A DNA stretch of 64,000 bases from a virus. Positions 1-64,000 of the stretch are shown here, one piece after another. The translations under genes and the position numbers were made by a program. Where the stretch lies: the IMG/VR virus record IMGVR_UViG_3300009509_000004, positions 42,759 to 106,758 of that record. One strand, written 5' to 3'. Every line of letters begins with the position of its first letter. The stretch's first letter is position 1. The notes under the pieces were generated by a model, which worked only from the letters and a program-made list of their open reading frames with translations, had not been told where the DNA came from and did not search any database.

Positions 1-3000
1 CCTGAACCTGCGGTTGTGCTGCCGCCGCTGCCGCTTTTGCCGGCTCTGCGCCTTTTAGAGTTGCTGCAACAGTAGGTACAGCCTTGTCCAGTTGCGCAGC
101 AATTTCGTCACTCTGAATGCCTCCCTCCATCCATTTCTGAAGGGAACCAAGATCAACTCCCAGCTTCCCTGCGAGCGTATCAGCACCAGGGATCTTGCGG
201 ATGAGTTTGATCACCACGCCCATGACTGCCCTCAGCGGCATGGTCAGCGCGTTGAAGATGCCGATGCCGACCCGTTTGAGGCCACCCAGGAAGTCGCCTT
301 GGAACATCTGGATGATGCCGCCAAACACGTCCTGAAACACCCTCTTGATTGTGATGATGGGCGTCTTGAACAGCGGGATCAAGAATGACACGATCTTGCC
401 GATTGTGTTGACCACAAAGCCAACGACCTCGATGAGAGCAATCAACATTGCTGAAATGAAGTTGCCGATGGTCGTGCCGACCTCGACCCAATTGACCTCG
501 ACCGTGCTGCCACCAGACGTGAACTCTGCCACGACATCGTTGATCTCTGCCTTGATTTCTGCCACCACCCCGCTGAACGTCTCAACGATGGTGTTCCAGA
601 CGTTCATGAAGGTGTTTTTGATCTCTGTCCAATTTGCCATCAGGGCATCGCCCGCCGCCTTCAGCGCGGTGAGTGGCCCCTCGATGAATCCCCATACTGT
701 GTCCATCAACCAGACAAACACATCAATGACCATGCCAAAGGCATCAGCAGCGACACTGGCAACCCAGAGAACGCCGTTGGCGATTGCTCCGCCAACTTCA
801 TCCCACTTGATCTCCATGTCGTCCAAGCCCTGGAACCATGACCCAAAGATGGCGTTGAACCTCTCTTTGATTTTGGCAACTGTGGTCTCGATTTTCTGAA
901 CTGCTTGGTCCCAAACCGCCTTCCACTTGTCAATGACCGCCCCGATGCCTTCATCCCACTTCTGCTTGAACCCGTCAATGAACGGTGTCCAAACGTTGTT
1001 GTAGAAGTCCATCACGGCCTGCTTGATGTTGCCCCACACCCTGACCAGGGTGTCGCCAATTGACTCGCCTTCCTTCCTGATGAACAAGAATGCAAGGGCA
1101 ACCGCCCCCGCAACGATGACGATGGGCCAGAACGCCCCTGCGAGCAACGCCAGCCCGCCCTTGATGACCGCAAACGCCCCAAGCGCGATGGTCTTGAATG
1201 CCGCAAACGCCTGAATCAACCCGCTGACCATGAAACCAAAGGTCACAAGGCCAAGAATGATGGGCACCATCGCGCCTGCCACAATCGCAAAGATGGTGGC
1301 ATATTTGGCAATCTTGCGCACGCCGTCCTTGCCAAACTTGTCCTCAAGCGTCTTGCCCAGCTCCTTGACTTTGGCCACAACGCTGTCCCACGCATCCCTG
1401 AGCGTGTCGATGGCATCTTGCAGCCCCAGCGCGATCTGCAGGGCTGTGCTCCCGTGTTCCTCTTCAATCTTCTGCAGTGTCTCCATCTCAAAGATTTGAG
1501 AACGGATCTTGTCAGCATCCCTGGCTCTGGCCGCCTCGACCTCTGACATTGCAGCGATCTCTTGCTCAATCTGCCTGCGCTGCGCCTGGCTCAATTTCTT
1601 GTTGCTGTCCAGCGCCTCTTGCAATACCTGGGTGCGCAACTGCCTCTGAGCGTCAGCCGCCCCCGCCGCGCCGCTGAATGCAAGGTCAATCTGCTGCTTG
1701 GAAGCATCCCGCCTCGCCTTGACCATCTCGTTGATCTGCTGAAGCATCATGTTCTTGCGCTTCTCAGACAGATCGCTGATGGATTTGACTCCAGCCGCTT
1801 CCAAGTGCCGTGTCTTGAGCGCTTCTGCTCGCCTCTTGGTCTCAGCCTCGATGGCAGACTCAACCGCCCTCTTGCGCGCCTCGACCTGCGCTGATGACAA
1901 CTGCTCTTCACCTATCTGCATGCGGGAAATCACCTGAAGTGCTCCCAGCATTGAACTCCTGTATTTGTCCGTGACGCCAGCCGCCTCAAGCCGCTTGCTC
2001 GACTCACGTGCAATGGCCTGAGCGCTCTTGGCGTTCTCCATGTTCTCCTTTTGTCTGATCTCGTTGAGCCCTTCCAGGCTGAACAGCACGCCGTTCAAGC
2101 TGTTGGTCATCTGCTCGATGACTGGCGTGAAGCTCTTGAGCAGCGGTCCAAAAATGCCGATGCTCACCGACTCGACTGATGCCCCAAACAGTGTTAGTCT
2201 GCCCAGGAAGTTGTCAAGCCGCTTGTTGGCCATCTCTGTGGCCGCCCCAACGCCAGCACTGGATGCGACAAGCTCATCTTGCAACTTGTCCATCGACTCC
2301 TTGCCAGCAACTGCCAGAGCGTTGTATGCACGCGCACCCCTGATGCCAAACAGCTCAGTGGCGATGCGCGCCCGCTCCGTGGCGCTTGGGATCTTGGCCA
2401 TCCTCCTGCTGACCTGGTCAACGATGTCGCTCACCTTCCTGAGCGTTCCATCTGCGTTGGTCAGTGACAGCCCCCAATCGTTGATGATCTTCTTGCCCTC
2501 TCGCCCTGGCTTGGATAGCTTCACCATCATGTTGGTGAATGCCGTTCCAGCCAGCGATCCCTTCAGGCCTGCATCCGCCAGCTTGCCAAAGATGGCAGTT
2601 GTTTCCTCAAGGGACATCCCAAGTGATTTGGCCTGGGACACGCCATATTTGAATGATTCTCCAAGCCCTGTGATATTGGTGTTTGACCTCGCTGAAGCAA
2701 GGGCCAGCACGTCTGCGACGTGTGAAGCCTCGCCCCATTCCATGGCCATGCCCTTGACGACCTGGGCAACGATGTCGGATGCTGTCGCCAAGTCGATGGC
2801 GTCAGCCGCCGCTGCATTCATCGTGCCTTGGAGTGCTGCGATGATCTGGTCTGAGTTTGCGCCCGCCCGCCCCAAATACTCCATCGCCTCGCCTGCCTGA
2901 GTAGCACTGAACACGGACACGATGCCCATGCGCTTTGCTTCCTTGGTCAGCTTGGCCATGTCCTCTTCATTGGCTCGCGTGATCGCGCCAACGCCAGACA

Positions 3001-3310
3001 TCTGCTGCTCAAACTTGGCTGCCTTTGCTACGCCAGCCCCTACTGCAGCTGTGAGTGGGAGTGCTCCCAGCGCTGCGTTGCGCAGCCCCGCTCCCATCTG
3101 TTTGACGCCAGCTCCAATCTGCTTGAAGCCAGACATCATCTGGTTTGTGGCTTGTTGTACCGATCTCGCCATGCGCTGCATGGCAGGTGGGGTGCGGTCA
3201 GCAGTCTGGATGAACTGTCCCAAGGCATTGCGCGCACGATTGCTTGCTTGGACAAATTGTTTGTCGTCTGCTGTGAGCGTAGCTCCCAAACCGTATCGCT
3301 CAAGTGCCAT
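1..3310 (-). CDS. Tail tape measure protein (3' end outside window)
   Basis: Start ATG at 3310 (MALERYGLGATL) follows an AGGAGG site. About 1,100 residues are visible and the frame runs off the left edge. The N-terminal third reads like the TP901/TIGR01760 tape-measure core (GVGAITRANEEDMAKLTKEA, then a GEAMEYLGRAGAN segment). Long charged helical stretches follow, then a strongly hydrophobic block at roughly residues 665-745 typical of the membrane-interacting part of tape measures. The family sets tail length, fills the tail tube and enters the cell envelope at infection. Its place directly after a frameshifted chaperone and behind tube and sheath is the classical order. Identification is confident; total length is unknown. 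Confidence 0.95.
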   Translation of the reverse strand, partial: MALERYGLGATLTADDKQFVQASNRARNALGQFIQTADRTPPAMQRMARSVQQATNQMMSGFKQIGAGVKQMGAGLRNAALGALPLTAAVGAGVAKAAKFEQQMSGVGAITRANEEDMAKLTKEAKRMGIVSVFSATQAGEAMEYLGRAGANSDQIIAALQGTMNAAAADAIDLATASDIVAQVVKGMAMEWGEASHVADVLALASARSNTNITGLGESFKYGVSQAKSLGMSLEETTAIFGKLADAGLKGSLAGTAFTNMMVKLSKPGREGKKIINDWGLSLTNADGTLRKVSDIVDQVSRRMAKIPSATERARIATELFGIRGARAYNALAVAGKESMDKLQDELVASSAGVGAATEMANKRLDNFLGRLTLFGASVESVSIGIFGPLLKSFTPVIEQMTNSLNGVLFSLEGLNEIRQKENMENAKSAQAIARESSKRLEAAGVTDKYRSSMLGALQVISRMQIGEEQLSSAQVEARKRAVESAIEAETKRRAEALKTRHLEAAGVKSISDLSEKRKNMMLQQINEMVKARRDASKQQIDLAFSGAAGAADAQRQLRTQVLQEALDSNKKLSQAQRRQIEQEIAAMSEVEAARARDADKIRSQIFEMETLQKIEEEHGSTALQIALGLQDAIDTLRDAWDSVVAKVKELGKTLEDKFGKDGVRKIAKYATIFAIVAGAMVPIILGLVTFGFMVSGLIQAFAAFKTIALGAFAVIKGGLALLAGAFWPIVIVAGAVALAFLFIRKEGESIGDTLVRVWGNIKQAVMDFYNNVWTPFIDGFKQKWDEGIGAVIDKWKAVWDQAVQKIETTVAKIKERFNAIFGSWFQGLDDMEIKWDEVGGAIANGVLWVASVAADAFGMVIDVFVWLMDTVWGFIEGPLTALKAAGDALMANWTEIKNTFMNVWNTIVETFSGVVAEIKAEINDVVAEFTSGGSTVEVNWVEVGTTIGNFISAMLIALIEVVGFVVNTIGKIVSFLIPLFKTPIITIKRVFQDVFGGIIQMFQGDFLGGLKRVGIGIFNALTMPLRAVMGVVIKLIRKIPGADTLAGKLGVDLGSLQKWMEGGIQSDEIAAQLDKAVPTVAATLKGAEPAKAAAAAAQPQVQ

Positions 3311-3313
3311 GAG

Positions 3314-3523
3314 CTAATGCCTCCTGGGCTTTTTCACCCTTGAGCCTCGCTTCATTTGCTCGGCTTCCTTCTTGAGCTGCTTGTGTAACCGTCTCAAATA
3401 CCACTCACGGTCAACACTCAGCATACGCTCAACGTCACCGTATGTCATCCCCTCCATGCAATAGGTTAGCGCAAACACCTCTTCCCGCAAATCATCCGTT
3501 GACCTTAGCGGGAAGAATCGCCG
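3314..3523 (-). CDS. -1 frameshift extension of tail assembly chaperone
   Basis: A 69-codon open segment in the -1 frame relative to the upstream gene begins at the slippery site and stops with TAG at 3314-3316, four bases before the tape measure start. It has no ribosome site or plausible start of its own at its 5' end. The encoded tail is charged and helical, with a segment REEVFALTYCMEGMTYGDVE and a basic end (GSRVKKPRRH). Such extensions, made by a minority of ribosomes, are known in tailed phages as the T part of the G/GT tail assembly chaperones that coat the tape measure. It is read here as part of the fusion product 3314..4407. Confidence 0.85.
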   Translation of the reverse strand, partial: RRFFPLRSTDDLREEVFALTYCMEGMTYGDVERMLSVDREWYLRRLHKQLKKEAEQMKRGSRVKKPRRH

Positions 3524-4407
3524 AAAAAATTGTCATATCCCCAGTCAATTGCCAGCTTGTACTGGTATCGACAGCGTTGACAATTCCCTTCGACAGACAT
3601 GTTGGGGCCAATCGCGTGTTCATCAACCCGATTGGTGATCGCCTCGATGTCTCGTTTGCCCATCTCATCCAACTCAGACTCGGCAAGGGCAACCTGCTGT
3701 GGTTTCCCTTCCTTGTCCTTCCAGTTGGCGATCCCGTGAATGGAACCAAGGATGACGCTTGCCTTTGCTGCTCCTGTGTTCAGACCTCCAACGCCCTGCA
3801 TGTTTTCCAATGAAGTCCAACGTGCTGGGCCCATGAGCAGGTCTGTCACCTCTTTTCCCCTGATGCTGAATGGCTCCCTGAGCTTATACTCCCACAGGGA
3901 ATCGCCCAACTTCTCACAGACGTCAACCTCAACGGTTTCCAAGTCTGCTGTGAACGGGAATTTGAAGCCACAGTTTGGGCACCTCAAGTTGAGGTGCAGC
4001 TCGTTGCCCAAGGCCTGCATGCGCAACCAGACATAGGCATAGAACACATCACCCATGAACATCTGTGAGATGTGGATGCGCCTTTCCTCTGGCTTCATGC
4101 CCTCAAATTTGTGTTGCCCGACCTGGGTGCACATCGTGGCCAGAACCATGCCAACAAACTGCGCAACGTTGGCATCTCGGTTCTTGTCCCTCAGATCGCC
4201 CAACTCGCGTTCTTCAGCCATGCGCCATCGCCTCACAGCGATGTCCTTGGCATAGCTGCCGTCAGTTGTGACAAGACCAAGGGGCAGCCTTGGCCCCTGC
4301 TCTTTGAGCACAACTCGCTTCAGATGGGCAACGCCCTTGTCGGAAACAGAATTGGCCGTTTCATCGGCCTGTGGATCCACACCTTGCGGTGTTTCTGGCT
4401 GGATCAC
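3505..4407 (-). CDS. Tail assembly chaperone, T4 gp26-like (short product)
   Basis: A GTG start at 4407 is supported by GGAGGT six bases upstream; 300 residues. The layout resembles the T4 base-plate protein family (gp26-like): a variable acidic N-terminus, a segment DIAVRRWRMAEERELGDLRD, then a CPNCGF zinc-ribbon half near the middle and a second C-x-x-C pair (NCQRCRY) near the end. Members commonly sit just before the tape measure and are made in two lengths by frameshifting, as here. The role is inferred as tail assembly chaperone binding the tape measure rather than a structural hub. Family assignment is from motif and position, not from a search. Confidence 0.78.
   Translation of the reverse strand: MIQPETPQGVDPQADETANSVSDKGVAHLKRVVLKEQGPRLPLGLVTTDGSYAKDIAVRRWRMAEERELGDLRDKNRDANVAQFVGMVLATMCTQVGQHKFEGMKPEERRIHISQMFMGDVFYAYVWLRMQALGNELHLNLRCPNCGFKFPFTADLETVEVDVCEKLGDSLWEYKLREPFSIRGKEVTDLLMGPARWTSLENMQGVGGLNTGAAKASVILGSIHGIANWKDKEGKPQQVALAESELDEMGKRDIEAITNRVDEHAIGPNMSVEGNCQRCRYQYKLAIDWGYDNFFGDSSR
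3523..3529 (-). promoter_or_regulatory. Programmed -1 ribosomal frameshift site (T TTT TTC)
   Basis: In the zero frame the codons are AAT TTT TTC GGC, which gives the canonical X XXY YYZ heptamer T-TTT-TTC. Slipping back one base leaves both tRNAs on TTT and continues as CGG CGA into a 69-codon open frame, while the zero frame stops six codons later at TAA (3505-3507). The position immediately before the tape measure gene matches the conserved arrangement of tail chaperones. Efficiency cannot be told from sequence. Confidence 0.85.
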
Positions 4408-4477
4408 GGTTCACCTCCAATCAGCAGTGCCCTTGTTAGGCCCAACCGTGGTATGTGTTATGAATCTTGTCGTCTGT

Positions 4478-4915
4478 TTAGATCGGCAAGATGTCGTCCA
4501 CGCTCAAAGTCCATTCAACCAGCGCCAGCTCGCCCTCGTTTTCCATCTCACGGTCAGGCATGACCCGCTTGGTGGGGAACACGCCAACCAGTGACTTGGT
4601 CACGGTGGTGTTGCCGCTGATCGATTGGCTGATCATGCTGCCGACCTTCTTGTAGGTGGGCAAAACAGGGTCTTGTGACTCCCTGTACCACGCCTCCATT
4701 GCGGCCTGCTCCACAAGGTGGTGCTCTGGGAGCATGATCGTGAATTCACTTGGCCCTCGATTGCCGCCAGAGACACGAGTGCGGTCAGGCATCTCTGCCG
4801 TCTGCAACTCATCCTCAAGCCCGCTCACCTCGGTTGGGGTGAGTGGGGGCAATCCAAGGATCAACAGTTGGTACTTGTTGACCGGAATGTGGTCAGCCTG
4901 GATGGCACCTTTCAT
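4478..4915 (-). CDS. Tail tube protein (T4 gp19-like)
   Basis: 145 residues starting MKGAIQADHIPVNKYQLLIL. The N-terminal signature, the beta-rich middle (SEFTIMLPEHHLVEQAAMEA) and the ending VEWTLSVDDI are typical of the gp19-like tail tube family, in which a strand near the C-terminus reads W-x-x-x-D. It would polymerise inside the sheath as the DNA conduit. It lies between the tail sheath gene and the tail chaperone, separated from the sheath only by a 69-residue gene, the usual myovirus order. The start follows an AAGGAGG site. Confidence 0.88.
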   Translation of the reverse strand: MKGAIQADHIPVNKYQLLILGLPPLTPTEVSGLEDELQTAEMPDRTRVSGGNRGPSEFTIMLPEHHLVEQAAMEAWYRESQDPVLPTYKKVGSMISQSISGNTTVTKSLVGVFPTKRVMPDREMENEGELALVEWTLSVDDILPI

Positions 4916-4967
4916 GTCATCAACCTCCTTGGGTCAAAGAATCCGCTTGTTGCGGCCTTCCCAGTTG

Positions 4968-5177
4968 CTATTCGACCTCAACCCCAGCGACCACATCCGT
5001 GGCCGCAGTCGGTGTCGTGGCCGCGTCATAATCCGCCTTGAGTTGATTGAACTGCGCCACCAGATCGCCCTGCGTTTCGACAAGCCCCTTCAGGACATCG
5101 TACAGGACGTCAAACCCATGGGATTCATCGAGGCCAGCGCCAGCCTCGCCCATCAATCTCTTCAACTTGACTGCCAT
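4968..5177 (-). CDS. Small protein between tail sheath and tube
   Basis: 69 residues (MAVKLKRLMGEAGAGLDESH), start supported by CGGAGG. It is predicted helical, with an acidic Thr/Ala-rich end and no recognised domain. A small gene between sheath and tube occurs in several myoviruses, but no function can be assigned. It is probably co-transcribed with the sheath gene. Confidence 0.7.
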   Translation of the reverse strand: MAVKLKRLMGEAGAGLDESHGFDVLYDVLKGLVETQGDLVAQFNQLKADYDAATTPTAATDVVAGVEVE

Positions 5178-5241
5178 AATTGCCTCCGTTTATGGTGAGT
5201 AGGGCCAGGCCCAAACTTGCTCACACGTTCTTTGGCACCCC

Positions 5242-7521
5242 TTAGCCTACAGACTCAAAGATGCCCTGCTTGCCGATGCGGATGATGAACCGCTCAACCG
5301 TGTCTGCGAGTCTGAGCTTGATCTCTGAGATCATGTCGCCGTTGGCCCGCGTTGCGTCGGTGTTCAATTCCTCATCCAACTTGATGATGCACGCTTCCTC
5401 AAACTTGGCACCTCTCAGCGCCCGCTTGGTGAACTCCGGCAAGAAGAATGACTTGAGAGCTGACAGCGCCAGCTTCTCAGTGACTGGATCGTTGATTGCG
5501 AACACAATCCAGTCAAAGCTCTCTTGGAGCACGTGCTCATAGTAGGACATCTGCTCACGCTGATGCTTCCACTTCCATGTGGGGTCTGTGTTGACCGTGC
5601 GGTCACCCCAGATGATGAAGTTGCCCTTGAGCTTCTTGATCACAGCGATGCCCGCTGGATTGAGCACTTCCTCGTTGAGCAAGGCATCCTTTGTCGGGAT
5701 GTCGAGCAACTTGGGCAACTTGGCATCTAGGCCAGCTTCAGCCTTGTGATAGCCATCATAGTCAGCTGCGATGCGCGCCTCTCGCCCATGGATCATGCCG
5801 GTGACCGGCACCAGCTTGGTCTTGCCCTCGCTGCTGAACGGATCGGGCACCTCACCGTAGCTGGGGAATGCCACGACAGCATAGTCAGACCGACCCAGCG
5901 TGTCATTGACCTGCGTCAATGCGCCATCCTCGGTGACCACGTTGTCAGGGATCTCGTATCTGAACTGGTGATTCTTGGCATCCGCAAATGCCACACCAGC
6001 TTTCTGGACTGCGGTGGAAGTGATGCCTGGGCACGCATACTTGATCAGGCCCATGTTCTTGCCGATGACTCGGTTGAATGGGCTGAGACCAACATCCCAC
6101 GCTTGCTGGATGTAGTCTGCATCGACCAAATCTGAAATGCCGTCCCTGCCGCCTTCCATCTCCAGCGGTGCCTCGACCATGAACTCATCTGCCGGTGCGC
6201 CGTCCACGGTGAGGTCAGAACCGTCTGCGACCGTGATGCTGTCATGGTCGTTGTCAACGATTCTGAATTTGGTGTTCTTGGCGTTGGGCTTGTCGGGGTA
6301 CAGATAACCGCCAATGAGCGCGTCAGGGGTGAATGGCTTGTAGTTGATGACCAGAGTGTCGCCCGCCGCAACCGCTGTGATGCCTGCGGTCACTGTGAAC
6401 TCAGGAGTCCACTTGTTGTTGGGGACAAATGCTACACCCAAAGTCACCGTGCCCAAAGCCCCAAACTTGTCACTCACAGCCGCGCCGCTCGTGGCATCGG
6501 CCATGGTGATGGTGATCTTCTGGGCCACCATATCATCGTCTGTGACGTCCAGCGCAAACGTGGGATCGCCCCCGCCAGCGCTGTTGACGGTGAAGTCATG
6601 GATGACTGCTGTGAGCACCGTTGCCGTCACGGTGTCGATGAGGCCCCAATGGTTGGCTGGCCGCACTGCTGCGGTGTGAGCGCCCGTCCAAAGATCGGTT
6701 GCCCAAATCTCATCGTTGCCGCCGTCCTTGTTGATGACATCCACCCAATAGCGTGGGTCATTCGGATCGGTGGCCAGATTGGCATACTTCTTGACAAAGT
6801 CGCCATCCACGTACACGCTGATGCTGAACTCGCTGTCAGCCTTTTCCTCGCCGTCACCGATGAGGATGCTCAGCGCCTTGCCCTCGTTTTCCAGCACGAG
6901 GTAATAGCGCAAGCTGCTGCCAGACAGCGCGTTGTAGTCATCGAGCATCGTTTGATCAGCTGCAACCGTGACGATGCCAGCATCGTCGTTGCCAACGATG
7001 GGATAGCGCTTGTTGGGTACATCTTCAAGCTCAACCCAACCGCCCTTCCACTCATCTGTCTTCATAGCCAGACCAGTGTCCAGGGTGATGTTGGTGAGAT
7101 CGCCGATTGCACTCATGTCATCTGTGAGCCGATTGAGCTTGCCGCCCCAGCGCCCGCCATTCTTGGCTTTCAACGTGCCCATCGGCGTGAGCAGCGAGCC
7201 ATAGCGCGCATACAGAGTCATCCCAGCGGCAAGCTCGTTGCCGTCTGTGACCCTGATGAGCATGAGACCACCAGCCCCGTTTGCCAGGTCATAGTAGTCA
7301 AAAGCGCAGTCAGGAAGCAAGGAATCAGGGATGATTCCACCACACTTCTTCTGGAACTGCTTTTTGTTTTGTGCGAAAATGAGCTCACCGACTGGGCCCT
7401 TTTCCATGACCCCAGCATAAGCCGCCCAACCAAGGGCACCTGGCTCAATGCCTTTTTCGCCTTCAAGCTCGATGATGGTGACGCCCGCGCCTCTTGTCGG
7501 GCCAAACCGCCGTTGTGCCAT
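5242..7521 (-). CDS. Contractile tail sheath protein
   Basis: 759 residues, start at 7521 behind TAGGAGG. The N-terminus (RGAGVTIIELEGEKGIEPGA) followed by GWAAYAGVMEKGPVGEL is the hallmark of phage tail sheaths. The C-terminal third carries the conserved core (WGDRTVNTDPTWKWKHQREQ, then FAINDPVT and a C-terminal FIIRIGKQG strand). It is longer than minimal sheaths because beta-rich domains are inserted in the middle (roughly residues 200-450), which usually decorate the outer surface. It contracts around the tail tube on infection and shows that the virion is a myovirus. A long antisense open frame opposite it is a shadow. Confidence 0.95.
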   Translation of the reverse strand: MAQRRFGPTRGAGVTIIELEGEKGIEPGALGWAAYAGVMEKGPVGELIFAQNKKQFQKKCGGIIPDSLLPDCAFDYYDLANGAGGLMLIRVTDGNELAAGMTLYARYGSLLTPMGTLKAKNGGRWGGKLNRLTDDMSAIGDLTNITLDTGLAMKTDEWKGGWVELEDVPNKRYPIVGNDDAGIVTVAADQTMLDDYNALSGSSLRYYLVLENEGKALSILIGDGEEKADSEFSISVYVDGDFVKKYANLATDPNDPRYWVDVINKDGGNDEIWATDLWTGAHTAAVRPANHWGLIDTVTATVLTAVIHDFTVNSAGGGDPTFALDVTDDDMVAQKITITMADATSGAAVSDKFGALGTVTLGVAFVPNNKWTPEFTVTAGITAVAAGDTLVINYKPFTPDALIGGYLYPDKPNAKNTKFRIVDNDHDSITVADGSDLTVDGAPADEFMVEAPLEMEGGRDGISDLVDADYIQQAWDVGLSPFNRVIGKNMGLIKYACPGITSTAVQKAGVAFADAKNHQFRYEIPDNVVTEDGALTQVNDTLGRSDYAVVAFPSYGEVPDPFSSEGKTKLVPVTGMIHGREARIAADYDGYHKAEAGLDAKLPKLLDIPTKDALLNEEVLNPAGIAVIKKLKGNFIIWGDRTVNTDPTWKWKHQREQMSYYEHVLQESFDWIVFAINDPVTEKLALSALKSFFLPEFTKRALRGAKFEEACIIKLDEELNTDATRANGDMISEIKLRLADTVERFIIRIGKQGIFESVG

Positions 7522-7531
7522 GAGTGTCCTC

Positions 7532-8776
7532 CTAACTAATAACAGCGTTCATGTCGCCCGTCAAGTTCATTCTCTCAACGGCAAACACGTCTTCAGCTTC
7601 ACGTTCAAAGAATAACGCCTTGACGAGCAAAAAGCGAAGTCTCCCAGCATGTACTTCAGCGATATTGGCTTCAGTTTGGCCGTTGTATTCCTCAATCAGC
7701 CAAAGTCTGAACATTTCGTCAAGACCTTTTGATGTTATTGTTGGGTTATTTCTGAAAAACCGTTTCAGCTCGTCAGCCAATCTTACTTGGTCCCTTGCGC
7801 TGTCAGTTAGGCCATTGAGCACGACCTCGATGTCAGCTTGAAGTGGGCCTGGAACTTTGACTGCGCTCCTGTTAGACTTGTTGATCACCCAGTCATCTTG
7901 CCCACTTTCTGCAGAGTTGATTAGGTTGACATCTGTGAGAATCAAAGCTGGCACTTTGGCCACCTCGTGATACTCCTGGCCGGTGGTAACTGCCACCTCT
8001 GGTTCCCATATGAAGCGCACCCAAAGCAACTTCCCAGCAGCAATTGATGTGCTTAGTGTGATGATTTGGGTGTTTTGGTCATATGATTGATACAAGTCTG
8101 TGAAATGGTCAGGATCGTCCGTGTGATTGAAGCATGCATCAATCCCAACAACGTTGTATGGCGTTTCCAGCTTGTAATCATTCTTCAAGTCAATCGTAGC
8201 TGATGCGACATTGATCTTGATCGGGAAGTCTGAGATGGGTCTGACCTGCTCTCTCAGCTGCCTGACGATGGTCCTGTACACATAATCCTCTTGGTGTTCA
8301 ACGCTGGATGAATACAACACCTTGACAGCGCTGATCTCTGGCGTGACACCTCCGTCAGTCGTGTACGGGTTGAGGATCACCTGCAGCTTCTTGCTGGTGG
8401 CTGGGAAGTCTGCGATGTGATTGGCAACATCCGCCTCGCTGTTCCAATCCGACACATTGACCACCCAATCCGCGCCATCCCACCAATATTCATTTGTGCC
8501 GTCTGACAGCCTGAACTTGACTCCAGTCAGGTCTTGCCCAAGATCGTCCTTTGCGTTGACGACCTCGCACTCAAACCCAAGCCATTGTCGCACGCTGTCT
8601 GGGATGGTCACCCACGTCTTTGCATACAGGTCTGTGTCAAGTGGGTATCCGCCGCCGCCCTCTTTCAACTGAATCTTGTGCGTCTCTGGATTCAACCGCA
8701 CATCTGCGCCCAGCTCGATCCTGTAACGGTTGTCGTTGCTGAAGTTGAATCGCTTGATTAGCCTCTTGAGTCTCAT
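7532..8776 (-). CDS. Predicted virion protein upstream of tail sheath
   Basis: 414 residues; ATG at 8776 overlaps the stop of the preceding gene (ATGA). The sequence is beta-rich in the first two thirds, with tryptophan-rich strands (TNEYWWDGADWVVNVSDWNS). A helical segment follows (SARDQVRLADELKRFFRNNP), then FRLWLIEEYNGQTEANIAEV. No family was recognised with certainty. Its position between neck proteins and sheath suggests a tail terminator or neck/tail completion component. Only virion association is inferred. Confidence 0.72.
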   Translation of the reverse strand: MRLKRLIKRFNFSNDNRYRIELGADVRLNPETHKIQLKEGGGGYPLDTDLYAKTWVTIPDSVRQWLGFECEVVNAKDDLGQDLTGVKFRLSDGTNEYWWDGADWVVNVSDWNSEADVANHIADFPATSKKLQVILNPYTTDGGVTPEISAVKVLYSSSVEHQEDYVYRTIVRQLREQVRPISDFPIKINVASATIDLKNDYKLETPYNVVGIDACFNHTDDPDHFTDLYQSYDQNTQIITLSTSIAAGKLLWVRFIWEPEVAVTTGQEYHEVAKVPALILTDVNLINSAESGQDDWVINKSNRSAVKVPGPLQADIEVVLNGLTDSARDQVRLADELKRFFRNNPTITSKGLDEMFRLWLIEEYNGQTEANIAEVHAGRLRFLLVKALFFEREAEDVFAVERMNLTGDMNAVIS

Positions 8777-9402
8777 TGCGATGACAACTCCTTCATGGCC
8801 GCAGCCATCGCTTGGTCCCAGAACTTCCTTGCCATGGACTGCATCTCGCCTTTATTCCATGCTTGCCTGATGAATGGCCTGCCTGGGATGATGATTGCCT
8901 TTGTGCTTTCTTTCAGTGGACGCCAACCGCCTGGCATTTTGTCCCACAGCTCTTGCGCACGCTCGCTGAGGGCAATGGTTGGGTCCATCTCTTTGCGCCA
9001 TAGCACATAGAACATGCCACGCATCTTTGCCGTGACCCCGATGACTGTGCCCTCGTGGAGCATGACTGCCAAGTCATATTCCTTGTGCTTCTGCAGGATG
9101 CCCACAAACACTGTGATGTCGTCAATGACCTTGGATGTGATCGCCTTGAACAGAGGTGAGCCTGGCCTGTCGCCGATCAATGGTTCATTCTTGCCGCCCT
9201 TCAGGGCAACAGTGAGGGGTGCGTTTGGCTCAAAACTGCCTGACGCGATCTCCTGCCTGATCAGTGCCTCGCCCTTTTTGCCAATGAACTGGGACGCCCG
9301 CCTCAGATGCTTGCGCAACGTTGGTCGTACAACACCTGGCCCAAGCTGCTTCTCAAGCCGCTTCCAGCGCTTGTCCAGCTTGAATTTGGCTGCCCCTGGC
9401 AT
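8773..9402 (-). CDS. Tail completion / neck protein (gpS or HK97 gp10-like)
   Basis: 209 residues, start at 9402 overlapping the upstream stop (TGATG). The pattern is a basic helical N-terminus, then LIGDRPGSPLFKAITS, a strand-loop with VMLHEGTV, and IPGRPFIRQAW near the C-terminus. This matches the virion-morphogenesis family that includes P2 gpS and HK97 gp10, which typically end with a G-R-P-F-(L/I) motif. These proteins close the neck or complete the tail. The assignment rests on motif order and position among connector genes. Confidence 0.65.
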   Translation of the reverse strand: MPGAAKFKLDKRWKRLEKQLGPGVVRPTLRKHLRRASQFIGKKGEALIRQEIASGSFEPNAPLTVALKGGKNEPLIGDRPGSPLFKAITSKVIDDITVFVGILQKHKEYDLAVMLHEGTVIGVTAKMRGMFYVLWRKEMDPTIALSERAQELWDKMPGGWRPLKESTKAIIIPGRPFIRQAWNKGEMQSMARKFWDQAMAAAMKELSSQ

Positions 9403-9803
9403 CAGTCTTCAACCCCTCTCGATGGCGCTCTGTCTGTGAAATATGCCTTGACCAATGATGCGCCGTTTTGGTCAGGGTAGTGCCCAATTGGTTTCAAGGC
9501 AATGATGTAGACATCCGTGTCAAGGTGCCCCATCTTGATGAACCTGTCCTGCCTCTTGAGCGTGATCCCTTGGGCATTCAAGTCGATGTATCTGAACAAC
9601 ACATATCCAGACGCATCCTGCTCGACACCGCCCTTGGTGCTTGATGCTTCTTGCAAATCCCAATTGGGCTGCCCCTTCACCACCTTGGTCTCGACTCTGG
9701 CAGCCTGTTGGACAGGCTCCCTGAAGTCGTCATCATAGATGGTCTCACCCTCGCTCCATTGCTCGATTGTGATGTTGATCGGGTGGATGAGATTGGGCAA
9801 CAT
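9402..9803 (-). CDS. Head-tail connector protein (predicted head closure)
   Basis: 133 residues, start at 9803 behind a TAGGAGG site. It is beta-rich (EQWSEGETIYDDDFREPVQQ, YVLFRYIDLNAQGITLKRQD), ending in a DTDVYIIALKPIGH strand. The size, fold tendency and place between an adaptor-like gene and a gpS-like gene fit a head-closure or stopper protein. No sequence family was recognised, so the role is inferred from order. Confidence 0.62.
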   Translation of the reverse strand: MLPNLIHPINITIEQWSEGETIYDDDFREPVQQAARVETKVVKGQPNWDLQEASSTKGGVEQDASGYVLFRYIDLNAQGITLKRQDRFIKMGHLDTDVYIIALKPIGHYPDQNGASLVKAYFTDRAPSRGVED

Positions 9804-9812
9804 GCGCGCCTC

Positions 9813-10922
9813 CTACCTGAATGAAGGATGCGCTGGGGTTGCGCAACCGATTGGTGCCCTGTACATCTTGATGATCTCGATGATCTCTTGATCGTCAGTG
9901 ATGCCAGCCATGTACGGTGAGCGCTCGCTTACCTCTGCCCCTGTTTTGCCATACTTGATCTTGTGCCCATCAGTCCACTCTTCAAGCACATCTCCGATCA
10001 CTGGTGGAGGTGGCGTTGGCGGATCTGATGGATCAGCCAAGTAGATGGGTGACTTGGTCAGCTTTTCGATGACCAACTTGAGCAGCGCCCGCTGGATGAG
10101 CTTGGGCACACTCATGTCCTCTTCAACAAATCCAAACGTGCCCTTGACCTCTTGGTTTTGCCTCCCTTTGTCAAACCACAGCCTGCCAATCCTGATTGGC
10201 GCTGTGTAGATGTCCCTGTACTCTGTTGGCCCAACCAACTTGATGCGCGGGTTGCGCCTGTCGTCAGGGTATCTGATGCCGTTGTAGACCTTGTACAGCT
10301 CTGCGTCAAGCTCAGATGGGTCTCTGTTCAGCTTCACATAGTCGATGCTGATGATCGGCACGCCAAAGTGAAGCGCATCTGAGTCAGTCCCATCAATGGA
10401 CAAGATCATTGACTTTGGGATGAACCACTGACGGCACGCCCTTTCCAAGAACGCCTGCCATGTCTCGATGTAGGACAAGACAAGCGTGTCTGGGAATTTG
10501 GTTGTGTCTGTGAGGCCTGCGTCACGCACATCCTGGATGTTGATGTATGTGTCAACGGTTGAACCCGCTGACTGGACCAACACCTCAAAGTCCTCTTGCC
10601 CAGCTTGGTATGGCGCACCAGCGCTGATCTTCCAGCGCCATTCAATGCGGTGTGTGCCTATGGGCTCTGTAAGCTCTGGTGTCCAGCCCTTTGCTGCCGC
10701 ATTGTCATATGCGAAATATGACCCAACACCAAAGTGCCCAGCGCCGCTGCCAACAGGCTCATAGCCACCACCAGATGGGAACACTTGAACGCCAGGCAGA
10801 CCTCCTGTGATGTCAAAAATCCTGAATCCAACTTCATAGGCATCAGTCAGGACGCCATTGACGGTGATGAACCAATTCAGGATCGCCTGTGTGTTCTCCT
10901 GTCCTCTGGAGAGTGCTGGCAT
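9813..10922 (-). CDS. Virion protein with adaptor-like helical segment
   Basis: 369 residues, start at 10922 with AGGAGG. The first ~130 residues are beta-rich (TEPIGTHRIEWRWKISAGAP), as in a small Ig-like domain. The middle segment SYIETWQAFLERACRQWFIP resembles the first helix of phage head-tail adaptors (gp6/gp15 type), where a hydrophobic-R-x-x-E/R helix packs against the portal. The C-terminal third includes EDMSVPKLIQRALLKLVIEK and a proline run. I infer a connector with an added surface domain; no exact family is claimed. Confidence 0.62.
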   Translation of the reverse strand: MPALSRGQENTQAILNWFITVNGVLTDAYEVGFRIFDITGGLPGVQVFPSGGGYEPVGSGAGHFGVGSYFAYDNAAAKGWTPELTEPIGTHRIEWRWKISAGAPYQAGQEDFEVLVQSAGSTVDTYINIQDVRDAGLTDTTKFPDTLVLSYIETWQAFLERACRQWFIPKSMILSIDGTDSDALHFGVPIISIDYVKLNRDPSELDAELYKVYNGIRYPDDRRNPRIKLVGPTEYRDIYTAPIRIGRLWFDKGRQNQEVKGTFGFVEEDMSVPKLIQRALLKLVIEKLTKSPIYLADPSDPPTPPPPVIGDVLEEWTDGHKIKYGKTGAEVSERSPYMAGITDDQEIIEIIKMYRAPIGCATPAHPSFR

Positions 10923-10934
10923 GTTGGCCTCCTG

Positions 10935-11714
10935 TTACAGCACGCCCATCCAGAAGCTCTTTGTGGTCTGTTTCCAGCCTTCAAACTCTTCAGGCGCACT
11001 CTTGTTGACTTCAAATTCCTCAATCCCCTTCTTGACCTTGTCACCGCAAGCCTTCTCAGCAGCCTTCTTGGGCTTCTGAGCAGCCGCGCTGCTGGGCAAG
11101 TTGGTCTTGGCAGCCGCCTCCAGCTTGCGTTTGGCCTCAGCCATTGCGCTTGCAGGGAGATCTGACTGTGACAACCTCGCCAGCGCGTTGCGCAGATGCG
11201 GCAGGTCAACCTTGCCATTGGCATCCTTGAACGGCAGCTTGCGCAACGACCTCGGCACCGTCTTGCCATCCTTGTCTTTCTTGCCGCCAGGCAAGATGAC
11301 CGCGAATGACGAGTCAGGCAGGTCATTGATCGCTGCAGCGGTCCAAACCGCCTTCTCAACATCGACGCCCTTGGTCACGCTCATGTCACTCTTGGGCTTG
11401 AAGCTCGTGACTCGCTCCACCTCGATGACTCCGCCAAATTCAAAATCACCACTCTTGTTGCGAGTGTATTTGAATGCGAAGTGCTTGGTTGGCTCCTGCC
11501 CCTTGTAGGTGGAGAACACCGCACGATCCTGGAACGCCTCGACCAGCCATGCTCCACCATCCTTCTCTGTGATGTTGAGCTTGCGCAGGACGTGAGCACG
11601 CCCCGCTTGACTCAACTTGTTGGTGAACATGTTGATCGACTCGCCCTTCATCATGGGCACGTTTTGCTTATGGACGATGACCTCCATGGTCGTTGTCTCT
11701 TGCGCGTCAGCCAT
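10935..11714 (-). CDS. Head-associated protein with SFW-x-GVL C-terminal tail
   Basis: Start at 11714 (MADAQETTTMEV) chosen for AGGAGG seven bases upstream; 259 residues. Residues ~130-200 carry a motif block seen in many phage prohead-protease and capsid-interior proteins: a D-L-P-D-S-x-F stretch, then TVPRSLRKLPFKDANGKVDL, then LRNALARL. After an Ala/Lys-rich helix the protein ends TTKSFWMGVL, nearly identical to the end of the scaffold-like protein at 20762. The function is unknown. The shared tail suggests packaging inside, or binding to, the capsid shell. Confidence 0.78.
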   Translation of the reverse strand: MADAQETTTMEVIVHKQNVPMMKGESINMFTNKLSQAGRAHVLRKLNITEKDGGAWLVEAFQDRAVFSTYKGQEPTKHFAFKYTRNKSGDFEFGGVIEVERVTSFKPKSDMSVTKGVDVEKAVWTAAAINDLPDSSFAVILPGGKKDKDGKTVPRSLRKLPFKDANGKVDLPHLRNALARLSQSDLPASAMAEAKRKLEAAAKTNLPSSAAAQKPKKAAEKACGDKVKKGIEEFEVNKSAPEEFEGWKQTTKSFWMGVL

Positions 11715-11724
11715 TTTGGGCCTC

Positions 11725-12033
11725 CTATGGATACAAATCAGTTGGGTGAAATGGAGAACCAACAACAATGTCCTCCCCACCAGTCGTTGTGTCCTTCTCT
11801 TTGTAGTACGCCTGCAGGACATCGCCCGTCCTTGGCGCTCTTTTCAACTCAATTGTTGAGTCGCTGGTCTCTGTCCAGCCCCATTTGTCATCATCCGGTT
11901 CATACACCTGGCCATTCCAGATGAGCCTCAGCGTTGTCTCAACGTACCTGGATGGCGTAGTGAACTGCTTGTTCACGCCATTCACGACGCCTGTCAACGC
12001 CAAGATGGATGATTCATGAAACTGACCAGCCAC
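11725..12033 (-). CDS. Small beta-rich virion protein
   Basis: 102 residues from a GTG at 12033 (GGAGATGAAGA upstream). The sequence MAGQFHESSILALTGVVNGV then FTTPSRYVETTLRLIWNGQ, ending near YKEKDTTTGGEDIVVG, looks like a compact beta domain. Similar repeats (variable strand, then V-x-Y/W) occur at ends of neighbouring virion proteins, for example around 13700. Probably a minor virion or connector component. Confidence 0.65.
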   Translation of the reverse strand: MAGQFHESSILALTGVVNGVNKQFTTPSRYVETTLRLIWNGQVYEPDDDKWGWTETSDSTIELKRAPRTGDVLQAYYKEKDTTTGGEDIVVGSPFHPTDLYP

Positions 12034-12036
12034 TCT

Positions 12037-12450
12037 TCATCTCCACTTTGCTCTGATCTGTGGCCAGCCCCAATGGCCTGCCACAACCCCTCCAGCCAAC
12101 ATAGCTGCAGGATGTGCTGTTAGCTTACCTGCCATGTCCAAAACTAGCAAAAGAACGGCAGCAGCCAGCAATATCACAAGCGCCACGATCTGGTAGGTTT
12201 TCCAATGTACGGACACAGCAACGAATGGAATTGGAAACACGTTTTTGTCGCACAACTGCATCGGCCAAAATAGGTGACCGCAAAGAATGCCTGCGGCAAA
12301 TGACGCAAAGGGGTGCCTCATCGCAAAGCTCAACACGATCACGCTGATGGTGTCGCTTGGCGTAGGCTCGATGGCGACCCAGATGTCATACGCAATCAAC
12401 CCTGCAATTGTTGCGATGACGATGATGGTGGTGAGCAATTTTGTGTTCAT
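12037..12450 (-). CDS. Integral membrane protein, TIS/GHLFW family
   Basis: 137 residues from the ATG at 12450, which overlaps the upstream stop (TGATG). There are three or four hydrophobic helices: residues ~4-24 after MNTKLL, ~38-60 around TISVIVLSFAMRHPFASFAA, then ILCGHLFWPM, a long hydrophobic helix near 87-108, and AMLAGGVVAGHWGW. The TIS...HP...GHLFW pattern recurs in small phage membrane proteins of unknown role, sometimes near lysis or virion genes. A holin role is possible but unsupported, since no endolysin is visible nearby. Confidence 0.72.
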   Translation of the reverse strand: MNTKLLTTIIVIATIAGLIAYDIWVAIEPTPSDTISVIVLSFAMRHPFASFAAGILCGHLFWPMQLCDKNVFPIPFVAVSVHWKTYQIVALVILLAAAVLLLVLDMAGKLTAHPAAMLAGGVVAGHWGWPQIRAKWR

Positions 12451-13253
12451 CACTCGCCCTCTGACACGCCATACAAAGTTGCAATTGCAACCGTCCCTGT
12501 GAACTTTGTGTCATTTTCCAACTTGATTGCCAGCTCCATCCCCTTTGATGCGTACAGGTCAAGCGTGCCACGCTCGTTGTACGGCCATCTGAAAATGTGG
12601 ATCGGCTGCGTCATGCCTCTCCACCCGCTGCCTCCCAGGGCTGGCATGACTGGGTATGATGCTGATGCTTGGTTGATGAAGTCCATGATTGTCTGATAGA
12701 CGTTCTGGGCAACTGCTTGCCCTCCTACCAGGATCTGGAATAACACTGTGTCCGTCAGCTCGATGTCGCCGCTGAATTGGACCTCGACCGATGACAACCT
12801 GATGACCTTCCCTGCTGCTGGCGTGACCTTCCACTGCGAACCATTTGACTTGTGGTAGGTTGCTGTTGCCGCGCCCGTCTGCGAGCTGTTGAATGTCACC
12901 GTGCCATTCTGGTAGTTGATGGTGTAATCCCCATCGCTCTGCCCTGGGCTGTTCTCTGCCTTCTCAACGCCTGCGACCTTGATCACAGGCTTGTACACGG
13001 CACGCAACGTTCTTTCGCCTGTGAGCTTGCCGTGCGTCACGTCAATCCACTTCTGATTTGCGGAATTGAACGTTGTTTGATCGCCGCTGTCGGTCAGTGT
13101 TTCATCCGATACCTGCTCAGCGCTTCCATACCACGTTGTCTCATCGCACCAATTGGGCGATATGACATCAAGCCTGCTCCCTTCTGGGAGCGCCATGACA
13201 CGGTGGCCTTCAGCGATGGCCTTCTGTGCTCTTGTGAGAACTATCTCACCCAT
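12450..13253 (-). CDS. Predicted virion structural protein
   Basis: 267 residues, start at 13253 (CAGGAGAGAACA upstream). The N-terminal part is mixed. Residues ~85-150 form a beta sandwich-like unit with DGDYTINYQNGTVTFNSSQT followed by ATATYH. That is a strand pattern common in phage tail, fibre and baseplate proteins. The C-terminal part (IHIFRWPYNERGTLDLYASK) is also beta-rich. It overlaps both neighbours slightly, so it is translationally coupled. No named family. Confidence 0.72.
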   Translation of the reverse strand: MGEIVLTRAQKAIAEGHRVMALPEGSRLDVISPNWCDETTWYGSAEQVSDETLTDSGDQTTFNSANQKWIDVTHGKLTGERTLRAVYKPVIKVAGVEKAENSPGQSDGDYTINYQNGTVTFNSSQTGAATATYHKSNGSQWKVTPAAGKVIRLSSVEVQFSGDIELTDTVLFQILVGGQAVAQNVYQTIMDFINQASASYPVMPALGGSGWRGMTQPIHIFRWPYNERGTLDLYASKGMELAIKLENDTKFTGTVAIATLYGVSEGE

Positions 13254-13449
13254 TGTTCTCTCCTGGATCGCCCTTGACCTTGTAGTTCAAGATCGTGTTT
13301 GTGCCATATGTCTCCAGTGGGCATATCCACAGGGCAATCCCGTGTACCTCGCTCTTTTCATGCCCAGCAAGCGCCTTCTCACCGACCAAGACCATGTCCG
13401 TGGTCGGATGGTTTGGGCACTTGGGCGGAATTGGTCTTGCCAACGCCAT
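13246..13449 (-). CDS. Small Cys/His protein
   Basis: 67 residues, ATG at 13449 overlapping the upstream stop (TAATG). It contains CPNHPTTDMVL, then HGIALWICPLETYG: paired Cys/His ligands suggestive of a small zinc ribbon. The stop lies inside the next gene. Function unknown; probably a minor structural or assembly protein by context. Confidence 0.68.
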   Translation of the reverse strand: MALARPIPPKCPNHPTTDMVLVGEKALAGHEKSEVHGIALWICPLETYGTNTILNYKVKGDPGENNG

Positions 13450-14642
13450 TATGGCCCCTGCTGTATGATGCCACGCTTCAGCTCATAGAAACCATTTGCG
13501 TTGACACCGACAACCGCCGCATTGGCGGATTTGTTTGAAACTGTCGCAACCAGGAAGTGGCCTGCGTCCCTCTCCAACTTGATTGGAGCGCCAAACTGCA
13601 TCGCTTGTGATGCGCTGGCCTGGACAAATGCAATGAGCACACGCAGCATGGCATCGTATGTGACCACGATTGCCGCCCCGTTTGCTGGTGCGGCCTTGAA
13701 CTCAAGGATGTGCTTGTCAGGGCTGTCTCCATCCTCGATGGTGTAATCAGGCCCCAAACTCTTGGGCACCCCTCCAACCGTTACAGAGACATATGACGCA
13801 ATCTCGACACAGTTGTGGGCAAGCTCATATTGCTCTGTCGCCCCGTCGCCTGTGAAATTCTCAACGCGATCTCGTTCCAACCCCTTGTACAGCCGCAACT
13901 CGCCACCAACGTCATCGGCAACGAGCACATCTGTGATGAAGGCCAAGTCGATGTTGGGGTCAGTTGCCAGGTCTGTGACATCCCTGTCAAAGAACAATGT
14001 TTCAGCACCAGTGGCCAACGTCTTGCGCACACTCAAGAAGATCGGGTTGTCAGCCCGCGTGCGCGTGCCGACCTCGCCAAACACTCCGATCCGACCCACG
14101 CGCCAATCCTCTTCATCGACCTCGACCAAGATGCGCTTGAACATCTTTTGCAAAGTGCTGGGTGGGTCTGTGTCACTTGTGACCGCCGACATGTCCAGCC
14201 CCGCCGCCGTCCCTTGCTCGACCAACACAGTCAGAGCATCATTTGCGTGCTCATCTCCCTGCTCCAGAGATCTGACAAATGTCAAATTCTGGTATGCCCT
14301 GGCAAGATAATCAGCCTTGAAGGTGGAATCTGCCTCAAATAGCGTGGCCACCTCTGATGCGATATCATACAGCGTGTCGCCCGCTTGAACTGTGTACACC
14401 TTTTGGACGGTGCCCACCGTCACGGTGACGGTGTTTCCCTCTGCAGGTGTCCCGCTGTAGATGACCCATCCAGACGGGTTGTTGTCAAAACCAAAGATGT
14501 TGCCGACTCCTGAGATGTCGGCAATCAAGTTGATCATCGTCTGCAGCTCGCCCCCTGGCCCCGTTGCAAGCGGGTTGCCATCTGGGCCCAGCAGCTGAAC
14601 GCCCATCTCACCATTCGCGCCTAACTTTGGCAAGAACGTCAT
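13449..14642 (-). CDS. Predicted virion protein with LysM-like segment
   Basis: 397 residues, start at 14642 (GGAGATTCAGCC upstream). After a Gly-rich N-terminus there is a segment KVYTVQAGDTLYDIASEVAT, which looks like the first half of a LysM repeat (Y-T-V-x-x-G-D-T-L). Residues ~260-330 carry a beta unit with GDGATEQYELAHNC and YTIEDGDSPDKHILEFKAAP that resembles the repeated strands in neighbouring proteins. A peptidoglycan-contacting virion protein is possible but inferred from one short motif. Confidence 0.7.
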   Translation of the reverse strand: MTFLPKLGANGEMGVQLLGPDGNPLATGPGGELQTMINLIADISGVGNIFGFDNNPSGWVIYSGTPAEGNTVTVTVGTVQKVYTVQAGDTLYDIASEVATLFEADSTFKADYLARAYQNLTFVRSLEQGDEHANDALTVLVEQGTAAGLDMSAVTSDTDPPSTLQKMFKRILVEVDEEDWRVGRIGVFGEVGTRTRADNPIFLSVRKTLATGAETLFFDRDVTDLATDPNIDLAFITDVLVADDVGGELRLYKGLERDRVENFTGDGATEQYELAHNCVEIASYVSVTVGGVPKSLGPDYTIEDGDSPDKHILEFKAAPANGAAIVVTYDAMLRVLIAFVQASASQAMQFGAPIKLERDAGHFLVATVSNKSANAAVVGVNANGFYELKRGIIQQGP

Positions 14643-15331
14643 GGCTGAATCTCCTTTGCGAACATCAGGATGGATGCATGTTCCAACTTGGACAAATCAT
14701 CCCTGACTGTCGCCTTCACATAGTCATCCGTCGCAAATGTGCCTTGCTTCCTGAGAATCAGCCCACCAACTCCAAAGTAGCCTTTGACCACATTGGGGCT
14801 TGCCACGATCACTTCAAAGCCGCCTGGTGCCGCGTCCTGCAATACCTCCCTCGTGCGTCTCAAATTGGTGATTTGGTACACAACGTCACCGGCCTTGATC
14901 TCGATGAGCATCCCATTGGGCAACGTCGTCTCACCCATGAAATTCTCGCCAAACTTGATGCTGCCGTCCTCAAGGATCAGACTGAGCGCCGATGTCTCAA
15001 CATCGTAGGTCGCCCCTGGTGACCACGAATACACAACTGGAGTTGTGCTACCGTCAACCGCCATCTCGTTTGTCGGGGTTGTGTCTTCCAGGTATGCGAT
15101 GATCGCCCCAGCGCCCGCTGTTGAGATCTGTGCATCGACCAACAACCTGTTTGCGTTGTTGACACCTGCCAACCTGACCCCAGCGCCGTCCCTGATTTTG
15201 ACCTCAGTGGCGGCACCTCCTGCTGGGGTGGACACCGCCACTGCCAACTTGTAAACACCGCCATCCAGGATGACGTTGACAGGGTTTCCCGCCGCATCAT
15301 ACAGTATGGCAGCTGGTGATTCGCCCGCCAT
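14639..15331 (-). CDS. Beta-rich virion protein (trimerising/fibre-like)
   Basis: 230 residues, ATG at 15331 overlapping the upstream stop (TGATG). The N-terminus AAILYDAAGNPVNVILDGGV and the following strands are typical of phage structural proteins that begin with a short strand-turn-strand ('YD-x-x-G-N-x-V'). The rest alternates strands to the end and lacks enzymatic motifs. Likely exposed on the virion; exact place unknown. Confidence 0.7.
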   Translation of the reverse strand: MAGESPAAILYDAAGNPVNVILDGGVYKLAVAVSTPAGGAATEVKIRDGAGVRLAGVNNANRLLVDAQISTAGAGAIIAYLEDTTPTNEMAVDGSTTPVVYSWSPGATYDVETSALSLILEDGSIKFGENFMGETTLPNGMLIEIKAGDVVYQITNLRRTREVLQDAAPGGFEVIVASPNVVKGYFGVGGLILRKQGTFATDDYVKATVRDDLSKLEHASILMFAKEIQP

Positions 15332-15819
15332 CAGCTGATCGTCCTTGTGCGCGCTGTCTCAAACACGCCACTGTAAGTGATGGCATCGCTGACCGTAGCC
15401 AAAACTGTTGTGCCATCTGTGTCGTACACCTGCCACACAATCGGCGTTGGCGTGACATTTGTCGCCCCGCCCCCTGTGCGCGTGATTGTCTTTTCAACTA
15501 TTTTCTTGAGCTTGGCCGCTGACTCCCACCAAATCACACTGGTTGGGAATGGGCTGGCTGCCGGCAGCACCTCTTTGTAGGCACCGCTCAAGAAGCCATC
15601 GCCTGGCCCCTCGTCAATGAAGTGAATGAGTTGCCTGACAACGCCATGGCGGGTGTTTTCCCTCCCCAATGGCGTGTGCACGCCGTCGTTGTCCCTGAGT
15701 CGGAAGTATCCACTGACGTTTCGCATCGCCCCGACAGTGGTTGGATCGGTGCTCTCAGGATCTAGCTTGAGCTCATCTTCCTCCCGTGTGCCAGGGAATC
15801 TGTCTGGTGTCCGTGGCAT
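15331..15819 (-). CDS. Conserved-type phage virion protein
   Basis: 162 residues (MPRTPDRFPGTREEDELKLD). The FPGTREEDE start and the DEGPGDGFLSGAYKEVLPAA segment, then a beta-rich C-terminal half (TPIVWQVYDTDGTTVLATVS), resemble short structural proteins found next to beta-rich virion genes in many phages. It ends overlapping the next gene. Role unknown. Confidence 0.7.
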   Translation of the reverse strand: MPRTPDRFPGTREEDELKLDPESTDPTTVGAMRNVSGYFRLRDNDGVHTPLGRENTRHGVVRQLIHFIDEGPGDGFLSGAYKEVLPAASPFPTSVIWWESAAKLKKIVEKTITRTGGGATNVTPTPIVWQVYDTDGTTVLATVSDAITYSGVFETARTRTIS

Positions 15820-15820
15820 A

Positions 15821-16378
15821 TCATCCCTTTTTGTGAGCTTTGACTCTCGTCACTTTCTTGGTGTGTTTTTGGTCTTGCGCAGGCATAGACACAGGGGTGT
15901 CCTCTTTTTTGCCGTCCTGCTCACCCTCGGCAGCCTCGCGCCCCAATTCATCTGCCTCTTCATCCTGAACTCGCTGCCACCTCTCAAATTTGGCAGCAGT
16001 CTCTGCAAATTTGGAGCTGATTGATTTGACCGCTCGCTCCAGCCCCTGAATCTGCCCTCTCAGTGCCATCACATTGTCAGCCGCTTCCTTGGCGATGGTG
16101 TTGCACAGCTCTGACATCTTCATGATGGTGTCGATGCGGATCTTGGCCTCAGCAGGCTCCATCTGCTCATCATCGACCAGCTTGTTGATTGGGTTGCACT
16201 CCTGGACCATTCTACCTGCCATCAGCTTGGCCGCTTCTGCGACCCCTCGCCTGTGGTCCAGCTCTTTGTGCGCCTTCAGGATCTCATTGTCTGCGGCAAA
16301 CACAGCCTCTTGTAGCCCCTCCAACCTGGAACGGCTGACTGGATCTTTGATCTCCGACAGGGTATCATTGTTGACCAT
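15821..16378 (-). CDS. Coiled-coil protein with basic tail
   Basis: The start is placed at 16378 (MVNNDTLSEIKD) because CTGGAGG lies at proper distance before it; an upstream in-frame ATG at 16405 has no site. The 185 residues are almost entirely helical with heptad-like spacing (AADNVMALRGQIQGLERAVK). The end is acidic and then basic (EGEQDGKKEDTP, KKVTRVKAHKKG). There is no catalytic motif. Possibly an internal head or tail assembly factor. Confidence 0.7.
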   Translation of the reverse strand: MVNNDTLSEIKDPVSRSRLEGLQEAVFAADNEILKAHKELDHRRGVAEAAKLMAGRMVQECNPINKLVDDEQMEPAEAKIRIDTIMKMSELCNTIAKEAADNVMALRGQIQGLERAVKSISSKFAETAAKFERWQRVQDEEADELGREAAEGEQDGKKEDTPVSMPAQDQKHTKKVTRVKAHKKG

Positions 16379-16436
16379 CATTTCCTCCAGCGTTATGTGC
16401 CCCATTGCGGGCCATTTACGCTATGACGCGCAGCAA

Positions 16437-18002
16437 TTATTGCTGCAAGCCCAGTGTGATGATGACGTCCCCAGACTTGACGCCCTTGGGGAAGTCCACC
16501 ATGATGTCACCTGATGCTGGGGTTGTCCCAACATAGACATCATTTTTGGTTGTGACGTTGCCACCGTACAGCAACCGACCGTTCAAGAAGATGAAGGCAT
16601 CCACCGTCCCTGGCGTGTTCATATCGATGCTGAACGCCGTCAAGTCCAACGTGGCCGCTGGGATGTTGACCCCTTGGCCATAGTTGGTGGCTGCCACAAA
16701 TATCTTGAGGCTCAAATCGACACCACCCATTTGGATGGCATACTTGATCGCATCAGAAATTGATACAAACGTCCCTGAGCCTTCAAACACAGTCTTGAGT
16801 GCGCTGATCGAACCATTCGTTGCGTCGTCCAACGGCAATGGCGTTGTCTCACGCACCGTCTGAAACTTCACATCAGCAGAAGCTCTGACCGTATTGTCGC
16901 CAGCAGTCGCCCTGGTCTCGATGCTCGATGAGTCGATGACCCCAAGCGCCGTTTTGCCAACATTGATCGACTGCCCAGAGGTGTCAACTGAAATCCCCTC
17001 GGCAAAGTCGCTGTCTGCGGCATCGTTGTTGAACACATCGACTGCCGACCCGACCTGAACTTGGGTCGTGCCCCCGTCGTTGCGCACAACTTGCCACAAG
17101 ACGCTGCCGCCGCTTCCTGCTCTGAAAACCCACGCTTTGGTGTCAGCGAGTCTGATGTCAACGTCACCTGCGTCAACTTCCATGTACTCGCCGCCATCAT
17201 ACGCCCGATCCAACCCGCCAAATCCTGGGCTGATTGGGTCTGCCTCGCTCAAGTCGCCCCGATAGGCATCCTCACTCAAGCTGGCAAGGTCGTTCCTGTC
17301 CGTGTAGCTGAACACGATTTTCTTGCCCTGGATGTCTGCCGCTGGCACAGCTTCCAGATCGTCATACGTGGCATTGGGCCGCACAAAACTGATCTGCGCT
17401 TGATCGTTGCCGGTGAGCGTGAAGCTGTTTCCATCCGTTGCTGCGCTGCCGACCTGGAGCAATCCCCAGATACGTCTGTCAGAAGACAACAGCGGATCTC
17501 CTGAATCGCCATCAAAGACAGCAACCAGGTTCTTGGGCTTCAGGGCATTCTCGCCTGAATTTTCTGTGAGCGAATGAGTTGGAGGGCTGGTGAGCGGTGC
17601 CGCCAGCTGGGCAACTACTGCGCCCTTGCTGGTATTTGCGATGGCAATGGGCCTGCTCGGTGGCTGGCCTGCGGATGCAAGCAGGACAGCGTTGTGCGTG
17701 GCCCCGACAGTGACGTCAGTGAGGTTCAACGTCCACTTGAGTGCATTCTTTTCCTCACATGAAGTCTGGCTGAACAGACCATACAATGACGCATCACCGC
17801 CAAAGACTGATGCCGGATCGTCGTGCCAATTCCCAGCCTGGTTGCCATGAATGACCCGCTTCATCTGCGAGATCAAAAATTCATGGTAATCAGCCATGTC
17901 AACGCTGGTTGTTTCAGCTGTTGCGATGGCTGCTGCTGACTTTGTATCGTCAAAGGTATCTGGCTTGTGGATCTGGTCAAGCCGCTGAAGTGAAACTGTC
18001 AT
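16437..18002 (-). CDS. Large beta-rich virion protein (fibre/decoration candidate)
   Basis: The start is placed at 18002 (MTVSLQRLDQIHKP) with AAGGAGG eight bases upstream; a longer frame to 18041 lacks a site. It has 521 residues. The body alternates beta strands with Asp/Gly/Thr/Ser-rich loops (AVFDGDSGDPLLSSDRRIWG). A repeated unit near the end (VDAFIFLNGRLLYGGNVTTK) is typical of fibre-tip and surface proteins: FLNGRLL...Y...D. It ends IITLGLQQ. Likely a virion surface or receptor-binding-associated protein; no exact family is claimed. Confidence 0.72.
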   Translation of the reverse strand: MTVSLQRLDQIHKPDTFDDTKSAAAIATAETTSVDMADYHEFLISQMKRVIHGNQAGNWHDDPASVFGGDASLYGLFSQTSCEEKNALKWTLNLTDVTVGATHNAVLLASAGQPPSRPIAIANTSKGAVVAQLAAPLTSPPTHSLTENSGENALKPKNLVAVFDGDSGDPLLSSDRRIWGLLQVGSAATDGNSFTLTGNDQAQISFVRPNATYDDLEAVPAADIQGKKIVFSYTDRNDLASLSEDAYRGDLSEADPISPGFGGLDRAYDGGEYMEVDAGDVDIRLADTKAWVFRAGSGGSVLWQVVRNDGGTTQVQVGSAVDVFNNDAADSDFAEGISVDTSGQSINVGKTALGVIDSSSIETRATAGDNTVRASADVKFQTVRETTPLPLDDATNGSISALKTVFEGSGTFVSISDAIKYAIQMGGVDLSLKIFVAATNYGQGVNIPAATLDLTAFSIDMNTPGTVDAFIFLNGRLLYGGNVTTKNDVYVGTTPASGDIMVDFPKGVKSGDVIITLGLQQ

Positions 18003-18041
18003 GCGCGCATCCTCCTTGTCGCCTTTGTCGCTCGCTGGCAA

Positions 18042-18506
18042 CTACTCAACAAGTGGATTATAGCGCTGCTTGCCTATCCTTCGCAAAGTTACCCTGGCTG
18101 CTGGCTGTTGAGCATGTGCCATTATTGTGAGCTGGACATCCCCTGCAAAACACACAAGTCTTTCACCGCCTTTCATGTTGACGGCATCATCTCGCTCCAG
18201 CCCCTCAGCTGAGAAGCTCACTTTGTCAAAAGTGTCAGGACGCGCCAATGTATATTGCACGCCCATGTAGCTGAACACGCCGCCGTCATCAATCTCGCCG
18301 CACTTGGGGCACACCAATTTTGCAGGACGTTTGCACTCAGGGTTGGGACAGCGGTGCCGCCTCGTGTAACGACGCAGCACCGTGATCCCTGATATGTCTT
18401 GTTGGAATTTGTGACTTTTCAGCAGCGTCAATAGCCTTTTGGCTTGCTCTTCATCATTGACATCTAGCTTGAAAGTGTCACCATTCGCTGTGTTGATCCG
18501 AAACAC
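18042..18506 (-). CDS. Zinc-ribbon protein
   Basis: 154 residues from a GTG at 18506 (AAGGGGGCC upstream). Four cysteines at about residues 53, 58, 66 and 69 (HRCPNPECKR, LVCPKCGE) form a clear zinc ribbon. The flanks have charged helices and a C-terminal strand. The location between two virion genes suggests an assembly role, but nothing more can be said. Confidence 0.72.
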   Translation of the reverse strand: MFRINTANGDTFKLDVNDEEQAKRLLTLLKSHKFQQDISGITVLRRYTRRHRCPNPECKRPAKLVCPKCGEIDDGGVFSYMGVQYTLARPDTFDKVSFSAEGLERDDAVNMKGGERLVCFAGDVQLTIMAHAQQPAARVTLRRIGKQRYNPLVE

Positions 18507-18582
18507 AACATGGCCCCCTTATTGGCTTACAGCCAAGCAAAGGAATTTGGCCCCAGGTCAGGTTGTCATCCGATTGCTCGGA

Positions 18583-19029
18583 TCAACCTCCCCACTTCTT
18601 TTTCTTGCCCTTCTTGTCCTCAGCGTCTGAGTCAGGCTCCGGTTCAGGCTCTGGGGTTGGCTCTGGTGCCGGTTCTGCCTTCGCCTTGGGCTTGGCAGGT
18701 GCCGGTGCCTTCTTGGCCTCTCCCTTCAGAAGCGCCGCCGCCCTCTGCTTTGCCTTGGACACATTGTCCTTGGGCCGCTTTGGTTGTTCAGCGGGTGCCT
18801 CTGCAGCCTTCTGCTTGGCCAGACGCCCCTTTGACTCGTCAAAGGGCAAGATGACCAACGCAGCTGCAAGCTGCTTGTGATGCTTCTTGATCCACTCCAG
18901 CTCTCCCTCAGTGATCTTCTTGGTTGAGCCAGGAGTGAAGTACAACGCCCCTGGTTTGGAGCGTTCAACGCCCTCTCCAAATTCAATCTGGCAAGGGCGC
19001 ACGCTTTGCGGTATCTGAATCAACGGCAT
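18583..19029 (-). CDS. Small protein with Pro/Glu/Lys-rich low-complexity tail
   Basis: 148 residues, start behind CAGGAGG. The first ~80 residues look folded (GALYFTPGSTKKITEGELEW, then HHKQLAAALVIL). The remainder is low complexity, with alternating Ala-Pro-Lys and Pro-Glu pairs ending KKGKKKKWGG. It lies two genes downstream of the major capsid gene. A head-decoration or connector role is possible; no family recognised. Confidence 0.7.
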   Translation of the reverse strand: MPLIQIPQSVRPCQIEFGEGVERSKPGALYFTPGSTKKITEGELEWIKKHHKQLAAALVILPFDESKGRLAKQKAAEAPAEQPKRPKDNVSKAKQRAAALLKGEAKKAPAPAKPKAKAEPAPEPTPEPEPEPDSDAEDKKGKKKKWGG

Positions 19030-19068
19030 GTCAACCTCCTGTCAACAGTTTGAGGTGCCCTTGCGCCC

Positions 19069-19422
19069 CTATTGGGTCTCCAAAATTCTGTCGATCAGCT
19101 CGTTGACGGTGCCTTCGGTGTCCAGCTCCAGCTCTTCAGCGATCTCGACCAGCTCTGCCTTCTTCATCTTTCGCAGATCAGCTTCGCTGTACTCTACAAG
19201 ATCATCTCCGTCCTCATCCACATCGGTTGCGGCTGGGGTTGCGGCTGCTTTGGCTTTTGCTTTGTCACCTTCCAGCACAGTCACGGCAAACCCTGCTTGA
19301 CCTTGATAATACTTGATCTCTGCAGGGTTGGTCAGAATCTGTGGCGACCCTTTCTTGAAAACGCGCCCGCCATGATCATGGGTCAGGCTGCCCCTCAGTT
19401 CAACTCGTGCTCTCAGTGCCAT
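19069..19422 (-). CDS. Small protein with C-terminal SAP/Rho-N-like helix pair
   Basis: The start at 19422 (MALRARVELRGS) is chosen for GGAGG eight bases upstream; 117 residues. The N-terminal ~55 residues are beta-like (a 'g-x-L-x-H-D-H...F-x-K-G' pattern). The last ~35 residues (YSEADLRKMKKAELVEIAEE, then NELIDRILETQ) look like the helix-extension-helix of the SAP/HeH/Rho-N type. That short DNA- or protein-binding fold is often found at the end of phage head-completion proteins. It is immediately downstream of the capsid gene. Confidence 0.72.
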   Translation of the reverse strand: MALRARVELRGSLTHDHGGRVFKKGSPQILTNPAEIKYYQGQAGFAVTVLEGDKAKAKAAATPAATDVDEDGDDLVEYSEADLRKMKKAELVEIAEELELDTEGTVNELIDRILETQ

Positions 19423-19467
19423 TTTTGTGTCCTCCAATCAATGGCTAGTGGTTCACCTAGTGGATGA

Positions 19468-19488
19468 CGGGGCACATTCAGTGCCCCG
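19468..19488 (-). terminator. Hairpin after major capsid gene
   Basis: A perfect 8-bp stem (CGGGGCAC / GTGCCCCG) with a 5-base loop sits just after the capsid stop. There is no run of T behind it, so it may stabilise or trim the capsid message instead of ending transcription fully. Confidence 0.5.
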
Positions 19489-19504
19489 CTTCACCACAGA
19501 TGTG

Positions 19505-20701
19505 TTAGACTCCCTGGCCGATGTTTCGCACCTTGACCAGCGCGTCCAGCTCTTCAAACTCCACCGCAACCTTGGCCGTGATGGCGTACTGGTTGACACC
19601 CTTGAAGATGTCACGATCTTTCTCGATCCTGACATCCCGCCCGATGCCGACCACAAAGTTGTTCTGGTGGGTGAGAATGAGCTGAGGATTGGACTTGTAC
19701 GTCACCTTGACGGTGTCGCCGTCGCCAATCGCACCAAGTGCAACACGTGCGATGGTACCAGCCGCCGCGTCCAGCACATAGTCGGTGGTCTCCACATATG
19801 GAGTCTGCGGAGCACCAGCAAGATCGCTCTTGCTGACCACGACGTTCTGGACAGGGCCGTTCTTGAGAGCAACGGCAGTGGTGCCGTTGAGCTGAACGTG
19901 CTCAACCACCATCGGCAAGAAGTCCCACAGCGGCACTGGCACTGCAGGGATGCCGAATGGCCCATGGCTCGCTCCACCTGCAGCCTGATCACCCAACGCT
20001 GTGGCGCGGGTGGACAGCTTCTCCAGGTAGATCTGCCACAGATCGGGGGACATGAACCAACGCAACATGGACTTGTTGCGTCGGAATTTGGTGGGCATTG
20101 CACGGATGGCCTTGCTGAACAGGCTCAACCCGATGTTGGCCCCAGCCGCGTCCACAATGTGGCCGCCGTCTGCCAGCTTCTGCCAGCCGTCTTGGAGCGC
20201 CAGATACGTGTCCTTGACGTATCCGGTGGAGCTGCCACCGTCCAAGATGTCCGACTCCAGCTGGGCAGGGCCCAACTTGTCGCCGTTGACATACAGCTCT
20301 TCCATGTCGTTGGCGGTCTGCGTGGCCATCATCTGAATGATGTGTTCCTCCACGCTGTCGCCCTCGATGTTGAGCTCACGGAAGTTGTCGCCGATCTCGA
20401 ACGGCACCATGAGCTCAGACGGCTTGAGGGTGACCTTGGACGTGGTGACTCCACGTCGCACGCCAGGATCACGTGCCTCTGCCTTGGGCACCGCCATGCG
20501 TTTGCCGATGCCGATCTTGTCGATTTCCAACGTCTCATTGCGGAAACGCACCACACGAGCGTTGTTGCGCAGCACCGTCTCATCGATCACGAAGTCGATG
20601 AAGCGATCACTCTGCGCGGGATTCAACTTGCCTGCACTGGCCAGCGCGTCAGCTGTGATGACTGCTTTCTGGACCAGCTCTTCATTGGAGATACCAGCCA
20701 T
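19505..20701 (-). CDS. Major capsid protein (HK97 fold)
   Basis: 398 residues (MAGISNEELVQKAVITADAL), start behind AGGAGGAAAGAAC. The N-terminal helix, the E-loop-like region (VRFRNETLEIDKIGIGKRMA), the spine/A-domain pattern (VEEHIIQMMATQTANDMEEL) and the final strands (QYAITAKVAVEFEELDALVK) match HK97-fold capsids of the P2/N4-like branch. It lies downstream of scaffold-like and protease genes, the expected order. It would form the icosahedral shell. A long open frame on the opposite strand is a shadow of this strongly biased gene. Confidence 0.9.
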   Translation of the reverse strand: MAGISNEELVQKAVITADALASAGKLNPAQSDRFIDFVIDETVLRNNARVVRFRNETLEIDKIGIGKRMAVPKAEARDPGVRRGVTTSKVTLKPSELMVPFEIGDNFRELNIEGDSVEEHIIQMMATQTANDMEELYVNGDKLGPAQLESDILDGGSSTGYVKDTYLALQDGWQKLADGGHIVDAAGANIGLSLFSKAIRAMPTKFRRNKSMLRWFMSPDLWQIYLEKLSTRATALGDQAAGGASHGPFGIPAVPVPLWDFLPMVVEHVQLNGTTAVALKNGPVQNVVVSKSDLAGAPQTPYVETTDYVLDAAAGTIARVALGAIGDGDTVKVTYKSNPQLILTHQNNFVVGIGRDVRIEKDRDIFKGVNQYAITAKVAVEFEELDALVKVRNIGQGV

Positions 20702-20761
20702 GTTCTTTCCTCCTGAATCGCAACCTTCTGGTTACTTGTTTGCTGTCACCCCTGAGCAGTC

Positions 20762-21748
20762 CTACAGGACGCCTGCCCAAAAGCTCTTTTTCGTTTCCTG
20801 AGTGTCGGTTCCACCCTCGCCCTCCAAACTCGTGGACGGGTTGCGGGTTTTCTCGATACTCTCCAGCCGCTCGCCCAAGCCCTTGGTGACCTCTTGGACT
20901 TCATCCAGCTTTGCCTTCAGGATGTCCTTGAGCTCAGTCAAGCTCTTGGTCAACTCGACCACCCCACTGCCTCCAAACTTGGTGCCTGCGGGCACACTGG
21001 ACTTGGGATTGCCGCCAACAGGGATCTCCTGCATGGACAGCTCCTTCATGAGCCCAGACAGTGTCTCGATGGCCTGCTTGAGAGCAGCCTCACGCTTGGG
21101 CGTGAATGCCTTGGCCTTCTGGACGCCCACGGCCAGCACCTCCAGCATCTTCTGCACGGTGGCCTCGCCGTCATCGCCCTCGTCACCACCCTCGCCCTCA
21201 CCGCCATCGGCGTTCTTTTGGGTTTTCTTGAGGGGTGGTTGCGCGGATGCGCCTGGCTTGAACTGACCTGGCATCTTCTTGTCGAAGTCTGCCAGCGCCT
21301 TCTCAAGCGCCTCGCCTTTGATCCCAGCCGATTCCAGCTGAGACTTGAACATGCCACGCATGTCAGGCATCTTGCCCTTCTCCACATTGGTTTGGGTTTC
21401 GCCATCGCTGGCATCCCCATCGCCGTCGCCAGAGGCATTTGCCCCTGTCGCCTTTGCGATGTTTTCAACCAGCTCTGTGACTTGCGCCATGGCCTTTTCG
21501 ACAGCTTCAGTGGTAGCCTTGGCCACCTCAACCTGAACTTTCTCAGGTGCAGTGCCGCTGTCTTTGGCCACTGGCTCTGTCACACCTTCCTGATCCTTCT
21601 TCACTTCGGTGTTCACATCGGCCATGTCGCCTTCCTCCTGGTTCAACCGTTTGACTACAACAAACTCCTGTTCATTCGCAGGACTGTCCACCAAGGATAC
21701 TTCCCCAACGGACAAATCAACAAATCTTTGCTTGGGCTGGTTCGCCAT
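20762..21748 (-). CDS. Scaffold-like head protein with SFW-x-GVL tail
   Basis: 328 residues, start at 21748. The N-terminus FVDLSVGEVSLVDSPANEQE is a signature seen in phage prohead protease/scaffold proteins (V-x-x-V-S-L-V-D-x-P-A-N). The remainder is helical and highly charged, with Gly/Asp-rich linkers (GEGEGGDEGDDGE) and a coiled-coil-like segment (LKDILKAKLDEVQEVTKGLG), as in scaffolds. It ends ETKKSFWAGVL, almost the same as the protein at 10935. Directly between the protease and the major capsid gene, it is the natural scaffold candidate. Confidence 0.78.
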   Translation of the reverse strand: MANQPKQRFVDLSVGEVSLVDSPANEQEFVVVKRLNQEEGDMADVNTEVKKDQEGVTEPVAKDSGTAPEKVQVEVAKATTEAVEKAMAQVTELVENIAKATGANASGDGDGDASDGETQTNVEKGKMPDMRGMFKSQLESAGIKGEALEKALADFDKKMPGQFKPGASAQPPLKKTQKNADGGEGEGGDEGDDGEATVQKMLEVLAVGVQKAKAFTPKREAALKQAIETLSGLMKELSMQEIPVGGNPKSSVPAGTKFGGSGVVELTKSLTELKDILKAKLDEVQEVTKGLGERLESIEKTRNPSTSLEGEGGTDTQETKKSFWAGVL

Positions 21749-21764
21749 TTATCGCTCCGTTTCT

Positions 21765-22364
21765 TCAAGCAGCCAGCTTCTGAACTTTGGCCTTGCCGCC
21801 AATAGAAAAGCCCTTGAGCTTGGCCTCTTTGACCAATTTCCAGACCTTGGCGTCAGTCACCTTGACTGTCATGATCCATGCGCCCTCTTTGACTGTGGTG
21901 CCATTGATCACAACGTCATGTGGAGCGATCCAAGACTCAAGAAGCTCAAATTGTTGCTTTCCAAAATACTTGTGCATTAGGCCAAGTTTGGTGGCCTTGT
22001 TGTACCTTGCTACGAATTGGTGCGCCGCCTTCCTGATCACCTCCTTGCTCATGATGTCGCCTTGGGCGTCCACCACTTCTGGCTGGAGCACGACGCCTGT
22101 GACAGTCTGCTCATCAGCATTGGCTTTGATCAGGGGCACATAGATGTTCTTTTGGACTTCAGTTGTCTCCATGTCCTCTGCCTTCTCTTGAGGCTCCAGC
22201 TTGACCTTGGGCTGCTTTGGCTTGACGCCGCTGCCGCCTGGTAGCCCCCTTGCTGGGTGCAATTTGCCGCTGTCGCTCAAGTCTCCAGCATCGATGGTCT
22301 TGGCGACAACTTTGTGTTGCCCCTTCTCATCGGCTGGAAAAGCTCTGCGTGGTAGCCTTGGCAC
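21765..22364 (-). CDS. Prohead protease, XkdF-like (S78-type)
   Basis: 199 residues from a GTG at 22364 (GAGGTGAGAT upstream). Residues ~70-195 match the XkdF-like putative serine protease domain. There is a TVTGVVLQPEVVDAQGDIMS strand, a helix ending FVARYN, then LGLMHK with the candidate catalytic His. WIAPHDVVINGTTVKEGAWI follows, then KLKGFSIGGKAK with the candidate catalytic Ser. It would mature the prohead by cutting scaffold and capsid proteins. The neighbours (scaffold-like, capsid, MuF protein, portal) agree. Confidence 0.85.
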   Translation of the reverse strand: MPRLPRRAFPADEKGQHKVVAKTIDAGDLSDSGKLHPARGLPGGSGVKPKQPKVKLEPQEKAEDMETTEVQKNIYVPLIKANADEQTVTGVVLQPEVVDAQGDIMSKEVIRKAAHQFVARYNKATKLGLMHKYFGKQQFELLESWIAPHDVVINGTTVKEGAWIMTVKVTDAKVWKLVKEAKLKGFSIGGKAKVQKLAA

Positions 22365-22420
22365 ATCTCACCTCGTTTGCGCAATTCAACACAACAAGGT
22401 AAGAGTAGATTGGAAGCGCC

Positions 22421-22463
22421 AAAAAGGAAAGCATCACACAGGCATGAAACCCGTTATGCTTTC
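22421..22463 (-). terminator. Stem-loop with T-run before protease gene
   Basis: On the minus strand GAAAGCAT and ATGCTTTC form an 8-bp stem around a 21-base loop, followed by CTTTTTGG. It lies in the 136-base gap between the 82-residue gene and the protease gene. It could be a weak intrinsic terminator that lowers expression of what follows, or an RNA-processing structure. The gap otherwise holds no gene. Confidence 0.5.
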
Positions 22464-22500
22464 TTGATTTTGTGCAAATGATGTGGGAGAACGGCTGAAA

Positions 22501-22749
22501 CTATACTTCTTCAACCATGATTTTGCTGGAATTTGAAAATGCGATGGGCAGATTGTCCAAGAACTTTTGGCCGTCCTTGGGGGTGAAAAGACCTTTTGCT
22601 GTCACGATCCCGTTGCGCTCCAAGTCATCCTTGAACCACTCGGTGTCCTTCTGCCAGTCAGCGACCAACTTGCCCCCAGACATATTGAATGTGACTAGGT
22701 GCTTGTATTTGCCTGTATCTGGCTTGTATATGGTGACCTTGAGTGCCAT
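22501..22749 (-). CDS. Small protein between MuF-kinase and protease genes
   Basis: 82 residues, start behind AGGAGATAATAG (MALKVTIYKPDTGKYKHLVT). The predicted fold is alpha/beta: two strands, a helix around DWQKDTEWFKDDLERN, then PKDGQKFLDNLPIAFSNSSK and a strand. No recognised family. It directly follows the MuF-kinase gene and could be a partner or regulator of it; that is inference from position only. Confidence 0.7.
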   Translation of the reverse strand: MALKVTIYKPDTGKYKHLVTFNMSGGKLVADWQKDTEWFKDDLERNGIVTAKGLFTPKDGQKFLDNLPIAFSNSSKIMVEEV

Positions 22750-22787
22750 CTATTATCTCCTATGCGGTTCTGCCCACTTTCGCTGAA

Positions 22788-24890
22788 TCACCCGCCAGTC
22801 TTGGCCCCTGGCGTGGAACTGATGAATTGCCCTGCTGATGTGATATTCTGCGGAGCAGCCCCTGCATCTTTGTATGCCTCTCCAACGATCTTGATGATTT
22901 TCTCTCTGTCTCCTGGCTTGACCAACGTCAACGGTTTGTTGGTGGCCCTGCTGAAAAACTCCATGACCTTGGATGTGGAGTTGTACTCAGGCATCTTGTC
23001 TATGATTTGTGGGTTGATTTGCAGCGCCCTGATTCTGATCAACGTTTCCATCGTGGCCTGGCTGGGCACACCCGCTTCCCTGAGCACCTGGGCAACTCTC
23101 TCCAACTTCAACTTCCTGATTGCCAACACGCTCGCCCGATCCAATTTGACCAACGAGTCTGCCAACGTGGATGGCGCATCAGTTGGGAAAATGTACCTTG
23201 CAGGCATCCCCTTTGGGAATGTCAGCCCGTTGTCGATTGCGATGGCGTTGTATGCCGTCTTGCCGCCCCTCTTCACGGCCTTGAACATGATATTCTGCGT
23301 GTGTCTGTCGTCATTGGCCCCGATGACGTCAAGCAAAAACATCCTGCGGATGCGCGGATCGTTGTTCAGTTGGCCCGCATAGGCCATGCTCCTGACTGCA
23401 GACCCTACATCATCCATGTCCTTTGCCCCTGGAACATAGTGTTGCAGGCTGCCAATCTTACCAACGCCTGGATCACGAGACACAGTTGGTGGCACAACCA
23501 TTGTGCCGCCCATCTCCCTGTCGATCTTGTACATGGCAGCTTCCCTGGCGTGGTATGTCCCAGGCTCGATGCCCCTGCGCAAGCTCATCTCGCTCTCAGC
23601 TGTCTTCCAGACAGCCTTCACTTTGGTTTGGTCTGGCGTCTGTAGGGTTGCCATCTGCGCCCCGTTGACGCCCTTCCCGATCTGCTTTGCGCTGATCATC
23701 CTGCTCGTCAGCAAGTTGCGGATGATTTTGTCTTCAGCACTCTCCTTTTTGACACCAGGCGGCATGATCTCCTTGGGCCTCACTGGCCTGGTGCTCGTTG
23801 GGAAGTCCATTGGTTGCAGATCTGAATATGACCCAACCTCATCGGACACATCAACTGTACACCTGCACCTGAAGTGATATGGCGGCAAGGAGAATCCAGC
23901 AGCGGCAAGCGCCGCTTCATCCTTCCCCTCGACAGCCTTGGCACTCCTGGGCCATGGGTGTATTGCCTTGATGTCCTCTGGGCTCTTGGCCATGAACTCC
24001 TGCTCAATCTGATTCAACCCCTGCTGCAAGCTGAACGTCTTGCCTTGCAGCGAGTCACAGACTGCGCAGATCCTTGTGCCACCTGGATTGGTGATGGTGT
24101 AGCGCGTGATGCCGACCTCGGCAAAACTCCGCATCTGCCCATACACCCGTCCAACCGTCATCGCATTGGCGACAAGCCCTTCAAAATACTGCTTCTCAGT
24201 GCCTATGAATCCTTTGGGCGTGACAACCTTCCCCAACATCGCCTTGACGCGGTCAGCCATCAGCTGGCCCGCAACGGCTGGACTTTGCCCCGCCTCGATC
24301 ATCGCCTCGCGTGTTGTGTCGCTGATCGAGTTTGACAGGTTGGTGTCGTAATGTTCACCAATCCAAAATGTGTTCTTGTCCTTCAGCGCCTGGACAGCCT
24401 CTTCATCGACAAGATCAAACGATGGAAGCGCTTGAACCTTTGCCTTTTTGACAGTTGACGTTGTGCCCTCTGTCTTGGGCACGTTGAACTGGAGCGATGC
24501 CATAGACTGCTTGGTGGCCTTCTTGTAGCCTGCCAGCCTGGCCAGCCTGTACACAGCGACTATTTCTGTGTTGAATGTGGCTGTTACGTCCTTGGCCCAC
24601 TTGTTCATGACGTTGGCGATTGCGGCTGCAATCTTGTCGGCAGGCTTCAAGTCCTTTGCCATCTTGACAGCGACCTTGACCGCCTCTGCTTTGCGTGCGT
24701 TCCACTTCCCTTCCAGGAAGCTCCGCAAGCGCAACTCAGCCCGCGCAATCTGCGCAACCTCGCTCAACTTGAGCACTTTCGCAATCGTCAAATCGGATGA
24801 TGCGCTGTTGATGTATGCCTTGGTCACGCCAATGGATACATACTTGCGCTCATGCAGCTTTATGACATTGCTGTGGCAATCATCGCACAT
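22788..24890 (-). CDS. MuF head morphogenesis protein fused to PI3/PI4-kinase-like domain
   Basis: 700 residues, start at 24890 (AAGGTGGCAAC upstream), directly after the portal. Residues ~160-350 are a Mu gpF-like domain: CAVC at 275-278, HPWPR at 311-315 and PPYHFRCRC at 336-344. Residues ~400-605 read as a lipid-kinase-like fold. They have a lysine strand (AVWKT, K429), a conserved Glu (E450), a hinge (GSLQHYVPG), a catalytic loop GANDDRHTQN (D528-R-H-x-x-N533) and the metal motif AIDNG (D553-N-G555). MuF proteins bind the portal and often carry C-terminal effector domains injected with DNA. A phosphotransferase target (lipid, protein or small molecule) cannot be told from sequence. Confidence 0.85.
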   Translation of the reverse strand: MCDDCHSNVIKLHERKYVSIGVTKAYINSASSDLTIAKVLKLSEVAQIARAELRLRSFLEGKWNARKAEAVKVAVKMAKDLKPADKIAAAIANVMNKWAKDVTATFNTEIVAVYRLARLAGYKKATKQSMASLQFNVPKTEGTTSTVKKAKVQALPSFDLVDEEAVQALKDKNTFWIGEHYDTNLSNSISDTTREAMIEAGQSPAVAGQLMADRVKAMLGKVVTPKGFIGTEKQYFEGLVANAMTVGRVYGQMRSFAEVGITRYTITNPGGTRICAVCDSLQGKTFSLQQGLNQIEQEFMAKSPEDIKAIHPWPRSAKAVEGKDEAALAAAGFSLPPYHFRCRCTVDVSDEVGSYSDLQPMDFPTSTRPVRPKEIMPPGVKKESAEDKIIRNLLTSRMISAKQIGKGVNGAQMATLQTPDQTKVKAVWKTAESEMSLRRGIEPGTYHAREAAMYKIDREMGGTMVVPPTVSRDPGVGKIGSLQHYVPGAKDMDDVGSAVRSMAYAGQLNNDPRIRRMFLLDVIGANDDRHTQNIMFKAVKRGGKTAYNAIAIDNGLTFPKGMPARYIFPTDAPSTLADSLVKLDRASVLAIRKLKLERVAQVLREAGVPSQATMETLIRIRALQINPQIIDKMPEYNSTSKVMEFFSRATNKPLTLVKPGDREKIIKIVGEAYKDAGAAPQNITSAGQFISSTPGAKTGG

Positions 24891-24899
24891 GTTGCCACC

Positions 24900-26771
24900 T
24901 TACATGTCAAGGTCAAAGTCTGTGGTGTCCTCGACCGATCTGGACTTTTCGACCTCTGTTTGCAGACGCCTCTCCAGCTTCTTGTTGATGCTGAGCAGGT
25001 GGTCAACCATGGGATCGCTGCCCAGCCCGCTGACCATCTCGCTGTTGCCGCACTTGGTGCATTCAGCCTCGATGAGCGTTGGCTCTTCAATATCTGCATC
25101 GACATCCCAAAGCCTCTTGAGCGCCGTGAGTTGTTGCCCTGGCTCAGTCGGTTCTGCTTTGTTCTTGACCGCCTCTGCCATGGTGAGGCTGAACGGCACA
25201 TCAGATGGGAAGTCTGCTGGGAAGTCTGGAAGCTCTGCTGACAAGATGTCTTCAAGCATCACGCGTGCGATGCGTGGCGTCATCCCGCCTGTCTTCTCAG
25301 CGCCCGCCAGGATCTTGACCAGCTGCTGATTGTCTGTCGTGTTGGGGCTGTTGCTCTTGTATTTGTGGTACACAATCCCCATCTCAGGGAACAAGATGCG
25401 GTTGATCAGCTCATCAAACTCCTGCCGCTCTGGAGCAAAGATCTGCTCATCTGCAAGCACCCGACTGGCCTCAGCCGTTGCCCTGGTGTATTCATCCGTG
25501 CGACCGACAAAGATCGGTGGAAGTCTCCAAACCCGCCTCACCTTGTCCTGGTTGTTCTCGCTGTAATTCTGGAACAACGCATCCTTGTGTTGCTCCTTGA
25601 CCAATGGTTTGACCTCGACCTTGGCGTGGCTGCCGCTTTCCTCGCCCTCCATCAAGCCTTCAGCTTCCAGCAACAAAAACTTGCTGTAATTGTCGCTGCC
25701 CTGAATCTGGCTCTCCACAAAGCTCTCGATGCGTTGAATTGAGCCCTCGGTGAGCTGCCCATTGCTGACCAACACGACCATCGATGGAATATTGTTGTTC
25801 CTGAAGGTCACATAGTTGATCTCTTCAGCAGCCCTGTCTCCAAAGATGCTGAGCATGTTGCCGATATATCGGGGCAACCCGTATGGCGTGCGAGCTGAGT
25901 ACAGCTTCATGTGCACGACCTCGTTTGCCCTGTCTTCTATGGGCAGCTTGGCGTCTGCGATCTGCCCTGTGCGATTGTCATATATGCGTGTGTCACCAAA
26001 CTCCTTGAACCACCTGATTTTGTGCCCTCCAACCGTGGATAGGTTGCGCAGGTACACCGCCTTGCTCTGAACAAACTTCCTGAAGCGCCGCCACTCCTTG
26101 ATTGTGGCGACCTTGACGCTGCCATCCAGCTGCAACTCCAGGATCTTGCGATCTGTGAGAACCTGCGCCTCATCCAGTCGCCCCAACCGCATCTGGTAAC
26201 TGGGCAAGTGCACAAACGATTGTATTGCCCCAAGGTCATTTCTGATGACCTCAAAGTAGGCATTGCCTGTGCCTTCCAAGTCCTTGCGCAATTTGCGTCT
26301 GAATGCCACAAAGCTCTCTGCTGTGCAGTATTGGAAAAAGTTGACAAGGCGCACCCGCTCCTTGTTCAGCTTCTTTTCCAATTCAGGCGGCAATTTCTCG
26401 CCATCAACCTCTTTTTTCATGCGTGGCACAAAGCGATGGCCAAACCCCTCGATGTTTGTTTCCATTGCCTCGATGCACTGCTCCATCTCGCTGGAATGCT
26501 CTGGGAGCATCGCCAATGTGAGCAGGTCAAATGGTGGCTCGATGACCGTGCCCTTCACCGATAGTGAATGGAACGGATCTTGCGGCACAGCCTGAGACTT
26601 CCCAGGGGCAGCTCTGGGCAGCTGCTTGGTGATTGGGATGTCCATTTGTCCGATGACACGCGCCCTGATTGTGTTCATCGCCTTTTGATTGGCATCTGCA
26701 CCAGCAACATTGGCCGCCTTCTCAATGGAAACGACCTGTGCCGCTTGTGCCTTCCTGTTATGATTGGCCAT
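24900..26771 (-). CDS. Portal protein (PBSX-type)
   Basis: 623 residues, start behind TAGGAGG. The clip and wing regions are recognisable: FDLLTLAMLPEHSSEMEQCI, RKLRKDLEGTGNAYFEVIRN, then VVHMKLYSARTPYGLPRYIG and NYVTFRNNNIPSMVVLVSNG. These are hallmark segments of the phage portal family, as is the later RRVWRLPPIFVGRTDEYTRA. The protein forms the dodecameric DNA gate on which terminase docks. It is longer than average because of a C-terminal extension with a C-x-x-C pair (ECTKCGNSEM) and an acidic end. Confidence 0.93.
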   Translation of the reverse strand: MANHNRKAQAAQVVSIEKAANVAGADANQKAMNTIRARVIGQMDIPITKQLPRAAPGKSQAVPQDPFHSLSVKGTVIEPPFDLLTLAMLPEHSSEMEQCIEAMETNIEGFGHRFVPRMKKEVDGEKLPPELEKKLNKERVRLVNFFQYCTAESFVAFRRKLRKDLEGTGNAYFEVIRNDLGAIQSFVHLPSYQMRLGRLDEAQVLTDRKILELQLDGSVKVATIKEWRRFRKFVQSKAVYLRNLSTVGGHKIRWFKEFGDTRIYDNRTGQIADAKLPIEDRANEVVHMKLYSARTPYGLPRYIGNMLSIFGDRAAEEINYVTFRNNNIPSMVVLVSNGQLTEGSIQRIESFVESQIQGSDNYSKFLLLEAEGLMEGEESGSHAKVEVKPLVKEQHKDALFQNYSENNQDKVRRVWRLPPIFVGRTDEYTRATAEASRVLADEQIFAPERQEFDELINRILFPEMGIVYHKYKSNSPNTTDNQQLVKILAGAEKTGGMTPRIARVMLEDILSAELPDFPADFPSDVPFSLTMAEAVKNKAEPTEPGQQLTALKRLWDVDADIEEPTLIEAECTKCGNSEMVSGLGSDPMVDHLLSINKKLERRLQTEVEKSRSVEDTTDFDLDM

Positions 26772-26785
26772 GCCAGCCTCCTACC

Positions 26786-28252
26786 TCAGATGACGCCTGG
26801 CTCACGCCGTCTGCCTCTGCGTTTTTTGAGTTTACTCGCTCTGTTGGCTAGGTCCAAAGCGTCAAACAAATCCTTGTATCTGAAATTTGGGAACAGCACC
26901 AGCTGTTCGACCAATAGATGCATGTTGCCGCCCTTCTTGAAAAACATCCTCATGTCCTCAAACTGCGGCTCCAGCTTCCATGCCCTTGCGATTTTGTCCT
27001 TGTCCTGATTGACAGGCTTCAACCTGATGTCTTTGTCGTATTCATCTTTCAGGTTCTGATACTGCGCCAGCTGATATGCATTGGTCTCGATGCAGCACCT
27101 GATTGGATCCCACTTCTGGTAATACTCAATGATCTTCCTTGTCTGAGCGCCAAAGCGTAGGTGCCCAGCAAAGAAGTCCAACACATACCTGTTCTTGTCT
27201 GTGTCCATCCCAAGGACAACAATGGCCATCTGGTCATTGGTTTCCTTTTCTGTGATGGCCAAGTCAACGCCCATGAAGATGCGCAGCGCCTTGGGGATGT
27301 CCCCAGCCTCGATCATCTGGCATTGATCATATTGGAAAATTTCACCCTTCATCGCCTCTGTATCACATTGATACTGTGCGTTGAAGATGATGATGCCTGA
27401 CTTGCGCTTTTTCTCCATGAACCATTTGGGTGGATACTTCTCTGGCCATGGGCTGCGCCCGTCTGCGTCCAACGCTGCGATGATATTGTGGTGGTGCTTC
27501 AGCTCGTTGTCGATGAGGTGCCCATACAGGTCATCATAGTGATACCTTGTGCCCAGCCTGTGGTGCTCCCCTCTGTGCTCAACGCTTGGGTCTGGCGGTT
27601 CCAAAGTTGGGTCAAGTGATTGGTAGTACCATGTCCTGGTCTTGTCGCGCATGTACTTTGTGCGCGTGTTCTCTTCATCGCACAGGTCATCGCTGATGAT
27701 GACGTCATAGTGCTTGCCAACGACCTGCGCCCCAACACCCAGCGTTGTGACAGACGCCTCCTTGGCCCTTGTCGTGCGGGGCAGCACCTCGATCTCGCTG
27801 TTGTCCCACTTCCTGACTGCTCTTGGGTCATAATATGGCCCAAATATCTCAATGAGCTTGTCGTTGCTCTCGAAATGCGCCTTGATTTCTTTCAAGAATG
27901 CCTCTGCCTGCCCTGACGTCTTTGAGGTGATCAGGATGCGCAGGTTGGGATTCTTGAGCAATAGGTGGATGACTTTGGCAACTGTGCAAACCGTGGACTT
28001 TCCAGCCCCTCGGAATGCCAATTGCAGGTTGTCTGGGTGCCTGAATTGATATGCCATCATCGCCAGATGGAATGGCTCCACCTGGTATCCCAGCACGTAG
28101 GTGGCCAAGATGTCTATGCGATTGTTGACAATGATTTGGCGCTTCAACCACTCATTGCCCATGGCCTTGTAGTGGTCAAGCGTTTGGACAAGCTCGCTGC
28201 GCTCTGAGTCCTCAATCCTTCTTGTTATCGGTATGACCGCAGCACCTGGCAT
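26786..28252 (-). CDS. terL: Terminase large subunit
   Basis: The start is taken at ATG 28252 (MPGAAVIPITRR); 488 residues. The ATPase half has Walker A GAGKST (about residues 82-87), Walker B IISDD (about 185-189) and a coupling segment TTLGVGAQVVG. The nuclease half has the RNase H-like acidic triad in GVDLAI, a central CIETNAYQ and a late DLFDALDLA. The enzyme translocates DNA into proheads and cuts concatemers. It overlaps the upstream zinc-protein stop and precedes the portal gene. Confidence 0.95.
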   Translation of the reverse strand: MPGAAVIPITRRIEDSERSELVQTLDHYKAMGNEWLKRQIIVNNRIDILATYVLGYQVEPFHLAMMAYQFRHPDNLQLAFRGAGKSTVCTVAKVIHLLLKNPNLRILITSKTSGQAEAFLKEIKAHFESNDKLIEIFGPYYDPRAVRKWDNSEIEVLPRTTRAKEASVTTLGVGAQVVGKHYDVIISDDLCDEENTRTKYMRDKTRTWYYQSLDPTLEPPDPSVEHRGEHHRLGTRYHYDDLYGHLIDNELKHHHNIIAALDADGRSPWPEKYPPKWFMEKKRKSGIIIFNAQYQCDTEAMKGEIFQYDQCQMIEAGDIPKALRIFMGVDLAITEKETNDQMAIVVLGMDTDKNRYVLDFFAGHLRFGAQTRKIIEYYQKWDPIRCCIETNAYQLAQYQNLKDEYDKDIRLKPVNQDKDKIARAWKLEPQFEDMRMFFKKGGNMHLLVEQLVLFPNFRYKDLFDALDLANRASKLKKRRGRRREPGVI

Positions 28253-28254
28253 GC

Positions 28255-28545
28255 TCAACCCCGCTTGGGATCGTACACCAGGAATGTCGCCTCATCTTCA
28301 GGCACAAGGACAGTCTGTGGACGTGTCCATGTTTTCTCGACCCCGCTTGCCCCTTGTGCGGGTGGTGTACAATAAGGGCATGAAATGTGTCCCATGTCAC
28401 TCTCGACATAGAACGGCTTGTGGCAGTCCTGGCAAAAACACGCCAAGAGACCAGTTGAGATGTAGTGGGCTTGCCCTCCATCTCCATCCCCTACAACAAT
28501 TTTGTCTGGCAGACGTTTCAGCCTGCTGACCCTGATTTTCGACAT
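28255..28545 (-). CDS. Zinc-ribbon protein upstream of terminase
   Basis: 96 residues from ATG 28545 (MSKIRVSRLKRLPD); an upstream TTG at 28560 is an alternative. CFCQDCHKPF and HISCPYCTPP give two C-x-x-C pairs, a full zinc ribbon. It overlaps the terminase start, so it is translationally coupled to it. A role in packaging is only suggested by position. Confidence 0.72.
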   Translation of the reverse strand: MSKIRVSRLKRLPDKIVVGDGDGGQAHYISTGLLACFCQDCHKPFYVESDMGHISCPYCTPPAQGASGVEKTWTRPQTVLVPEDEATFLVYDPKRG

Positions 28546-28565
28546 GCGCAAGCACCCCAATGTCT

Positions 28566-28934
28566 CTATGAGAATTGCTTGTGCTCAAACCCAGCGACAA
28601 GGATGTCCACAACGCCCGTCGTGACCGCCACCTGCACAAAGAAGATCCTGCCCATTGGCTCGATGGTGAACTCATACGGCACGCCAGCACCGACTCCTGC
28701 CTTGGTGATCGGGGTGTGCTCTTGAACAAACTTGTCGGCTTTGTCGCTCCACCACCAAATCGCAACATTGGGGTTGACGCCTGCCGCTGGAACAACCTGG
28801 ACATGGGCATACTTGTACATGGCCCCGTTGCAGCCGTGCTGCTTCTTGACATTGGCCATGACATCTGCTGCTGAAACGCCTTCCCTGTACAGCCCATATT
28901 CAGGTGCAAGCGTCATTGAAAATTTTGTTGTCAT
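28566..28934 (-). CDS. Small beta-rich protein, probable virion component
   Basis: 122 residues, start at 28934 behind AAGGAG. Strands with aromatic clusters (NPNVAIWWWSDKADKF) and GVPYEFTIEPMGRIFFVQVA suggest a compact beta domain such as a decoration or fibre-associated protein. No catalytic motif. Confidence 0.68.
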   Translation of the reverse strand: MTTKFSMTLAPEYGLYREGVSAADVMANVKKQHGCNGAMYKYAHVQVVPAAGVNPNVAIWWWSDKADKFVQEHTPITKAGVGAGVPYEFTIEPMGRIFFVQVAVTTGVVDILVAGFEHKQFS

Positions 28935-28958
28935 GTCGATCTCCTTGGAGGGGTGGAC

Positions 28959-29049
28959 GGCACCAGGGTGCAGGAGATCAGACCAAGAAGAAAACCCAAG
29001 AAGCCTGAGCCCTATCTGGCGGTTGGCATGGCCATAGCACCCTGGTGCC
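28959..29049. repeat. 13-bp perfect inverted repeat flanking 65 bp
   Basis: GGCACCAGGGTGC at 28959-28971 and its exact reverse complement at 29037-29049 lie in the 144-base gap between two genes. Each arm is itself nearly palindromic (GCACC-NN-GGTGC). The pair could therefore be two operator half-sites, a long-looped hairpin in the RNA, or a processing site. No promoter consensus was seen next to it. Confidence 0.6.
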
Positions 29050-29078
29050 TCACCCGTTTTTCAGGGTTGCTTGCGATC

Positions 29079-29378
29079 TTACTCGTAAGCAATCCAGTGG
29101 ACAAGCTCGTCAGCCACGTTGAGGTCTGCATCAACCCCAAGTCGGAAGCCATCCGACAACGGGGTGATACCCAATGTGGTGATGAAGCTGGAAGCGCCCG
29201 CCGCCAGCTGCTTGTGCCCTGCGCCGTCTGCCATCTTGTCGGTCCAAGTCAGCTTGTCGCTGCTTGCCTCGTTGATGAGCTGAACAACGCTGGGCCTGAA
29301 ACCGACCGTGCGAACATCCAGGTCAGCGCCAGTGCCCAAAACCGATCCCGTCATCACTCTTGAAACGCCAGAAGCCAT
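29079..29378 (-). CDS. Small virion protein (beta, GF-x-P-S-x-V family)
   Basis: The start at 29378 (MASGVSRVMTGS) follows AGGAGGTGACAAG; 99 residues. The series VGFRPSVVQLINEASSDKLT, then W-x-x-K-M-A-D-G, then ITTLGITPLSDGFRLGVDAD, then N-V-x-D-E-L-V-H-W recalls short structural proteins found in many tailed phages (an AE-like ending). Likely a head or tail surface subunit. The 131-base gap upstream contains only a 29-codon frame without a ribosome site. Confidence 0.72.
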   Translation of the reverse strand: MASGVSRVMTGSVLGTGADLDVRTVGFRPSVVQLINEASSDKLTWTDKMADGAGHKQLAAGASSFITTLGITPLSDGFRLGVDADLNVADELVHWIAYE

Positions 29379-29509
29379 CTTGTCACCTCCTGTGTGATTG
29401 GCCCTTGACGGTTTGCGCCCATGGCTGTGACGCATTCCTGTGCTTGCGCACTTGGGCCTGGTTCAAAAACATGTCAGATGAGAAGATAACGCCATCACCC
29501 GCCTTTTGT

Positions 29510-29848
29510 CTAGCCTTTCAGCTTCTTGTTCCAGGTCATCGCATCCAACTCTACATTGGCGTTGAATTTCTGGTAATTGCCAAGATGACCCACCAAAAGA
29601 TGGCAATTTATGCCGTATGTTTTGCGCTCACACAACACAAGCAGGTTCTCTTTGGACAGCTCCTGGTCTGGTGCGATATGGAACGGCACGATGTGGTGGA
29701 CCTCCAACTTTTTGGTGCCTTCACATATCGCACAGCGCTTTGTGTCCTTGATCACCTGCTTGCGCAGCTTGGACCACTCTGACGACCTGCGAGCACCCTT
29801 TGGCGCTTTCCCCTGTATGCGGTCTTTGAGCAACTTCATGACATCCAT
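29510..29848 (-). CDS. HNH endonuclease
   Basis: The start at ATG 29848 (MDVMKLLKDRIQ) is chosen for GGAGG just upstream; 112 residues. The HNH core is complete: CAIC, then LEVHHIVPFH with the paired His, NLLVLCERKTYGINCHLLVG with the Asn and zinc ligands, and a final His. Many phages encode an HNH protein beside terminase that helps specific DNA cleavage in packaging. This one is about 1.3 kb upstream of terL, so that role is plausible. A homing-type nuclease cannot be excluded. Confidence 0.88.
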   Translation of the reverse strand: MDVMKLLKDRIQGKAPKGARRSSEWSKLRKQVIKDTKRCAICEGTKKLEVHHIVPFHIAPDQELSKENLLVLCERKTYGINCHLLVGHLGNYQKFNANVELDAMTWNKKLKG

Positions 29849-29957
29849 GGCAACCTCCATTCTGGTAGAAAAAGGCAGCCAGTGCCAAGAGCAGAGCTGC
29901 AGCGACCATCAGCCAATCCCGATCCTTGGGAAATGGGTCTTGTTTGCGATGCCTCAT
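29721..29957 (-). CDS. Small membrane protein overlapping the HNH gene
   Basis: ATG 29957 follows a very strong site (AAAGGAGGTG). The first ~35 codons are outside any other gene and encode a basic start, then WLMVAAALLLALAAFFYQN, a convincing membrane helix. The frame then continues 128 bases inside the HNH gene in another frame, ending at 29721. Ribosome site and helix argue that it is translated. The C-terminal half is constrained by the HNH gene and may be functionally irrelevant. Confidence 0.55.
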   Translation of the reverse strand: MRHRKQDPFPKDRDWLMVAAALLLALAAFFYQNGGCHGCHEVAQRPHTGESAKGCSQVVRVVQAAQAGDQGHKALCDM

Positions 29958-29984
29958 GGTGCACCTCCTTTGGTGGTGCGCCCC

Positions 29985-30215
29985 TCAGCAGCAATCAGCG
30001 ATGATCACATGGCATTTGGGGCACACGAGTCTCGCCCCGATAGGATAACCTGTTGTGCCACAGATTTGGCAAGTGGAAGCAGCTTCTGGTGGGATGTAAG
30101 CGTGTGCGTGTTGCAAGTGTGGAATGAATGTATCTTCAGCGCCGCCTGTGCTTTCGTCATCCATGAAGGCGAATGACAGCTGTGGGCTTTGTGCTTTCTT
30201 TTTCGATGGGGACAT
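29985..30215 (-). CDS. Zinc-ribbon protein
   Basis: 76 residues (MSPSKKKAQSPQLSFAFMDD), start with AAGGTGATCC upstream, overlapping the end of the previous gene by 59 bases. The C-terminal TCQICGTTGYPIGARLVCPK then CHVIIADCC gives several C-x-x-C pairs. The LSFAFMDDE stretch is a short linear motif-like segment. Function unknown. Confidence 0.65.
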   Translation of the reverse strand: MSPSKKKAQSPQLSFAFMDDESTGGAEDTFIPHLQHAHAYIPPEAASTCQICGTTGYPIGARLVCPKCHVIIADCC

Positions 30216-30459
30216 CCAGGATCACCTTGCCAAACTGGTCATACCTGAATGTTTTTTGGTCTGCCCTGACTCCAAATGCGTCCAGTTCATCAAGCGCCCT
30301 CTCCATCCTCATCTCATATCTGTCATATGAAGCCTGTGCCTTTTCAAGCTCCCTGTTTGCGGCACTGAGCCGCTTCTTGGCCTTCCTGAGCGCTTCCTTG
30401 TTGTTGTGGTACCGTCGCTGTACAGCGACGATCTCCTGAAGCGCCACAGTGTAGGTCAT
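30157..30459 (-). CDS. Coiled-coil protein
   Basis: 100 residues, almost entirely helical up to residue ~60 (KEALRKAKKRLSAANRELEK), followed by a short strand region with VPIEKE. Its start lies next to the stop of the upstream gene. No family recognised. Confidence 0.66.
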   Translation of the reverse strand: MTYTVALQEIVAVQRRYHNNKEALRKAKKRLSAANRELEKAQASYDRYEMRMERALDELDAFGVRADQKTFRYDQFGKVILDVPIEKESTKPTAVIRLHG

Positions 30460-30668
30460 TTTGGTTCAGGCGTGATCGAGGCAGCCCGCATGAACGCATC
30501 GGCAACAGCCTGAGCGCTCATCTCGTTTGCCGCTAGAACCTGTTTGAACACATCTGCAAGTATAGACACAAGCTGGCCTCTCGCCGCTTCATAGACGGCA
30601 ATTTTGCGCTCCAATTCTTGCACCCTATCTCGCAGGTGACGTATCTCTGCGATCTGGCTCTCATCCAT
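30456..30668 (-). CDS. Short coiled-coil protein
   Basis: 70 residues (MDESQIAEIRHLRDRVQELE) with a classic heptad pattern in the first 30 residues and a second helix around LVSILADVFKQVLAANEM. ATG behind GAGGTG; it ends in an ATGA-type overlap with the next gene. Function unknown. Confidence 0.68.
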   Translation of the reverse strand: MDESQIAEIRHLRDRVQELERKIAVYEAARGQLVSILADVFKQVLAANEMSAQAVADAFMRAASITPEPK

Positions 30669-30677
30669 CCATTCACC

Positions 30678-31034
30678 TCAATTCAAATGGCTCTTGTCAG
30701 GCTGAGGTGGTTGCTGGGTGTGAACCACTTGCACAACTTCCTCGATGCGGATCGGCGGCATCGGGATGACGTCTGTGAAGTCATCTCCCAATTGCTCGCA
30801 AAGCGCCTCTCCAGCGACAGACAAGACTTTCATCACATTCAAAAACTGCATGACGCTGGTCTCCATGTCGCTGCTGATGCGCTCGATCTCGTTGACCGAA
30901 TAGGCCAGATATGTGACGTTGGCACATGATTCGCCCTTTTCGTGGGCTATGTCATGCACCTTCCCGATGTTCTTCTTGACCACCTCGCACCATTTGCGCA
31001 TGGCAAGAACTGCAGCAATCATGCCGTTGTCCAT
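30678..31034 (-). CDS. Helical protein of unknown function
   Basis: 118 residues, start behind CAGGAGG. Helical (MIAAVLAMRKWCEVVKKNIG, then VNEIERISSDMETSVMQFLN), ending in a Pro/Gln-rich tail. No recognised domain. Confidence 0.66.
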   Translation of the reverse strand: MDNGMIAAVLAMRKWCEVVKKNIGKVHDIAHEKGESCANVTYLAYSVNEIERISSDMETSVMQFLNVMKVLSVAGEALCEQLGDDFTDVIPMPPIRIEEVVQVVHTQQPPQPDKSHLN

Positions 31035-31081
31035 TTTCGCCTCCTGCCCTACTCTACCGTGGGCCGTGTTGTTCCGATGAA

Positions 31082-31573
31082 TTAGTGTGGCAGCTGTTCA
31101 CGTGTCATTTCCATCTTGAACGTCCACAACTCGCCTGGCACACTCACAGTGATCATGGGGCTATCCGGTGACTTGTCCACGCCCCAACCGCCCGCATCAA
31201 ACTGCGTTTGGAAGTAGCGCAGCAGCGTCTGATAGAACAGCTCATGGATGATAACTGGGTTGATGGTGGCCACCCGCCCTGCATTGTCCTGCGACGTTCC
31301 TGTCCAATCAATGTACGTCTTGGGATTCTTGTCCAACTTCTCAGGGGCAATCCCTTCAGGAGCATACAGCCGCCCCTCGCAATTCATATCCATTGTTGCT
31401 TTGAGCACAGCATCCATGACATTGTGAAGCATTCCTGGGCCTGCGACAGCAAGCCTGAATGGCAACAACGCCTCCTGCACCTTGTCTTTGTACGCCTCCA
31501 GATCATCAGCCGTGTTGAATTGCACGCCCAAATCCTTCAGGAATTTGATCAAGTCAAATTTCATGCTCATCAT
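31082..31573 (-). CDS. Unknown protein, alpha/beta
   Basis: 163 residues (MMSMKFDLIKFLKDLGVQFN). The segment PGMLHNVMDAVLKATMDMNC and the C-terminal strand VPGELWTFKMEMTREQLPH are the most structured parts. The start overlaps the stop of the membrane protein gene upstream (ATGATG region), implying coupling. No family recognised. Confidence 0.66.
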   Translation of the reverse strand: MMSMKFDLIKFLKDLGVQFNTADDLEAYKDKVQEALLPFRLAVAGPGMLHNVMDAVLKATMDMNCEGRLYAPEGIAPEKLDKNPKTYIDWTGTSQDNAGRVATINPVIIHELFYQTLLRYFQTQFDAGGWGVDKSPDSPMITVSVPGELWTFKMEMTREQLPH

Positions 31574-31974
31574 TGCTCTGGTCCTCCAATCGGCGGCACA
31601 GGGTCATCAACCCCGCCAATTGCGCCGTCCTTTTCCAAGTAGCCTTCAGCGATCTCCTTTGCGCCCATCACCTGCCTTGCCTTGCTGACAGGGTATCCGC
31701 CCGTTGCTCGCTTCCACAACGCCGTCGTCACCAAAGGCATCATCTCGTTGTCGAGACCAAGACGTTGAAGCACCTCGATGAACTGCCCCTCGCAGATCGC
31801 GTTGACTCGCTGAATGCCGTCACACCACGTGATTGTCACCGCGTCCAGCCGCTTCAAAAGCGTGTTCTGCTCTCTGAGATTCTTGTTGATCCACAACGTG
31901 TGCGCCCATAACATCGCAAAGATCAAGGCCAATACAGGCCAGCCATATCGTTTGATGCGCTGTCTCACCTTCAC
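31570..31974 (-). CDS. Membrane-anchored protein
   Basis: 134 residues from a GTG at 31974 that overlaps the upstream stop (GTGA). Residues ~12-30 (WPVLALIFAMLWAHTLW) form one membrane helix after a basic start. A helical region and a soluble tail follow, ending with acidic and Pro-rich residues. The N-in topology and size are compatible with a spanin-like or other envelope protein, but no lysis partner is visible. Confidence 0.68.
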   Translation of the reverse strand: MKVRQRIKRYGWPVLALIFAMLWAHTLWINKNLREQNTLLKRLDAVTITWCDGIQRVNAICEGQFIEVLQRLGLDNEMMPLVTTALWKRATGGYPVSKARQVMGAKEIAEGYLEKDGAIGGVDDPVPPIGGPEQ

Positions 31975-32108
31975 CTCTTGAAGATGCGGCGCACGACCCT
32001 ACAGCCCGCTGACCACACCTGGTACGCAAGGATGCCGATGAATACACCTGCTGCGGTGTCGATGATCATCCGCGCATCCTCCATTTCAAACCACCAAAAC
32101 CAGCTCAT
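31971..32108 (-). CDS. 45-residue membrane peptide
   Basis: A short frame tied to both neighbours: its ATG overlaps the upstream stop (ATGA at 32105-32108) and its stop overlaps the next start (GTGA at 31971-31974). The peptide begins MSWFWWFEMEDARM and has a hydrophobic helix (IIDTAAGVFIGILAYQVW) and a basic end. An internal ATG (MIIDTAAG) behind GGAGG is an alternative start giving 32 residues. The double coupling argues for a real gene. Confidence 0.6.
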   Translation of the reverse strand: MSWFWWFEMEDARMIIDTAAGVFIGILAYQVWSAGCRVVRRIFKR

Positions 32109-32485
32109 TGCTCCCTCAGCAAGCTGATGCACTCCAACAGCTGCGTACACGAGTGCTGTGGATATGGGACGTTGGTGAAAAACTTGTCTTCACCAATTTC
32201 GTCAATGAAGCTGTTCAACATCATGCACAGGACGTTGATGCCTTCTGCGATGTCGCCAACCAACTCGACATCTGATATGACATCATCCCCAAGCTCGTTG
32301 AACATCCTGCCAAGCGCCGTCCACACCCAAGCAATGATCGGCCCAACAGTCTCACCGATGGCATTTTGCCCCGCGCCAAGCTGATGGACGCATATCCATG
32401 GCTGTTTCGACTCCTTGTGCCAGTCGCGCAATTCAACAACCATCTTTCTCAAGTCGCCTTCTTTCCCTGAATCTACATCAAGCAC
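32105..32485 (-). CDS. Unknown acidic helical protein
   Basis: The start is placed at GTG 32485 because GGAGG lies six bases before it and overlaps the end of the kinase gene; 126 residues. The sequence is helical (AWVWTALGRMFNELGDDVIS, then GDIAEGINVLCMMLNSFIDE). The general look (a start VLDVDSGKEGDLRKMVVELR) resembles phage NTP-pyrophosphohydrolase-like small proteins, but the E-x-x-E metal motifs are not clear, so no function is assigned. Confidence 0.62.
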   Translation of the reverse strand: MLDVDSGKEGDLRKMVVELRDWHKESKQPWICVHQLGAGQNAIGETVGPIIAWVWTALGRMFNELGDDVISDVELVGDIAEGINVLCMMLNSFIDEIGEDKFFTNVPYPQHSCTQLLECISLLREQ

Positions 32486-33137
32486 GTGCTGCCTCCAATC
32501 TGTATTTGTGCGCCAACATCTCGATGAGCTTGTCAGCTGGTTGATTGTCAACATTCCATGCCAGGCGCATCACCTCCATGCCCTTTGACCAAGCATGTTG
32601 CCCCGCCTCGATCTGGACCATCAAATCCAGATAGCCTTTGCGCAGATCCTTCAGGTATTGCAGTGGCAGCCCTTCCTCTGCCGATCTGTTGCGCTTTTGA
32701 ACCCGCTCGTGCGCAACCTCTGGCTCGACATCAAGGAAGATCAGCAGGCTGGGTGGGATGAGTGAGCAGACCATGATGTCATAGCACCGCTCATAGGTTT
32801 GCCACTCGACCTCTGCCATGTTCCCTGCGAGCATGTGGAGGTGGGCAAACACCCGATCACCTGGCATGCCTCTGTCAAGGATGGCCCCAGCAAAGCCGCC
32901 CGCCGCCGTTGCTTCAAATGCCGCCAACTTCTGCATGGCGTATCGCCTATGGAGCAATTCAATCTGCATTGGGAATGCCCAGCGCTTGGGCTCCTGATAG
33001 AACATCCCCAAATATGGGTTGTCCTCAACAGGCTCCTTGATCGCCCTCAGCGCCAGCCTCGATGCCAGTTGGTCTGTTATTGTTGATTTGCCGGCACCGA
33101 TGATGCCCTCAATCCAGATGATTGGCCCATAAGTCAT
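32478..33137 (-). CDS. Deoxynucleoside kinase
   Basis: The start at 33137 (MTYGPIIWIEGIIG) is behind GGGAGG; 219 residues. P-loop GIIGAGKST, then EPVEDNPYLGMFYQEPKRWA, FPMQIELLHRR, ILDRGMPGDRVFAHLHM (the D/E-R-x motif), and a LID with RVQKRNRSAEEG. These are the deoxynucleoside kinase family features (dNK/dGK type rather than thymidylate kinase). It would salvage deoxynucleosides for phage DNA synthesis. Substrate preference is unknown. Confidence 0.86.
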   Translation of the reverse strand: MTYGPIIWIEGIIGAGKSTITDQLASRLALRAIKEPVEDNPYLGMFYQEPKRWAFPMQIELLHRRYAMQKLAAFEATAAGGFAGAILDRGMPGDRVFAHLHMLAGNMAEVEWQTYERCYDIMVCSLIPPSLLIFLDVEPEVAHERVQKRNRSAEEGLPLQYLKDLRKGYLDLMVQIEAGQHAWSKGMEVMRLAWNVDNQPADKLIEMLAHKYRLEAARA

Positions 33138-33169
33138 ACACGCCTCCCTGCACACAATTATTGTGTTAG

Positions 33170-34087
33170 TTACATGTCATCCATATCTCTGAAGCCCAAC
33201 CAAATAGGGATGCGTGGAAGATCCTTGACCCCTTGCGGTTGGTACTTGTACTTCACAATCTTGCCAAGGTATTTGCTCTGGTTCTCCCAAATCTCCTTGC
33301 GCATTTCCTTGGTCATCCCCTTGGCGCTGCCGATCCTGAACTCCCTGCCTTCAAAAAGGCCATGGATGTCCTTGACGATGAATTTGCCCAGATGCCCGTT
33401 TGGAACCTTGCCCGCCTTTGCTGACGACCTCTTGGCATGACCAAGCTCGTCAACCCCAAGCTCGTTGTTGTTGGTCATCTGCTCTTCAAATCCGATGACC
33501 TCTGCCTCTGAATCCAAGAATATCTTGAGCTTGAGCATGAATCGCTCATTCCACGTGGAACGCCCGCACTTGTATGGGCTGTCTGGGGTGCGCATGATCA
33601 GCCCCTCAAACCCCTCATCCAAGCACTGTTTCTCATATGCCCTCAGCTCTTCAACCGACTCGATGACCTTGAACGGCAGCATCTTGATGTACTGCTTTGC
33701 CTCATCGGTGACGTGGTGCTTCATGAGCTGGACAAGCGCCTTCAGCCTGTCTGTGTACGGCACACTGGTGTCGCCTCCAGGCACGTAATCAAACAGCCGC
33801 AATGTGAATTCTGGCTCGCCGTCCTGAGACATGATGGCTGATGTGCACTTCTGAAAGCTGTCGCCCGCAAACAATTCACCATCCATGAACTGAATCATGT
33901 GCCGTTCCAGCGTCGTGCGGATGTGGTCATTTTTGATTGGCTTGAACGACCTGCTGAGCACTCGACCGTCTGGGTTGATGCACCTGATGCCATCGACCTT
34001 GGGCGAAGCAATCATTGGAAATTCCAGCGCGTTGACGTCATCGTCTTCAAGGAATCTGTCACACGCCAGCATTGGCTTCTTGATCAT
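33170..34087 (-). CDS. ATP-dependent DNA ligase
   Basis: The start at 34087 (MIKKPMLACDRFLE) overlaps the upstream stop (ATGA); 305 residues. The motif I lysine is in SPKVDGIR, followed by SRSFKPIKN, a motif III-like LRLFDYVPGG, EGLIMRTPDSPYK (motif IV) and MLKLKIF (motif V). The C-terminal OB-like part includes GEFRIGS-type strands and WLGFRD. The size fits the small T7/PBCV-like ligases. It seals nicks in replication and recombination. Confidence 0.9.
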   Translation of the reverse strand: MIKKPMLACDRFLEDDDVNALEFPMIASPKVDGIRCINPDGRVLSRSFKPIKNDHIRTTLERHMIQFMDGELFAGDSFQKCTSAIMSQDGEPEFTLRLFDYVPGGDTSVPYTDRLKALVQLMKHHVTDEAKQYIKMLPFKVIESVEELRAYEKQCLDEGFEGLIMRTPDSPYKCGRSTWNERFMLKLKIFLDSEAEVIGFEEQMTNNNELGVDELGHAKRSSAKAGKVPNGHLGKFIVKDIHGLFEGREFRIGSAKGMTKEMRKEIWENQSKYLGKIVKYKYQPQGVKDLPRIPIWLGFRDMDDM

Positions 34088-34209
34088 CCGCTGATTCTCC
34101 CGATGTAAACGCACAGCACGGTGTATGCGATGAAAGCGCAAGGGATGATGAGCGCCATGAGCGCCTGCCTGAGCGCATACTTCAGAAACGTCTTTGGATC
34201 AATCCACAT
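34084..34209 (-). CDS. 41-residue membrane peptide
   Basis: ATG 34209 (MWIDPKTFLKYALR) follows AGGAGAGAGC. A membrane helix spans LMALIIPCAFIAYTVLCVYI. Its stop overlaps the ligase start (ATGA) and its start overlaps the end of the preceding gene by 11 bases. Unknown function. Confidence 0.58.
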   Translation of the reverse strand: MWIDPKTFLKYALRQALMALIIPCAFIAYTVLCVYIGRISG

Positions 34210-34486
34210 GCTCTCTCCTGTCTTGCTCGGCACACCTTGCCGAGCAATAGCCATGCCCGCCAGGTGAGACTTTACGCCCACAACATGGGCATTTCAAATC
34301 TAATGGCTGGGCTGCCCATGGCGCGCATTTGAGGCACTTAGGCAACCAACCCACAATCTCGCCAGAGATCTGCACCACACAACGACCTCTCAACGCTGGG
34401 CATTCTGTCCATGCGTGGGCAGCCGTCCCCAGGTTGATTCGCCCATCCTTTTGGATGTGGCACGTCACATACCAACTGTGCTTCAT
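34199..34486 (-). CDS. Zinc-finger protein
   Basis: 95 residues (MKHSWYVTCHIQKDGRINLG). The C-terminal half has CLKCAPWAAQ, then LKCPCCGRKVSPGGHGYCSA and RCAEQD, enough cysteines for one or two zinc sites. It starts by overlapping the upstream stop (ATGA). Function unknown. Confidence 0.7.
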   Translation of the reverse strand: MKHSWYVTCHIQKDGRINLGTAAHAWTECPALRGRCVVQISGEIVGWLPKCLKCAPWAAQPLDLKCPCCGRKVSPGGHGYCSARCAEQDRREHVD

Positions 34487-34803
34487 GACATGTATCTCTT
34501 GCGTGCGCGTTCCATCACCTTGCCAGCCGTCTTGACCCCCTCGTCATATCCATCAAGGAAGTCTTGCGGTGCGACATATGTGGGCGCTGAATCCTGAGCG
34601 ATCTTGGGCAACGTCCCACCGACTCCGCATCTGAATCCTGTGCGCCAGCATTCAAGTCTTGTGGCGTTCCAAACCTGCTCACGCGTCACCTCGCCCTTCC
34701 TTGCGTTGTGGAAGGTGGTGCGATTGCCACCCGTCGTGCGGCATGGCTCACCTGGCTGCGCTCCACACTTGGCGCAATAGCAAAGCTCTGGTGGGTTTCT
34801 CAT
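34483..34803 (-). CDS. Small zinc-binding protein (C-x-x-C...PCRT type)
   Basis: The start at 34803 (MRNPPELCYCAKCG) lies behind AAGGGGC; 106 residues. The opening CYCAKCGAQPGEPCRTTGGN followed by a Thr and H-N-A-R is a compact zinc motif common in phage and actinobacterial small proteins (C-x-x-C-G-A...G-x-P-C-R-T...H-x-x-R). The C-terminal part is a charged helix. Nucleic-acid binding is plausible but unproven. Confidence 0.7.
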   Translation of the reverse strand: MRNPPELCYCAKCGAQPGEPCRTTGGNRTTFHNARKGEVTREQVWNATRLECWRTGFRCGVGGTLPKIAQDSAPTYVAPQDFLDGYDEGVKTAGKVMERARKRYMS

Positions 34804-34804
34804 A

Positions 34805-35566
34805 TCAATGCCCCTTCTTGCCCGCCTCGATGGCCTTGACCCGCTCTGACAACCCGTCGCTGACCGCCTTGGCCTTGCCACGCAACGCCTCGATGCCCGC
34901 CGCCTGAACAACGCCCGTCACCAGTGCATCGATCTCTGCCTTGGCCTGAACGGTGGTTTTCTCAACCGCCTCATTGAACGATTGGACCTGGAACGGGAAG
35001 TTGGCGTGCACCTCTCGCTGTACATACTCCAACAGCTGCTTGATTTCAGCTCTGTCGCCCTTGTTGATTGATGGTTTCTCTTCCAGCATCTTGGTCAACA
35101 CGGCAATCTTCTCATCCATGACCGATGCAATCTCATCGACCTTTGCCTTGAAGTCGTCAACGACCCGTTGTGGCTCTGACTTCTCATCTTCAGGGATCTC
35201 TGGCATCCTGTTGGCGACACCAAGGTGCTTGATGGTGCAAGGCACCCCAGAGCCAACGTTCATTGTCGTCAGAAGCTCTGCGAATTGGGCAGGGCTGAAC
35301 CAGACCTCGACAAGCTCCTTGCCGCCGTGGATCCAATCCCGCCCCAAGTCGTGCATGCGCTCGCCCTGACAGATCGTCAGACCGATGAAGCTGTGGTGTT
35401 CCTCGATGTTGGAGCCAAACAACTTCCCTGGGTGGCCGGTCATCCGGTGGAAGACAGCTGTGCCATAGGCTGGGTGGGTTTCGTATGTGCGATGTGGACC
35501 TTTGCCGGTGTACCGTCTGTATGTCCTGCCGTTTTCTTCCCATTCTTCCCAATCTTTTTTGCTCAT
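34805..35566 (-). CDS. Conserved-type phage protein (LFGS...H motif)
   Basis: The start at 35566 (MSKKDWEEWEENGR) overlaps the upstream stop (ATGA); 253 residues. Residues ~20-130 match a recurrent phage protein of unknown function: HPAYGTAVFHRMTGHPGKLF, then GSNIEEHHSFIGLTIC, RDWIHGGKELVEVWFSPAQF and MNVGSGVPCTIKHLG. The C-terminal half is a long coiled coil (DDFKAKVDEIASVMDEKIAV). Family recognised by pattern only. Confidence 0.72.
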   Translation of the reverse strand: MSKKDWEEWEENGRTYRRYTGKGPHRTYETHPAYGTAVFHRMTGHPGKLFGSNIEEHHSFIGLTICQGERMHDLGRDWIHGGKELVEVWFSPAQFAELLTTMNVGSGVPCTIKHLGVANRMPEIPEDEKSEPQRVVDDFKAKVDEIASVMDEKIAVLTKMLEEKPSINKGDRAEIKQLLEYVQREVHANFPFQVQSFNEAVEKTTVQAKAEIDALVTGVVQAAGIEALRGKAKAVSDGLSERVKAIEAGKKGH

Positions 35567-37260
35567 GGCGTCACCTGAATCACCTTCCTGCTCGCCGGTA
35601 TGTATGGCTTGTCTTCTGGTCCCTTTATGTGGGCTGACTGTCGCCACCTGAGAATCGCAACCCACTCTCCAACTTCCTTGGGCCGCATTCCTCTCTTGGC
35701 AAGCACGACCGTGGCCCAATACGGCATCCCACCTGTTGTCCAAACCTGCCACTGCGCTCCTGTGCTGGTAGGCTTGCTGAATTTGACCCGCATCTCATCT
35801 GGCACTGGAAGTGGACCGCGCATGACCCTGTGCTTGTAATGCCCCTCGACATCCCAACGGTGTGACCACTCGATCTCCTTGGGTGGCAACAACCGCTCCT
35901 TGCGCTCTGTGACCTTGGGGACAACTGGCACAATGTAATATGGTGGAGGCGTGGGCCGCTTGATCTTCCAGCCCTGAGCCTTGACTGCCTTCTCATATGC
36001 ACGCCTGTGTCCAAGCCCTCGTTTCTCGATGATGATGTGCTGGTTCTGATTGATCTCTGTGATCAACTCCATGAGCAATTGCGGAGTTGGAGCCAATACG
36101 TTGGCCCACGCCCCGTCCCTGGTGCGCACCTCGTTGTATGACATCCCCTTCACTTCAAATGTGCGTTCATCGATGATCTTGGCAAACTCATACACACGAC
36201 CGTCATGAAGCACTAGGTGGGCAATGATGTCGATCTCAGTCTGCTCGGCAAGCTCCATCTTGTCGCCATACCCATATGCCTCCCAGACATCCCTCGGCAC
36301 GCTGATCCCTGGGCCATATCCGATGTAGCAAGCGTCAAATGGAAGCTCTGGCCATTCCCAAGTCTTGTGCCACTTCTTGAGTCTGTGTTCGACCACAGAC
36401 ACATTCTTGCCCTCGCCTTTGAAATGGATGACCATCTGCCGCGTGATGACCTTTGACCCGTCATCGTTCATGGCCAACTTTTCTTCCAACAATTCATTGG
36501 CGATGTTGAACACGTGATGTGGTTGAAACTCATACACACGTGCCATCCTGAGCAACGGCCACACTTTTCTGGCTTGCTCCACATGGAAATTGACCTGGTC
36601 ATCTGATGCAAGCTGCCTCTTGACGTCCTTTTGGGCCAACTTCTGCAACGTCATTTGGCAATTGACAAACCCGTCGATGGTCATTTGGTGAACTTCCTGC
36701 GGGGTTGTCGTGCGGATCGCCTCTGGGCCTGTGAACATCTGTGTGGTGATGAATCGTTCCTTGATTGCCGGTGGATCATCCCGCAAGATGCTTTTGACCA
36801 ATGAATCACGCTCAATGGTCCCTCTTTCAATGAGTGCATGAGCGATGCCCTGAAACTTTCTCCACAGCTCGTTGTATTCTTGCTGCCTCGACTCGTCATT
36901 GCTCGACTCGATGCCGTGCAATCTCTCTGCCAAGACCTTGAGCTCACCTCCCCTGGCGATGGTAGGTGGTGGCTTTGCGTATCTGGTCAGCGGGTTGCCT
37001 TCATTGAGGTATGTGAAGAACTTGGCCTCAAGCGCATCACGCCAACCATAATCAGGGATCTTGTGGCCTTGCCGCCGATATTCAGCCATGACGTCTTGAA
37101 ACAGGCTTGCATATCGTTCCAACAACCCCTCATCCGTCCTGCCCTCAACATACAGCTCTTCAATTCTGATGGCCGCCTTCATCGTTTCGTTGAAACGCTG
37201 GACAGCCTCATCTGTGGCGTCATGTTTTTGTTTGCGTCTGCGTTTGCTGCGCTTGGACAT
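35563..37260 (-). CDS. Large unknown protein with mobile-element-type C-terminus
   Basis: 565 residues, start behind TAGGAGG and a strongly basic N-terminus (MSKRSKRRRKQKHD). The middle is alpha/beta with WEWPELPFDACYIGYGPGIS. The C-terminal ~100 residues show W-D-V-E-G-H-Y-K-H-R, then RWRQSAHIKGPEDKPYIPAS. That is a module (G-H-W-R...H-I-K/R-G-P-E) seen at the ends of phage and plasmid hypothetical proteins. Its function is unknown. It is one of the largest genes of the middle region. Confidence 0.72.
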   Translation of the reverse strand: MSKRSKRRRKQKHDATDEAVQRFNETMKAAIRIEELYVEGRTDEGLLERYASLFQDVMAEYRRQGHKIPDYGWRDALEAKFFTYLNEGNPLTRYAKPPPTIARGGELKVLAERLHGIESSNDESRQQEYNELWRKFQGIAHALIERGTIERDSLVKSILRDDPPAIKERFITTQMFTGPEAIRTTTPQEVHQMTIDGFVNCQMTLQKLAQKDVKRQLASDDQVNFHVEQARKVWPLLRMARVYEFQPHHVFNIANELLEEKLAMNDDGSKVITRQMVIHFKGEGKNVSVVEHRLKKWHKTWEWPELPFDACYIGYGPGISVPRDVWEAYGYGDKMELAEQTEIDIIAHLVLHDGRVYEFAKIIDERTFEVKGMSYNEVRTRDGAWANVLAPTPQLLMELITEINQNQHIIIEKRGLGHRRAYEKAVKAQGWKIKRPTPPPYYIVPVVPKVTERKERLLPPKEIEWSHRWDVEGHYKHRVMRGPLPVPDEMRVKFSKPTSTGAQWQVWTTGGMPYWATVVLAKRGMRPKEVGEWVAILRWRQSAHIKGPEDKPYIPASRKVIQVTP

Positions 37261-37313
37261 GTTCGCCTCCTACATACTACTATGCAGAAGCCACATGGAC
37301 AGATGAATCGCGG

Positions 37314-37532
37314 TCAACTTTTTTTGGCTGTGGCTTTCCAAAGTTGGAAATTGTGAAGACACTCGCTGCAATAGGTGTATCCCTTCCTGTGCAGCAATTC
37401 CTTGTTCTCATCGGTGCCGGCATCGTGGAAGCTCACCCACAAGTCTCCACCGCCTCGCTTCTGGATCTCTGGCCAGAACACCCGACAGAACGTGAACCCG
37501 TGGATGAGTATGTGCGCGATATGGGCCATCAT
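37314..37532 (-). CDS. Small Cys-containing protein
   Basis: 72 residues from ATG 37532 (GAGG upstream), overlapping the preceding stop. The end HRKGYTYCSECLHNFQLWKA holds one C-x-x-C pair. No family recognised. Confidence 0.6.
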   Translation of the reverse strand: MMAHIAHILIHGFTFCRVFWPEIQKRGGGDLWVSFHDAGTDENKELLHRKGYTYCSECLHNFQLWKATAKKS

Positions 37533-38062
37533 CAATCCTCAAGATGTTTTGGGTCAAACCTAGTTTTGCGCACTTGGTGGACATTGACTTCATCGCCCAA
37601 GAATCCCAAATTGCGCCCTCCAAAATCCAAGAATCTCGCCCTGATTTTGTACCTGCCTGCGATGAAGTCATACGCCAATGGTGTTGGCCTCCACTTGCCC
37701 TGAGACAGATGCCCTGATGGCCTTGGTTTGGCTTCGATGAACCCCCAATGACGCATCTTCACATACTCAGGGATGTGCTTGACAAGATTTGGGTTGGCCT
37801 GAGGCATGACTATCCACCTGCCTCCATTTTTCCTGTATCTGTCGCACATCCACTTCAACGCATACAGCATCCGATCTGTGAAATATGGCTTGTACACCTT
37901 TGCCTTCCTGTCGCACATCGGGCACCAACATCCAGCATCCACATAATCTTTGAACTTGTCCAGCACAGCCTCAACCGACTCGCTTGGGTGGAATGGGATG
38001 CGCACATATCGGATCTTTGCTTTGAGTGGTTTCTTCTTGCGTTTGTGTTTCTTTTTAGCCAT
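37532..38062 (-). CDS. Conserved-type phage protein with C-x-x-C pair
   Basis: 176 residues from ATG 38062 (MAKKKHKRKKKPLK), overlapping the upstream stop. The order is a basic start, AGCWCPMCDRKAKVYKPYFT, a helix, a strand with GRWIVMPQANP, then MRHWGFIEA, GKWRPTPLAYDFIAGRYKIR and a final strand. It matches a widespread phage family (CPxC, 'W-G-L-I-E', 'G-x-W-x-x-T-x-x-G') of unknown function that may have a winged-helix core. Pattern recognition only. Confidence 0.72.
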   Translation of the reverse strand: MAKKKHKRKKKPLKAKIRYVRIPFHPSESVEAVLDKFKDYVDAGCWCPMCDRKAKVYKPYFTDRMLYALKWMCDRYRKNGGRWIVMPQANPNLVKHIPEYVKMRHWGFIEAKPRPSGHLSQGKWRPTPLAYDFIAGRYKIRARFLDFGGRNLGFLGDEVNVHQVRKTRFDPKHLED

Positions 38063-38469
38063 CACCAATTCCCATCCACGGTTTCAGCCTCGCCAAATGT
38101 GCAAGGCCCGCACATTCCTGTGACTCGATGCGTGGGCCTCGCCCCGCAAACCATGCATTCAACCGTCCAATCTGGGGTGCTGCACATGTCGCAGATGGTG
38201 TCCATGTCACCAAGCTCTGCGGCCCACTCTTCATCCAGCACCACGTCCTTGCCGCAATGGGCGCATTTCTTCACAGTTTTCTTGTATTCGCTAACTGTGC
38301 CCGATGCCACTTTTTGGCTCTTGACCCCAACCTTTTCGGTGGGAATCGTGTCAAAAAGTGGTGTATTTTCGGATGATTTTGGGGATTTTTTGGTGCGGCG
38401 TGGTCTGATTTTGAGATTTTTTGCGGTATTTCCTGGAATTTTCGTGGAATTTTTGCTGCTTTTCGACAT
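38062..38469 (-). CDS. Zinc-ribbon protein with basic N-terminal tail
   Basis: The start at 38469 (MSKSSKNSTKIPGN) follows GGAGGCCAAG; 135 residues. The first ~60 residues are basic and Ser/Thr-rich and probably disordered; the DNA here is more AT-rich than its surroundings. Then KKCAHCGKDVVL, ICDMCS, CMVCGARP and MCGPCTFG give four C-x-x-C pairs. Nucleic-acid binding is likely; the role is unknown. Confidence 0.7.
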   Translation of the reverse strand: MSKSSKNSTKIPGNTAKNLKIRPRRTKKSPKSSENTPLFDTIPTEKVGVKSQKVASGTVSEYKKTVKKCAHCGKDVVLDEEWAAELGDMDTICDMCSTPDWTVECMVCGARPTHRVTGMCGPCTFGEAETVDGNW

Positions 38470-38497
38470 CTTGGCCTCCAGGTGGGGCCAAGACACA

Positions 38498-39172
38498 TCA
38501 CTTTTTGGGCTTGGCCTTCACCACTTTGCGTCCAGCAGACCTCTTGGCTGTGTTTGCCTTCACCGTCTTGCTGGTTGCTTTCTTTCCTACTGTGCCCGAT
38601 GGTGTGGGCGCTGAATCTTTGAGTACAGCAGCAGGCAACGCCTCGCCCCGATGCAACGCCCCTGGCTCAATGTCCAGGATGCTCTTGTCGCCATAGCGCC
38701 GCATCATGGAGTTGAGGTTGGTCAACTCCTTTGTGATCATGGTCTTCAGCTCTTTGTTGGTCAGGTCAGCAATGAGGACACCCGCCACGATCTCCTTTTT
38801 GTCAGGCATCTTGTGGATGAGGCCAAACTCCTGGCCCTTTGCGATGAGCTTGTCCAGGATCTCACTGCGCGCCCGCACCGCCCCGACCATCGCATTGTAC
38901 TGCTTGGTGGTCTTGAACGTCCCAACCATGTCATCAAGGTCACGTAGGTTGCGCAGTTGGTCAATCATGTACTGGACATAGGTGTGCTCAGTGGGCCTCG
39001 CCCGCACCTCATCAGCCTTGGCATCGAACATGGCCGCCTTGAGTTTCTCAAACTCTTCAACGCCAATGCCCATCTCATCCAGGATCTCTGAATCTTCCTT
39101 CCCAGAGCACAGCAGCCCATAGATGGTCGCCACCGCCTCCTTGACCTGTTCTTTCGTCAATTTCATGCTCAT
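38498..39172 (-). CDS. Candidate terminase small subunit
   Basis: 224 residues (MSMKLTKEQVKEAVATIYGL), start behind CAGGAGG. An N-terminal helix-turn-helix-like segment (KEDSEILDEMGIGVEEFEKL) precedes a long helical region (YMIDQLRNLRDLDDMVGTFK). AVRARSEILDKLIAKGQEFG follows, which resembles the oligomerisation part of small terminases, and the C-terminus is Lys-rich. If correct, it lies ~10 kb from the large subunit. The alternative is an unrelated DNA-binding protein. Inference only. Confidence 0.5.
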   Translation of the reverse strand: MSMKLTKEQVKEAVATIYGLLCSGKEDSEILDEMGIGVEEFEKLKAAMFDAKADEVRARPTEHTYVQYMIDQLRNLRDLDDMVGTFKTTKQYNAMVGAVRARSEILDKLIAKGQEFGLIHKMPDKKEIVAGVLIADLTNKELKTMITKELTNLNSMMRRYGDKSILDIEPGALHRGEALPAAVLKDSAPTPSGTVGKKATSKTVKANTAKRSAGRKVVKAKPKK

Positions 39173-39195
39173 ATGCCAACCTCCTGTCGCTCAAC

Positions 39196-39218
39196 AGTAT
39201 AACCTGGAGGCCCAATTT
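39196..39218 (-). promoter_or_regulatory. Possible -10 promoter element
   Basis: TATACT (39196-39201 on the minus strand) lies 24 bases before the start of the 38498 gene, but no good -35 box exists at 16-18 bp. The 190-base gap also has a 6-bp hairpin (CCAACG/CGTTGG). Weak candidate. Confidence 0.25.
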
Positions 39219-39331
39219 CAAGCTAGTTTGGTGGCAACACCCTGTGTATGGACTGGAACCAAGTCCAACGTTAGTTGGCGTTGGTCGTCAAGGGGTGGGA
39301 ATCTCCCTCTGACGGGCACAATTTGCTTCAT
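39218..39331 (-). CDS. Possible 37-residue peptide
   Basis: A small open frame (MKQIVPVRGRFPPLDDQRQL...) fills much of the gap between two genes. The upstream GGGAAAACC is a poor ribosome site and composition is not diagnostic. Listed only as a possibility. Confidence 0.3.
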   Translation of the reverse strand: MKQIVPVRGRFPPLDDQRQLTLDLVPVHTQGVATKLA

Positions 39332-39362
39332 GGTTTTCCCAAGATTTTTGTCCTACCTCCCC

Positions 39363-39626
39363 CTACCTTGACCAATTCTTGGAATTGACGAGTGCCCAAG
39401 CCATCGCGCTGTCAATCGCAGCCTCGACAGGGCACTGCCCACGCTCCGACAACGCCCCGTCGCACTGTCGGCAAAGCGTCCACACCGACTGTAGCACATG
39501 CCGGTGTTGGTTCGCTTTGTGTATTGTGGCCCCAGTAGCTATGCGTTGCAAGTGCTCCGCAAAGCGTGTCGCTGCGTCTGCATGGCTACTGAATCTGCTG
39601 CACCGCTTCTTGATGTCCTCGCCCAT
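39363..39626 (-). CDS. Small unknown protein
   Basis: The start at 39626 (MGEDIKKRCSRFSS) follows GGGAGG; 87 residues. Cys and His residues are spread (ATGATIHKANQHRHVLQSVW, then TLCRQCDGALS), which could bind a metal. No family recognised. Confidence 0.66.
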   Translation of the reverse strand: MGEDIKKRCSRFSSHADAATRFAEHLQRIATGATIHKANQHRHVLQSVWTLCRQCDGALSERGQCPVEAAIDSAMAWALVNSKNWSR

Positions 39627-39694
39627 GACGCGCCCTCCCTGAGCTAAACATAAGCCTGGAAGTGCCGCTGGCCAAGGGTGGGCTGGGTGGATTG

Positions 39695-39922
39695 TCAGTC
39701 CCAGATGTCGATGTTGACGTCTGAACATTCCTCGTGCAATCGGTCGCGCACGATGCCGTATGCCGCCAGCATGTCCGTGCTCACGTCATCGCCAGCATAC
39801 TTGATTTTTTCACGTAGGAAGTTGTCCATGGCCTGTAGGACGCAATGTGCGTCCATGCCTTTCACCGCCTTGTCAAACTCGTGTTGCTCGTGTGGCAATT
39901 TGAACTCAAGTGTTGCCAGCAT
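39695..39922 (-). CDS. Conserved-type small phage protein (paralogue 1)
   Basis: The start at 39922 (MLATLEFKLPHEQH) follows GGAGGGAGCTG; 75 residues. The pattern L-x-F-x-L-P-x-E-x-x-E-F, GMDAHCVLQAMDNFLREKIK, then AYGIVRDRLHEE is a widespread short phage protein of unknown function. Its neighbour (39906..40265) has the same plan, so the two look like a tandem duplication. Confidence 0.75.
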   Translation of the reverse strand: MLATLEFKLPHEQHEFDKAVKGMDAHCVLQAMDNFLREKIKYAGDDVSTDMLAAYGIVRDRLHEECSDVNIDIWD

Positions 39923-40265
39923 CAGCTCCCTCCTTGTCGTCATCGCCCCCGTTGTCGTCATCCCCTTCCAAATCACCTTCACGATCCTCGTCACTTTCGC
40001 CCTCATCATCCTCTTCATCGCCAACATCATCATCATCTTCCCCCTCTTCATCGGGCAGTTCAATCTTGTACTTCTTCATGACCTCTTGAAATTGGACCAT
40101 CAGCGCCTCGGTTGCGATCTGGGCCTCGCCTGGCAGTGGGCTGTCCAGCTGGGCCTGTATCGTGTCCCGCACTTCCCATAGCGCGTTGAACCAATCCGCC
40201 CCATGAATGACTGTGTCCAGTGCCTCTGCGTCATCCGGCATGTGAAACTTGATGATGACTTCCAT
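39906..40265 (-). CDS. Conserved-type small phage protein with acidic tail (paralogue 2)
   Basis: 119 residues, start behind AAGGGAGCACATA. The first ~70 residues share the plan of the next gene: (I/L)-x-F-x-(M/L)-P-x-x-x-E, ADWFNALWEVRDTIQAQL, and a closing helix. The last ~45 residues are almost pure Asp/Glu/Gly (GEDDDDVGDEEDDEGESDED), a DNA-mimic-like or solubilising tail. It overlaps the downstream paralogue by 17 bases. Confidence 0.72.
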   Translation of the reverse strand: MEVIIKFHMPDDAEALDTVIHGADWFNALWEVRDTIQAQLDSPLPGEAQIATEALMVQFQEVMKKYKIELPDEEGEDDDDVGDEEDDEGESDEDREGDLEGDDDNGGDDDKEGADAGNT

Positions 40266-41282
40266 TATGTGCTCCCTTTCTGTGGGCTGGGTGTGAATGT
40301 GCCTGTTTGGTCCTACGTGGTTTGCTGCAGTGGGTCAAGCTGAAACGACCTCGTGCGCGTCGTGTGTCGATGGGGACAGCAACCCCACACTTGATGGCCG
40401 TGTGGACGCATGGCCGCTTGGCCGGTGCATGTGATGAGTGAGTGTGGCCGTGTGGCCGGTTGGTGGGTGGCGTGGGCGCATGAGCGCTTGACGTTGTGGC
40501 CTGTGTGCAAAATTTTTGTTGTGCAGTAGGCGCGGTGCAGGCATGCAGCACTCAGCGCACCGCGCACTCGGTTTCATGCACAGTGGGGGCCACAGGCGAG
40601 CGCACGATGTACCAAACCTCCAAGAATCCTTGGACTTCATGGCCGCATGGCTGACATGGTTGGCATAGTTGACAGCGCTGTAGACTCTGTAGCCCCAGGG
40701 CCACATTGCCTCATGGCCCCCAGCGCAATGCTCTGCAGGCGGCATGGCTGCAGGGTGTGCGTGTGACTGTGCAGCTGTGCTGCACTGCATGTGGCAGGGC
40801 CACCCCACCATTTCCACGTTTCCACAATTCCACGACACCCACCTTGCTTGCCTGCTCTCTCTCTGCTGCTTTCTGTACCGTCTGACTCTACATCTATGCC
40901 TATGCTACCTACAATGCTATATGTTGTTTGTCCTCTTGCCTACCCTACGGTGATCGAGGTATCTGCTGGGGTGCTATCTTCTCTGCCTGATACACTCCAC
41001 TGTTCCCCTTCATTTCACACGGTTCTCAGATTGGCTATATGGTTTGTCTCATGCGGGGATTTTTGGGATTGGCAAGATCCTATCATTGGTGGTATGTATT
41101 CTTGTTTTCTATGGCTGATGTCGGTCTGTGGAATCTCTCAAAATCCTATTGGATATGGGTGTATTGTTGTCTTCAGGGCATATTCATAGGGGCATGCATA
41201 TATAGGGGCAATTTGCCCCATATCTGATGGGGTTTCACAAAACAGGCTATCAACGCCTGGAAATCAGGCGTGTAAATGGGGG
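40266..41282. other. ~1-kb region without a convincing gene; possible origin or control region
   Basis: No frame on either strand has both a ribosome site and protein-like sequence. The left half (40.33-40.78 kb) is rich in short TGGCCG/CATGGC words. At 40813-40836 three TTCCAC units are spaced exactly 8 bp apart. At 41205-41219 there is a 15-base palindrome (GGGGCAA-T-TTGCCCC). At 41253-41271 a 7-bp hairpin (ACGCCTG/CAGGCGT) lies just past the stop of the next gene. The base composition shifts to AT-rich between 40.85 and 41.25 kb. Replication origin, packaging or regulatory function are all possible. Confidence 0.55.
41253..41271 (-). terminator. Hairpin after the 41283 gene
   Basis: A 7-bp perfect stem with a 5-base loop begins 12 bases after the stop codon of the leftmost gene of the cluster and is followed by TTGATAGCCTGTTTTG. 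The T-run is short and late, so termination is only a possibility. Confidence 0.4.
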
Positions 41283-41624
41283 TCAATCTAGGTCGCTGGG
41301 GTAGGTGCGTCTGTACCATTCCAGGTACATGGCCCATTGGCGGGTTGCTGTGCGGTATTGGTCCTGGTAGCCCTTCTGCCTCTTGATCTCTGATACCCAC
41401 TTTTCCACAAGCTCCAGAGATAGCGATCCTGGGTGCTCCCTGATATGGCGTTCCACCTCTGTTCGCAATCCTACCATCCCTGATAGGGCACCCTCCCACC
41501 TGAGCATCATTTTCCTGCGCTCTTGTTCCTCCTTGCCCTCCCTCTCTTGCTGTTTTTTCACACGTGCAAAATCGTGGTCTGTGATCAGGCCTGCTTTCTG
41601 GAGTGCGGCTGCCATGAGTGTCAT
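41283..41624 (-). CDS. Helical unknown protein
   Basis: The start at 41624 (MTLMAAALQKAGLI) overlaps the upstream stop (ATGA); 113 residues. Highly charged helices (DFARVKKQQEREGKEEQERR) precede ELVEKWVSEIKRQKGYQDQY and a final aromatic helix. Last gene before the 1-kb gap. No family recognised. Confidence 0.68.
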   Translation of the reverse strand: MTLMAAALQKAGLITDHDFARVKKQQEREGKEEQERRKMMLRWEGALSGMVGLRTEVERHIREHPGSLSLELVEKWVSEIKRQKGYQDQYRTATRQWAMYLEWYRRTYPSDLD

Positions 41625-41851
41625 TGCGGTGGCCCTTTTTGTGTTGATTCCACTTTCAATGTGACTTTTGCGCCACAGGCGAGACAGCCCTTGGGCCCAA
41701 CTGGTGATTCGTTGGATGCATATTCTGACATCTCGATGAAATGGCCCCAATATTGCTCCAAATTCACATCTTTCATGTCATCTTCCTGTGTGATCGTGAA
41801 CCTCTGCTCGTGTCCATTTTCACACGTGGCCAAAATTGTGGTGATTCTCAT
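41621..41851 (-). CDS. Small zinc-binding-like protein
   Basis: 76 residues (MRITTILATCENGHEQRFTI), overlapping both neighbours by 4 bases. TCENGH near the start and GCLACGAKV near the end could supply four ligands. Unknown function. Confidence 0.66.
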   Translation of the reverse strand: MRITTILATCENGHEQRFTITQEDDMKDVNLEQYWGHFIEMSEYASNESPVGPKGCLACGAKVTLKVESTQKGPPQ

Positions 41852-42204
41852 CGCTCCTTGTCCTTTTTGTGTGGTATATCCATCTCAATATCGTGGCCTG
41901 GCATTTTGTCCACCACGCCGTCCAACAGATCCAGCGCCTCGCTCTTGTCCAGCCCTGGTTTCAGCTCGCCCTCAAGTCTGGGATCGCCGTCAGGCAATTC
42001 CTCAAACACACTTTCTGGCTCTTTTGGTGCGCTCTCACCTGGATCACCGCATCTCACGCATGGTCCTGGCCGCGCCCATCCTACATCGACCTTGTCAACC
42101 CTGTAAATCACCATCAGCTCTTTGAGCTTGTGCAAAAAGTCAGCTTGATCTTCTTTCAACCCTGTCATTCTGATGTCGCCCACCAGATCGCCTGTTATTT
42201 CCAT
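41848..42204 (-). CDS. Acidic protein with one C-x-x-C pair
   Basis: The start at 42204 (MEITGDLVGDIRMT) is behind GGGAGAACGCAC; 118 residues. A folded N-terminal ~55 residues (EDQADFLHKLKELMVIYRVD) end at PCVRCGDPGES, then an acidic, low-complexity C-terminal half follows. Function unknown. Confidence 0.66.
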   Translation of the reverse strand: MEITGDLVGDIRMTGLKEDQADFLHKLKELMVIYRVDKVDVGWARPGPCVRCGDPGESAPKEPESVFEELPDGDPRLEGELKPGLDKSEALDLLDGVVDKMPGHDIEMDIPHKKDKER

Positions 42205-42361
42205 GTGCGTTCTCCCTGTTCCTGCTCCTGATGTCCTCAACTTTGAGCCGCGTCTGTTCCTTGACTGCCATCGTCAACACTCTGACCGCCTCGTTGAGCC
42301 ATCCCACATTTTCCTTCAGCTCCTGAATTGCTTCTGCCAGCTCTCTTGTCTGGTTTTCCAT
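42140..42361 (-). CDS. Small coiled-coil protein overlapping both neighbours
   Basis: The frame from ATG 42361 (GGGGAGGGG upstream) encodes 73 residues with a clean heptad pattern (LAEAIQELKENVGWLNEAVR, then LTMAVKEQTRL) and a basic end. It overlaps the 42237 gene by 125 bases and the 41848 gene by 65 bases. The coiled-coil pattern is too regular for a shadow, so translation is likely. Confidence 0.55.
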   Translation of the reverse strand: MENQTRELAEAIQELKENVGWLNEAVRVLTMAVKEQTRLKVEDIRSRNRENAHGNNRRSGGRHQNDRVERRSS

Positions 42362-42674
42362 TTGTGCGCCCCTCCCCCAGTGCGTTTTCCGCAAGCTCGA
42401 TGATGACGTCCAATAGGTCGCCCACCTTTGCCAGCGGGATGTGCTCTGCGCGCAATTCTGCTGGAATAAGCAACACCGTCGCATTGACCTCCATCCCCTT
42501 GATCTGCTGCGACAGGTTCTCAACCACGCCAGGTGGTGGTTCATGACCCTCATTGTATTGGATGAGCAACACCTCGCCGTCCCTGAGTGTGAATTTGCTC
42601 ACGATCTTGTCCCAGCCATCCCCTGGAACAATCGGATCTTTCAATTTGTCTGTCCATCGCCTATTTCTCTTCAT
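42237..42674 (-). CDS. Unknown alpha/beta protein
   Basis: 145 residues from ATG 42674 (MKRNRRWTDKLKDP). Strands FTLRDGEVLLIQYNEG and ATVLLIPAELRAEHIPLAKV alternate with helices. The last ~40 residues are Gly/Arg-rich and overlap the coiled-coil gene in another frame, so that end may be unconstrained. No family recognised. Confidence 0.6.
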   Translation of the reverse strand: MKRNRRWTDKLKDPIVPGDGWDKIVSKFTLRDGEVLLIQYNEGHEPPPGVVENLSQQIKGMEVNATVLLIPAELRAEHIPLAKVGDLLDVIIELAENALGEGRTNGKPDKRAGRSNSGAEGKCGMAQRGGQSVDDGSQGTDAAQS

Positions 42675-43260
42675 TTGTTGGGCACCCCCTGCGCATCCAC
42701 TCTCGCCGTTCTTCAAGCGTCATTGGTTTGAGGTGGTCTGTCACCACTTCCTCGCTGTGCTCCAACACCTCGCCGATGAAGCGCCCCTGTGCATCAATCG
42801 TGCCCACTTTGTACTCAAACCCTTGCTGTGAATACACATGCAATATTGCACAGGTTACACCCTCGCTGGGCCTGACCAACTCCAACCTGCCAACCCAATC
42901 TCCCCTCCACAGCTCTTCAGTGATACACCTGTGCTGTTCTGAACAACCAACCGTCCACCCGTCATCACGGATGAACACATATTTCAACGTCTTGAACACC
43001 TCTTTGGGTGTTCTTGTAGGTGATGCTGCCTCGCCTTTGTTGTTGACCACGACTCTCTGTGGCCCTTGGTGCATTACTGTGCGCGCCGCCCTGACCGCCG
43101 CCCTCTCTTCAGGCAGGATCTCTCGCCTGACATGAGCGTCATATCCAATCGGATCATCGATGATGATGACGCACCTACATTGCGGGTGCTGGATTGGCTC
43201 TGTATTGTCAGAACGTGTCCGCAAGCACTCCCTCCAGCCTCCACCATTCTGGATCTTCAT
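42661..43260 (-). CDS. Unknown protein
   Basis: 199 residues from ATG 43260 (AAGGACGTGAGGC upstream), starting inside the end of the metalloprotease-like gene by 53 bases. Segments HPQCRCVIIIDDPIGYDAHV and TLKYVFIRDDGWTVGCSEQH are notable. C-H-x-C-type residues early may bind metal. The C-terminal half is beta-rich (FEYKVGTIDAQGRFIGEVLE). Unknown function. Confidence 0.64.
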   Translation of the reverse strand: MKIQNGGGWRECLRTRSDNTEPIQHPQCRCVIIIDDPIGYDAHVRREILPEERAAVRAARTVMHQGPQRVVVNNKGEAASPTRTPKEVFKTLKYVFIRDDGWTVGCSEQHRCITEELWRGDWVGRLELVRPSEGVTCAILHVYSQQGFEYKVGTIDAQGRFIGEVLEHSEEVVTDHLKPMTLEERREWMRRGCPTNEEK

Positions 43261-43867
43261 GCCTCACGTCCTTGAGTCTGAAGTCCATCTGTTTCTCTGG
43301 TGGAATTTTTGGCAGCCGTATGCACTCATTGACCTCGTGCAGCAGCTCGTGATACAGCGCTGACTCGGCAATGGTACCCTTCCACTGTACCAACAACCTG
43401 TATCCCCACTGGATGCCTGCCTTGTTCTTGAGCTCATATCGTCCCACCCAAATGCTGACCTTGCCGACCTCCCACTCAACTCCTGTGCGGCACAGCATCG
43501 CCTCGATTTCATCCCTGGTGGCCTCTTTTTGCTCGACCTCCATCACGTCCAAGAATCTGTCCAATGCCTTTTCCATCAGGCCTGGCGTGAGTCTTGCGAT
43601 GTTGTCTGCCCAAACTGCTGTGCCGTGTTTTGTGATGTAGTCAGGCCTCGCCATCCACTTTTTGAAGAAGTACAGCAACGTGAGCCCAACAAAAGATCCC
43701 CACGACAGCGCAAGCACAACAATTTTTGGCGCAGTCCACTCCTGCTTGGTCAAGATCGCCCCGACCCCAGCAGCCGTGTACAGCAGGCAAAGCCCCCCAA
43801 ACACAATCAAGTCCAGCGTCTTGACTCCACGTCTGCGCTGGGCTAGGTCTGCCTTGACTTCAACCAT
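43208..43867 (-). CDS. Membrane protein with zincin-like HELLH motif
   Basis: 219 residues. Two membrane helices (about residues 19-40 and 48-68) are joined by a short loop. A soluble domain of ~145 residues follows. It contains ALYHELLHEVNECIR, the H-E-x-x-H signature (H173, E174, H177) of metallopeptidases, and a further His at about 203 (VRHEDPEWW) that could be the third ligand. If both helices are membrane-spanning and the N-terminus is inside, the catalytic domain faces the cytoplasm. Targets are unknown. Confidence 0.72.
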   Translation of the reverse strand: MVEVKADLAQRRRGVKTLDLIVFGGLCLLYTAAGVGAILTKQEWTAPKIVVLALSWGSFVGLTLLYFFKKWMARPDYITKHGTAVWADNIARLTPGLMEKALDRFLDVMEVEQKEATRDEIEAMLCRTGVEWEVGKVSIWVGRYELKNKAGIQWGYRLLVQWKGTIAESALYHELLHEVNECIRLPKIPPEKQMDFRLKDVRHEDPEWWRLEGVLADTF

Positions 43868-44208
43868 TCTCGCATTTCCTCCACTGTATCAAATGGTGGC
43901 CCTTTTCTCTCTGCCTTCATGGGCTTTGCCTGGCAGTAATATGTGAAGCCGCCAAATGTGTCACGCTCTTTTTCGATGGGGAGATTCAGGTCAAACCCGT
44001 GATCGCGCAACCACTCGGTTGTCGTGAACTCCACCTCTTTCAACCCGCCATTCCAGTCTAGCACCTCCTGATCTGGCAATTGTGCCTCGATGAGGTGGAA
44101 GTGTTGACCATCAATGGATATGACCTTGACGTCATTGCCATCATCGTCGATGTCTTCATCCTCGATGGTGGCGCGTGCGATCATTTCCATTGTAATCAAC
44201 TGGCTCAA
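43843..44208 (-). CDS. Unknown acidic protein
   Basis: 121 residues from a TTG at 44208 (GGGAGAGCAGA upstream), overlapping both neighbours. EDEDIDDDGNDVKVISIDGQ is an acidic stretch followed by strands. GGLKEVEFTTTEWLRDHGFD is followed by GGFTYYCQAK. No family recognised. Confidence 0.66.
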   Translation of the reverse strand: MSQLITMEMIARATIEDEDIDDDGNDVKVISIDGQHFHLIEAQLPDQEVLDWNGGLKEVEFTTTEWLRDHGFDLNLPIEKERDTFGGFTYYCQAKPMKAERKGPPFDTVEEMREWLKSRQT

Positions 44209-44720
44209 TCTGCTCTCCCTTTCATCTGCATCACTTTTTGGTCCACAACATCAGGAGCGATCTTGGGAAGCTCCAGCTGCACCTGCACCTGTTCTTGGAC
44301 AGGCTCCATAGGGGCAGCCTCATCAGCCTCCACATCACTTGGCGTTGAAGAACTTGTTGCGCTTGCTGGCCTGCGCCCAGCTCTGTGCCTGGGTGCGACT
44401 CTGTCAAGCGCTTCTGCATCCTTCAACGTCCTTTCAGCACGCCTGTTCAATAGAGCAAGCGCACCTCTGATCTCCCCTATGGCCTCTCTCATGTCACCGA
44501 TGAGCTGATCGCGTTGCGATGCTTGATCTGATAGCCTGTTCACCGCCGTGACCAAGAGCTGATACGCTTGTTCAAGCTGCGCCTCTTGCTTGGCAACCTG
44601 TCTCGTTGTTGCATCTTCAGCGGTCAACGCCTGGATGTATGTCAGCCCAACTCCTGCGAGTGCAGCGATGCCAGCGAGCAAGCCGCCCCAATCCTTCACC
44701 TTCTGTCTTGCTCCAGCCAT
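44205..44720 (-). CDS. Membrane-anchored coiled-coil protein
   Basis: The start at 44720 (MAGARQKVKDWGGL) is behind GAGGTGTGTG; 171 residues. One membrane helix (GLLAGIAALAGVGLTYI) is followed by a ~80-residue coiled coil (QLEQAYQLLVTAVNRLSDQA, REAIGEIRGALALLNRRAER) and a Pro/Glu-rich tail. Shape resembles i-spanin or XhlA-like proteins, but no lysis genes are adjacent. Confidence 0.7.
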   Translation of the reverse strand: MAGARQKVKDWGGLLAGIAALAGVGLTYIQALTAEDATTRQVAKQEAQLEQAYQLLVTAVNRLSDQASQRDQLIGDMREAIGEIRGALALLNRRAERTLKDAEALDRVAPRHRAGRRPASATSSSTPSDVEADEAAPMEPVQEQVQVQLELPKIAPDVVDQKVMQMKGRAD

Positions 44721-44728
44721 CACACACC

Positions 44729-44938
44729 TCAAAATCTTGGATGTGGCCCAGATGTCATGTGCCGGTTGAATTCTGTGAAATCGCCTGGTGTTGGCGGTGG
44801 CAGCCCAGCTTCCACATATTCACGGACTGCCAAGGTGAGTGCTTTTGCTCGTGCAGCAGGTATGGTTGGCCCGCTGCCTTCATACGCCTTGTTGTCGGTG
44901 TTGACGAGTGTGACTGTGTAATAGTTTGGACGCGCCAT
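44729..44938 (-). CDS. Small unknown protein, first gene of the 41-45 kb cluster
   Basis: The start at 44938 (MARPNYYTVTLVNT) follows CAGGAGG; 69 residues. An alpha/beta pattern (strand, then AARAKALTLAVREYVEAGLP). It is directly behind a promoter at 44970-44998. Confidence 0.7.
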   Translation of the reverse strand: MARPNYYTVTLVNTDNKAYEGSGPTIPAARAKALTLAVREYVEAGLPPPTPGDFTEFNRHMTSGPHPRF

Positions 44939-44946
44939 GATCGCCT

Positions 44947-44989
44947 CCTGTAAGTGGTGTCCATCGTTGATTCTATTTCCCCTTACAGG
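44947..44989. repeat. 8-bp inverted repeat around promoter -10 region
   Basis: CCTGTAAG (44947-44954) and CTTACAGG (44982-44989) flank the -10 box and start-site region of the promoter driving the 41-45 kb cluster. This is the placement expected for a repressor operator. One arm touches the ribosome site of the first gene. Confidence 0.5.
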
Positions 44990-44998
44990 ATCAGCCAA
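44970..44998 (-). promoter_or_regulatory. Sigma-70-like promoter for the 41-45 kb cluster
   Basis: TTGGCT (44993-44998) and TAGAAT (44970-44975) are separated by exactly 17 bp on the minus strand. The first gene starts about 32 bases downstream of the -10 box. It differs from the repeated cassette promoters in sequence. Confidence 0.65.
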
Positions 44999-45096
44999 GG
45001 TTTAGCTGAAATATGGTGCGTTTTTGGCTTGTCCAAAAATGCGTTTTCTGGTGTGTTTTGTGGTGTGCGTGTGACTTTGTATGGAGGTGGAATTGG

Positions 45097-45126
45097 GGGT
45101 GCCGTCTTGGTGTGTTTCCGGCACCC
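45097..45126 (-). terminator. Possible terminator hairpin after the 45136 gene
   Basis: GGGTGCCG and CGGCACCC form an 8-bp stem with a 14-base loop ten bases past the stop codon. No T-run follows. Confidence 0.35.
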
Positions 45127-45135
45127 TCGATGTGG

Positions 45136-45642
45136 CTATTGGATGACGAATGGCCCCTTTGGACCTGTGGCGATGGCCCCGCTGTAGAATTGCTTGAGCA
45201 ATCCCCAAAGCGCCTGTCTTTGTGCATGTGGAACCACGTTGACCTCGTTTTCGCCGTCCCAATGCCGCCCTGGGATGCGCCGCCAAGCGTGAAGTGAATC
45301 CTCGTTGTATGGCGTTTTGACGATGTAGGTGCCTGCGTGGTCAACAATCTTGACCGCAACGCACCTTTTCTCGATGCGATCTGCCAAGTTGTGGAATCCC
45401 AGATCCCTGAGTCTCGCAAGCGGCTCAACCGCGTCCATCCCGTTCTGAACGATGGCGATCTTGTAGACCAGCTGGTTGGCCTCTTTGCGGTCTGCCTCGC
45501 TGACCTCGACCTTGTTGAGAAGTCTTGCCCGACAATCTGGGCCCATTCCCGCCTCGACTGATGCCGCGTCAACCAACGGTTTGCCGCAGGCTGCGCAGTG
45601 GGTTGCGAGAATCTTGGTGGTTGGTGCTGTTTCGTATGACAT
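45136..45642 (-). CDS. DUF6011-like zinc ribbon with HARP-like C-terminal segment
   Basis: The start at 45642 (MSYETAPTTK) has the region's standard leader AAAGGAGAACGGGC; 168 residues. HCAACGKPLVDAASVEAGMG then PDCR (Cys at 16, 19 and 37) is the short zinc motif common in phage/actinobacterial proteins. The end TYIVKTPYNEDSLHAWRRIP then GRHWDGENEVNVVP resembles the HARP fold found beside SNF2 helicases ('i-P-G-R-x-W-D...V-x-P'), which anneals DNA. No helicase domain is present. It is the sole gene of its transcript, behind cassette copy 1. Confidence 0.72.
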   Translation of the reverse strand: MSYETAPTTKILATHCAACGKPLVDAASVEAGMGPDCRARLLNKVEVSEADRKEANQLVYKIAIVQNGMDAVEPLARLRDLGFHNLADRIEKRCVAVKIVDHAGTYIVKTPYNEDSLHAWRRIPGRHWDGENEVNVVPHAQRQALWGLLKQFYSGAIATGPKGPFVIQ

Positions 45643-45685
45643 GCCCGTTCTCCTTTCAGGTGGTTTGCCTTCCACCTTTTCTTCA

Positions 45686-45714
45686 AGTATAGTTGGCTTG
45701 CTTCCATAAGTCAA
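45686..45714 (-). promoter_or_regulatory. Cassette promoter copy 1
   Basis: TTGACT (45709-45714), 17 bp, TATACT (45686-45691). The T-run of the cassette lies directly before the -35 box. This copy has point changes and its terminator stem is poorly paired. It drives the 45136 gene. Confidence 0.85.
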
Positions 45715-45726
45715 GAAAAAACGACC

Positions 45727-46098
45727 TCAGAGACAACTTTTTTTGTATGCCTGATACAGCGCAACGTTCAACGTTGCCGTCCTGGCCGGTTTCTGGACAA
45801 GCCTTGTGCCGTTTGTGTGTTGCGCAAGCGCATCGAGCCATCCCCCTGTGTAAATGACCACTGGAAGTGGGCACCTTTCAATCATCACCCTTCCCCCGCC
45901 CAACGGCACATCCCAATCACTAAGCACCACGTCATACTTCCCTGTTGCCGCCTCGACCAGCCCCTGTTGTACTGTGTAAACTGCCTTGACTTGCTTCCAG
46001 TGGTCCTTGAGTTGCCTCTCAATCGCCCTCGCCAATGTTTCATCATCTTCAACCACAAGCAAACTGAGCCGCCTGATGGTGCCCTCCATTCCAATCAT
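45727..46098 (-). CDS. Single-domain response regulator (CheY-like receiver)
   Basis: 123 residues, start behind AAGGAG. All receiver landmarks are present: acidic pair D18/D19 in VVEDDE, phosphoacceptor D61 in VVLSDWD, T84 in VIYTGG and K103-P104 in VQKPA. There is no output domain, so it would act like CheY or Spo0F, by diverting or sensing host phosphorelay signals. The last codons (YKKSCL) are encoded by the terminator/promoter cassette itself. It is transcribed, if at all, by read-through of a terminator at 46120 or from an unseen promoter. Confidence 0.85.
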   Translation of the reverse strand: MIGMEGTIRRLSLLVVEDDETLARAIERQLKDHWKQVKAVYTVQQGLVEAATGKYDVVLSDWDVPLGGGRVMIERCPLPVVIYTGGWLDALAQHTNGTRLVQKPARTATLNVALYQAYKKSCL

Positions 46099-46119
46099 TT
46101 TTTCTCCTTGGTGGAAGTG

Positions 46120-46142
46120 AAAAGGGCACCCAACGGGTGCCC
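46120..46142 (-). terminator. Intrinsic terminator before the receiver gene
   Basis: GGGCACCC-GTT-GGGTGCCC followed by TTTTC on the minus strand: an 8-bp GC-rich stem with a three-base loop, about 26 bases after the stop of the 46168 gene. It would attenuate expression of the receiver. Confidence 0.8.
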
Positions 46143-46167
46143 CTCTCGCTCCTATGTTGTCGCCCTG

Positions 46168-47181
46168 TCAGGCGATGGCTTCCAAAATCATCTCAGCCTC
46201 ATCCTCTGCCCTCGGATCCAACGACCAACGCTTGATTCCCCTGAAGCGCTTGACGTCAACGTCAATCGGATTCAGGAAGCGAACAAAGCTGCCGTTGATC
46301 TCGACACCTTCTGGGCTGATGATACCGTCTGTGACCAGCTGCTCAACGATCTCCTTGGCGCTCTTGCTCTCGCCCTCTTTGGTGTCTGTCACAACGTAAA
46401 CACCGCCCGCGTGGCGCTTGCCGCACTTGCGCTTGGCCTCGACCTTGACCAACCGCTCTTCAACCGTCCTGAAGCCTCGCTCTTTTTCCATCTGGTCCTT
46501 GACCACCTCGGTGTCCTCTGCCTTCAGAATATACTCAACCGCGTCAGGGAGAAACAAACCAAACACCTTGGCGTCTGGAAGTCTGCCCGTGCCGCCGCAC
46601 GTTTCGCACATTTCCTTGTCCAAAACGTTGGCGATGTTGAATTTTTGCGGCTGATGAAGCCAGTAGTTGTATTTGCGATAGTCCCAACGCTCTGACTTGA
46701 GCCCCTCGCCGTTTGCGACTGTAGCGTGGCCGCCTGTGCCGCCCTCGACATGATCTGACATGCCGCTGATCTCGCCTTGGAGTTTGAGCGCCTTCTGCGC
46801 CCTGCGCTCGATGAGCTTGTTGATGCGGTCGATGTCGGCCTGGCCGCCTTCTGCGTCGCAAACGCCCTTGTCGATGCTCTCTTGGACGCCCTTGGCGTTG
46901 TCTTCCAGATCCTGGATCTCCTTTTGGAGATTTTGGAGCGCTTGCTTGGCCTTGCGCTTTTCTGGATTTTCGATGGTGCCGAGACAATCCGCGCACTCGT
47001 GGAAGCTGCCCTCATCGTGCGCGACGAAAATGACGGTGCCCTCTTGCGTGAGCGCCTGCCCTACGTCTGCGTTGGGTAGCCTCTTGGAAATGCCCTGCGT
47101 GACCGCCTCGCCCGTCCAATCCTCGATGGACTTGTAGTGCTCTGACCCGACCCACATGAGATAGCTTTGCTTGATTTCCAT
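46168..47181 (-). CDS. Coiled-coil protein with DnaJ-like zinc pairs
   Basis: The start at 47181 (MEIKQSYLMWVGSE) has leader AAAGGAGAACGGA; 337 residues. ECADCLGTIE (about residue 65) and MCETCGGTGRLPDA (about 190) are C-x-x-C-x-G-type pairs. Between them lies a long coiled coil (KAKQALQNLQKEIQDLEDNA, then DRINKLIERRAQKALKLQGE). The C-terminal half is alpha/beta. No enzyme motif. It is a single gene behind cassette copy 2; unknown function. Confidence 0.75.
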   Translation of the reverse strand: MEIKQSYLMWVGSEHYKSIEDWTGEAVTQGISKRLPNADVGQALTQEGTVIFVAHDEGSFHECADCLGTIENPEKRKAKQALQNLQKEIQDLEDNAKGVQESIDKGVCDAEGGQADIDRINKLIERRAQKALKLQGEISGMSDHVEGGTGGHATVANGEGLKSERWDYRKYNYWLHQPQKFNIANVLDKEMCETCGGTGRLPDAKVFGLFLPDAVEYILKAEDTEVVKDQMEKERGFRTVEERLVKVEAKRKCGKRHAGGVYVVTDTKEGESKSAKEIVEQLVTDGIISPEGVEINGSFVRFLNPIDVDVKRFRGIKRWSLDPRAEDEAEMILEAIA

Positions 47182-47225
47182 GTCCGTTCTCCTTTGTTTG
47201 GTGTTTGCCCTCACCATCTAATACA

Positions 47226-47254
47226 ATTATAGTTGGCTTGCTTCCAGAAGTCAA
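47226..47254 (-). promoter_or_regulatory. Cassette promoter copy 2
   Basis: TTGACT (47249-47254), 17 bp, TATAAT (47226-47231), identical in both boxes to the consensus of the array. It drives the 46168 gene. Confidence 0.92.
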
Positions 47255-47293
47255 GAAAAAAACGACCTTGGAGGCAACTTTTTTTGTCTCCAC
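47255..47293 (-). terminator. Cassette terminator copy 2
   Basis: A short stem (TGGAG/CTCCA) with an A7 segment in the loop and a T7 run directly before the -35 box. Weaker stem than copy 5, but the layout is the same. It ends the operon 48881-47297. Confidence 0.55.
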
Positions 47294-47296
47294 GTC

Positions 47297-47695
47297 CTAC
47301 AACTTGGTGTAGCCCTTTTTCTGCTTGGCCTTCACCAGATCGGCAAACACGTGTTCTGCCTTGCCTTGGGATGGATACTTGCCCTTGATCTGCCTCTGGA
47401 GAGAATGCGTGCGCCGCCCCCACTCGATTGTCACCTGGAAGTCGCCATCTGCAAGCCTGTCCAAGTGGACGTTGTACACCTTGTCCGATGTCCCTTGGCG
47501 ATAGGCCAAGTTGGTCGTCACGATCCTGGCTGCCTCTGTCGCCCCGTGTGCGTTCTTTGTGTCCAGCGCGTCTGCTATGACGTCTGGTATGGCCTTGGCC
47601 TCTGCCGCTTCCCTCCGCACATCCTCGACACTTTTCAGCACGCCCTGCCCAAAAGTGCCCTCCCTCATCGCCTTTCTGATTTGTTCGAGATCCAT
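47297..47695 (-). CDS. WGR-domain protein
   Basis: The start at 47695 (MDLEQIRKAMREGT) follows GAGGTGGATC; 132 residues. Residues ~70-132 match the WGR domain: DKVYNVHLDRLADGDFQVTI, then EWGRRTHSLQ, KAEHVFADLVKAKQKKGYTK. WGR domains bind nucleic acids in PARPs and bacterial regulators. Here it follows a helical N-terminus and has no catalytic partner. Third gene of the operon behind cassette copy 3. Confidence 0.82.
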   Translation of the reverse strand: MDLEQIRKAMREGTFGQGVLKSVEDVRREAAEAKAIPDVIADALDTKNAHGATEAARIVTTNLAYRQGTSDKVYNVHLDRLADGDFQVTIEWGRRTHSLQRQIKGKYPSQGKAEHVFADLVKAKQKKGYTKL

Positions 47696-47705
47696 GATCC
47701 ACCTC

Positions 47706-48539
47706 TCAATCGAAGCAACCCGTGTTTCGCCAGTACACCTTGAGGTCTGGGTCGAAATACACGGTGTTGTCCGGTGACTCGTATGTTTGCCCCTTCTTGG
47801 CCCCTTCCCGCTCAAACGCCACCACGTAGGAATTGACGATGAACTCGCCGTTGCTGAATCGCAGCTGCGTCCAGCCCTTGTCGCAGAGCGCTTCCAGCGC
47901 GTTGTCGCTGATGGAGCACGGCAATTTGCGCTCTGGCTGCCTGACCTTGAGGATGTGATCGGGGTGGATCCAACGGACATCGCTTGGGCCTCTGAACCGT
48001 TTGCCCATCGCTGCCCCCATCGCCTTGAGCATCGCCAGATCCGACTCGATGCCCCTGAGATTGCGCTCGATGCCGACCTTGCCCGACTGGAAGTTGACTT
48101 TTGCCACCCGCTCCCACTTGCTGCCGTCCCTGTAATTGACCAACACCTCGTCACCGATGCTGATTTTTGTGCCGCTGGGTGCGTTGCGCCAAAATTGTGA
48201 CCCGTTGTAATCCAGATCGCCGATTGCCGCCCTGCCTCGCTCTGCCCGCGCCTGCTTCCGTTCTTGGACTTCCTGCTGCGTGCCTTCCATCTGTCCCAAC
48301 GCCTCGTTGAGCTGCTCCTGGGTGTATGTGCCCTTGGGCAGCCCCAAAAGCGCCTCGCCCTTGACCGTCCAAGCGTAGGTTTTGCCTGTGCGCTCGATGG
48401 GCGCAAGCGTGTACTCTCGCTTGCCTGCGTATTTGCCCCGCCTGATGTACCTGGCGCTTTGGATGACGCAATCGATCCTTTTGCCTTTCGACATGATGCT
48501 GACCGCGTCACCTACCTTGAGTGCTTTGAGATCTGTCAT
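47706..48539 (-). CDS. Unknown protein in cassette region
   Basis: 277 residues (MTDLKALKVGDAVSIMSKGK), leader AAGGAGAACGGGC. The N-terminus looks like a small beta barrel (VGDAVSIMSKGKRIDCVIQS), and a second barrel-like unit begins at KISIGDEVLVNYRDGSKWER. Between them is a charged helix. The C-terminal part ends PDLKVYWRNTGCFD. Barrel pairs like this often bind nucleic acid, but nothing is proven. Confidence 0.74.
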   Translation of the reverse strand: MTDLKALKVGDAVSIMSKGKRIDCVIQSARYIRRGKYAGKREYTLAPIERTGKTYAWTVKGEALLGLPKGTYTQEQLNEALGQMEGTQQEVQERKQARAERGRAAIGDLDYNGSQFWRNAPSGTKISIGDEVLVNYRDGSKWERVAKVNFQSGKVGIERNLRGIESDLAMLKAMGAAMGKRFRGPSDVRWIHPDHILKVRQPERKLPCSISDNALEALCDKGWTQLRFSNGEFIVNSYVVAFEREGAKKGQTYESPDNTVYFDPDLKVYWRNTGCFD

Positions 48540-48593
48540 GCCCGTTCTCCTTGTTGGGTTGCCAACCCTCTTTGTTTTCTACTGAGCTGCCAC

Positions 48594-48881
48594 TTACAGC
48601 GCTGAAATTGCCGCCTCGATGTCTTCTGCCGATGCTCCGTTGAATTTCCCAAACTCCCTGACGCCTTTTTCGGTGATTTCTGCGAAGTAGTGCTTGACCT
48701 TGCGGGTGCGCTGCTCGCTGAAAACCTTGATGAGCCCTTCCTCGGTGAGCTGCTTGACCGCCTCGCCATATCCTGCCTGGAACCAATCTGGGCTGCGAAA
48801 GTTGGTGCCCAACTCGATGATGCCGCCGTTGGTGTTGAGGATGTTGATGAGAATGTCTTTTTGCGCCTCGTTGAAATTCAT
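48594..48881 (-). CDS. Winged-helix-like small protein
   Basis: 95 residues, start behind TAGGAGG (MNFNEAQKDILINILNTNGG). The run of a helix, a helix-turn-helix-like part (GYGEAVKQLTEEGLIKVFSE) and a strand pair (RTRKVKHYFAEITEKGVREF) resembles a PadR/MarR-type winged helix. First gene of the operon behind copy 3; a candidate regulator of the array. Confidence 0.68.
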   Translation of the reverse strand: MNFNEAQKDILINILNTNGGIIELGTNFRSPDWFQAGYGEAVKQLTEEGLIKVFSEQRTRKVKHYFAEITEKGVREFGKFNGASAEDIEAAISAL

Positions 48882-48900
48882 CGTGACCTCCTATTCTTCA

Positions 48901-48929
48901 ATTATAGTTGGCTTGCTTCCAGAAGTCAA
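48901..48929 (-). promoter_or_regulatory. Cassette promoter copy 3
   Basis: TTGACT (48924-48929), 17 bp, TATAAT (48901-48906). It drives 48594, 47706 and 47297. Confidence 0.92.
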
Positions 48930-48968
48930 GAAAAAAACGACCTTGGAGGCAACTTTTTTTGGCTCCAT
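48930..48968 (-). terminator. Cassette terminator copy 3
   Basis: A TGGAG/CTCCA stem, A7 in the loop, then T7 and the promoter. Upstream there is a second small hairpin (GTGTGT...ACACAC). A 25-codon frame behind AAGGAGGTGGAGAACG is superimposed on this copy. Confidence 0.55.
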
Positions 48969-49068
48969 CGTTCTCCACCTCCTTGACGATGTGTGTTTTT
49001 TATACACACACCTGCCCGTGGCCGCCTGGCTGGGCAGCCGCCTGCGCGCCCCGCTGCCGCCGCCGTGC

Positions 49069-49245
49069 CTACTGGCGGTGTGGCGGCTTGACCCGCTTGA
49101 CCTTGCCCGCCTTGGTGTTGCGGGAGTGGTTGGCCTTTGAGCGGGAAAAAAGGGTGCGGCAGAATCCGTCGTTGCGGTCGTTGTAGCTGCCGACCTCGAT
49201 GAAAAGCGCCTTGCGGATGGAGATCTGATTTGCGTTGTTGGTCAT
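49069..49245 (-). CDS. 58-residue basic protein
   Basis: The start at ATG 49245 (MTNNANQISIRKALFIEVGS) carries the standard leader AAAGGAGAACGGA and lies 28 bases after the cassette promoter; TAG at 49069. The peptide is basic toward the end (NTKAGKVKRVKPPHRQ). It is a single gene behind cassette copy 4. Leader and promoter make it a confident gene; function unknown. Confidence 0.75.
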   Translation of the reverse strand: MTNNANQISIRKALFIEVGSYNDRNDGFCRTLFSRSKANHSRNTKAGKVKRVKPPHRQ

Positions 49246-49272
49246 GTCCGTTCTCCTTTGCCCTATTCTTCA

Positions 49273-49301
49273 ATTATAGTTGGCTTGCTTCCAGAAGTCA
49301 A
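49273..49301 (-). promoter_or_regulatory. Cassette promoter copy 4
   Basis: TTGACT (49296-49301), 17 bp, TATAAT (49273-49278). It drives the 58-residue gene. Confidence 0.92.
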
Positions 49302-49302
49302 G

Positions 49303-49343
49303 AAAAAAGTTGCCTTGGGGCCAATTTTTTTTGACCCCAAGGC
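49303..49343 (-). terminator. Cassette terminator copy 4
   Basis: GCCTTGGGG / CCCCAAGGC, a 9-bp perfect stem, 14-base A-rich loop, then CAACTTTTTTC running into the promoter. It ends the operon 50577-49356. The stem bases differ from copy 5 in both arms, so pairing is conserved although sequence is not. Confidence 0.85.
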
Positions 49344-49355
49344 GTGACACCTCCC

Positions 49356-49583
49356 TCAATAGACGATCCAACCCCGCCCCATGTTGTCCCTGCGTCGTGG
49401 GATGTCCTCTGCCGGCACGTCCAACTTCCCTGCGTACACCCCGACCATCAGCGGATCGTCGCAGACGATCCCAACACAAGTGGAACCGTACATACAACGC
49501 CCCGAATATGTTGGGCGCACGCTCGCCTCGTATCCGTCTGACTCCAACGCCTCCACGATTTTCTCTGCTTGCTCCAACGTCAT
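49356..49583 (-). CDS. Small conserved-type protein (YSGR-x-MYG motif)
   Basis: 75 residues with leader AAAGGAGAACGGA. MTLEQAEKIVEALESDGYEA, then SVRPTYSGRCMYGSTCVGIV, matches a short protein pattern (helix, then 'Y-S-G-R-x-M-Y-G-x-T') found in bacteria and phages with no known function. Last gene of a four-gene operon. Confidence 0.76.
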   Translation of the reverse strand: MTLEQAEKIVEALESDGYEASVRPTYSGRCMYGSTCVGIVCDDPLMVGVYAGKLDVPAEDIPRRRDNMGRGWIVY

Positions 49584-49596
49584 GTCCGTTCTCCTT

Positions 49597-49902
49597 TCAA
49601 TCCAAAGTGAAGCGCACGACCCAGCCTGAACCGTGCGCGGCGTGAGTGTATTGAACGGGTGCGCTCGCCTGCCGTAGCTGACCGCCGTGGAGGTGGTGGA
49701 AGTAGGGTTGCCGGATGAGCGCCCTCAAAACCACCTCCTGGACCTTCCTGATGTCCTGGAAGTCTGCTGGCGAGTCTGCGAGCACGGTGACCTCTGCTCC
49801 GATGACCTGATATGGGTCGTGCTGGCGACCTCTCGCTGCCGCTTTGACCATTAGACTGGGCCTGAACCCAGCCTTGATCGGATTTTGGTGGATGACCTTC
49901 AT
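49597..49902 (-). CDS. Unknown small protein
   Basis: 101 residues (MKVIHQNPIKAGFRPSLMVK), start overlapping the upstream stop (ATGA). HDPYQVIGAEVTVLADSPAD followed by a helix suggests an alpha/beta fold. No family recognised. Confidence 0.7.
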   Translation of the reverse strand: MKVIHQNPIKAGFRPSLMVKAAARGRQHDPYQVIGAEVTVLADSPADFQDIRKVQEVVLRALIRQPYFHHLHGGQLRQASAPVQYTHAAHGSGWVVRFTLD

Positions 49903-50084
49903 TCTCGCTTCCCCTCGACCTCGACTGAGAATTTCAACTCAATGTCGTATCCGTTCTCAGGATTTTCGTGAACAAAATCGACCATTTCCTTGAGCGCTTC
50001 CATTGCCTCCTGCCAGGAAAGATCCCGATCTGTACACCGACCGTCCACCCAAAATTCCACTTTTTTCAGTAGTTTTGTCTTCAT
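49899..50084 (-). CDS. 61-residue unknown protein
   Basis: The start at ATG 50084 (MKTKLLKKVEFWVD) follows GGGAGAACGGGCA. A compact alpha/beta pattern (strand, helix EAMEALKEMVDFVHE, strand YDIELKFSVEVEG). Second gene of the operon behind copy 5. Confidence 0.7.
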   Translation of the reverse strand: MKTKLLKKVEFWVDGRCTDRDLSWQEAMEALKEMVDFVHENPENGYDIELKFSVEVEGKRE

Positions 50085-50097
50085 TGCCCGTTCTCCC

Positions 50098-50577
50098 TTA
50101 GCTGCTTGCCAAGCCAAAAAATACAAAAACTTTGCCGTGTCGCCCCGCCATCCCGTAGCGCTTTTTGTACTCGACCGTTGCGCTGTAGCCCAACTCGATG
50201 GCGAGCGCTGGCCCCCACTTGTCGTTGTAGCGCCTGGCGTGACTGAGCGCCCAGGTGCGATACTGCTTGGGAACCTGACGGATGAAATTGCGCTTGGCCT
50301 CTTTGTCGTCTGAATCCGACTCCTGGAAGAATGCCGCCGCCTCGATCCAACCGATGGCCTTGCCGACCTTGACCTGCTTGTTGGGAAGCTGGATGAGGGT
50401 GTAACCGTGCTTGGAAGCGATGTCGCCGCTGTAGCTGTAGAGATCCTCATCGCAAGCGTCGTATCCGTCGCAAGCCATATCCGCCCGCCTCTCGCTGGCC
50501 GCCTGGTCTTGCGCGTTGCGGAAAGCCGCCCCGATGTCTTTGCCAAATGCCGTCGTTGAGAATTCACATGCGCCCAT
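50098..50577 (-). CDS. Conserved-type protein (GA-x-x-F-x-T-TA-FGKD family)
   Basis: The start at 50577 (MGACEFSTTAFGKD) has leader AAAGGAGAACGGA; 159 residues. GACEFSTTAFGKDIGAAFRN and SYSGDIASKHGYTLI resemble a conserved small-protein family found in plasmids and phages ('f-x-t-T-A-x-G-x-x-A-x-x-A-F...Y-x-G-x-I-A-x-K'). The C-terminal half adds WALSHARRYNDKWGPALAIE. Function unknown. Confidence 0.74.
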   Translation of the reverse strand: MGACEFSTTAFGKDIGAAFRNAQDQAASERRADMACDGYDACDEDLYSYSGDIASKHGYTLIQLPNKQVKVGKAIGWIEAAAFFQESDSDDKEAKRNFIRQVPKQYRTWALSHARRYNDKWGPALAIELGYSATVEYKKRYGMAGRHGKVFVFFGLASS

Positions 50578-50609
50578 TTCCGTTCTCCTTTTGTTTGCCC
50601 TATTCTTCA

Positions 50610-50638
50610 ATTATAGTTGGCTTGCTTCCAGAAGTCAA
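50610..50638 (-). promoter_or_regulatory. Cassette promoter copy 5
   Basis: TTGACT (50633-50638), 17 bp, TATAAT (50610-50615). It drives 50098, 49899, 49597 and 49356. Confidence 0.92.
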
Positions 50639-50639
50639 G

Positions 50640-50682
50640 AAAAAAACGACCTTGGAGGCAACTTTTTTTGTCTCCAAGGTCG
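50640..50682 (-). terminator. Cassette terminator copy 5 (best copy)
   Basis: CGACCTTGGAG / CTCCAAGGTCG, an 11-bp perfect stem, then TTTTTTT one base before the -35 TTGACT. It is a textbook intrinsic terminator abutting a promoter. It ends the 50693 transcript. Confidence 0.93.
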
Positions 50683-50692
50683 CCATCTCCCC

Positions 50693-51028
50693 TCACTCTC
50701 CTTTCACAAACCAATCGACAGGGGCAAGCCCCAAGTATCCGTTCAGCCGCTCAAATACCTCGTTGGCGTCCAAGCAACCCTCGATCCGACTCCGCACCGC
50801 CTCCACGAAACACCGCGCCCCGATTGTCGAGACAACGCCGTTGAGAATCAGCCAACGGCCATCAGCGATCTCGATCTCCACCATCTTCCCATCTTCCTCA
50901 AATAGAATCTGGGCAGCTGTCTCGCCCTCGCCCACCTCCCACGTATAGTGGGCACCCTCGCCATCGCCGTCCACGAAAAACCCAGCAACGATGGCTCTCT
51001 TGGTCTCTTTGATTTTCTTCTTCATCAT
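50693..51028 (-). CDS. Unknown acidic protein
   Basis: The start at 51028 (MMKKKIKETKRAIV) has leader AAAGGAGAACGG; 111 residues. A basic start is followed by strands (AHYTWEVGEGETAAQILFEE, then VEIEIADGRWLILNGVVSTI) and a helix. It is behind a degenerate cassette copy. No family recognised. Confidence 0.72.
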   Translation of the reverse strand: MMKKKIKETKRAIVAGFFVDGDGEGAHYTWEVGEGETAAQILFEEDGKMVEIEIADGRWLILNGVVSTIGARCFVEAVRSRIEGCLDANEVFERLNGYLGLAPVDWFVKGE

Positions 51029-51070
51029 CCGTTCTCCTTTCAAGTTGGTATGCCGTCCAACCATACTTCA

Positions 51071-51099
51071 ATTATAGTTGACACCCCCGACTATTTTTG
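51071..51099 (-). promoter_or_regulatory. Degenerate cassette promoter copy 6
   Basis: TATAAT (51071-51076) is intact, but the expected -35 position (51094-51099) reads CAAAAA and the spacer differs. It probably drives 50693 weakly or needs an activator. Confidence 0.5.
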
Positions 51100-51404
51100 G
51101 TCCATTTTGCAGGTTGGAGGCAATTTTTTTTGTCTCCACGTACTTTTTTTGAGAGCCAATTTTTTTTTGCCTCCACGTTCTTTTTCTCTTGACTTCTGCT
51201 CCCCAATTTTCTCAATTTCCAAAGTCTATTGAATAGATTGCGGAGAACCCACGCCCGCTTGGCTCGTTTGCGTCGTGCCTCTCGCTCAAGCCCCGCTTGG
51301 ATATGCTCCACCCATGCCGCTCGATGTGGGTTTTCTTGGCTCTGCCGATCTTGCAATTGCGGAAAGCCACGTCAAAAAAAGTTGGCTCTGAAGTCTCTTT
51401 TTTC

Positions 51405-51433
51405 TTGACTACAACTTCTTTTGGCGTTATACT
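51405..51433 (+). promoter_or_regulatory. Inverted cassette promoter (plus strand)
   Basis: TTGACT (51405-51410), 17 bp, TATACT (51428-51433), preceded by the cassette's T-run and a GTTGGCTC segment. It is the only cassette promoter on the plus strand. It points at structured, non-coding DNA and then antisense into the 51580 gene. Confidence 0.75.
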
Positions 51434-51483
51434 ATACTTGCGGGGTGTATGCTGCATTCGCGTGCTACCGTTTGCCTGAACCT

Positions 51484-51502
51484 TCTAACGCGCCGCGTTA
51501 GA
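51484..51502. repeat. 19-bp perfect palindrome
   Basis: TCTAACGCG-C-CGCGTTAGA, two 9-bp arms around one base, about 50 bases downstream of the plus-strand promoter. It may be an operator or, in the transcript, part of a structured RNA. Confidence 0.65.
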
Positions 51503-51579
51503 GCAAGGCAGATCTCCCCCTTCCTCCCCAGCGGTGCTGGTAGGTACCAGTACTGTCCTGGATGTGCTTCCACCTGCTC

Positions 51580-51792
51580 CTACGGCAGAACGTGGACCAC
51601 GGTGAAGCCTCTCGACTGCGCCGTGGCCTTGGCCTGCTGGCGTGCCTCGGTGAAGGTGCCGGTGAAGCTGACCCAATTATCCATGTTGTCTGGATCGTCG
51701 CCCAGAGCGAACATCCACGCCCCAAAACCCTTGGGTTGCTTCATGTGACTGCGGAAGAATGCTGCGGTTTCAACTGATACTCTCTTTGCCAT
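51580..51792 (-). CDS. Small conserved-type protein (F-x-A-W-M-F motif)
   Basis: 70 residues, leader AAAGGAGAACGGA. MKQPKGFGAWMFALGDDPDN then WVSFTGTFTEARQQAKATAQ, ending GFTVVHVLP, resembles a short phage/bacterial protein of unknown function (aromatic strand, 'G-x-x-x-E-A' helix, final strand). A single gene behind cassette copy 7. Confidence 0.76.
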   Translation of the reverse strand: MAKRVSVETAAFFRSHMKQPKGFGAWMFALGDDPDNMDNWVSFTGTFTEARQQAKATAQSRGFTVVHVLP

Positions 51793-51819
51793 GTCCGTTC
51801 TCCTTTGCCCTATTCTTCA

Positions 51820-51848
51820 ATTATAGTTGGCTTGCTTCCAGAAGTCAA
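51820..51848 (-). promoter_or_regulatory. Cassette promoter copy 7
   Basis: TTGACT (51843-51848), 17 bp, TATAAT (51820-51825). The segment before it is the usual T7 run, with GGCTCC in place of GCCTCC. It drives the 51580 gene. Confidence 0.92.
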
Positions 51849-51914
51849 GAAAAAAACGACCTTGGAGCCAACTTTTTTTGACCCACCACTTCCACTGAGC
51901 AATGCCCTGAACAG

Positions 51915-51947
51915 AAAAGTAGGAGTGCCCCACAACGGGGCACTCCT
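51915..51947 (-). terminator. Intrinsic terminator of the 53183-51978 operon
   Basis: AGGAGTGCCCC / GGGGCACTCCT, an 11-bp perfect stem with a 5-base loop, then ACTTTTC. It is independent of the cassette and stands just upstream of copy 7, making double insulation. Confidence 0.85.
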
Positions 51948-51977
51948 TGGGCAAATGGAGAACGGATGACGATCTGG

Positions 51978-52586
51978 TCAGCGCTGATCTGTCTTCAAGA
52001 TCCCAAAGCGCTGCGTGAGCTTGTATTCATCGATGAGCTGATCTGCGATGTCCTTGTTGCCCAGCTCTTGGGCAAGCATCGTCAGCACCAACCCGATGAT
52101 GTTGTGCGTGTAGTTGCCATTCTGTTGGAGTGCTCGCCTGATGCGCGATCTCGCCTTGGTGACTGCTTCTGGCTCGTTGTCCGGCACCTTGTCGCAGATG
52201 CACTCGACCCTGCCGCAGATCTCACAAAGTGGGCGTGGGGCTGGCTTTTCCGATTTGCTGGGTGCCTTCTTGGCCTCCCTCGCTGCCTCCCCTGCCGCCT
52301 CTCGTGTTTTCGATTTGATCTTGACCTTCCCCTTGGGCTTGGTCTGCTTTTTGCCTCCTTGCTGTGTTTCTGCGTGCTGGCCCTCGCTGGGTGCCTCTGG
52401 TGCCGTGTAGCCTTTCTCTCTGATGTCGCCGTGAGCTTCGCAATCTGGATTGCGACAGAATGCGTATGGGTCAGACTTCTTGACTGACCTGTACTTGCCT
52501 GCCGCCTGAAGCTCTGGGTCTGGCATGTGCTTGAAGAGAATCTTGCCGCACGCGGGACAAGGTGGCTGTTTTGGTCTGCCTGCCAT
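51978..52586 (-). CDS. Zinc-ribbon protein with basic linker
   Basis: 202 residues, start behind AGGAGG (MAGRPKQPPCPACGKILFKH). Two zinc sites: CPACG with FCRNPDCEAHG, and CEICGRVECICD, separated by a Lys/Ala-rich linker (KKQTKPKGKVKIKSKTREAA). The C-terminal ~50 residues are helical. The architecture suggests nucleic-acid binding. Second gene of its operon. Confidence 0.74.
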   Translation of the reverse strand: MAGRPKQPPCPACGKILFKHMPDPELQAAGKYRSVKKSDPYAFCRNPDCEAHGDIREKGYTAPEAPSEGQHAETQQGGKKQTKPKGKVKIKSKTREAAGEAAREAKKAPSKSEKPAPRPLCEICGRVECICDKVPDNEPEAVTKARSRIRRALQQNGNYTHNIIGLVLTMLAQELGNKDIADQLIDEYKLTQRFGILKTDQR

Positions 52587-52598
52587 GGTAGCCTCCTG

Positions 52599-53183
52599 TT
52601 ATGCCCGCTCGATGACGGTTGCTAGGTTGAAAAGTGCCTCGCTGATTTCGCTGCGCCCCTTGACCTCTGCGACCTCTGCGAGACTGAGGGTGCGCTCGAT
52701 GGCGCTGTCCCTGTCGTAACTGAACTGCTGCGTTTGCGCGACTTGAAGCGCCTTGTCGGTGTACTCTTTGGCCGTCGTGAACTCGTGACCGTTGAGCGCC
52801 CGCTCGATGACCTGAAGCGCCTCTTGAACGATGTGGACGGTGACCTTGCCGTAGCTGGTGCTGCGACGGTTGCCTGCGTAGGTGGTGCGCGTCCAAACCT
52901 GGTAGCCCTTTGCGCGCTTGATTTGCTGGGCCTGCTCCCAAAGCTCCTTTGCGATGGCCCAAGTGAAAGTGACCTCGGTGATCTCGACTGCCGACTTGAC
53001 AAACGCCTTGCTTTCGCCGTGTCGGGTGCTGGCCCCGCCGTTGCGCGCTTCCTTGGCGCTGCTTACCTCGCCCCAACACCGCACGATGGCTTCTGGCTTG
53101 GCGCGAAAGTCGATGGCCTGAACGATGTACTTGCGACCCGTTGCTTTGACTTCTGCGATGCGTTCTTTTCTGATTGGCTTCAT
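52599..53183 (-). CDS. Unknown protein in cassette region
   Basis: 194 residues, leader AAAGGAGAACGGG. RKYIVQAIDFRAKPEAIVRC then WGEVSSAKEARNGGAST (an 'I-R-C-x-G-E-V' strand) and SKAFVKSAVEITEVTFTW resemble a family of small conserved bacterial/phage proteins. The C-terminal half is helical. It heads the operon behind copy 8. Function unknown. Confidence 0.72.
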   Translation of the reverse strand: MKPIRKERIAEVKATGRKYIVQAIDFRAKPEAIVRCWGEVSSAKEARNGGASTRHGESKAFVKSAVEITEVTFTWAIAKELWEQAQQIKRAKGYQVWTRTTYAGNRRSTSYGKVTVHIVQEALQVIERALNGHEFTTAKEYTDKALQVAQTQQFSYDRDSAIERTLSLAEVAEVKGRSEISEALFNLATVIERA

Positions 53184-53210
53184 TCCCGTTCTCCTTTGCC
53201 CTATTCTTCA

Positions 53211-53239
53211 ATTATAGTTGAAGCCAATCCAGAAGTCAA
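53211..53239 (-). promoter_or_regulatory. Cassette promoter copy 8
   Basis: TTGACT (53234-53239), 17 bp, TATAAT (53211-53216). The spacer differs from the other copies in six or more bases while the boxes are kept, which argues for selection on the boxes. It drives 52599 and 51978. Confidence 0.92.
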
Positions 53240-53262
53240 GAAAAAAGTTGCCTTGGAGGCAA
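53240..53262 (-). terminator. Cassette terminator copy 8 (bidirectional)
   Basis: TTGCCT-CCA-AGGCAA followed by CTTTTTTC on the minus strand; on the plus strand the same stem is followed by T8. It ends the upstream 53277 transcript. Confidence 0.75.
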
Positions 53263-53276
53263 TTTTTTTTGGCCCC

Positions 53277-53513
53277 TCATCCGATGTTGATTTTCTTGAG
53301 CCTCTCAATGGGCACCCTGTCATTCGGATCGCCGTTCAACTCGATCTCTGTCGGGATGTCAATGCCAATCTCGTTGAACACGATGTGTCGCATCTCAAAC
53401 CCGCTGATCCGCCCCTCACGCTGGATGCCTTCTGAAGTCTCCAATCGCACAAACTCGCCAACTGAGTTGACCAGCTCGTCAATCCATTTCCCTGTCTCGC
53501 TCTTGTTCGCCAT
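53277..53513 (-). CDS. Small beta-barrel protein, Sm-like (tentative)
   Basis: The start at 53513 (MANKSETGKWIDEL) follows CAGGAGG; 78 residues. A short helix, then SVGEFVRLETSEGIQREGRI, SGFEMRHIVFNEIGIDIP and PIERLKKINIG give five strands in the Sm/Hfq order. RNA binding is a guess from the fold pattern. It overlaps the next gene by 35 bases. Confidence 0.62.
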   Translation of the reverse strand: MANKSETGKWIDELVNSVGEFVRLETSEGIQREGRISGFEMRHIVFNEIGIDIPTEIELNGDPNDRVPIERLKKINIG

Positions 53514-53718
53514 TTTTTGCCTCCTGTGGTTCTGCGCAGTCAATGCTGCAAAATTTTTTGGTTTTGGGCACGTCAGCGCCGCACCTGACGCATCGTCCAA
53601 GCCTGAAAAATGAGATCGCACCTGCCTTCAACAGCTCACTGAATGCAGACCTCTCTGCTGTGGTCATGTATTCTTTCTTGGGGTCAAACCGCCACAGCGT
53701 TGTCTGCTTCAATCCCAT
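53479..53718 (-). CDS. Zinc-finger protein
   Basis: The start at 53718 (MGLKQTTLWRFDPK) follows GGAGGGC and overlaps the deaminase stop (TGATG); 79 residues. CVRCGADVPKTKKFCSIDC gives a C-x-x-C...C-x-x-x-C finger. Unknown function. Confidence 0.68.
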   Translation of the reverse strand: MGLKQTTLWRFDPKKEYMTTAERSAFSELLKAGAISFFRLGRCVRCGADVPKTKKFCSIDCAEPQEAKNGEQERDREMD

Positions 53719-54212
53719 CAACTGCCCTCCTTTGCCGCCCAATCCACCCCCATGTAGCAGATCTTTGGCGCGTTCTCAAGATGCACCATGGCGATGCCCA
53801 ATTTGGCCGCTGACTCCAATGCCCACCTCGCCTTGTCTCCGTCGTGCTGTGGGTCTTTGTATTGCTCCGCATACACAACCCGCTTGATTCTGGCATTGAT
53901 GATAACGCCCATACAGTTGCGACATGGGCTTGCTGATGTGTACATCGTTGTGTCTGCCGTGGAAGCGCCCATCACGCCTGCTTGGATGATCGCGTTGATT
54001 TCTGCGTGGACGCATCGGATGCAATGTCCACCTTCCATTTCACATCCAGCGTCCAAACAATGGACAAGTCCCTCTGGTGATCCGTTGTACCCTGTGGAGA
54101 CAATGTGGCCGTCCCTGACCAAGACAGCCCCGACCTTCCTGCGCTTGCAAGTAGCTCTTGAAGCAACCGCCTGAGCAATCGCCATGAAGTATTCATCCTT
54201 GCTTGGTCGCAC
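53718..54212 (-). CDS. dCMP deaminase
   Basis: The start is put at GTG 54212 because GGAGG lies seven bases before it; 164 residues. The zinc site is complete: HAE at 69-71 and PCRNC at 97-101. An extra C/H set (CEMEGGHCIRC) is like the second structural zinc of T4-type dCMP deaminases. It makes dUMP for thymidylate synthesis. A family-4 uracil glycosylase is encoded two genes upstream. Confidence 0.92.
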   Translation of the reverse strand: MRPSKDEYFMAIAQAVASRATCKRRKVGAVLVRDGHIVSTGYNGSPEGLVHCLDAGCEMEGGHCIRCVHAEINAIIQAGVMGASTADTTMYTSASPCRNCMGVIINARIKRVVYAEQYKDPQHDGDKARWALESAAKLGIAMVHLENAPKICYMGVDWAAKEGS

Positions 54213-54576
54213 AGCTTCGCCTCCTTGACTCGACTCCAAAATTGGTGCGCCTTCCATTGCGCCAAAACTGGGCAGCCATCTCAGCCCCGATGATGTTGAC
54301 CAGTTTGCTTTTGTGGATGAGGGCCATGCCGTTGATACCTGCCGCCTTGAGCCCTTCTTCAGACTCGTGCAGGATGTCGTATGAGCCCAACCAATCCATC
54401 AATCTTGTGCCTGCGATGACCACATAGTCCTTGAATCGCCCTTTTACCTTGTTTGCCAACATCAAGTCACGTATGACTTTTGCATTAGCTGTTGGCGCTG
54501 GTGGCAACGTTTTGCCTGTTTTCTGTTTCTTGGGCACATATTTCTTGGCCCGCTTGCTCTTTTTCTTAGTTGCCAT
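54193..54576 (-). CDS. Unknown basic protein
   Basis: 127 residues with a strongly basic start ([20 protein letters not shown]). [20 protein letters not shown], then [20 protein letters not shown], suggests a folded core. It overlaps both neighbours. No family recognised. Confidence 0.66.
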
Positions 54577-55165
54577 TGGCCACCTCCCAAGCCTTTTTGA
54601 TGTCGCTCAACATCTGGCTCTTGATGCTCTCTTTGCCACCCATTCTGTTCAGGTATGAAGGGTGGAAAGTTGGGATGGCCGTGAACTCGAATACAGCACC
54701 ATGGTCAGCGAGCAACACCACATCGGTGACCTCGCCCCTCCACTTGCTGATTGCCTGGATGCCCGCAAGCCTCTTGGCTGCTGTGCCGCCCATCAAGAGC
54801 AGCACCTTGGGCATCACAATTGCGAGCAACGCCGTCAGCCGATCTCGGCACGCCTTTGCCTCTTCAATGGATGGCTCTCTGTTATTTGGCGGTCTGCAGC
54901 CTACGATATTGGCCACAAACACATCTTTCTCTGGTTTCAGCCCCGCCTCGATGAGCAGTTGGTCAAGACGCCTCCCAGCCGCCCCTACAAATGGGATGCC
55001 CAATTTGTCCTCGTCAGCCCCTGGCCCCTCGCCGATGAGCGCCAGCTTTGCACCTGGACTTCCCCTCCAGTTGACGACCTGTTTGCGCATTTGGTGCAAT
55101 TGGCACCTTGAACAATCGCTCCACTTTGAGCACAGCGCATCCAGCATCTTGATCCTGTGCATCAT
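54566..55165 (-). CDS. Uracil-DNA glycosylase, family 4 type
   Basis: 199 residues. Cysteines near the start ([12 protein letters not shown]), motif [21 protein letters not shown], the pair [20 protein letters not shown] (remaining Fe-S ligands) and motif B FHPSYLNR are all present. This is the thermostable/Fe-S UDG pattern. It removes uracil from DNA, and together with the dCMP deaminase keeps uracil out of the phage genome or degrades uracil-containing competitor DNA. ATGA-type overlap with the upstream exonuclease gene. Confidence 0.9.
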
Positions 55166-56073
55166 CCCGCCAACCTCATCAACTCAAACATCTCAGATGA
55201 CGCAATCAGCGATCTGAACTTGTACGCCATCAAGTGCTTGATCAACAGCCCTTTGTCTCGCTTGGGCTTGATTGCTTTCATGGGCATATCTGTGCGGATT
55301 GTAGTCAACTTCTTGAACAGCAGGATGTCGTCAGCGCCCTCGATGATCGATGCCCTGAACCGCTCTGCGACTGGCCACTCATCCTTGCTCGACTCCTTTG
55401 CGCCCTTGATCACCTTCTTGACAGGCCCAAATGCCTGGATGAGCTTTGCTGCTGTGACCGGCCCAATCCCTCTGATGCCTGGGATGTTGTCAGAATTGTC
55501 GCCTGACAGCGCTTTCAGGTCTGCTATATACCCTGGTGGCACGCCGTGCTTCTCCAAAACACGCTCTTGGTCATACAAGGTATCTTGTGCGCCTCTGAAG
55601 CCTGGTGATGCTGTATATACCTGCTCGGTGATGAGTTGTCGCAAGTCGCTGTCGCCTGAGTAAATCACGACAACGTTGCCTTCAACTTCTGACTCTCTCG
55701 CAAGCCTGCCGATGACGTCATCAGCCTCACAGCCATCGCCATAGTATTGACGCACGCCCATCAAGCGCAGCATCGCCTTGAGCCTCTTTTCTTGCCCAGC
55801 CATATCCTGGATGAGTGCCAACGTTTCCTCATCAGGCTCATCTTTGCGCTTGTAGTCTGGGTACAGGTCACGCCTGAAATTGCCGTGCCCCTCCCAAGCA
55901 ACCATCGACTCGCCGCCATATCTCTGGTGGATCTTGATTGCCACGCTCAGGAAGCCATACATGCCCCCAGTGCCGATGGTTTCGTCACCGACCTCTGCGG
56001 ACAGCATCTTGAATGCATCAGATGTGCGCCACAGCAGGTGACGCCCATCAAAGATGAGCGTGTTTGCCTTCAT
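55162..56073 (-). CDS. 5'-3' exonuclease (FEN/T5-type)
   Basis: 303 residues ([20 protein letters not shown]). Acidic metal ligands are in LIFDGRH, in EADDVIG and in [12 protein letters not shown]. The helix-hairpin-helix [20 protein letters not shown] follows. The arch region with YPDYKRK fits. It removes RNA primers and 5' flaps in replication. Confidence 0.92.
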
Positions 56074-56074
56074 G

Positions 56075-56293
56075 TCAGCCCCCTTGGCACGCTATTGCCG
56101 CATTGGCCGTCATGACCGCTTCCCTGACTTTCCTGACAGCCGCCGTCTGGTCTGCGCACGATGGCGTGTTTGCTACAATCGCCTCTGCCAGCTTCAGACC
56201 TGCCTCACGGATCTCTTGATACATCCTGGGCTGGTCTGCCTGCGGTGAGTGGTAGGTGAACCAATTCTGCAATTGCTCTTGCGTTATGCTCAT
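56075..56293 (-). CDS. Acb2/Tad1-type cyclic-nucleotide sponge (candidate anti-CBASS)
   Basis: The start at 56293 (MSITQEQLQNWFTY) follows AGGAGGATGTG; 72 residues. The whole protein fits the helical hairpin family: F-x-Y-H-x-P at 12-17, a Q-x-x-x-Y-x-x-I-R-E helix, LAEAIVANTPS, then VREAVMTANAAIA. Known members (Pseudomonas phage Acb2 and relatives) form hexamers that bind cGAMP and related signals and so block CBASS and related immunity. Activity here is inferred from family membership. It sits between a replication exonuclease and a zinc protein, not in an evident anti-defence island. Confidence 0.83.
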   Translation of the reverse strand: MSITQEQLQNWFTYHSPQADQPRMYQEIREAGLKLAEAIVANTPSCADQTAAVRKVREAVMTANAAIACQGG

Positions 56294-56309
56294 CACATCC
56301 TCCTGTGCG

Positions 56310-56594
56310 TCAGAATGGGACATCATCATCATCATAGTCCAACTGTTCAAGGAGTGCTTCACGCTCCTGGTTGGCCTCCCACTCTGCTTGCATCTCGCAC
56401 ATTTCCAAATGTTCTCTCCACATACTCTCTTTGATCTGATGCCAACGTCCCAACACTGTGCGCCGCCTCTTGTTCACCCACGTTGTTGGGTCTGGGTCAC
56501 CAGACCAGAACTGCATCCAGACCTCCCTGAATGTGAGGTCTGTCCTGAAATCGTCATATCTCAGCCCGCAAATGGGGCATTCCTCGCCCCTCAC
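56310..56594 (-). CDS. Conserved-type phage zinc protein (DFRT family)
   Basis: 94 residues from a GTG at 56594 overlapping the upstream stop (GTGA). ECPICGLRYDDFRTDLTFRE, then TVLGRWHQIKESMWREHLEM with Cys, is a frequent small phage protein (CPxCG...DFRT...LG-x-W-H-x-x-K...H-L-x-x-C) that probably binds zinc. Function unknown. Confidence 0.75.
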   Translation of the reverse strand: MRGEECPICGLRYDDFRTDLTFREVWMQFWSGDPDPTTWVNKRRRTVLGRWHQIKESMWREHLEMCEMQAEWEANQEREALLEQLDYDDDDVPF

Positions 56595-56923
56595 CAGTCA
56601 CAAGCGATCTCTGACTGTTTGTCTGCCCACCATTGTGTGACAATGACCCTTTCAGAATCAGCGTCAACAATCTGGCTTCTTGGCACCCAGTGCTTGTCGC
56701 CATCGATGATGAGCAGCGCCCCCTTCTCTGTAACGTGCTCAATCCCCTCGTATGGGAATGACGCTGTCTTGGGATCGGGGTTGCCGTCATATCCGATGAT
56801 GTCATCGACAGCCCACTCACGTTTTGGCCGCCCATTGCCTCTGTCTTCTCTCCTGCCGCCGTCCTTGGCACGTCTGTCGCTGTTCTTCTTGCCGCGCCTC
56901 ATCTTCTCTCTGTCGATGGCCAT
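56591..56923 (-). CDS. Unknown protein with phage-typical C-terminal module
   Basis: The start at 56923 (MAIDREKMRRGKKN) follows GAGGATGAG; 110 residues. A basic N-terminus (DRRAKDGGRREDRGNGRPKR) precedes a module EHVTEKGALLIIDGDKHWVP then RSQI and Q-W-W-A. That module recurs in phage proteins of unknown function. Confidence 0.7.
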   Translation of the reverse strand: MAIDREKMRRGKKNSDRRAKDGGRREDRGNGRPKREWAVDDIIGYDGNPDPKTASFPYEGIEHVTEKGALLIIDGDKHWVPRSQIVDADSERVIVTQWWADKQSEIACDW

Positions 56924-56930
56924 CTCATCC

Positions 56931-57716
56931 TCACTTTTTCTTTTTTGCCAGGCAGCACTTGCGCGATCCGCACACGTCACAGACTGGCTCATTATGCGGG
57001 GTTGGCACCCCATCTGGATTGACAATCCATTCCCTATCCAACAGGTTGATTGGGTAGGTTTTGGTTGTCCGGTTGAACACTCTGACCTCCTTTTCATGGA
57101 GATCTGACAACTTTATCAAGCCCAACCTCAATTGGACCTCTGTCCAGACCAACTGGGCAATTGCGTATGCGTCTGCCAAATCCTCGCTGGTCTGCATGTT
57201 TTGCTTGGGCGCTGGTGTCTTCTTTGTGGGCTGCGCCGGTGGTTGATCGAGTGAACTGAAGTCGATGTCCCATCGCTTGTCCACAGCCCTGATGACGGCA
57301 TCCTTCTGGCACGTCCCATCATGGGCTGCAAACATCTTGACTGAAGTTGGGTCGTGCAGCCGCATGTTGATCCCTCTGAACCAACACAGGATGCGCGCAA
57401 TGCCGCCGACCTCGCCCAAATAGTGCGCACCTTGCTCTGCCCTGATGGCATAATCCTCGATGCCCACATATTCAGGCATGCTGGGCATGAGCACCTGCTT
57501 GTCGATGAAGTGCTCAATCCATGCCAGCCGCCGCATCCCCTTCACGTGCTTGTCTTTGATCTTGAAAATTTCAGGGTCCATCCTGTGACCACGCTTGGAC
57601 TTGCCCGCCGATCCTGCCAGGTCTGTGTAGTACCAGAAGTTGGTCAGCTCGCCATCGGTGAGCTCAACCATCGCCCCGTGGTTCATGGACACGTCCATGC
57701 CGATCACTTTGGTCAT
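56931..57716 (-). CDS. RuvC-like crossover junction resolvase
   Basis: 261 residues. RNase H-fold acidic positions: GMDVSMNHGA at the start, VGIEDYAI, and the late DLADAYAIAQL. GAHYLGEVGGIARILCWFRG, then HDPTSVKMFAAHDGTCQKDA, is typical of phage RuvC relatives. The end has a CDVCGSRKCC pair and a KKKK tail. It would resolve branched DNA before packaging. Confidence 0.86.
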   Translation of the reverse strand: MTKVIGMDVSMNHGAMVELTDGELTNFWYYTDLAGSAGKSKRGHRMDPEIFKIKDKHVKGMRRLAWIEHFIDKQVLMPSMPEYVGIEDYAIRAEQGAHYLGEVGGIARILCWFRGINMRLHDPTSVKMFAAHDGTCQKDAVIRAVDKRWDIDFSSLDQPPAQPTKKTPAPKQNMQTSEDLADAYAIAQLVWTEVQLRLGLIKLSDLHEKEVRVFNRTTKTYPINLLDREWIVNPDGVPTPHNEPVCDVCGSRKCCLAKKKK

Positions 57717-58339
57717 CCTTCATCCTCCACCTGTAAAAATGCTTGAGCCTCTGCCCTCCAGTCTGTGTCATTGCTGTATTTCTCCAGGTAGCAGATGACC
57801 TCGTTCAAGCGCCTCTCTGCGCCATCTGCATGGCCCTTTGCAACCTCCAAATCTGCTTCCTTCAACTCGACTGACTTGCGGATCTCTTTCAACTCCTTGA
57901 TGGCGTCGTTGAATGCGCGCTGCATTGCCAAAATCACGTGCTCAGATGCTGCAGGATCTTCTGCTGGTCTCTCAGGCTGCTTGGGGAATCGCTCTGGGTG
58001 CGGCTCCATGTGCACCTGTTTTGGCACCTTGACTGGGCTGGGCATGTATTGCTTCACGGTGTACACATTTGACCTGAATGACATCTCGTATCGCTTGCAA
58101 ATCTTTGCGACATCACCGCAAGCGTTCACAGGTTGGTCGTCAAACTCATACTTGACAGACCATACAGTGCCATCCCTCAACTTGTCTTGCCCACCATTCT
58201 GCAGCAGAGCTGTGTCCAACTCTGAAGCAAATTCCTGCCAACGAGGATCATCAGTGGCTCTTGACATCTTGAAGCAATCTCTGGAATCGTCCTTGTAGTG
58301 GAGCAATTCCAGACCAACCATCGTTTCTGCCCTAGCCAT
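57713..58339 (-). CDS. Unknown protein with C-terminal coiled coil
   Basis: The start is uncertain: ATG 58339 (MARAETMVGLELLH) or 58321 (MVGLELLHYKDD). About 205 residues. The first half is alpha/beta; a proline-rich linker (VKVPKQVHMEPHPERFPKQP) leads to a coiled coil (DAIKELKEIRKSVELKEADL). No family recognised. Confidence 0.68.
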   Translation of the reverse strand: MARAETMVGLELLHYKDDSRDCFKMSRATDDPRWQEFASELDTALLQNGGQDKLRDGTVWSVKYEFDDQPVNACGDVAKICKRYEMSFRSNVYTVKQYMPSPVKVPKQVHMEPHPERFPKQPERPAEDPAASEHVILAMQRAFNDAIKELKEIRKSVELKEADLEVAKGHADGAERRLNEVICYLEKYSNDTDWRAEAQAFLQVEDEG

Positions 58340-58529
58340 CGTTGTACTCAACTTCCTGCCCGCAATCAACGCAGACATACACATTCTTTTGCACTTCTTT
58401 GTGTGGCACCTTCCCGCTTGTGCGTTCATCGCCGCTGATCACGCCATCCAACTCCAACTTCATAACGATCCTGACCTGCGGCTTTGGTTCCTCAATACAG
58501 CCACAATTTTCACAATACCCCCACCCCAT
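58332..58529 (-). CDS. Small zinc-ribbon protein
   Basis: 65 residues (MGWGYCENCGCIEEPKPQVR), overlapping the Rad50-like gene stop by one base. Two C-x-x-C pairs (YCENCGC and VCVDCGQE) around a small beta core form a rubredoxin-like knuckle. Unknown function. Confidence 0.72.
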   Translation of the reverse strand: MGWGYCENCGCIEEPKPQVRIVMKLELDGVISGDERTSGKVPHKEVQKNVYVCVDCGQEVEYNDG

Positions 58530-60481
58530 TATGTCGCCTCCAACACCGTGTGCCCTCCATGCTTCACGGCAAAGATGGCCTTTTCAAACACCTCTGCAAC
58601 CTGTGCTTCATGGCTGATCACAAAGATGCTTCCACGATGCGCCCTGAGATTCTGGAGCAACAATAGGACGCGTGAACACCCCTCGCCGTCCAGCCCGTCC
58701 AAGACCTCATCGAGCATCAATATGTCAAGGTGGCCGCCTTCCCTCGTGGCGACCAAATCCATCAACCCCAAATCGGTTGCAATCTCCATTTTCTTGAGCT
58801 GCCCGCCGCTGGGTGGATATGAGTCTTCAAGCCCCTCGACCTCCCATTGGATGTCGATCTCATCCCTGAACTCGCCCTTGGTGCTCTTCAACTCACGCTG
58901 TGTGCTGAAATTCATCGTGATGTCGCCGTCTGCCAGTGTCTCCAGGTAATGGTTGGAGCGCTCTGTGATGTACGGCATCACGCTGTCCAAGACGAAAGAT
59001 GGCAACCCCTGATTTGAGAATCCCTTGGACCAGAATTCATAGTGAGCCAGGTGGTTGTTTTTCTCCTTTGCCTCTCTCGTCAGCTCTCTGATGCGTTCTT
59101 TGTACTGTGCAACCTTCCCCTTGGCCTCAACCAGTTGCGCTTCATAGGGGTTGGCTTTTGTCGCCTCTCGCTTGGCCGCCGCCATCTCTTTTCGGGCAAG
59201 CTCAATGTACTGCTTTGCCTTCTCTCTCAGCTCATCGACCCTGTGTTCAGCTGCCGCGATCTCTGCTTCAGCCTCTGCGATCTGTTCTTTGAGGTCACCG
59301 ACCTCTCTGAGCAACGCTGCCTGCTTTGCGCCTTCTTTGCGCTTGGCCTGATACACCTTGCTGACTTTGGCAACTGCTGCCTCCTGGACAGCCACTTCTT
59401 TGTTTGCTTTGTCCAGCGCTTCCTTGATCTTGTCCCTGTTTGCCTTCAACGCCTCGATGTGATCGTGTGCTGCGCCCTCGTTTAGCGGTGTTGTGCAAAC
59501 TGGGCACGTGTCGCCGTCCAGCTCGTCAAGCTGCTTGTTGGCAATCTTCAGCGTTGTGCTGAACTCTGCCGCCCTCTTGCCAGACTCTGCCGCCCCTTCC
59601 TCAAGCGTGTCAACGTCATTGGACAGCTTCTCAGCTTCCTTCCATGCCTTCCCAGCACGTGCTGCGCTGTCCTCAACGACCTTCAACTCAGCCTTCAGCG
59701 CCTCGACATCTGGAAGCTCTGGCTCATCGTCTGCCTGTGCGATTGCCGCTTGCGCCGCCTCCTTGAACTCTTTTGCTTGGAGTTTGTGCTGCGCAATCAC
59801 ACCTTGGCGATCATCCTCCCACTCATCGTGGTCTGCTTGCATCGCCTCGATGTCGTGCTCATCGATGCGCGTTTGGAACGTGGCCATGTCATCCTCGATG
59901 GCCTTGACCTCGTTGCGCATCTTTCTGGCAACGTCCTTGATGTATTCATGGCACTTCGCCAGGATCTCTGTCCTCATGATCCTGTGAAGCATGTCTTTGC
60001 GTTCTGCATCTTTGGTGCGCGGGTGAGCAAACCTGGCTGAGTCATTCTGGCCATACAACACTGTGTTCTTGAATGCCCTGAAGTCAAGCCCGATCATCTC
60101 GATGACCTTGGCCTGGACATCCTCTTTGCTGCCCTTGTATGGCTCGCCGTCTGGCTTGACCAGCTCAATGCTGGGTGAGCCTTTGATGCGTGAACGCCTG
60201 ATTGTCCAATACTCGCCTTTGCCATCAACCAACCGCGTTTCAACCAGCGCCTTCTTTGCGCCGTTGTGGATGATCTTGTCACCCTTTTCGCCGTCAATTG
60301 TCTCGCCATACAGACACCACGTCAGCGCCCTGAAGATCGATGTTTTGCCCGATCCGTTGGAGTCAGCCGCCGCCGTGTCTCGATTCACACCACCGACCCA
60401 TACAAGCCCTTGCTTGTACAGTGGCAGCGTGAACTCCTTGTATGGCCCAAAGTCCTTTGCCGTGATGTCATACAGCTCCAT
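58529..60481 (-). CDS. Rad50/SbcC-like recombination ATPase (gp46-type)
   Basis: 650 residues, start behind GAGGGGAGAAC. Walker A is in DSNGSGKTSIFRALTWCLYG. A long coiled coil has a CPVC zinc hook in its middle. The C-terminal lobe has the signature SGGQLKKMEIATDLGLM and Walker B LDILMLDEVLDGLD. With the neighbouring Mre11-like protein it forms the end-processing nuclease that feeds recombination-dependent replication. Confidence 0.93.
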   Translation of the reverse strand: MELYDITAKDFGPYKEFTLPLYKQGLVWVGGVNRDTAAADSNGSGKTSIFRALTWCLYGETIDGEKGDKIIHNGAKKALVETRLVDGKGEYWTIRRSRIKGSPSIELVKPDGEPYKGSKEDVQAKVIEMIGLDFRAFKNTVLYGQNDSARFAHPRTKDAERKDMLHRIMRTEILAKCHEYIKDVARKMRNEVKAIEDDMATFQTRIDEHDIEAMQADHDEWEDDRQGVIAQHKLQAKEFKEAAQAAIAQADDEPELPDVEALKAELKVVEDSAARAGKAWKEAEKLSNDVDTLEEGAAESGKRAAEFSTTLKIANKQLDELDGDTCPVCTTPLNEGAAHDHIEALKANRDKIKEALDKANKEVAVQEAAVAKVSKVYQAKRKEGAKQAALLREVGDLKEQIAEAEAEIAAAEHRVDELREKAKQYIELARKEMAAAKREATKANPYEAQLVEAKGKVAQYKERIRELTREAKEKNNHLAHYEFWSKGFSNQGLPSFVLDSVMPYITERSNHYLETLADGDITMNFSTQRELKSTKGEFRDEIDIQWEVEGLEDSYPPSGGQLKKMEIATDLGLMDLVATREGGHLDILMLDEVLDGLDGEGCSRVLLLLQNLRAHRGSIFVISHEAQVAEVFEKAIFAVKHGGHTVLEAT

Positions 60482-61595
60482 GTTCTCCCCTCACGGCTTC
60501 AAGCGCCTCTTTGCCGATCTTTTTGAGCTGCTTCTTGTCCAGCCCCTTGGTCACCACGGCACTGGCATCCACATACTCTGTGATGGCCTGGCCAAGCGTC
60601 AACTTCACAGCTGCGTCTTTGGTCTTTGCATCGCCTGTCAGCCGCTTTTTGTGATGATAGATTGGCTTGTGTTTGTATGACGCCCTGATGGCCTCATCCT
60701 TCAGCGCCTCGCAAAACGCCTTTGCCTTTGGCTTGATCTTGGGCCATTCGGCATGCGTTGCTTCCACCTCGATGCGCACATAGTCGCCAGCTTTCCAACC
60801 TGGATTGACCACCATGTCTTGTGTGACGTGAAAGCGTGGCGTTTCACTCTCGATGTATTTGGTGGCCCTCTTGCCTCCCTCTGTGAACTCGATGATCCAG
60901 AAGCCTGCCGTGCGCCCCCTGTCCCCAAAGTGGTGGTGCATTGGAGCGCCAAGGTACATGCCACGCTTGTCCTTGCCAAATTCCTGCGACGTGTGGAAGT
61001 GACCGCCAATCACCCAGTCAAATCCATCGCACAGCTCATCTGGATCAAGCCCGTCGTCACACGTCCACTCAAGGTGATCGCATCCCAACACGCTGTTATG
61101 GAACAGCAAGACGTTTGTGACGTCCTTGGCGCACAACTTCCTTGCCTCTGCAATCTTCTCTTCAGTTTCCTTGATCGGCATGAATGGCACAGGCAAGAAT
61201 TGCAACCATTTCCTGGGTGCAACCTCGCTGTCAAGGAATCTGATGCGCTCGTGCTCCATGACGCCAAACGCCTCGACAGTGAACCTGCCGCCTCTGATGC
61301 TGTTTGCGTCATGGTTTCCCGCCATGATGTACATCGGCACAGTCGTGGCGGTGAGCGCTTGTATGGTGTGAGTCAACGTCACCGCGTCAACCCGACTCTG
61401 ATCAAACAGATCGCCCAAGATGAAAGTGGCGTCCACCTTGGCCGCTGTTGCTACCTCGTTGATGTGAGCAATCAGGTTGATCTGGTCTCTCAGTCTGTCA
61501 GACACATCCTCAGCGCCTGGCTTTGCAAACGGCAGCCGATTGCTCATGTGGATGTCTGCCGCAAATAGCGCCCTGAATTTGCTCAATTTGCCCAT
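60468..61595 (-). CDS. Mre11/SbcD-like nuclease (gp47-type)
   Basis: 375 residues. Metallophosphoesterase motifs: ALFAADIHMS, ILGDLFDQSRVD, MAGNHDANS, a later LLFHN and GGHFHTSQEFG. It overlaps the Rad50-like gene by 14 bases, so the partners are coupled. The start at 61595 overlaps the preceding stop (TAATG). Confidence 0.92.
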   Translation of the reverse strand: MGKLSKFRALFAADIHMSNRLPFAKPGAEDVSDRLRDQINLIAHINEVATAAKVDATFILGDLFDQSRVDAVTLTHTIQALTATTVPMYIMAGNHDANSIRGGRFTVEAFGVMEHERIRFLDSEVAPRKWLQFLPVPFMPIKETEEKIAEARKLCAKDVTNVLLFHNSVLGCDHLEWTCDDGLDPDELCDGFDWVIGGHFHTSQEFGKDKRGMYLGAPMHHHFGDRGRTAGFWIIEFTEGGKRATKYIESETPRFHVTQDMVVNPGWKAGDYVRIEVEATHAEWPKIKPKAKAFCEALKDEAIRASYKHKPIYHHKKRLTGDAKTKDAAVKLTLGQAITEYVDASAVVTKGLDKKQLKKIGKEALEAVRGEHGAV

Positions 61596-61873
61596 TAGTT
61601 CAACAATCCTTCAAACGTCTTGGGCAACGCCTTCCCCTGCCCCACTGCCTGGACAAGCTCGACAATTGCCACAATCGCTCCTTGTGCTTTTACTTTGTTG
61701 TTCAGATACATCTCCCTGAATCCAAGCGCAGGATCTTCCATCTTCCCAGCTTCCCTGCGCCACCTATCCAATATCTCAAGTGCAAGACGTTTGACAAGGT
61801 CAGCATCGTGATAATCGCCAATCTTGCCCCTGACATCCTCGCACCACTCTTCAGCCGTTCTTTGATCACTCAT
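61595..61873 (-). CDS. Small protein between RecA and Mre11-like genes
   Basis: The start at 61873 (MSDQRTAEEWCEDV) overlaps the RecA stop (ATGA); 92 residues, helical (ADLVKRLALEILDRWRREAG, then GAIVAIVELVQAVGQGK). No family recognised; possibly a recombination accessory by position. Confidence 0.68.
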   Translation of the reverse strand: MSDQRTAEEWCEDVRGKIGDYHDADLVKRLALEILDRWRREAGKMEDPALGFREMYLNNKVKAQGAIVAIVELVQAVGQGKALPKTFEGLLN

Positions 61874-62955
61874 CTTTCCCACTTGTTCGCCTGCTCGACC
61901 TCCTTGAGCAGCTTCTGGGCAAGCGCCTCGTTGCTTCTCAAGTTGTCTGCCGCCGATGCCAAGCCCTGGCCCAGCCTGTCATCTCCCCAGGCATACCAGG
62001 AGCCTGATCTTGTTACAATCCCATCAGCCGTTGCCTGCTCTATGAGCGCTGCCTCCTTGTCGATGCCCTTGCCATAGATGATCTCGCACTGCGCCTTTCT
62101 GAATGGCGGTGCGATCTGGTTCTTTTTGCAATGCACCTCGATCTTGTTGCCAATCTTCTGGCCGTCCTTGACATTTGACGCTCGCCTGCCCACGTCCATG
62201 ATCAGGCTGGCATAGAACTTGGGAGCGTTGCCCCCAGCGATCTCGTTGTCATCGCCAAACATCACGTTCATCTTCTTGCGCACCTGGCTGATCCACAACA
62301 GCGCAACATCCTCCTTGGATATTTTGGGCATGAGCTTGGGCAACAATTCTGAATACACCCTCGCCTGGGGTGCCATGTGTTTGTCTTCCCACTCGCCCTC
62401 ATATTGCGCTTTGGTGATCGCTGCGTTCATCGAGTCCAAGACGATGAGGATGGGGACACGCTTGCCTCCCTCCCTCAATTTGGCCGCCCGATCAATGACG
62501 CCTTCAAACGTCTGGAATGCTCGCTCCAGATATGGTGGTTGTGCTATCACCAGGCTGCTTGTGTCAACGCCGATGTTCGCAGCATATTCTGGATCCAGTT
62601 TGTACTCTTTGTCCAGGTACACCGCCACCCCACCAAGCCTTTGAGTCTCAGCCACGATGTGGAGCGCAAGCGTTGTCTTGCCGCTGCCTTCAGCCCCGTG
62701 GATGATCGTCAACCTGCTTCTTGGGATGCCCCCACGACCAATTGCTGCGTCAATCGTGGGGCATTGCGTGGAAATCACGCCCTTGATTTTGATGGCCAGA
62801 CCGTCAGACCCAAGCAGCTGAGCACCACCCTCGCCGACAGCTTCCAATATGCCTTCAAGAACACCTTGTGCATAATTGGACTGCTTGATCGGTGAGGGTG
62901 GGTGCTCGCTGGCCTTGGCCTTGGCCTTGACCTTCACTTGGTTGGTCTTGGCCAT
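61870..62955 (-). CDS. RecA-like recombinase
   Basis: The start is put at 62955 (MAKTNQVKVKAKAK); 361 residues. Walker A GAEGSGKT, then HIVAETQRLGGVAVYLDKEY, Walker B with ILIVLDSMNA, and the L2-adjacent GNAPKFYASLIMDVGRR are all typical of the RecA/UvsX group. The N-terminus is unusually Lys/Ala-rich. The C-terminal part (GIVTRSGSWYAWGDDRLGQG) is the recognised RecA C-terminal signature. It drives strand exchange with the ssDNA-binding protein encoded just upstream. Confidence 0.94.
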   Translation of the reverse strand: MAKTNQVKVKAKAKASEHPPSPIKQSNYAQGVLEGILEAVGEGGAQLLGSDGLAIKIKGVISTQCPTIDAAIGRGGIPRSRLTIIHGAEGSGKTTLALHIVAETQRLGGVAVYLDKEYKLDPEYAANIGVDTSSLVIAQPPYLERAFQTFEGVIDRAAKLREGGKRVPILIVLDSMNAAITKAQYEGEWEDKHMAPQARVYSELLPKLMPKISKEDVALLWISQVRKKMNVMFGDDNEIAGGNAPKFYASLIMDVGRRASNVKDGQKIGNKIEVHCKKNQIAPPFRKAQCEIIYGKGIDKEAALIEQATADGIVTRSGSWYAWGDDRLGQGLASAADNLRSNEALAQKLLKEVEQANKWER

Positions 62956-62960
62956 CACTC

Positions 62961-64000
62961 TCAACCTTTTGCTTTCGCCTTGCCCTTCTTGCCCTTGGAG
63001 ATTTTGGTCAGCTCATCGTCAAGAGCATCCAACCCCAGCTCGTCATCGTCATCGTCGCTGGGCTTGGGTTTCTTGGCCTTCACCACCTTGGGCTTGTCTG
63101 CAGGCTTTTTGTTTTTCTTGGGCGGTGGAGGTGGCTCATCATCTTCATCCTCGTCATCGCCCTCTTCATCCTCGTCATCGCTGTCGTCATCGTCGTCATC
63201 GTCGTCAGCGTCGTCATCGTCGTCAGCGTCGTCATCATCCTCTTCATCGTCATCGTCGCTGTCGTCGTCATCGTCGCTGTCGTCACCGTCGTCATCTTCC
63301 TCCAGCTCATCTTCATCGTCGCTGTCGTCAGTGCCTTCGGTGTCGTCATCCTCATCCCAATCGCCCTCTTCATCATCGTCACTTTCCTCAACCTTCACAC
63401 CGCTGAGGATTGCCTCGATCTCCGATGGCGCTTTGATGAGGTTAGCCATGACCTTGAACAGATCGCAGTCACCGCCCTCGACCATGGCCGCCTCGATGCG
63501 CTTGCGCAATTTTGGCGGCAACTTGAATGGCTTTCTGAGCGTTTCAACGTCAGCCGTCACCTTGTAGCGGGTGTCATTCTTGCCCTTGCCCTCTCTGTGG
63601 ACCATGGCCAAGATCGCCCCATCCATATCGGTGATGTCGCCAGCTTCGATGAACAACTCCATGATGCCGTCATAGATGGTCTTGCCGACCATTGCGACAG
63701 ATGGCTTCCCTGGCAGCTTGCGCCATTCCTCAGCCTTGCTGCCCCGATGCTTGAGCGGGGTGATGCCCCACAGGAAGCGTTGCTGCCTGCGCGACTCGTC
63801 AGCCTCTGCCTCTGACATCTTGCCACTGTCCATTGCCTCTGCCAACGGACACTTCCCTGTGAGCTTGATCTTGCGCTTCTTGAGAAACGCCTTCACAAAT
63901 GGGTGCTCCACAATCGGGTTGGCAGCTGGGTCAAGTGACACAACCATGGCGTTGTTCTGACCAACCCCATAGTGCACTGCCGCCTCGATGTAGTTGGTGC
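62961..64000 (-). CDS. ssDNA-binding protein with very acidic tail (5' end outside window)
   Basis: About 346 residues are visible; the frame is open to the right edge. The folded part contains KTIYDGIMELFIEAGDITDM then D-G-A-I, HREGKGKNDTRYKVTA and a following strand, the pattern of phage OB-fold ssDNA-binding proteins (gp32-like role). A ~75-residue tract of Asp/Ser/Glu/Ala follows (63130-63390), then a Pro/Lys segment and a second acidic patch. Acidic tails of ssDNA-binding proteins recruit partner enzymes; this one is exceptionally long. Located directly before recA. Confidence 0.85.
   Translation of the reverse strand, partial: TNYIEAAVHYGVGQNNAMVVSLDPAANPIVEHPFVKAFLKKRKIKLTGKCPLAEAMDSGKMSEAEADESRRQQRFLWGITPLKHRGSKAEEWRKLPGKPSVAMVGKTIYDGIMELFIEAGDITDMDGAILAMVHREGKGKNDTRYKVTADVETLRKPFKLPPKLRKRIEAAMVEGGDCDLFKVMANLIKAPSEIEAILSGVKVEESDDDEEGDWDEDDDTEGTDDSDDEDELEEDDDGDDSDDDDDSDDDDEEDDDDADDDDDADDDDDDDDSDDEDEEGDDEDEDDEPPPPPKKNKKPADKPKVVKAKKPKPSDDDDDELGLDALDDELTKISKGKKGKAKAKG
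63150..63390. repeat. GTC/ATC triplet-repeat tract
   Basis: The DNA for the acidic tail is a near-continuous run of TCATCG/TCGTCA-type triplets on the plus strand, a microsatellite-like tract prone to length change. It is in frame, so changes alter tail length in single residues. Confidence 0.8.

Follow-up and report, generated by a model that had tools for sequence, protein, structure and literature searches.

A repeated promoter cassette, joined in several copies to a predicted terminator, in the variable early region of an uncultivated phage

The array described here belongs to the hypervariable early region of a myophage, an uncultivated bacterial virus represented by a viral record of 106,758 bp. 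The window, the whole stretch of 64,000 nucleotides that was analyzed, corresponds to bases 42,759–106,758 of that record, and positions refer to the window unless given as genome positions. A 144-bp direct repeat is found at both record ends, which suggests that the genome is probably complete at ~106.6 kb; its form is circular or permuted. Two further contigs represent the same phage (99.99–100% identical). Encoded in the genome are a tail sheath, a portal protein, an SbcC/SbcD-like nuclease, a dCMP deaminase, a uracil-DNA glycosylase and a sigma70 region 2-like protein. The portal protein matches phrog_12, and its nearest named matches (~31–34%) are those of Aeromonas HJ05, Rhizobium and Pseudomonas phages. 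Searches for Gp23 and for a single-subunit RNA polymerase gave no match, but their controls were silent too, so both are uninformative.

The genes considered below are all on the minus strand. A gene that has homologues at 14 loci in related phages (46168–47181) is followed by a separate terminator-like hairpin, read from the sequence as GGGCACCC-GTT-GGGTGCCC-TTTT (46120–46142, minus strand). The upstream flank of the variable interval (51978–53513) comprises genes 53277–53513 and 51978–52586, which most relatives conserve in this order, with 52599–53183 between them. Within the interval lie a three-gene unit at 47297–48881 (48594–48881, 47706–48539 and 47297–47695, the last with a WGR domain), a four-gene unit at 49356–50577 (50098–50577, 49899–50084, 49597–49902 and 49356–49583; mostly ORFans) and gene 50693–51028, behind a degenerate cassette. 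The operon 53183–51978 ends at its own strong hairpin, an intrinsic terminator of 12 pairs at 51947–51921 on the minus strand, which is upstream of and outside the cassette at 51848. A preliminary description of this DNA had listed a set of insulated transcripts; that list needs to be amended to include gene 50693–51028, which it omitted, and to end the operon 53183–51978 at this hairpin and not in the cassette.

The minus strand has six exact TTGACT-N17-TATAAT sites (first T at 47254, 48929, 49301, 50638, 51848 and 53239), against an expectation of 0.01, and a seventh site, at 45714, reads TTGACT-N17-TATACT. In all seven copies a T6–T7C tract abuts the -35, with the T-run one base upstream of it. 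These counts bear out the promoter and T-run assigned to every copy in the preliminary description. A search matrix built from the seven array copies scores them at 84–123 bits, compared with −11 for the best of the 20 shuffles used as background. It also detects two additional minus-strand copies, at genome 16629 (69 bits) and genome 15324 (40 bits), which brings the minus-strand copies to nine, with a range of 40–123 bits. On the plus strand it detects one inverted copy, at window 51405, with 10 bits. The original count of seven copies and one degenerate copy was thus real but too low, having missed these three. The two distant copies retain the stem, the T-run and TTGACTTC and differ in spacer and -10; as the genome is circular or permuted, they sit upstream in the same direction of transcription. 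Genome-wide, at least 10 of 12 promoter positions match at 15 sites, nine of which are cassettes (eight on the minus strand plus the inverted copy), and a strict scan for short hairpin-plus-T-runs gave hits in cassettes only. The spacer carries a TGGAAG(C) motif that is altered in the copies at 53239, genome 15324 and genome 16629 and in the plus-strand copy. We reject chance and assembly artefact as sources of the repeat family based on the repeat at the record ends and on a second contig, which is 99.99% identical over the two distant cassette copies (the main array is outside that contig).

In the direction of transcription, cassette c7 (53183–53285) has an inner stem, TTGCCTCCAAGGCAA, at 53262–53248, a T6C tract, TTGACT-17-TATAAT at 53239–53211, an altered spacer, and GGAGAACGG before the ATG at 53183. 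Cassette c6 (51792–51894) has no convincing stem, T7C, a promoter at 51848–51820, GGAGAACGG and ATG 51792. The inverted c10 (51360–51433, plus strand) reads A7GTTGG...T6C followed by TTGACT-17-TATACT, with a weak stem. The degenerate cassette (51028–51144, minus strand) consists of an A8/TTGCCTCC half-stem, a retained TATAAT and leader, GGAGAACGG and ATG 51028; it has lost its -35 and T-run, in agreement with the degenerate copy noted earlier near 51084. Strong stems characterize c5 (50577–50684; outer stem, T7C, promoter 50638–50610, GGAGAACGG, ATG 50577) and c4 (49245–49346; 13 pairs at 49343–49312, T6C, promoter 49301–49273, GGAGAACGG, ATG 49245), the two cassettes that border the four-gene unit. 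Cassette c3 (48881–48974), which precedes the three-gene unit, has a moderate stem, T7C, a promoter at 48929–48901 and a differing start signal, GGAGGTCACGATG; an orphan RBS and ATG (GGAGGTGGAGAACGATG) extends into its 5′ end. Cassette c2 (47181–47299) combines a moderate outer stem and T7C with TTGACT-17-TATAAT at 47254–47226, a diverged, longer leader, GGAGAACGG and ATG 47181. Finally, c1 (45642–45759) has a weak stem or none, T6C, TTGACT-17-TATACT at 45714–45686, a leader with GGAGAACGG and ATG 45642; the response-regulator-like gene upstream has its stop codon within this cassette. All seven numbered c1 to c7 are on the minus strand, and four copies begin no more than about 40 nt downstream of a stop codon.

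The leader ends in a Shine-Dalgarno motif, and its common end before the ATG, GGAGAACGG, is present in six of the seven array copies; the one at 48929 differs, and the preliminary description had allowed for similar endings. There are 12 minus-strand GGAGAACGG sites, confined to the cassette regions, and each lies just before an ATG; nine are at cassettes, the degenerate one included, and three are within operons. Because this motif always directly precedes an ATG, the cassette spans terminator to start codon, and we infer that a gene placed behind a cassette would be expressed at once.

The stems are of two kinds, an outer stem, with its 5′ arm upstream of the A-run, and the inner stem TTGCCTCCAAGGCAA, which is used by the copies at 53239, genome 16629 and genome 15324. 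Folding energies are strong for 49301 (−25.1 kcal/mol) and 50638 (−23.3 kcal/mol), the latter being the long stem singled out in the preliminary description, and moderate for 47254 (−11.6 kcal/mol) and 48929 (−13.8 kcal/mol), where the loop of the outer stem contains the A-run. At 53239 the short inner stem TTGCC/GGCAA is the only one. Relative to shuffled sequence, the hairpins of 49301, 50638, 48929, genome 16629 and genome 15324 reach z-scores of −2.9 to −7.6 and end at the T-run, whereas 45714 (z 0.8), 51848 (z 0.0) and the inverted copy fold no better than shuffled sequence. A terminator stem had been assigned to each copy; that assignment holds for two strong, two moderate and one short stem, but not convincingly for 45714 and 51848. 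A hairpin of −6 kcal/mol or below precedes the T-tract in nine of ten copies, just five of which have −10 or below; among random positions the rate is 12 of 400. The form of an intrinsic terminator, a G+C-containing hairpin directly 5′ of a U-tract, is seen at 49301, 50638, 53239, genome 15324 and genome 16629 and is unconvincing at 45714 and 51848. Pair counts over ten copies give nine two-sided changes in the outer stem against 4.7 expected, a number reached in 5 of 500 shuffles, which is not a probability, as the copies are related and not independent; the inner stem has zero two-sided changes. There is thus modest support for selection on stem structure, as first suggested, in the outer stem but none in the inner. 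The inner stem was rejected as a universal structure, being broken or wobble-only in most array copies.

Relatives were reached by way of the portal protein and then with an alignment of gene 46168 (14 loci). As a single query this gene retrieved no relatives among phages or viruses; these became visible with an alignment of three sequences. Scans of viral contigs for an exact 34-mer and for TTTTTNTTGACTTNTGGAAGC gave no match, nor did a megablast of 10.5 kb against phages. The searches yielded no near relative that spans the array, and recombination from cassette to cassette is therefore not caught directly. The order 53277–51978–[variable]–46168 is kept in about ten relatives, where the variable interval measures 0.2–2.5 kb, compared with the 4.8 kb, five cassettes and mostly ORFan genes found here. 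In one relative (L051), a homologue of 47706 lies inside the variable interval. Another (L061) has the order 49356–promoter–49089–promoter–46168–response regulator, with its own repeated promoter between the genes; no homologue of the 47297–48881 unit occurs between its 49089 and 46168 homologues, and its 45136 homologue lies at a distance of several kilobases, in a unit preceded by a further copy of the L061 promoter. Comparison of these distant relatives, which leaves breakpoints unseen, shows gain, loss and relocation of promoter-bounded modules, the outcome for which the preliminary description had proposed that related genomes be searched.

Most relatives with enough sequence have, at these conserved places, a promoter family of their own: TCGACTTGTGGAAGCA in G004, TTGCCTCGTGGAAGCG and similar in G012, TTGCAAGTTGAAGCGAAG in G006, and further distinct families in L051, L054, L061 and L063. 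Promoter identity is mostly 0.6–0.9 within a genome and 0.5–0.6 between matching places in two genomes, the latter being about the gapped-alignment level of unrelated sequence. This pattern is in keeping with lineage-specific amplification or homogenization.

We consider it likely that the repeats are composite cassettes of terminator, sigma70-type early promoter and start signal that keep ORFan modules insulated from one another and supply the homology by which these can be shuffled. Each cassette, at ~90–120 bp, would act as a composite boundary part. Its first half, a hairpin followed by T6–T7, would act as an intrinsic terminator on the gene or operon upstream; the second half would be a strong sigma70-type promoter with the -35 one base past the T-run; and its third part would be the leader with the conserved Shine-Dalgarno/start motif. 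The A/T tract would be shared, acting as an upstream promoter element and, where a stem precedes it, also as the terminator U-tract. The near-identical copies would be homologous dispersed duplicates, and recombination between copies or their neighbours could insert, delete or move promoter-gene modules while the expression of other modules continued unbroken. Termination, early use of host RNA polymerase and recombination as the agent are all inferred. The consensus of the promoters suggests their use by a host sigma70; a query of genome contigs with the portal protein, made in search of this host, gave no match. Reading the cassettes as terminator-promoter boundaries, as first proposed, is supported by sequence, position and relatives, but the insulation of transcripts is a prediction that looks weak at two of the seven copies. 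It is conceivable, though doubtful, that a polymerase which lets go of its transcript at the T-run is by then positioned at the next -35 and that the cassette hands it over by post-termination reinitiation, a process demonstrated in vitro (PMC6978380, PMC6978322).

An alternative that we regard as unlikely, yet the most serious, is that the repeat is merely a promoter, its A/T tracts acting as an UP-like element or bend, its hairpins incidental or decaying, and insulation absent. A run of five or more A or T adjoins the -35 in 10 of 10 copies here, 9 of 10 in G004, 5 of 5 in G012 and 2 of 2 in L063 (background for the first three, 1.2–1.6%, with 1.6% in this phage), whereas a hairpin with T-tract (−6 kcal/mol or below) accompanies it in 9 of 10 copies here, none of 10 in G004 and 3 of 5 in G012, only one of them strong. 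The retention of the tract where hairpins are absent or mostly weak suggests that it is probably a promoter element first, and in this phage it would also be the terminator U-tract. None of the ten G004 promoters has a terminator there; insulation is thus not a rule for the group. The stemless copies at 45714 and 51848, the latter served by a separate terminator, also suit a promoter without termination. Such a reading does not account for hairpins that fold well beyond shuffled sequence and end at the T-run, at 49301, 50638, 48929 and the distant copies, nor for a hairpin and T-tract at nine of ten copies against a background of 3%; the strong hairpin of G012 (−20.8) likewise forms a composite, and its stem sequence is unrelated.

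The TGGAAG(C) spacer and nearby inverted repeats could instead mark an operator. The cassettes would then form a co-regulated regulon, comparable to stoperators or ESAS, with a binding protein from either the phage or the host. We think this improbable, although this phage, G004, G012 and G006 all have TGGAAG or TTGAAG at one and the same offset in the spacer despite only 40–50% identity of the neighbouring proteins, and G004 also has CCACAA...TTGTGGAA inverted repeats. Within this phage several copies carry an altered motif, another sequence stands in its place in L051, L054, L061 and L063, and no repressor gene was identified. An operator would be compatible with the composite cassette. Dispersed, near-identical copies, one of them inverted, might also suggest a small MITE-like mobile element carrying a promoter, which we reject as very improbable: the copies, on inspection, have no terminal inverted repeats or target-site duplications, they sit between stop and start codons, and the promoters of relatives differ at the same places.

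The preliminary description held a fused terminator-promoter boundary to be unusual, which is not upheld. Arbiol et al. 2010 and Comeau et al. 2014 reportedly described promoter-early stem-loops (PeSLs) of T4-like myoviruses. These are small composite motifs with many similar copies in regions of high gene turnover. Composite promoter-terminator motifs mediating modular shuffling in T4-like phages are also cited in later work (PMC4503421). The cassettes resemble PeSLs as an intergenic repeat of promoter and stem-loop terminator, strong or moderate in about half of the copies and weak in two or three, and in being concentrated where gene turnover is high. They differ in that the phage is not shown to be T4-like (its nearest named portal matches are not), that the T-run is shared with the promoter, and that the spacer and start-signal motifs belong to the unit. 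By analogy, the array may work like a PeSL set; we do not claim membership by descent.

Cluster K mycobacteriophages carry a short start-associated sequence (SAS) just before many start codons, and a subset, ESAS, has an upstream promoter at 17–18 bp spacing and an imperfect inverted repeat, with a consensus that varies by subcluster (PMC3203893, PMC11373665). Here too a conserved motif, GGAGAACGG, is found 5′ of many starts, but the sequences differ: the GGGATAGGAGCCC and 17-bp inverted repeats of Cluster K are not present. The ESAS repeats are also not described as terminators fused to a -35, whereas the repeat here ends in a T-run beside that element. In the haloarchaeal virus HGTV-1, a TATA-like box and inverted repeat precede many ORFs, an arrangement that its authors compare with PeSLs (PMC3950731). 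That promoter is of the archaeal type, and its likeness to the cassettes is one of description. Phage morons are extra genes with their own promoter and terminator, occurring as single insertions with unrelated signals; in the array, one repeated part serves many modules.

These observations add a separate group of uncultivated phages to those known for composite terminator-promoter cassettes, and link the cassettes to a start-signal motif. They also suggest how such a composite could originate, the A/T tract being promoter-related and a stem added upstream making it a terminator. Were reinitiation to occur, output would be balanced along the array while transcripts stayed separate. With some ten relatives that share flanks and differ in content, this group of phages can serve to test whether cassettes drive gene turnover.

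Cassette c1, one of the repeated terminator-promoter-start cassettes on the minus strand of the window, contains the stop codon of a response-regulator-like gene (45727-46098), whose receiver domain match falls just below the cut-off; in the related loci L054 and L061, the homologue of this gene comes after that of the conserved gene 46168-47181. At c3, an orphan ribosome-binding site plus ATG (GGAGGTGGAGAACGATGGAGCC; window 48990-48900) continues directly into the cassette, resulting in a 25-codon frame. This orphan start looks like a scar left by a deletion reaching a cassette.

A stretch of approximately 500 bp without a convincing gene (window 51030-51580) holds the palindrome CTAACGCGGCGCGTTAG together with fragments that come from several cassettes and lie in either orientation. 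The plus-strand promoter here would drive transcription antisense into the gene at 51580-51792. An 80-bp direct repeat outside the window (genome 29780-29859 and 31004-31083; 82.5% identity) has no relation to the cassettes.

In the related phage G004 (L027 and L028; 74,700-89,930), promoters carry CCACAA approximately 45 bp upstream of TTGTGGAA, which spans the -35; together the two form an inverted repeat of near-constant spacing. In several cases, only a few bases separate the -10 from the start codon.

Immediately behind each of the two distant cassettes of the same phage (genome 16629 and 15324) lies one of two genes, for a MoxR/CbbQ-type AAA ATPase and a CobT-like VWA protein (L006:13235-16547, genome coordinates). 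The 15324 copy is also upstream of a minus-strand gene (L006:12096-13238) for a 380-aa protein matching sigma70 region 2 (Pfam, 1.9e-5, just above the cut-off) and a PHROG sigma factor (0.0014). This protein is possibly a phage sigma factor serving later genes.

Follow-up and report, generated by a model that had tools for sequence, protein, structure and literature searches.

The window, by which we mean the whole 64,000-nucleotide stretch analysed here (the final 64 kb of a 106,758-bp IMG/VR virus record), encodes a 72-residue protein whose sequence and modelled fold support its membership of the Acb2/Tad1 hairpin family. Judged by its sequence it is an ordinary new addition to a known family of viral sponges. 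Support for the assignment comes from a curated profile, a predicted protomer architecture and two conserved binding-site positions. Tested members of the Acb2/Tad1 family sequester nucleotide alarm molecules of bacterial anti-phage defence; Acb2 itself is a homohexamer that has sites for three dinucleotides and two trinucleotides, and it sequesters cyclic oligonucleotides without hydrolysing them and rescues phage from CBASS. By analogy with distant tested relatives, from which we infer both cyclic-oligonucleotide sequestration and CBASS inhibition, we consider it probable that the window protein captures cyclic oligonucleotide alarm signals, and it may do so with a ligand spectrum different from that of tested Acb2.

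Results

The gene and its operon

The hairpin gene occupies 56075..56293 on the minus strand, stop codon included, and is identified by PF24729, PHROG 1454 and an AlphaFold2 model. The original prediction had this 72-residue open reading frame exactly and left its strand unnamed. Its minus-strand translation reads MSITQEQLQNWFTYHSPQADQPRMYQEIREAGLKLAEAIVANTPSCADQTAAVRKVREAVMTANAAIACQGG. A Shine-Dalgarno sequence, AGGAGG (56299..56304, minus strand), stands 5 nt from the ATG by our reading of the sequence; 16 nt separate the end of the upstream open reading frame from the start of the gene, and a single nucleotide separates its stop from the start of the exonuclease gene that follows. GC content and third-position GC are like those of the neighbours, and most differences within close homolog pairs fall at silent sites. 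We rejected an alternative GTG start at 56362, which would give 95 aa, because that version overlaps the upstream gene and homologs begin at or near the ATG. The gene is the one above-threshold locus of its family in the whole 106,758-bp record.

Predicted genes between 53.7 and 64 kb, including all of those named here, lie on the minus strand. Directly downstream of the hairpin gene is a 5'-3' exonuclease (55162..56073; PF02739 E 8.4e-26, PF01367 E 1.1e-22), and beyond it a family-4 uracil-DNA glycosylase (54566..55165; PF03167 E 1e-29; TIGR00758 140.9 bits against a cut-off of 125.3) and a dCMP/cytidine deaminase (53718..54257; PF00383 E 2.5e-28), so that two adjacent uracil-handling phage genes share the operon. 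The next gene upstream encodes 94 aa (56310..56594) with no Pfam match over the cut-off, and further upstream lie a RuvC-like Holliday junction resolvase (56931..57716; phrog_159 E 2.1e-21), an SbcC/Rad50-like ATPase (58529..60481; PF13476 E 2.7e-13), an SbcD/Mre11-like phosphoesterase (60468..61595; PF00149 E 3.2e-10) and a RecA/UvsX-like recombinase (61870..62964; PF00154 E 4.4e-66). Adjoining the RecA gene, at 62961-63977, is a 338-aa protein that has no Pfam or PHROG match and contains a long acidic run rich in Asp and Glu. The placement of the hairpin gene among replication genes, as originally proposed, is loosely right and no more, because the DnaB-like helicase of the record lies ~79 kb away and a search for a family-A polymerase domain found none; on the domain matches above, the setting is better called a recombination, repair and nucleotide block.

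That placement had also been taken to suggest constitutive early protection. Six near-consensus sigma-70 promoters with an exact TTGACT-17-TATAAT are found between 47.2 and 53.2 kb, where shuffles give an expectation of 0. Five of them share an identical 29-nt sequence and are at 47226-47254, 48901-48929, 49273-49301, 50610-50638 and 51820-51848; the sixth, which has a different spacer and is nearest to the hairpin gene, is at 53211..53239, and a further copy with two mismatches is at 45686-45714, all on the minus strand. At least four of the repeated promoters lie within repeats of ~100 nt, some of which include a terminator-like hairpin, and they look like terminator-promoter cassettes preceding small genes. 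Since the six promoters are located downstream of the hairpin gene and point to genes further downstream, they cannot drive it, and we found no promoter-like site directly upstream. Early constitutive expression is therefore not indicated, and homologs of the gene adjoin structural as well as replication and recombination genes, which further weakens the proposal. The hairpin gene is most likely expressed from the recombination/repair operon, without a promoter of its own.

Family membership and homologs

The original prediction that the protein matches the Acb2/Tad1 hairpin pattern over its full length is borne out by PF24729, the Acb2/Tad1 hairpin profile, which scores 43.2 bits (E 4.7e-11) across profile positions 1-58 of 58, against a curated gathering threshold of 27 bits. 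The protein also belongs to PHROG 1454 (E 6.7e-16, residues 4-70), a group that carries no functional annotation. PADLOC and NCBIfam hold no model that matches it, phmmer and a profile of 62 sequences found no Acb2 match among PDB sequences, and the region has no nucleotide-level match among sequenced phages. The predicted motifs are present (F12-T-Y14-H15-S-P17, I28-R29-E30 and M61-T-A-N-A-A-I-A68); tested Acb2 proteins carry GY[KR] and RA[VI] instead, so F-x-Y-H-x-P and NAAIA are better described as marks of the clan to which the window protein belongs.

PF24729 matches all 62 homologs in the alignment used for modelling, and tblastn found homologs in 85 phage records and 145 IMG/VR stretches. 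Homologs also occur on eight genome contigs, every one of them from a metagenome-assembled genome; the contigs come from bins of Planctomycetota (two), Singulisphaera, Pyrinomonadaceae, Acidobacteria, Geobacteraceae, Ardenticatenales and Betaproteobacteria. In other phages the neighbours include terminase, head-tail adaptor, ssDNA-annealing, primase or HNH genes, with no synteny worth calling across the homolog loci and no fixed neighbour. In cyanophage S-2L (L083:6001-6213; MW334946.1 35199-35411) an unannotated 71-aa hairpin protein lies amid tail genes and overlaps the start of S2L_48.

Predicted structure

The AlphaFold2 model, built on the 62-sequence alignment, has a pLDDT of 91.9 and consists of a short helix (5-12) and two long antiparallel helices (21-42 and 47-69), with no strand. 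The Acb2 protomer likewise has a short N-terminal helix and then two long antiparallel helices (PMC10419184), and the confident model thus predicts the single-domain architecture of an Acb2 protomer. The predicted viral structures closest to it are those of Acb2/Tad1 hairpin proteins, the first being that of Mycobacterium phage Phabba, with a TM-score of 0.93. Phabba gp146 (L084:3992-4420) is a hairpin of the window clade with an extra C-terminal tail of ~65 residues. Among solved structures T4 Acb2 (7uq2) ranked second at E 2.3; the model aligns to it with Z 6.4 and an rmsd of 4.1 over 65 residues, values that unrelated helical hairpins tie. A control model, that of locus L204 in the tested clan, retrieved 8h2j (E 1.9e-5) and T4 Acb2 (E 0.018). 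Because T4 Acb2 is reached at no better than E 2.3 and in a tie with unrelated hairpins, the fold evidence fits the family and is by itself no proof.

A clade joined to tested Acb2 proteins through intermediates

PF24729 scores the tested T4 Acb2 (Vs.4) at 71.4 bits and PaMx35 Acb2 at 66.1 bits, and a direct comparison of small profiles fails to connect the window clade with the tested clan (hhalign E 0.06-0.12, not significant; direct bit scores against T4/PaMx inside the shuffle range). Because the direct scores are insignificant, we argue for homology through the Pfam model and an intermediate clade, made up of proteins from Paenibacillus and actinobacterial phages, which bridges the window clade and the T4/PaMx clan. 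The window clade and this bridge match at 72-89 bits, the window protein itself scoring 72 bits with the bridge profile, while on the other side 72 of the 76 bridge members exceed the 0.1% level of 20,000 shuffles with a T4/PaMx/Rhizobium-phage profile (best bridge score 27.1 bits, best shuffle 15.2). A tree built from 108 representatives splits in two, with the T4/PaMx/Rhizobium-phage clan on one side and the bridge clades with the window clade on the other; the window clade appears as a supported set of 32 (SH-aLRT 95), and the fine branching is unreliable because only 75 columns carry the tree. On these comparisons the window protein is not close to tested Acb2 proteins and belongs to a large clade linked to them only via intermediates. 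In the literature we found no tested member of the window clade.

Binding-site positions and an exchange of arginines

Two residues of the window protein stand where tested Acb2 proteins bind dinucleotides. Tyr14 (codon 56252..56254, minus strand) shares its column, position 2 of the PF24729 profile, with T4 Tyr8 and PaMx35 Tyr11; this correspondence comes from a 195-row alignment and the Pfam register, and a 277-row alignment shifts the T4/PaMx residue in the Tyr14 column by one. In the 195-sequence alignment the tyrosine is kept by 59 of the 63 window-clade members and by all tested-clan sequences, and in T4 Acb2 the Y8A substitution disrupts cyclic-dinucleotide binding (PMC12657218, PMC12657230). 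Arg29 (codon 56207..56209, minus strand) falls in the column of T4 Lys23 and PaMx35 Lys26; in the same alignment it is arginine in 63/63 window-clade members and in the bridge clade and lysine throughout the tested clan, and in the 277-row alignment it is one or the other in 276/277 homologs. The lysine of PaMx, K26, presumably has a role in binding. As aligned, Tyr14 and Arg29 line up with the dinucleotide pocket of Acb2.

A further arginine appears to have been relocated in the window protein rather than lost. Ala47 (codon 56153..56155, minus strand) lies in a column where other clades have arginine, such as PaMx35 Arg67, which we take to have a role in trinucleotide binding. Arg54 (codon 56132..56134, minus strand) shares its column with T4 Thr68 and PaMx T74, and T68M lowers the affinity of T4 Acb2 (PMC12657230). 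Positions 47 and 54 are one heptad (two turns) apart on helix 3, and the columns from them to the C-terminal core are gap-free. Among 277 homologs, 190 have Arg47 with Thr54, 6 have Arg47 with another residue at 54, and 77 have Arg54 without Arg47; arginine thus stands at exactly one of the two positions in 273, at neither in 4 (T4 included) and at both in 0. In a tree built without columns 47 and 54 the arginine state changes twice, once at the base of the window clade and once within the tested clan, in a branch of Rhizobium phages (RhiN26/L186). The exchange is coupled, and we infer that the arginine would do the same kind of work from either place, whether ligand contact or an interface salt bridge, two events being few for such an argument. 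Beyond this we tentatively entertain, as an idea that is somewhat more likely to fail than to hold, that the window clade forms a subfamily of sponges in which the binding site was rewired, the change from Arg47/Thr54 to Ala47/Arg54 having altered alarm-signal capture, and that the same arrangement arose in parallel in the Rhizobium-phage branch.

Discussion

If the window protein works as tested Acb2 proteins do, its protomers would assemble into an Acb2-like hexamer, the hexamer would bind cyclic di- and/or trinucleotides that CBASS (or related signalling) enzymes of the host produce, and the bound molecules would be kept uncut, leaving the killing effector off. Because the conserved arginine is at 54 and not at 47 in the window clade, we would expect the same architecture to come with an altered ligand preference. 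It is also conceivable, if improbable, that the sponge mainly serves a signal outside CBASS, such as a Panoptes decoy nucleotide, a cyclic oligoadenylate of type III CRISPR or a molecule of the Thoeris gcADPR type. Tad1, a gcADPR binder, has the hairpin too, and ligand range varies among Acb2 homologs (PMC12043709); the arginine has moved, moreover, to the site where a substitution alters the affinity of T4 Acb2 (PMC12657230). However, the gcADPR pocket of Tad1 also uses an N-terminal beta-sheet domain that the 72-aa window protein lacks, and the dinucleotide pocket retains its tyrosine and its basic residue.

A still less likely model keeps the fold and gives it another phage job, as a small oligomeric accessory in, for example, recombination or virion assembly, with ancestral nucleotide binding fallen into disuse. 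Homologs do adjoin terminase, head-tail adaptor, ssDNA-annealing and HNH genes, one adjoins the portal gene in ChisanaKitsune and one is among the tail genes of S-2L, but proteins of the tested clan are likewise found amid structural genes (PaMx35; Leptolyngbya phage Lsp-JY19), the homologs have no conserved neighbour in common, as would fit an autonomous gene, and the pocket positions are under strong constraint. That the match is a chance helical hairpin or no gene at all might be suspected of a short protein with weak fold-search scores, helical hairpins being common; this idea is already refuted by a profile score far above the curated cut-off, hundreds of homologs, divergence that is chiefly silent, a good Shine-Dalgarno sequence and tight operon packing. 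Sequestration of cyclic oligonucleotides remains our preferred reading. If the protein does act as a sponge, environmental phages, whose homologs occur in contigs from bins of Planctomycetota, Acidobacteriota and other little-studied hosts, probably face CBASS-type signalling as a common threat, and the two-position arginine exchange offers a simple handle on the determinants of ligand choice in the Acb2 family.

How the window protein relates to known systems depends on which of them is chosen. Acb2 of T4 (Vs.4, PDB 7uq2) and of PaMx-type Pseudomonas phages (PDB 8h2j, 8h2x, 8ixz) share its Pfam domain and register and its pocket tyrosine, with Lys23/Lys26 replaced by Arg29. In contrast to these likenesses, there is no direct significant sequence match, the loop between the long helices is shorter in the window protein, FxYHxP stands in place of GY[KR], and the conserved arginine is at 54 rather than 47; Ala65 occupies the column of the conserved T4/PaMx arginine (R79/R85), and Ala68 that of the base-stacking T4 Phe82 (PMC12657218), a column where PaMx35 has alanine as well. 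Tad1 (CbTad1, PDB 7uaw, 8kbf) has the PF24729 hairpin in common by family definition and is among the weak fold matches, with an antiparallel beta-sheet domain ahead of its hairpin (PMC12043709). We rejected Tad1 membership for the window protein, which at 72 aa, with no strand in its model, is not a Tad1 because the beta domain is absent. Of the hairpin proteins from Paenibacillus and actinobacterial phages, Balomoji gp102 is annotated as a 'cyclic nucleotide inhibitor'; Hayley gp78 (L085:2492-2695) and its relatives score 95.7 bits with PF24729 yet are annotated 'phosphomannomutase', on this score most likely a misannotation. These hairpins resemble the window protein in their FxYHxP start, NAAIA end, length and register, and differ in having Arg47/Thr54, Glu57 and Trp62 where the window protein has Ala47/Arg54, Arg57 and Thr62.
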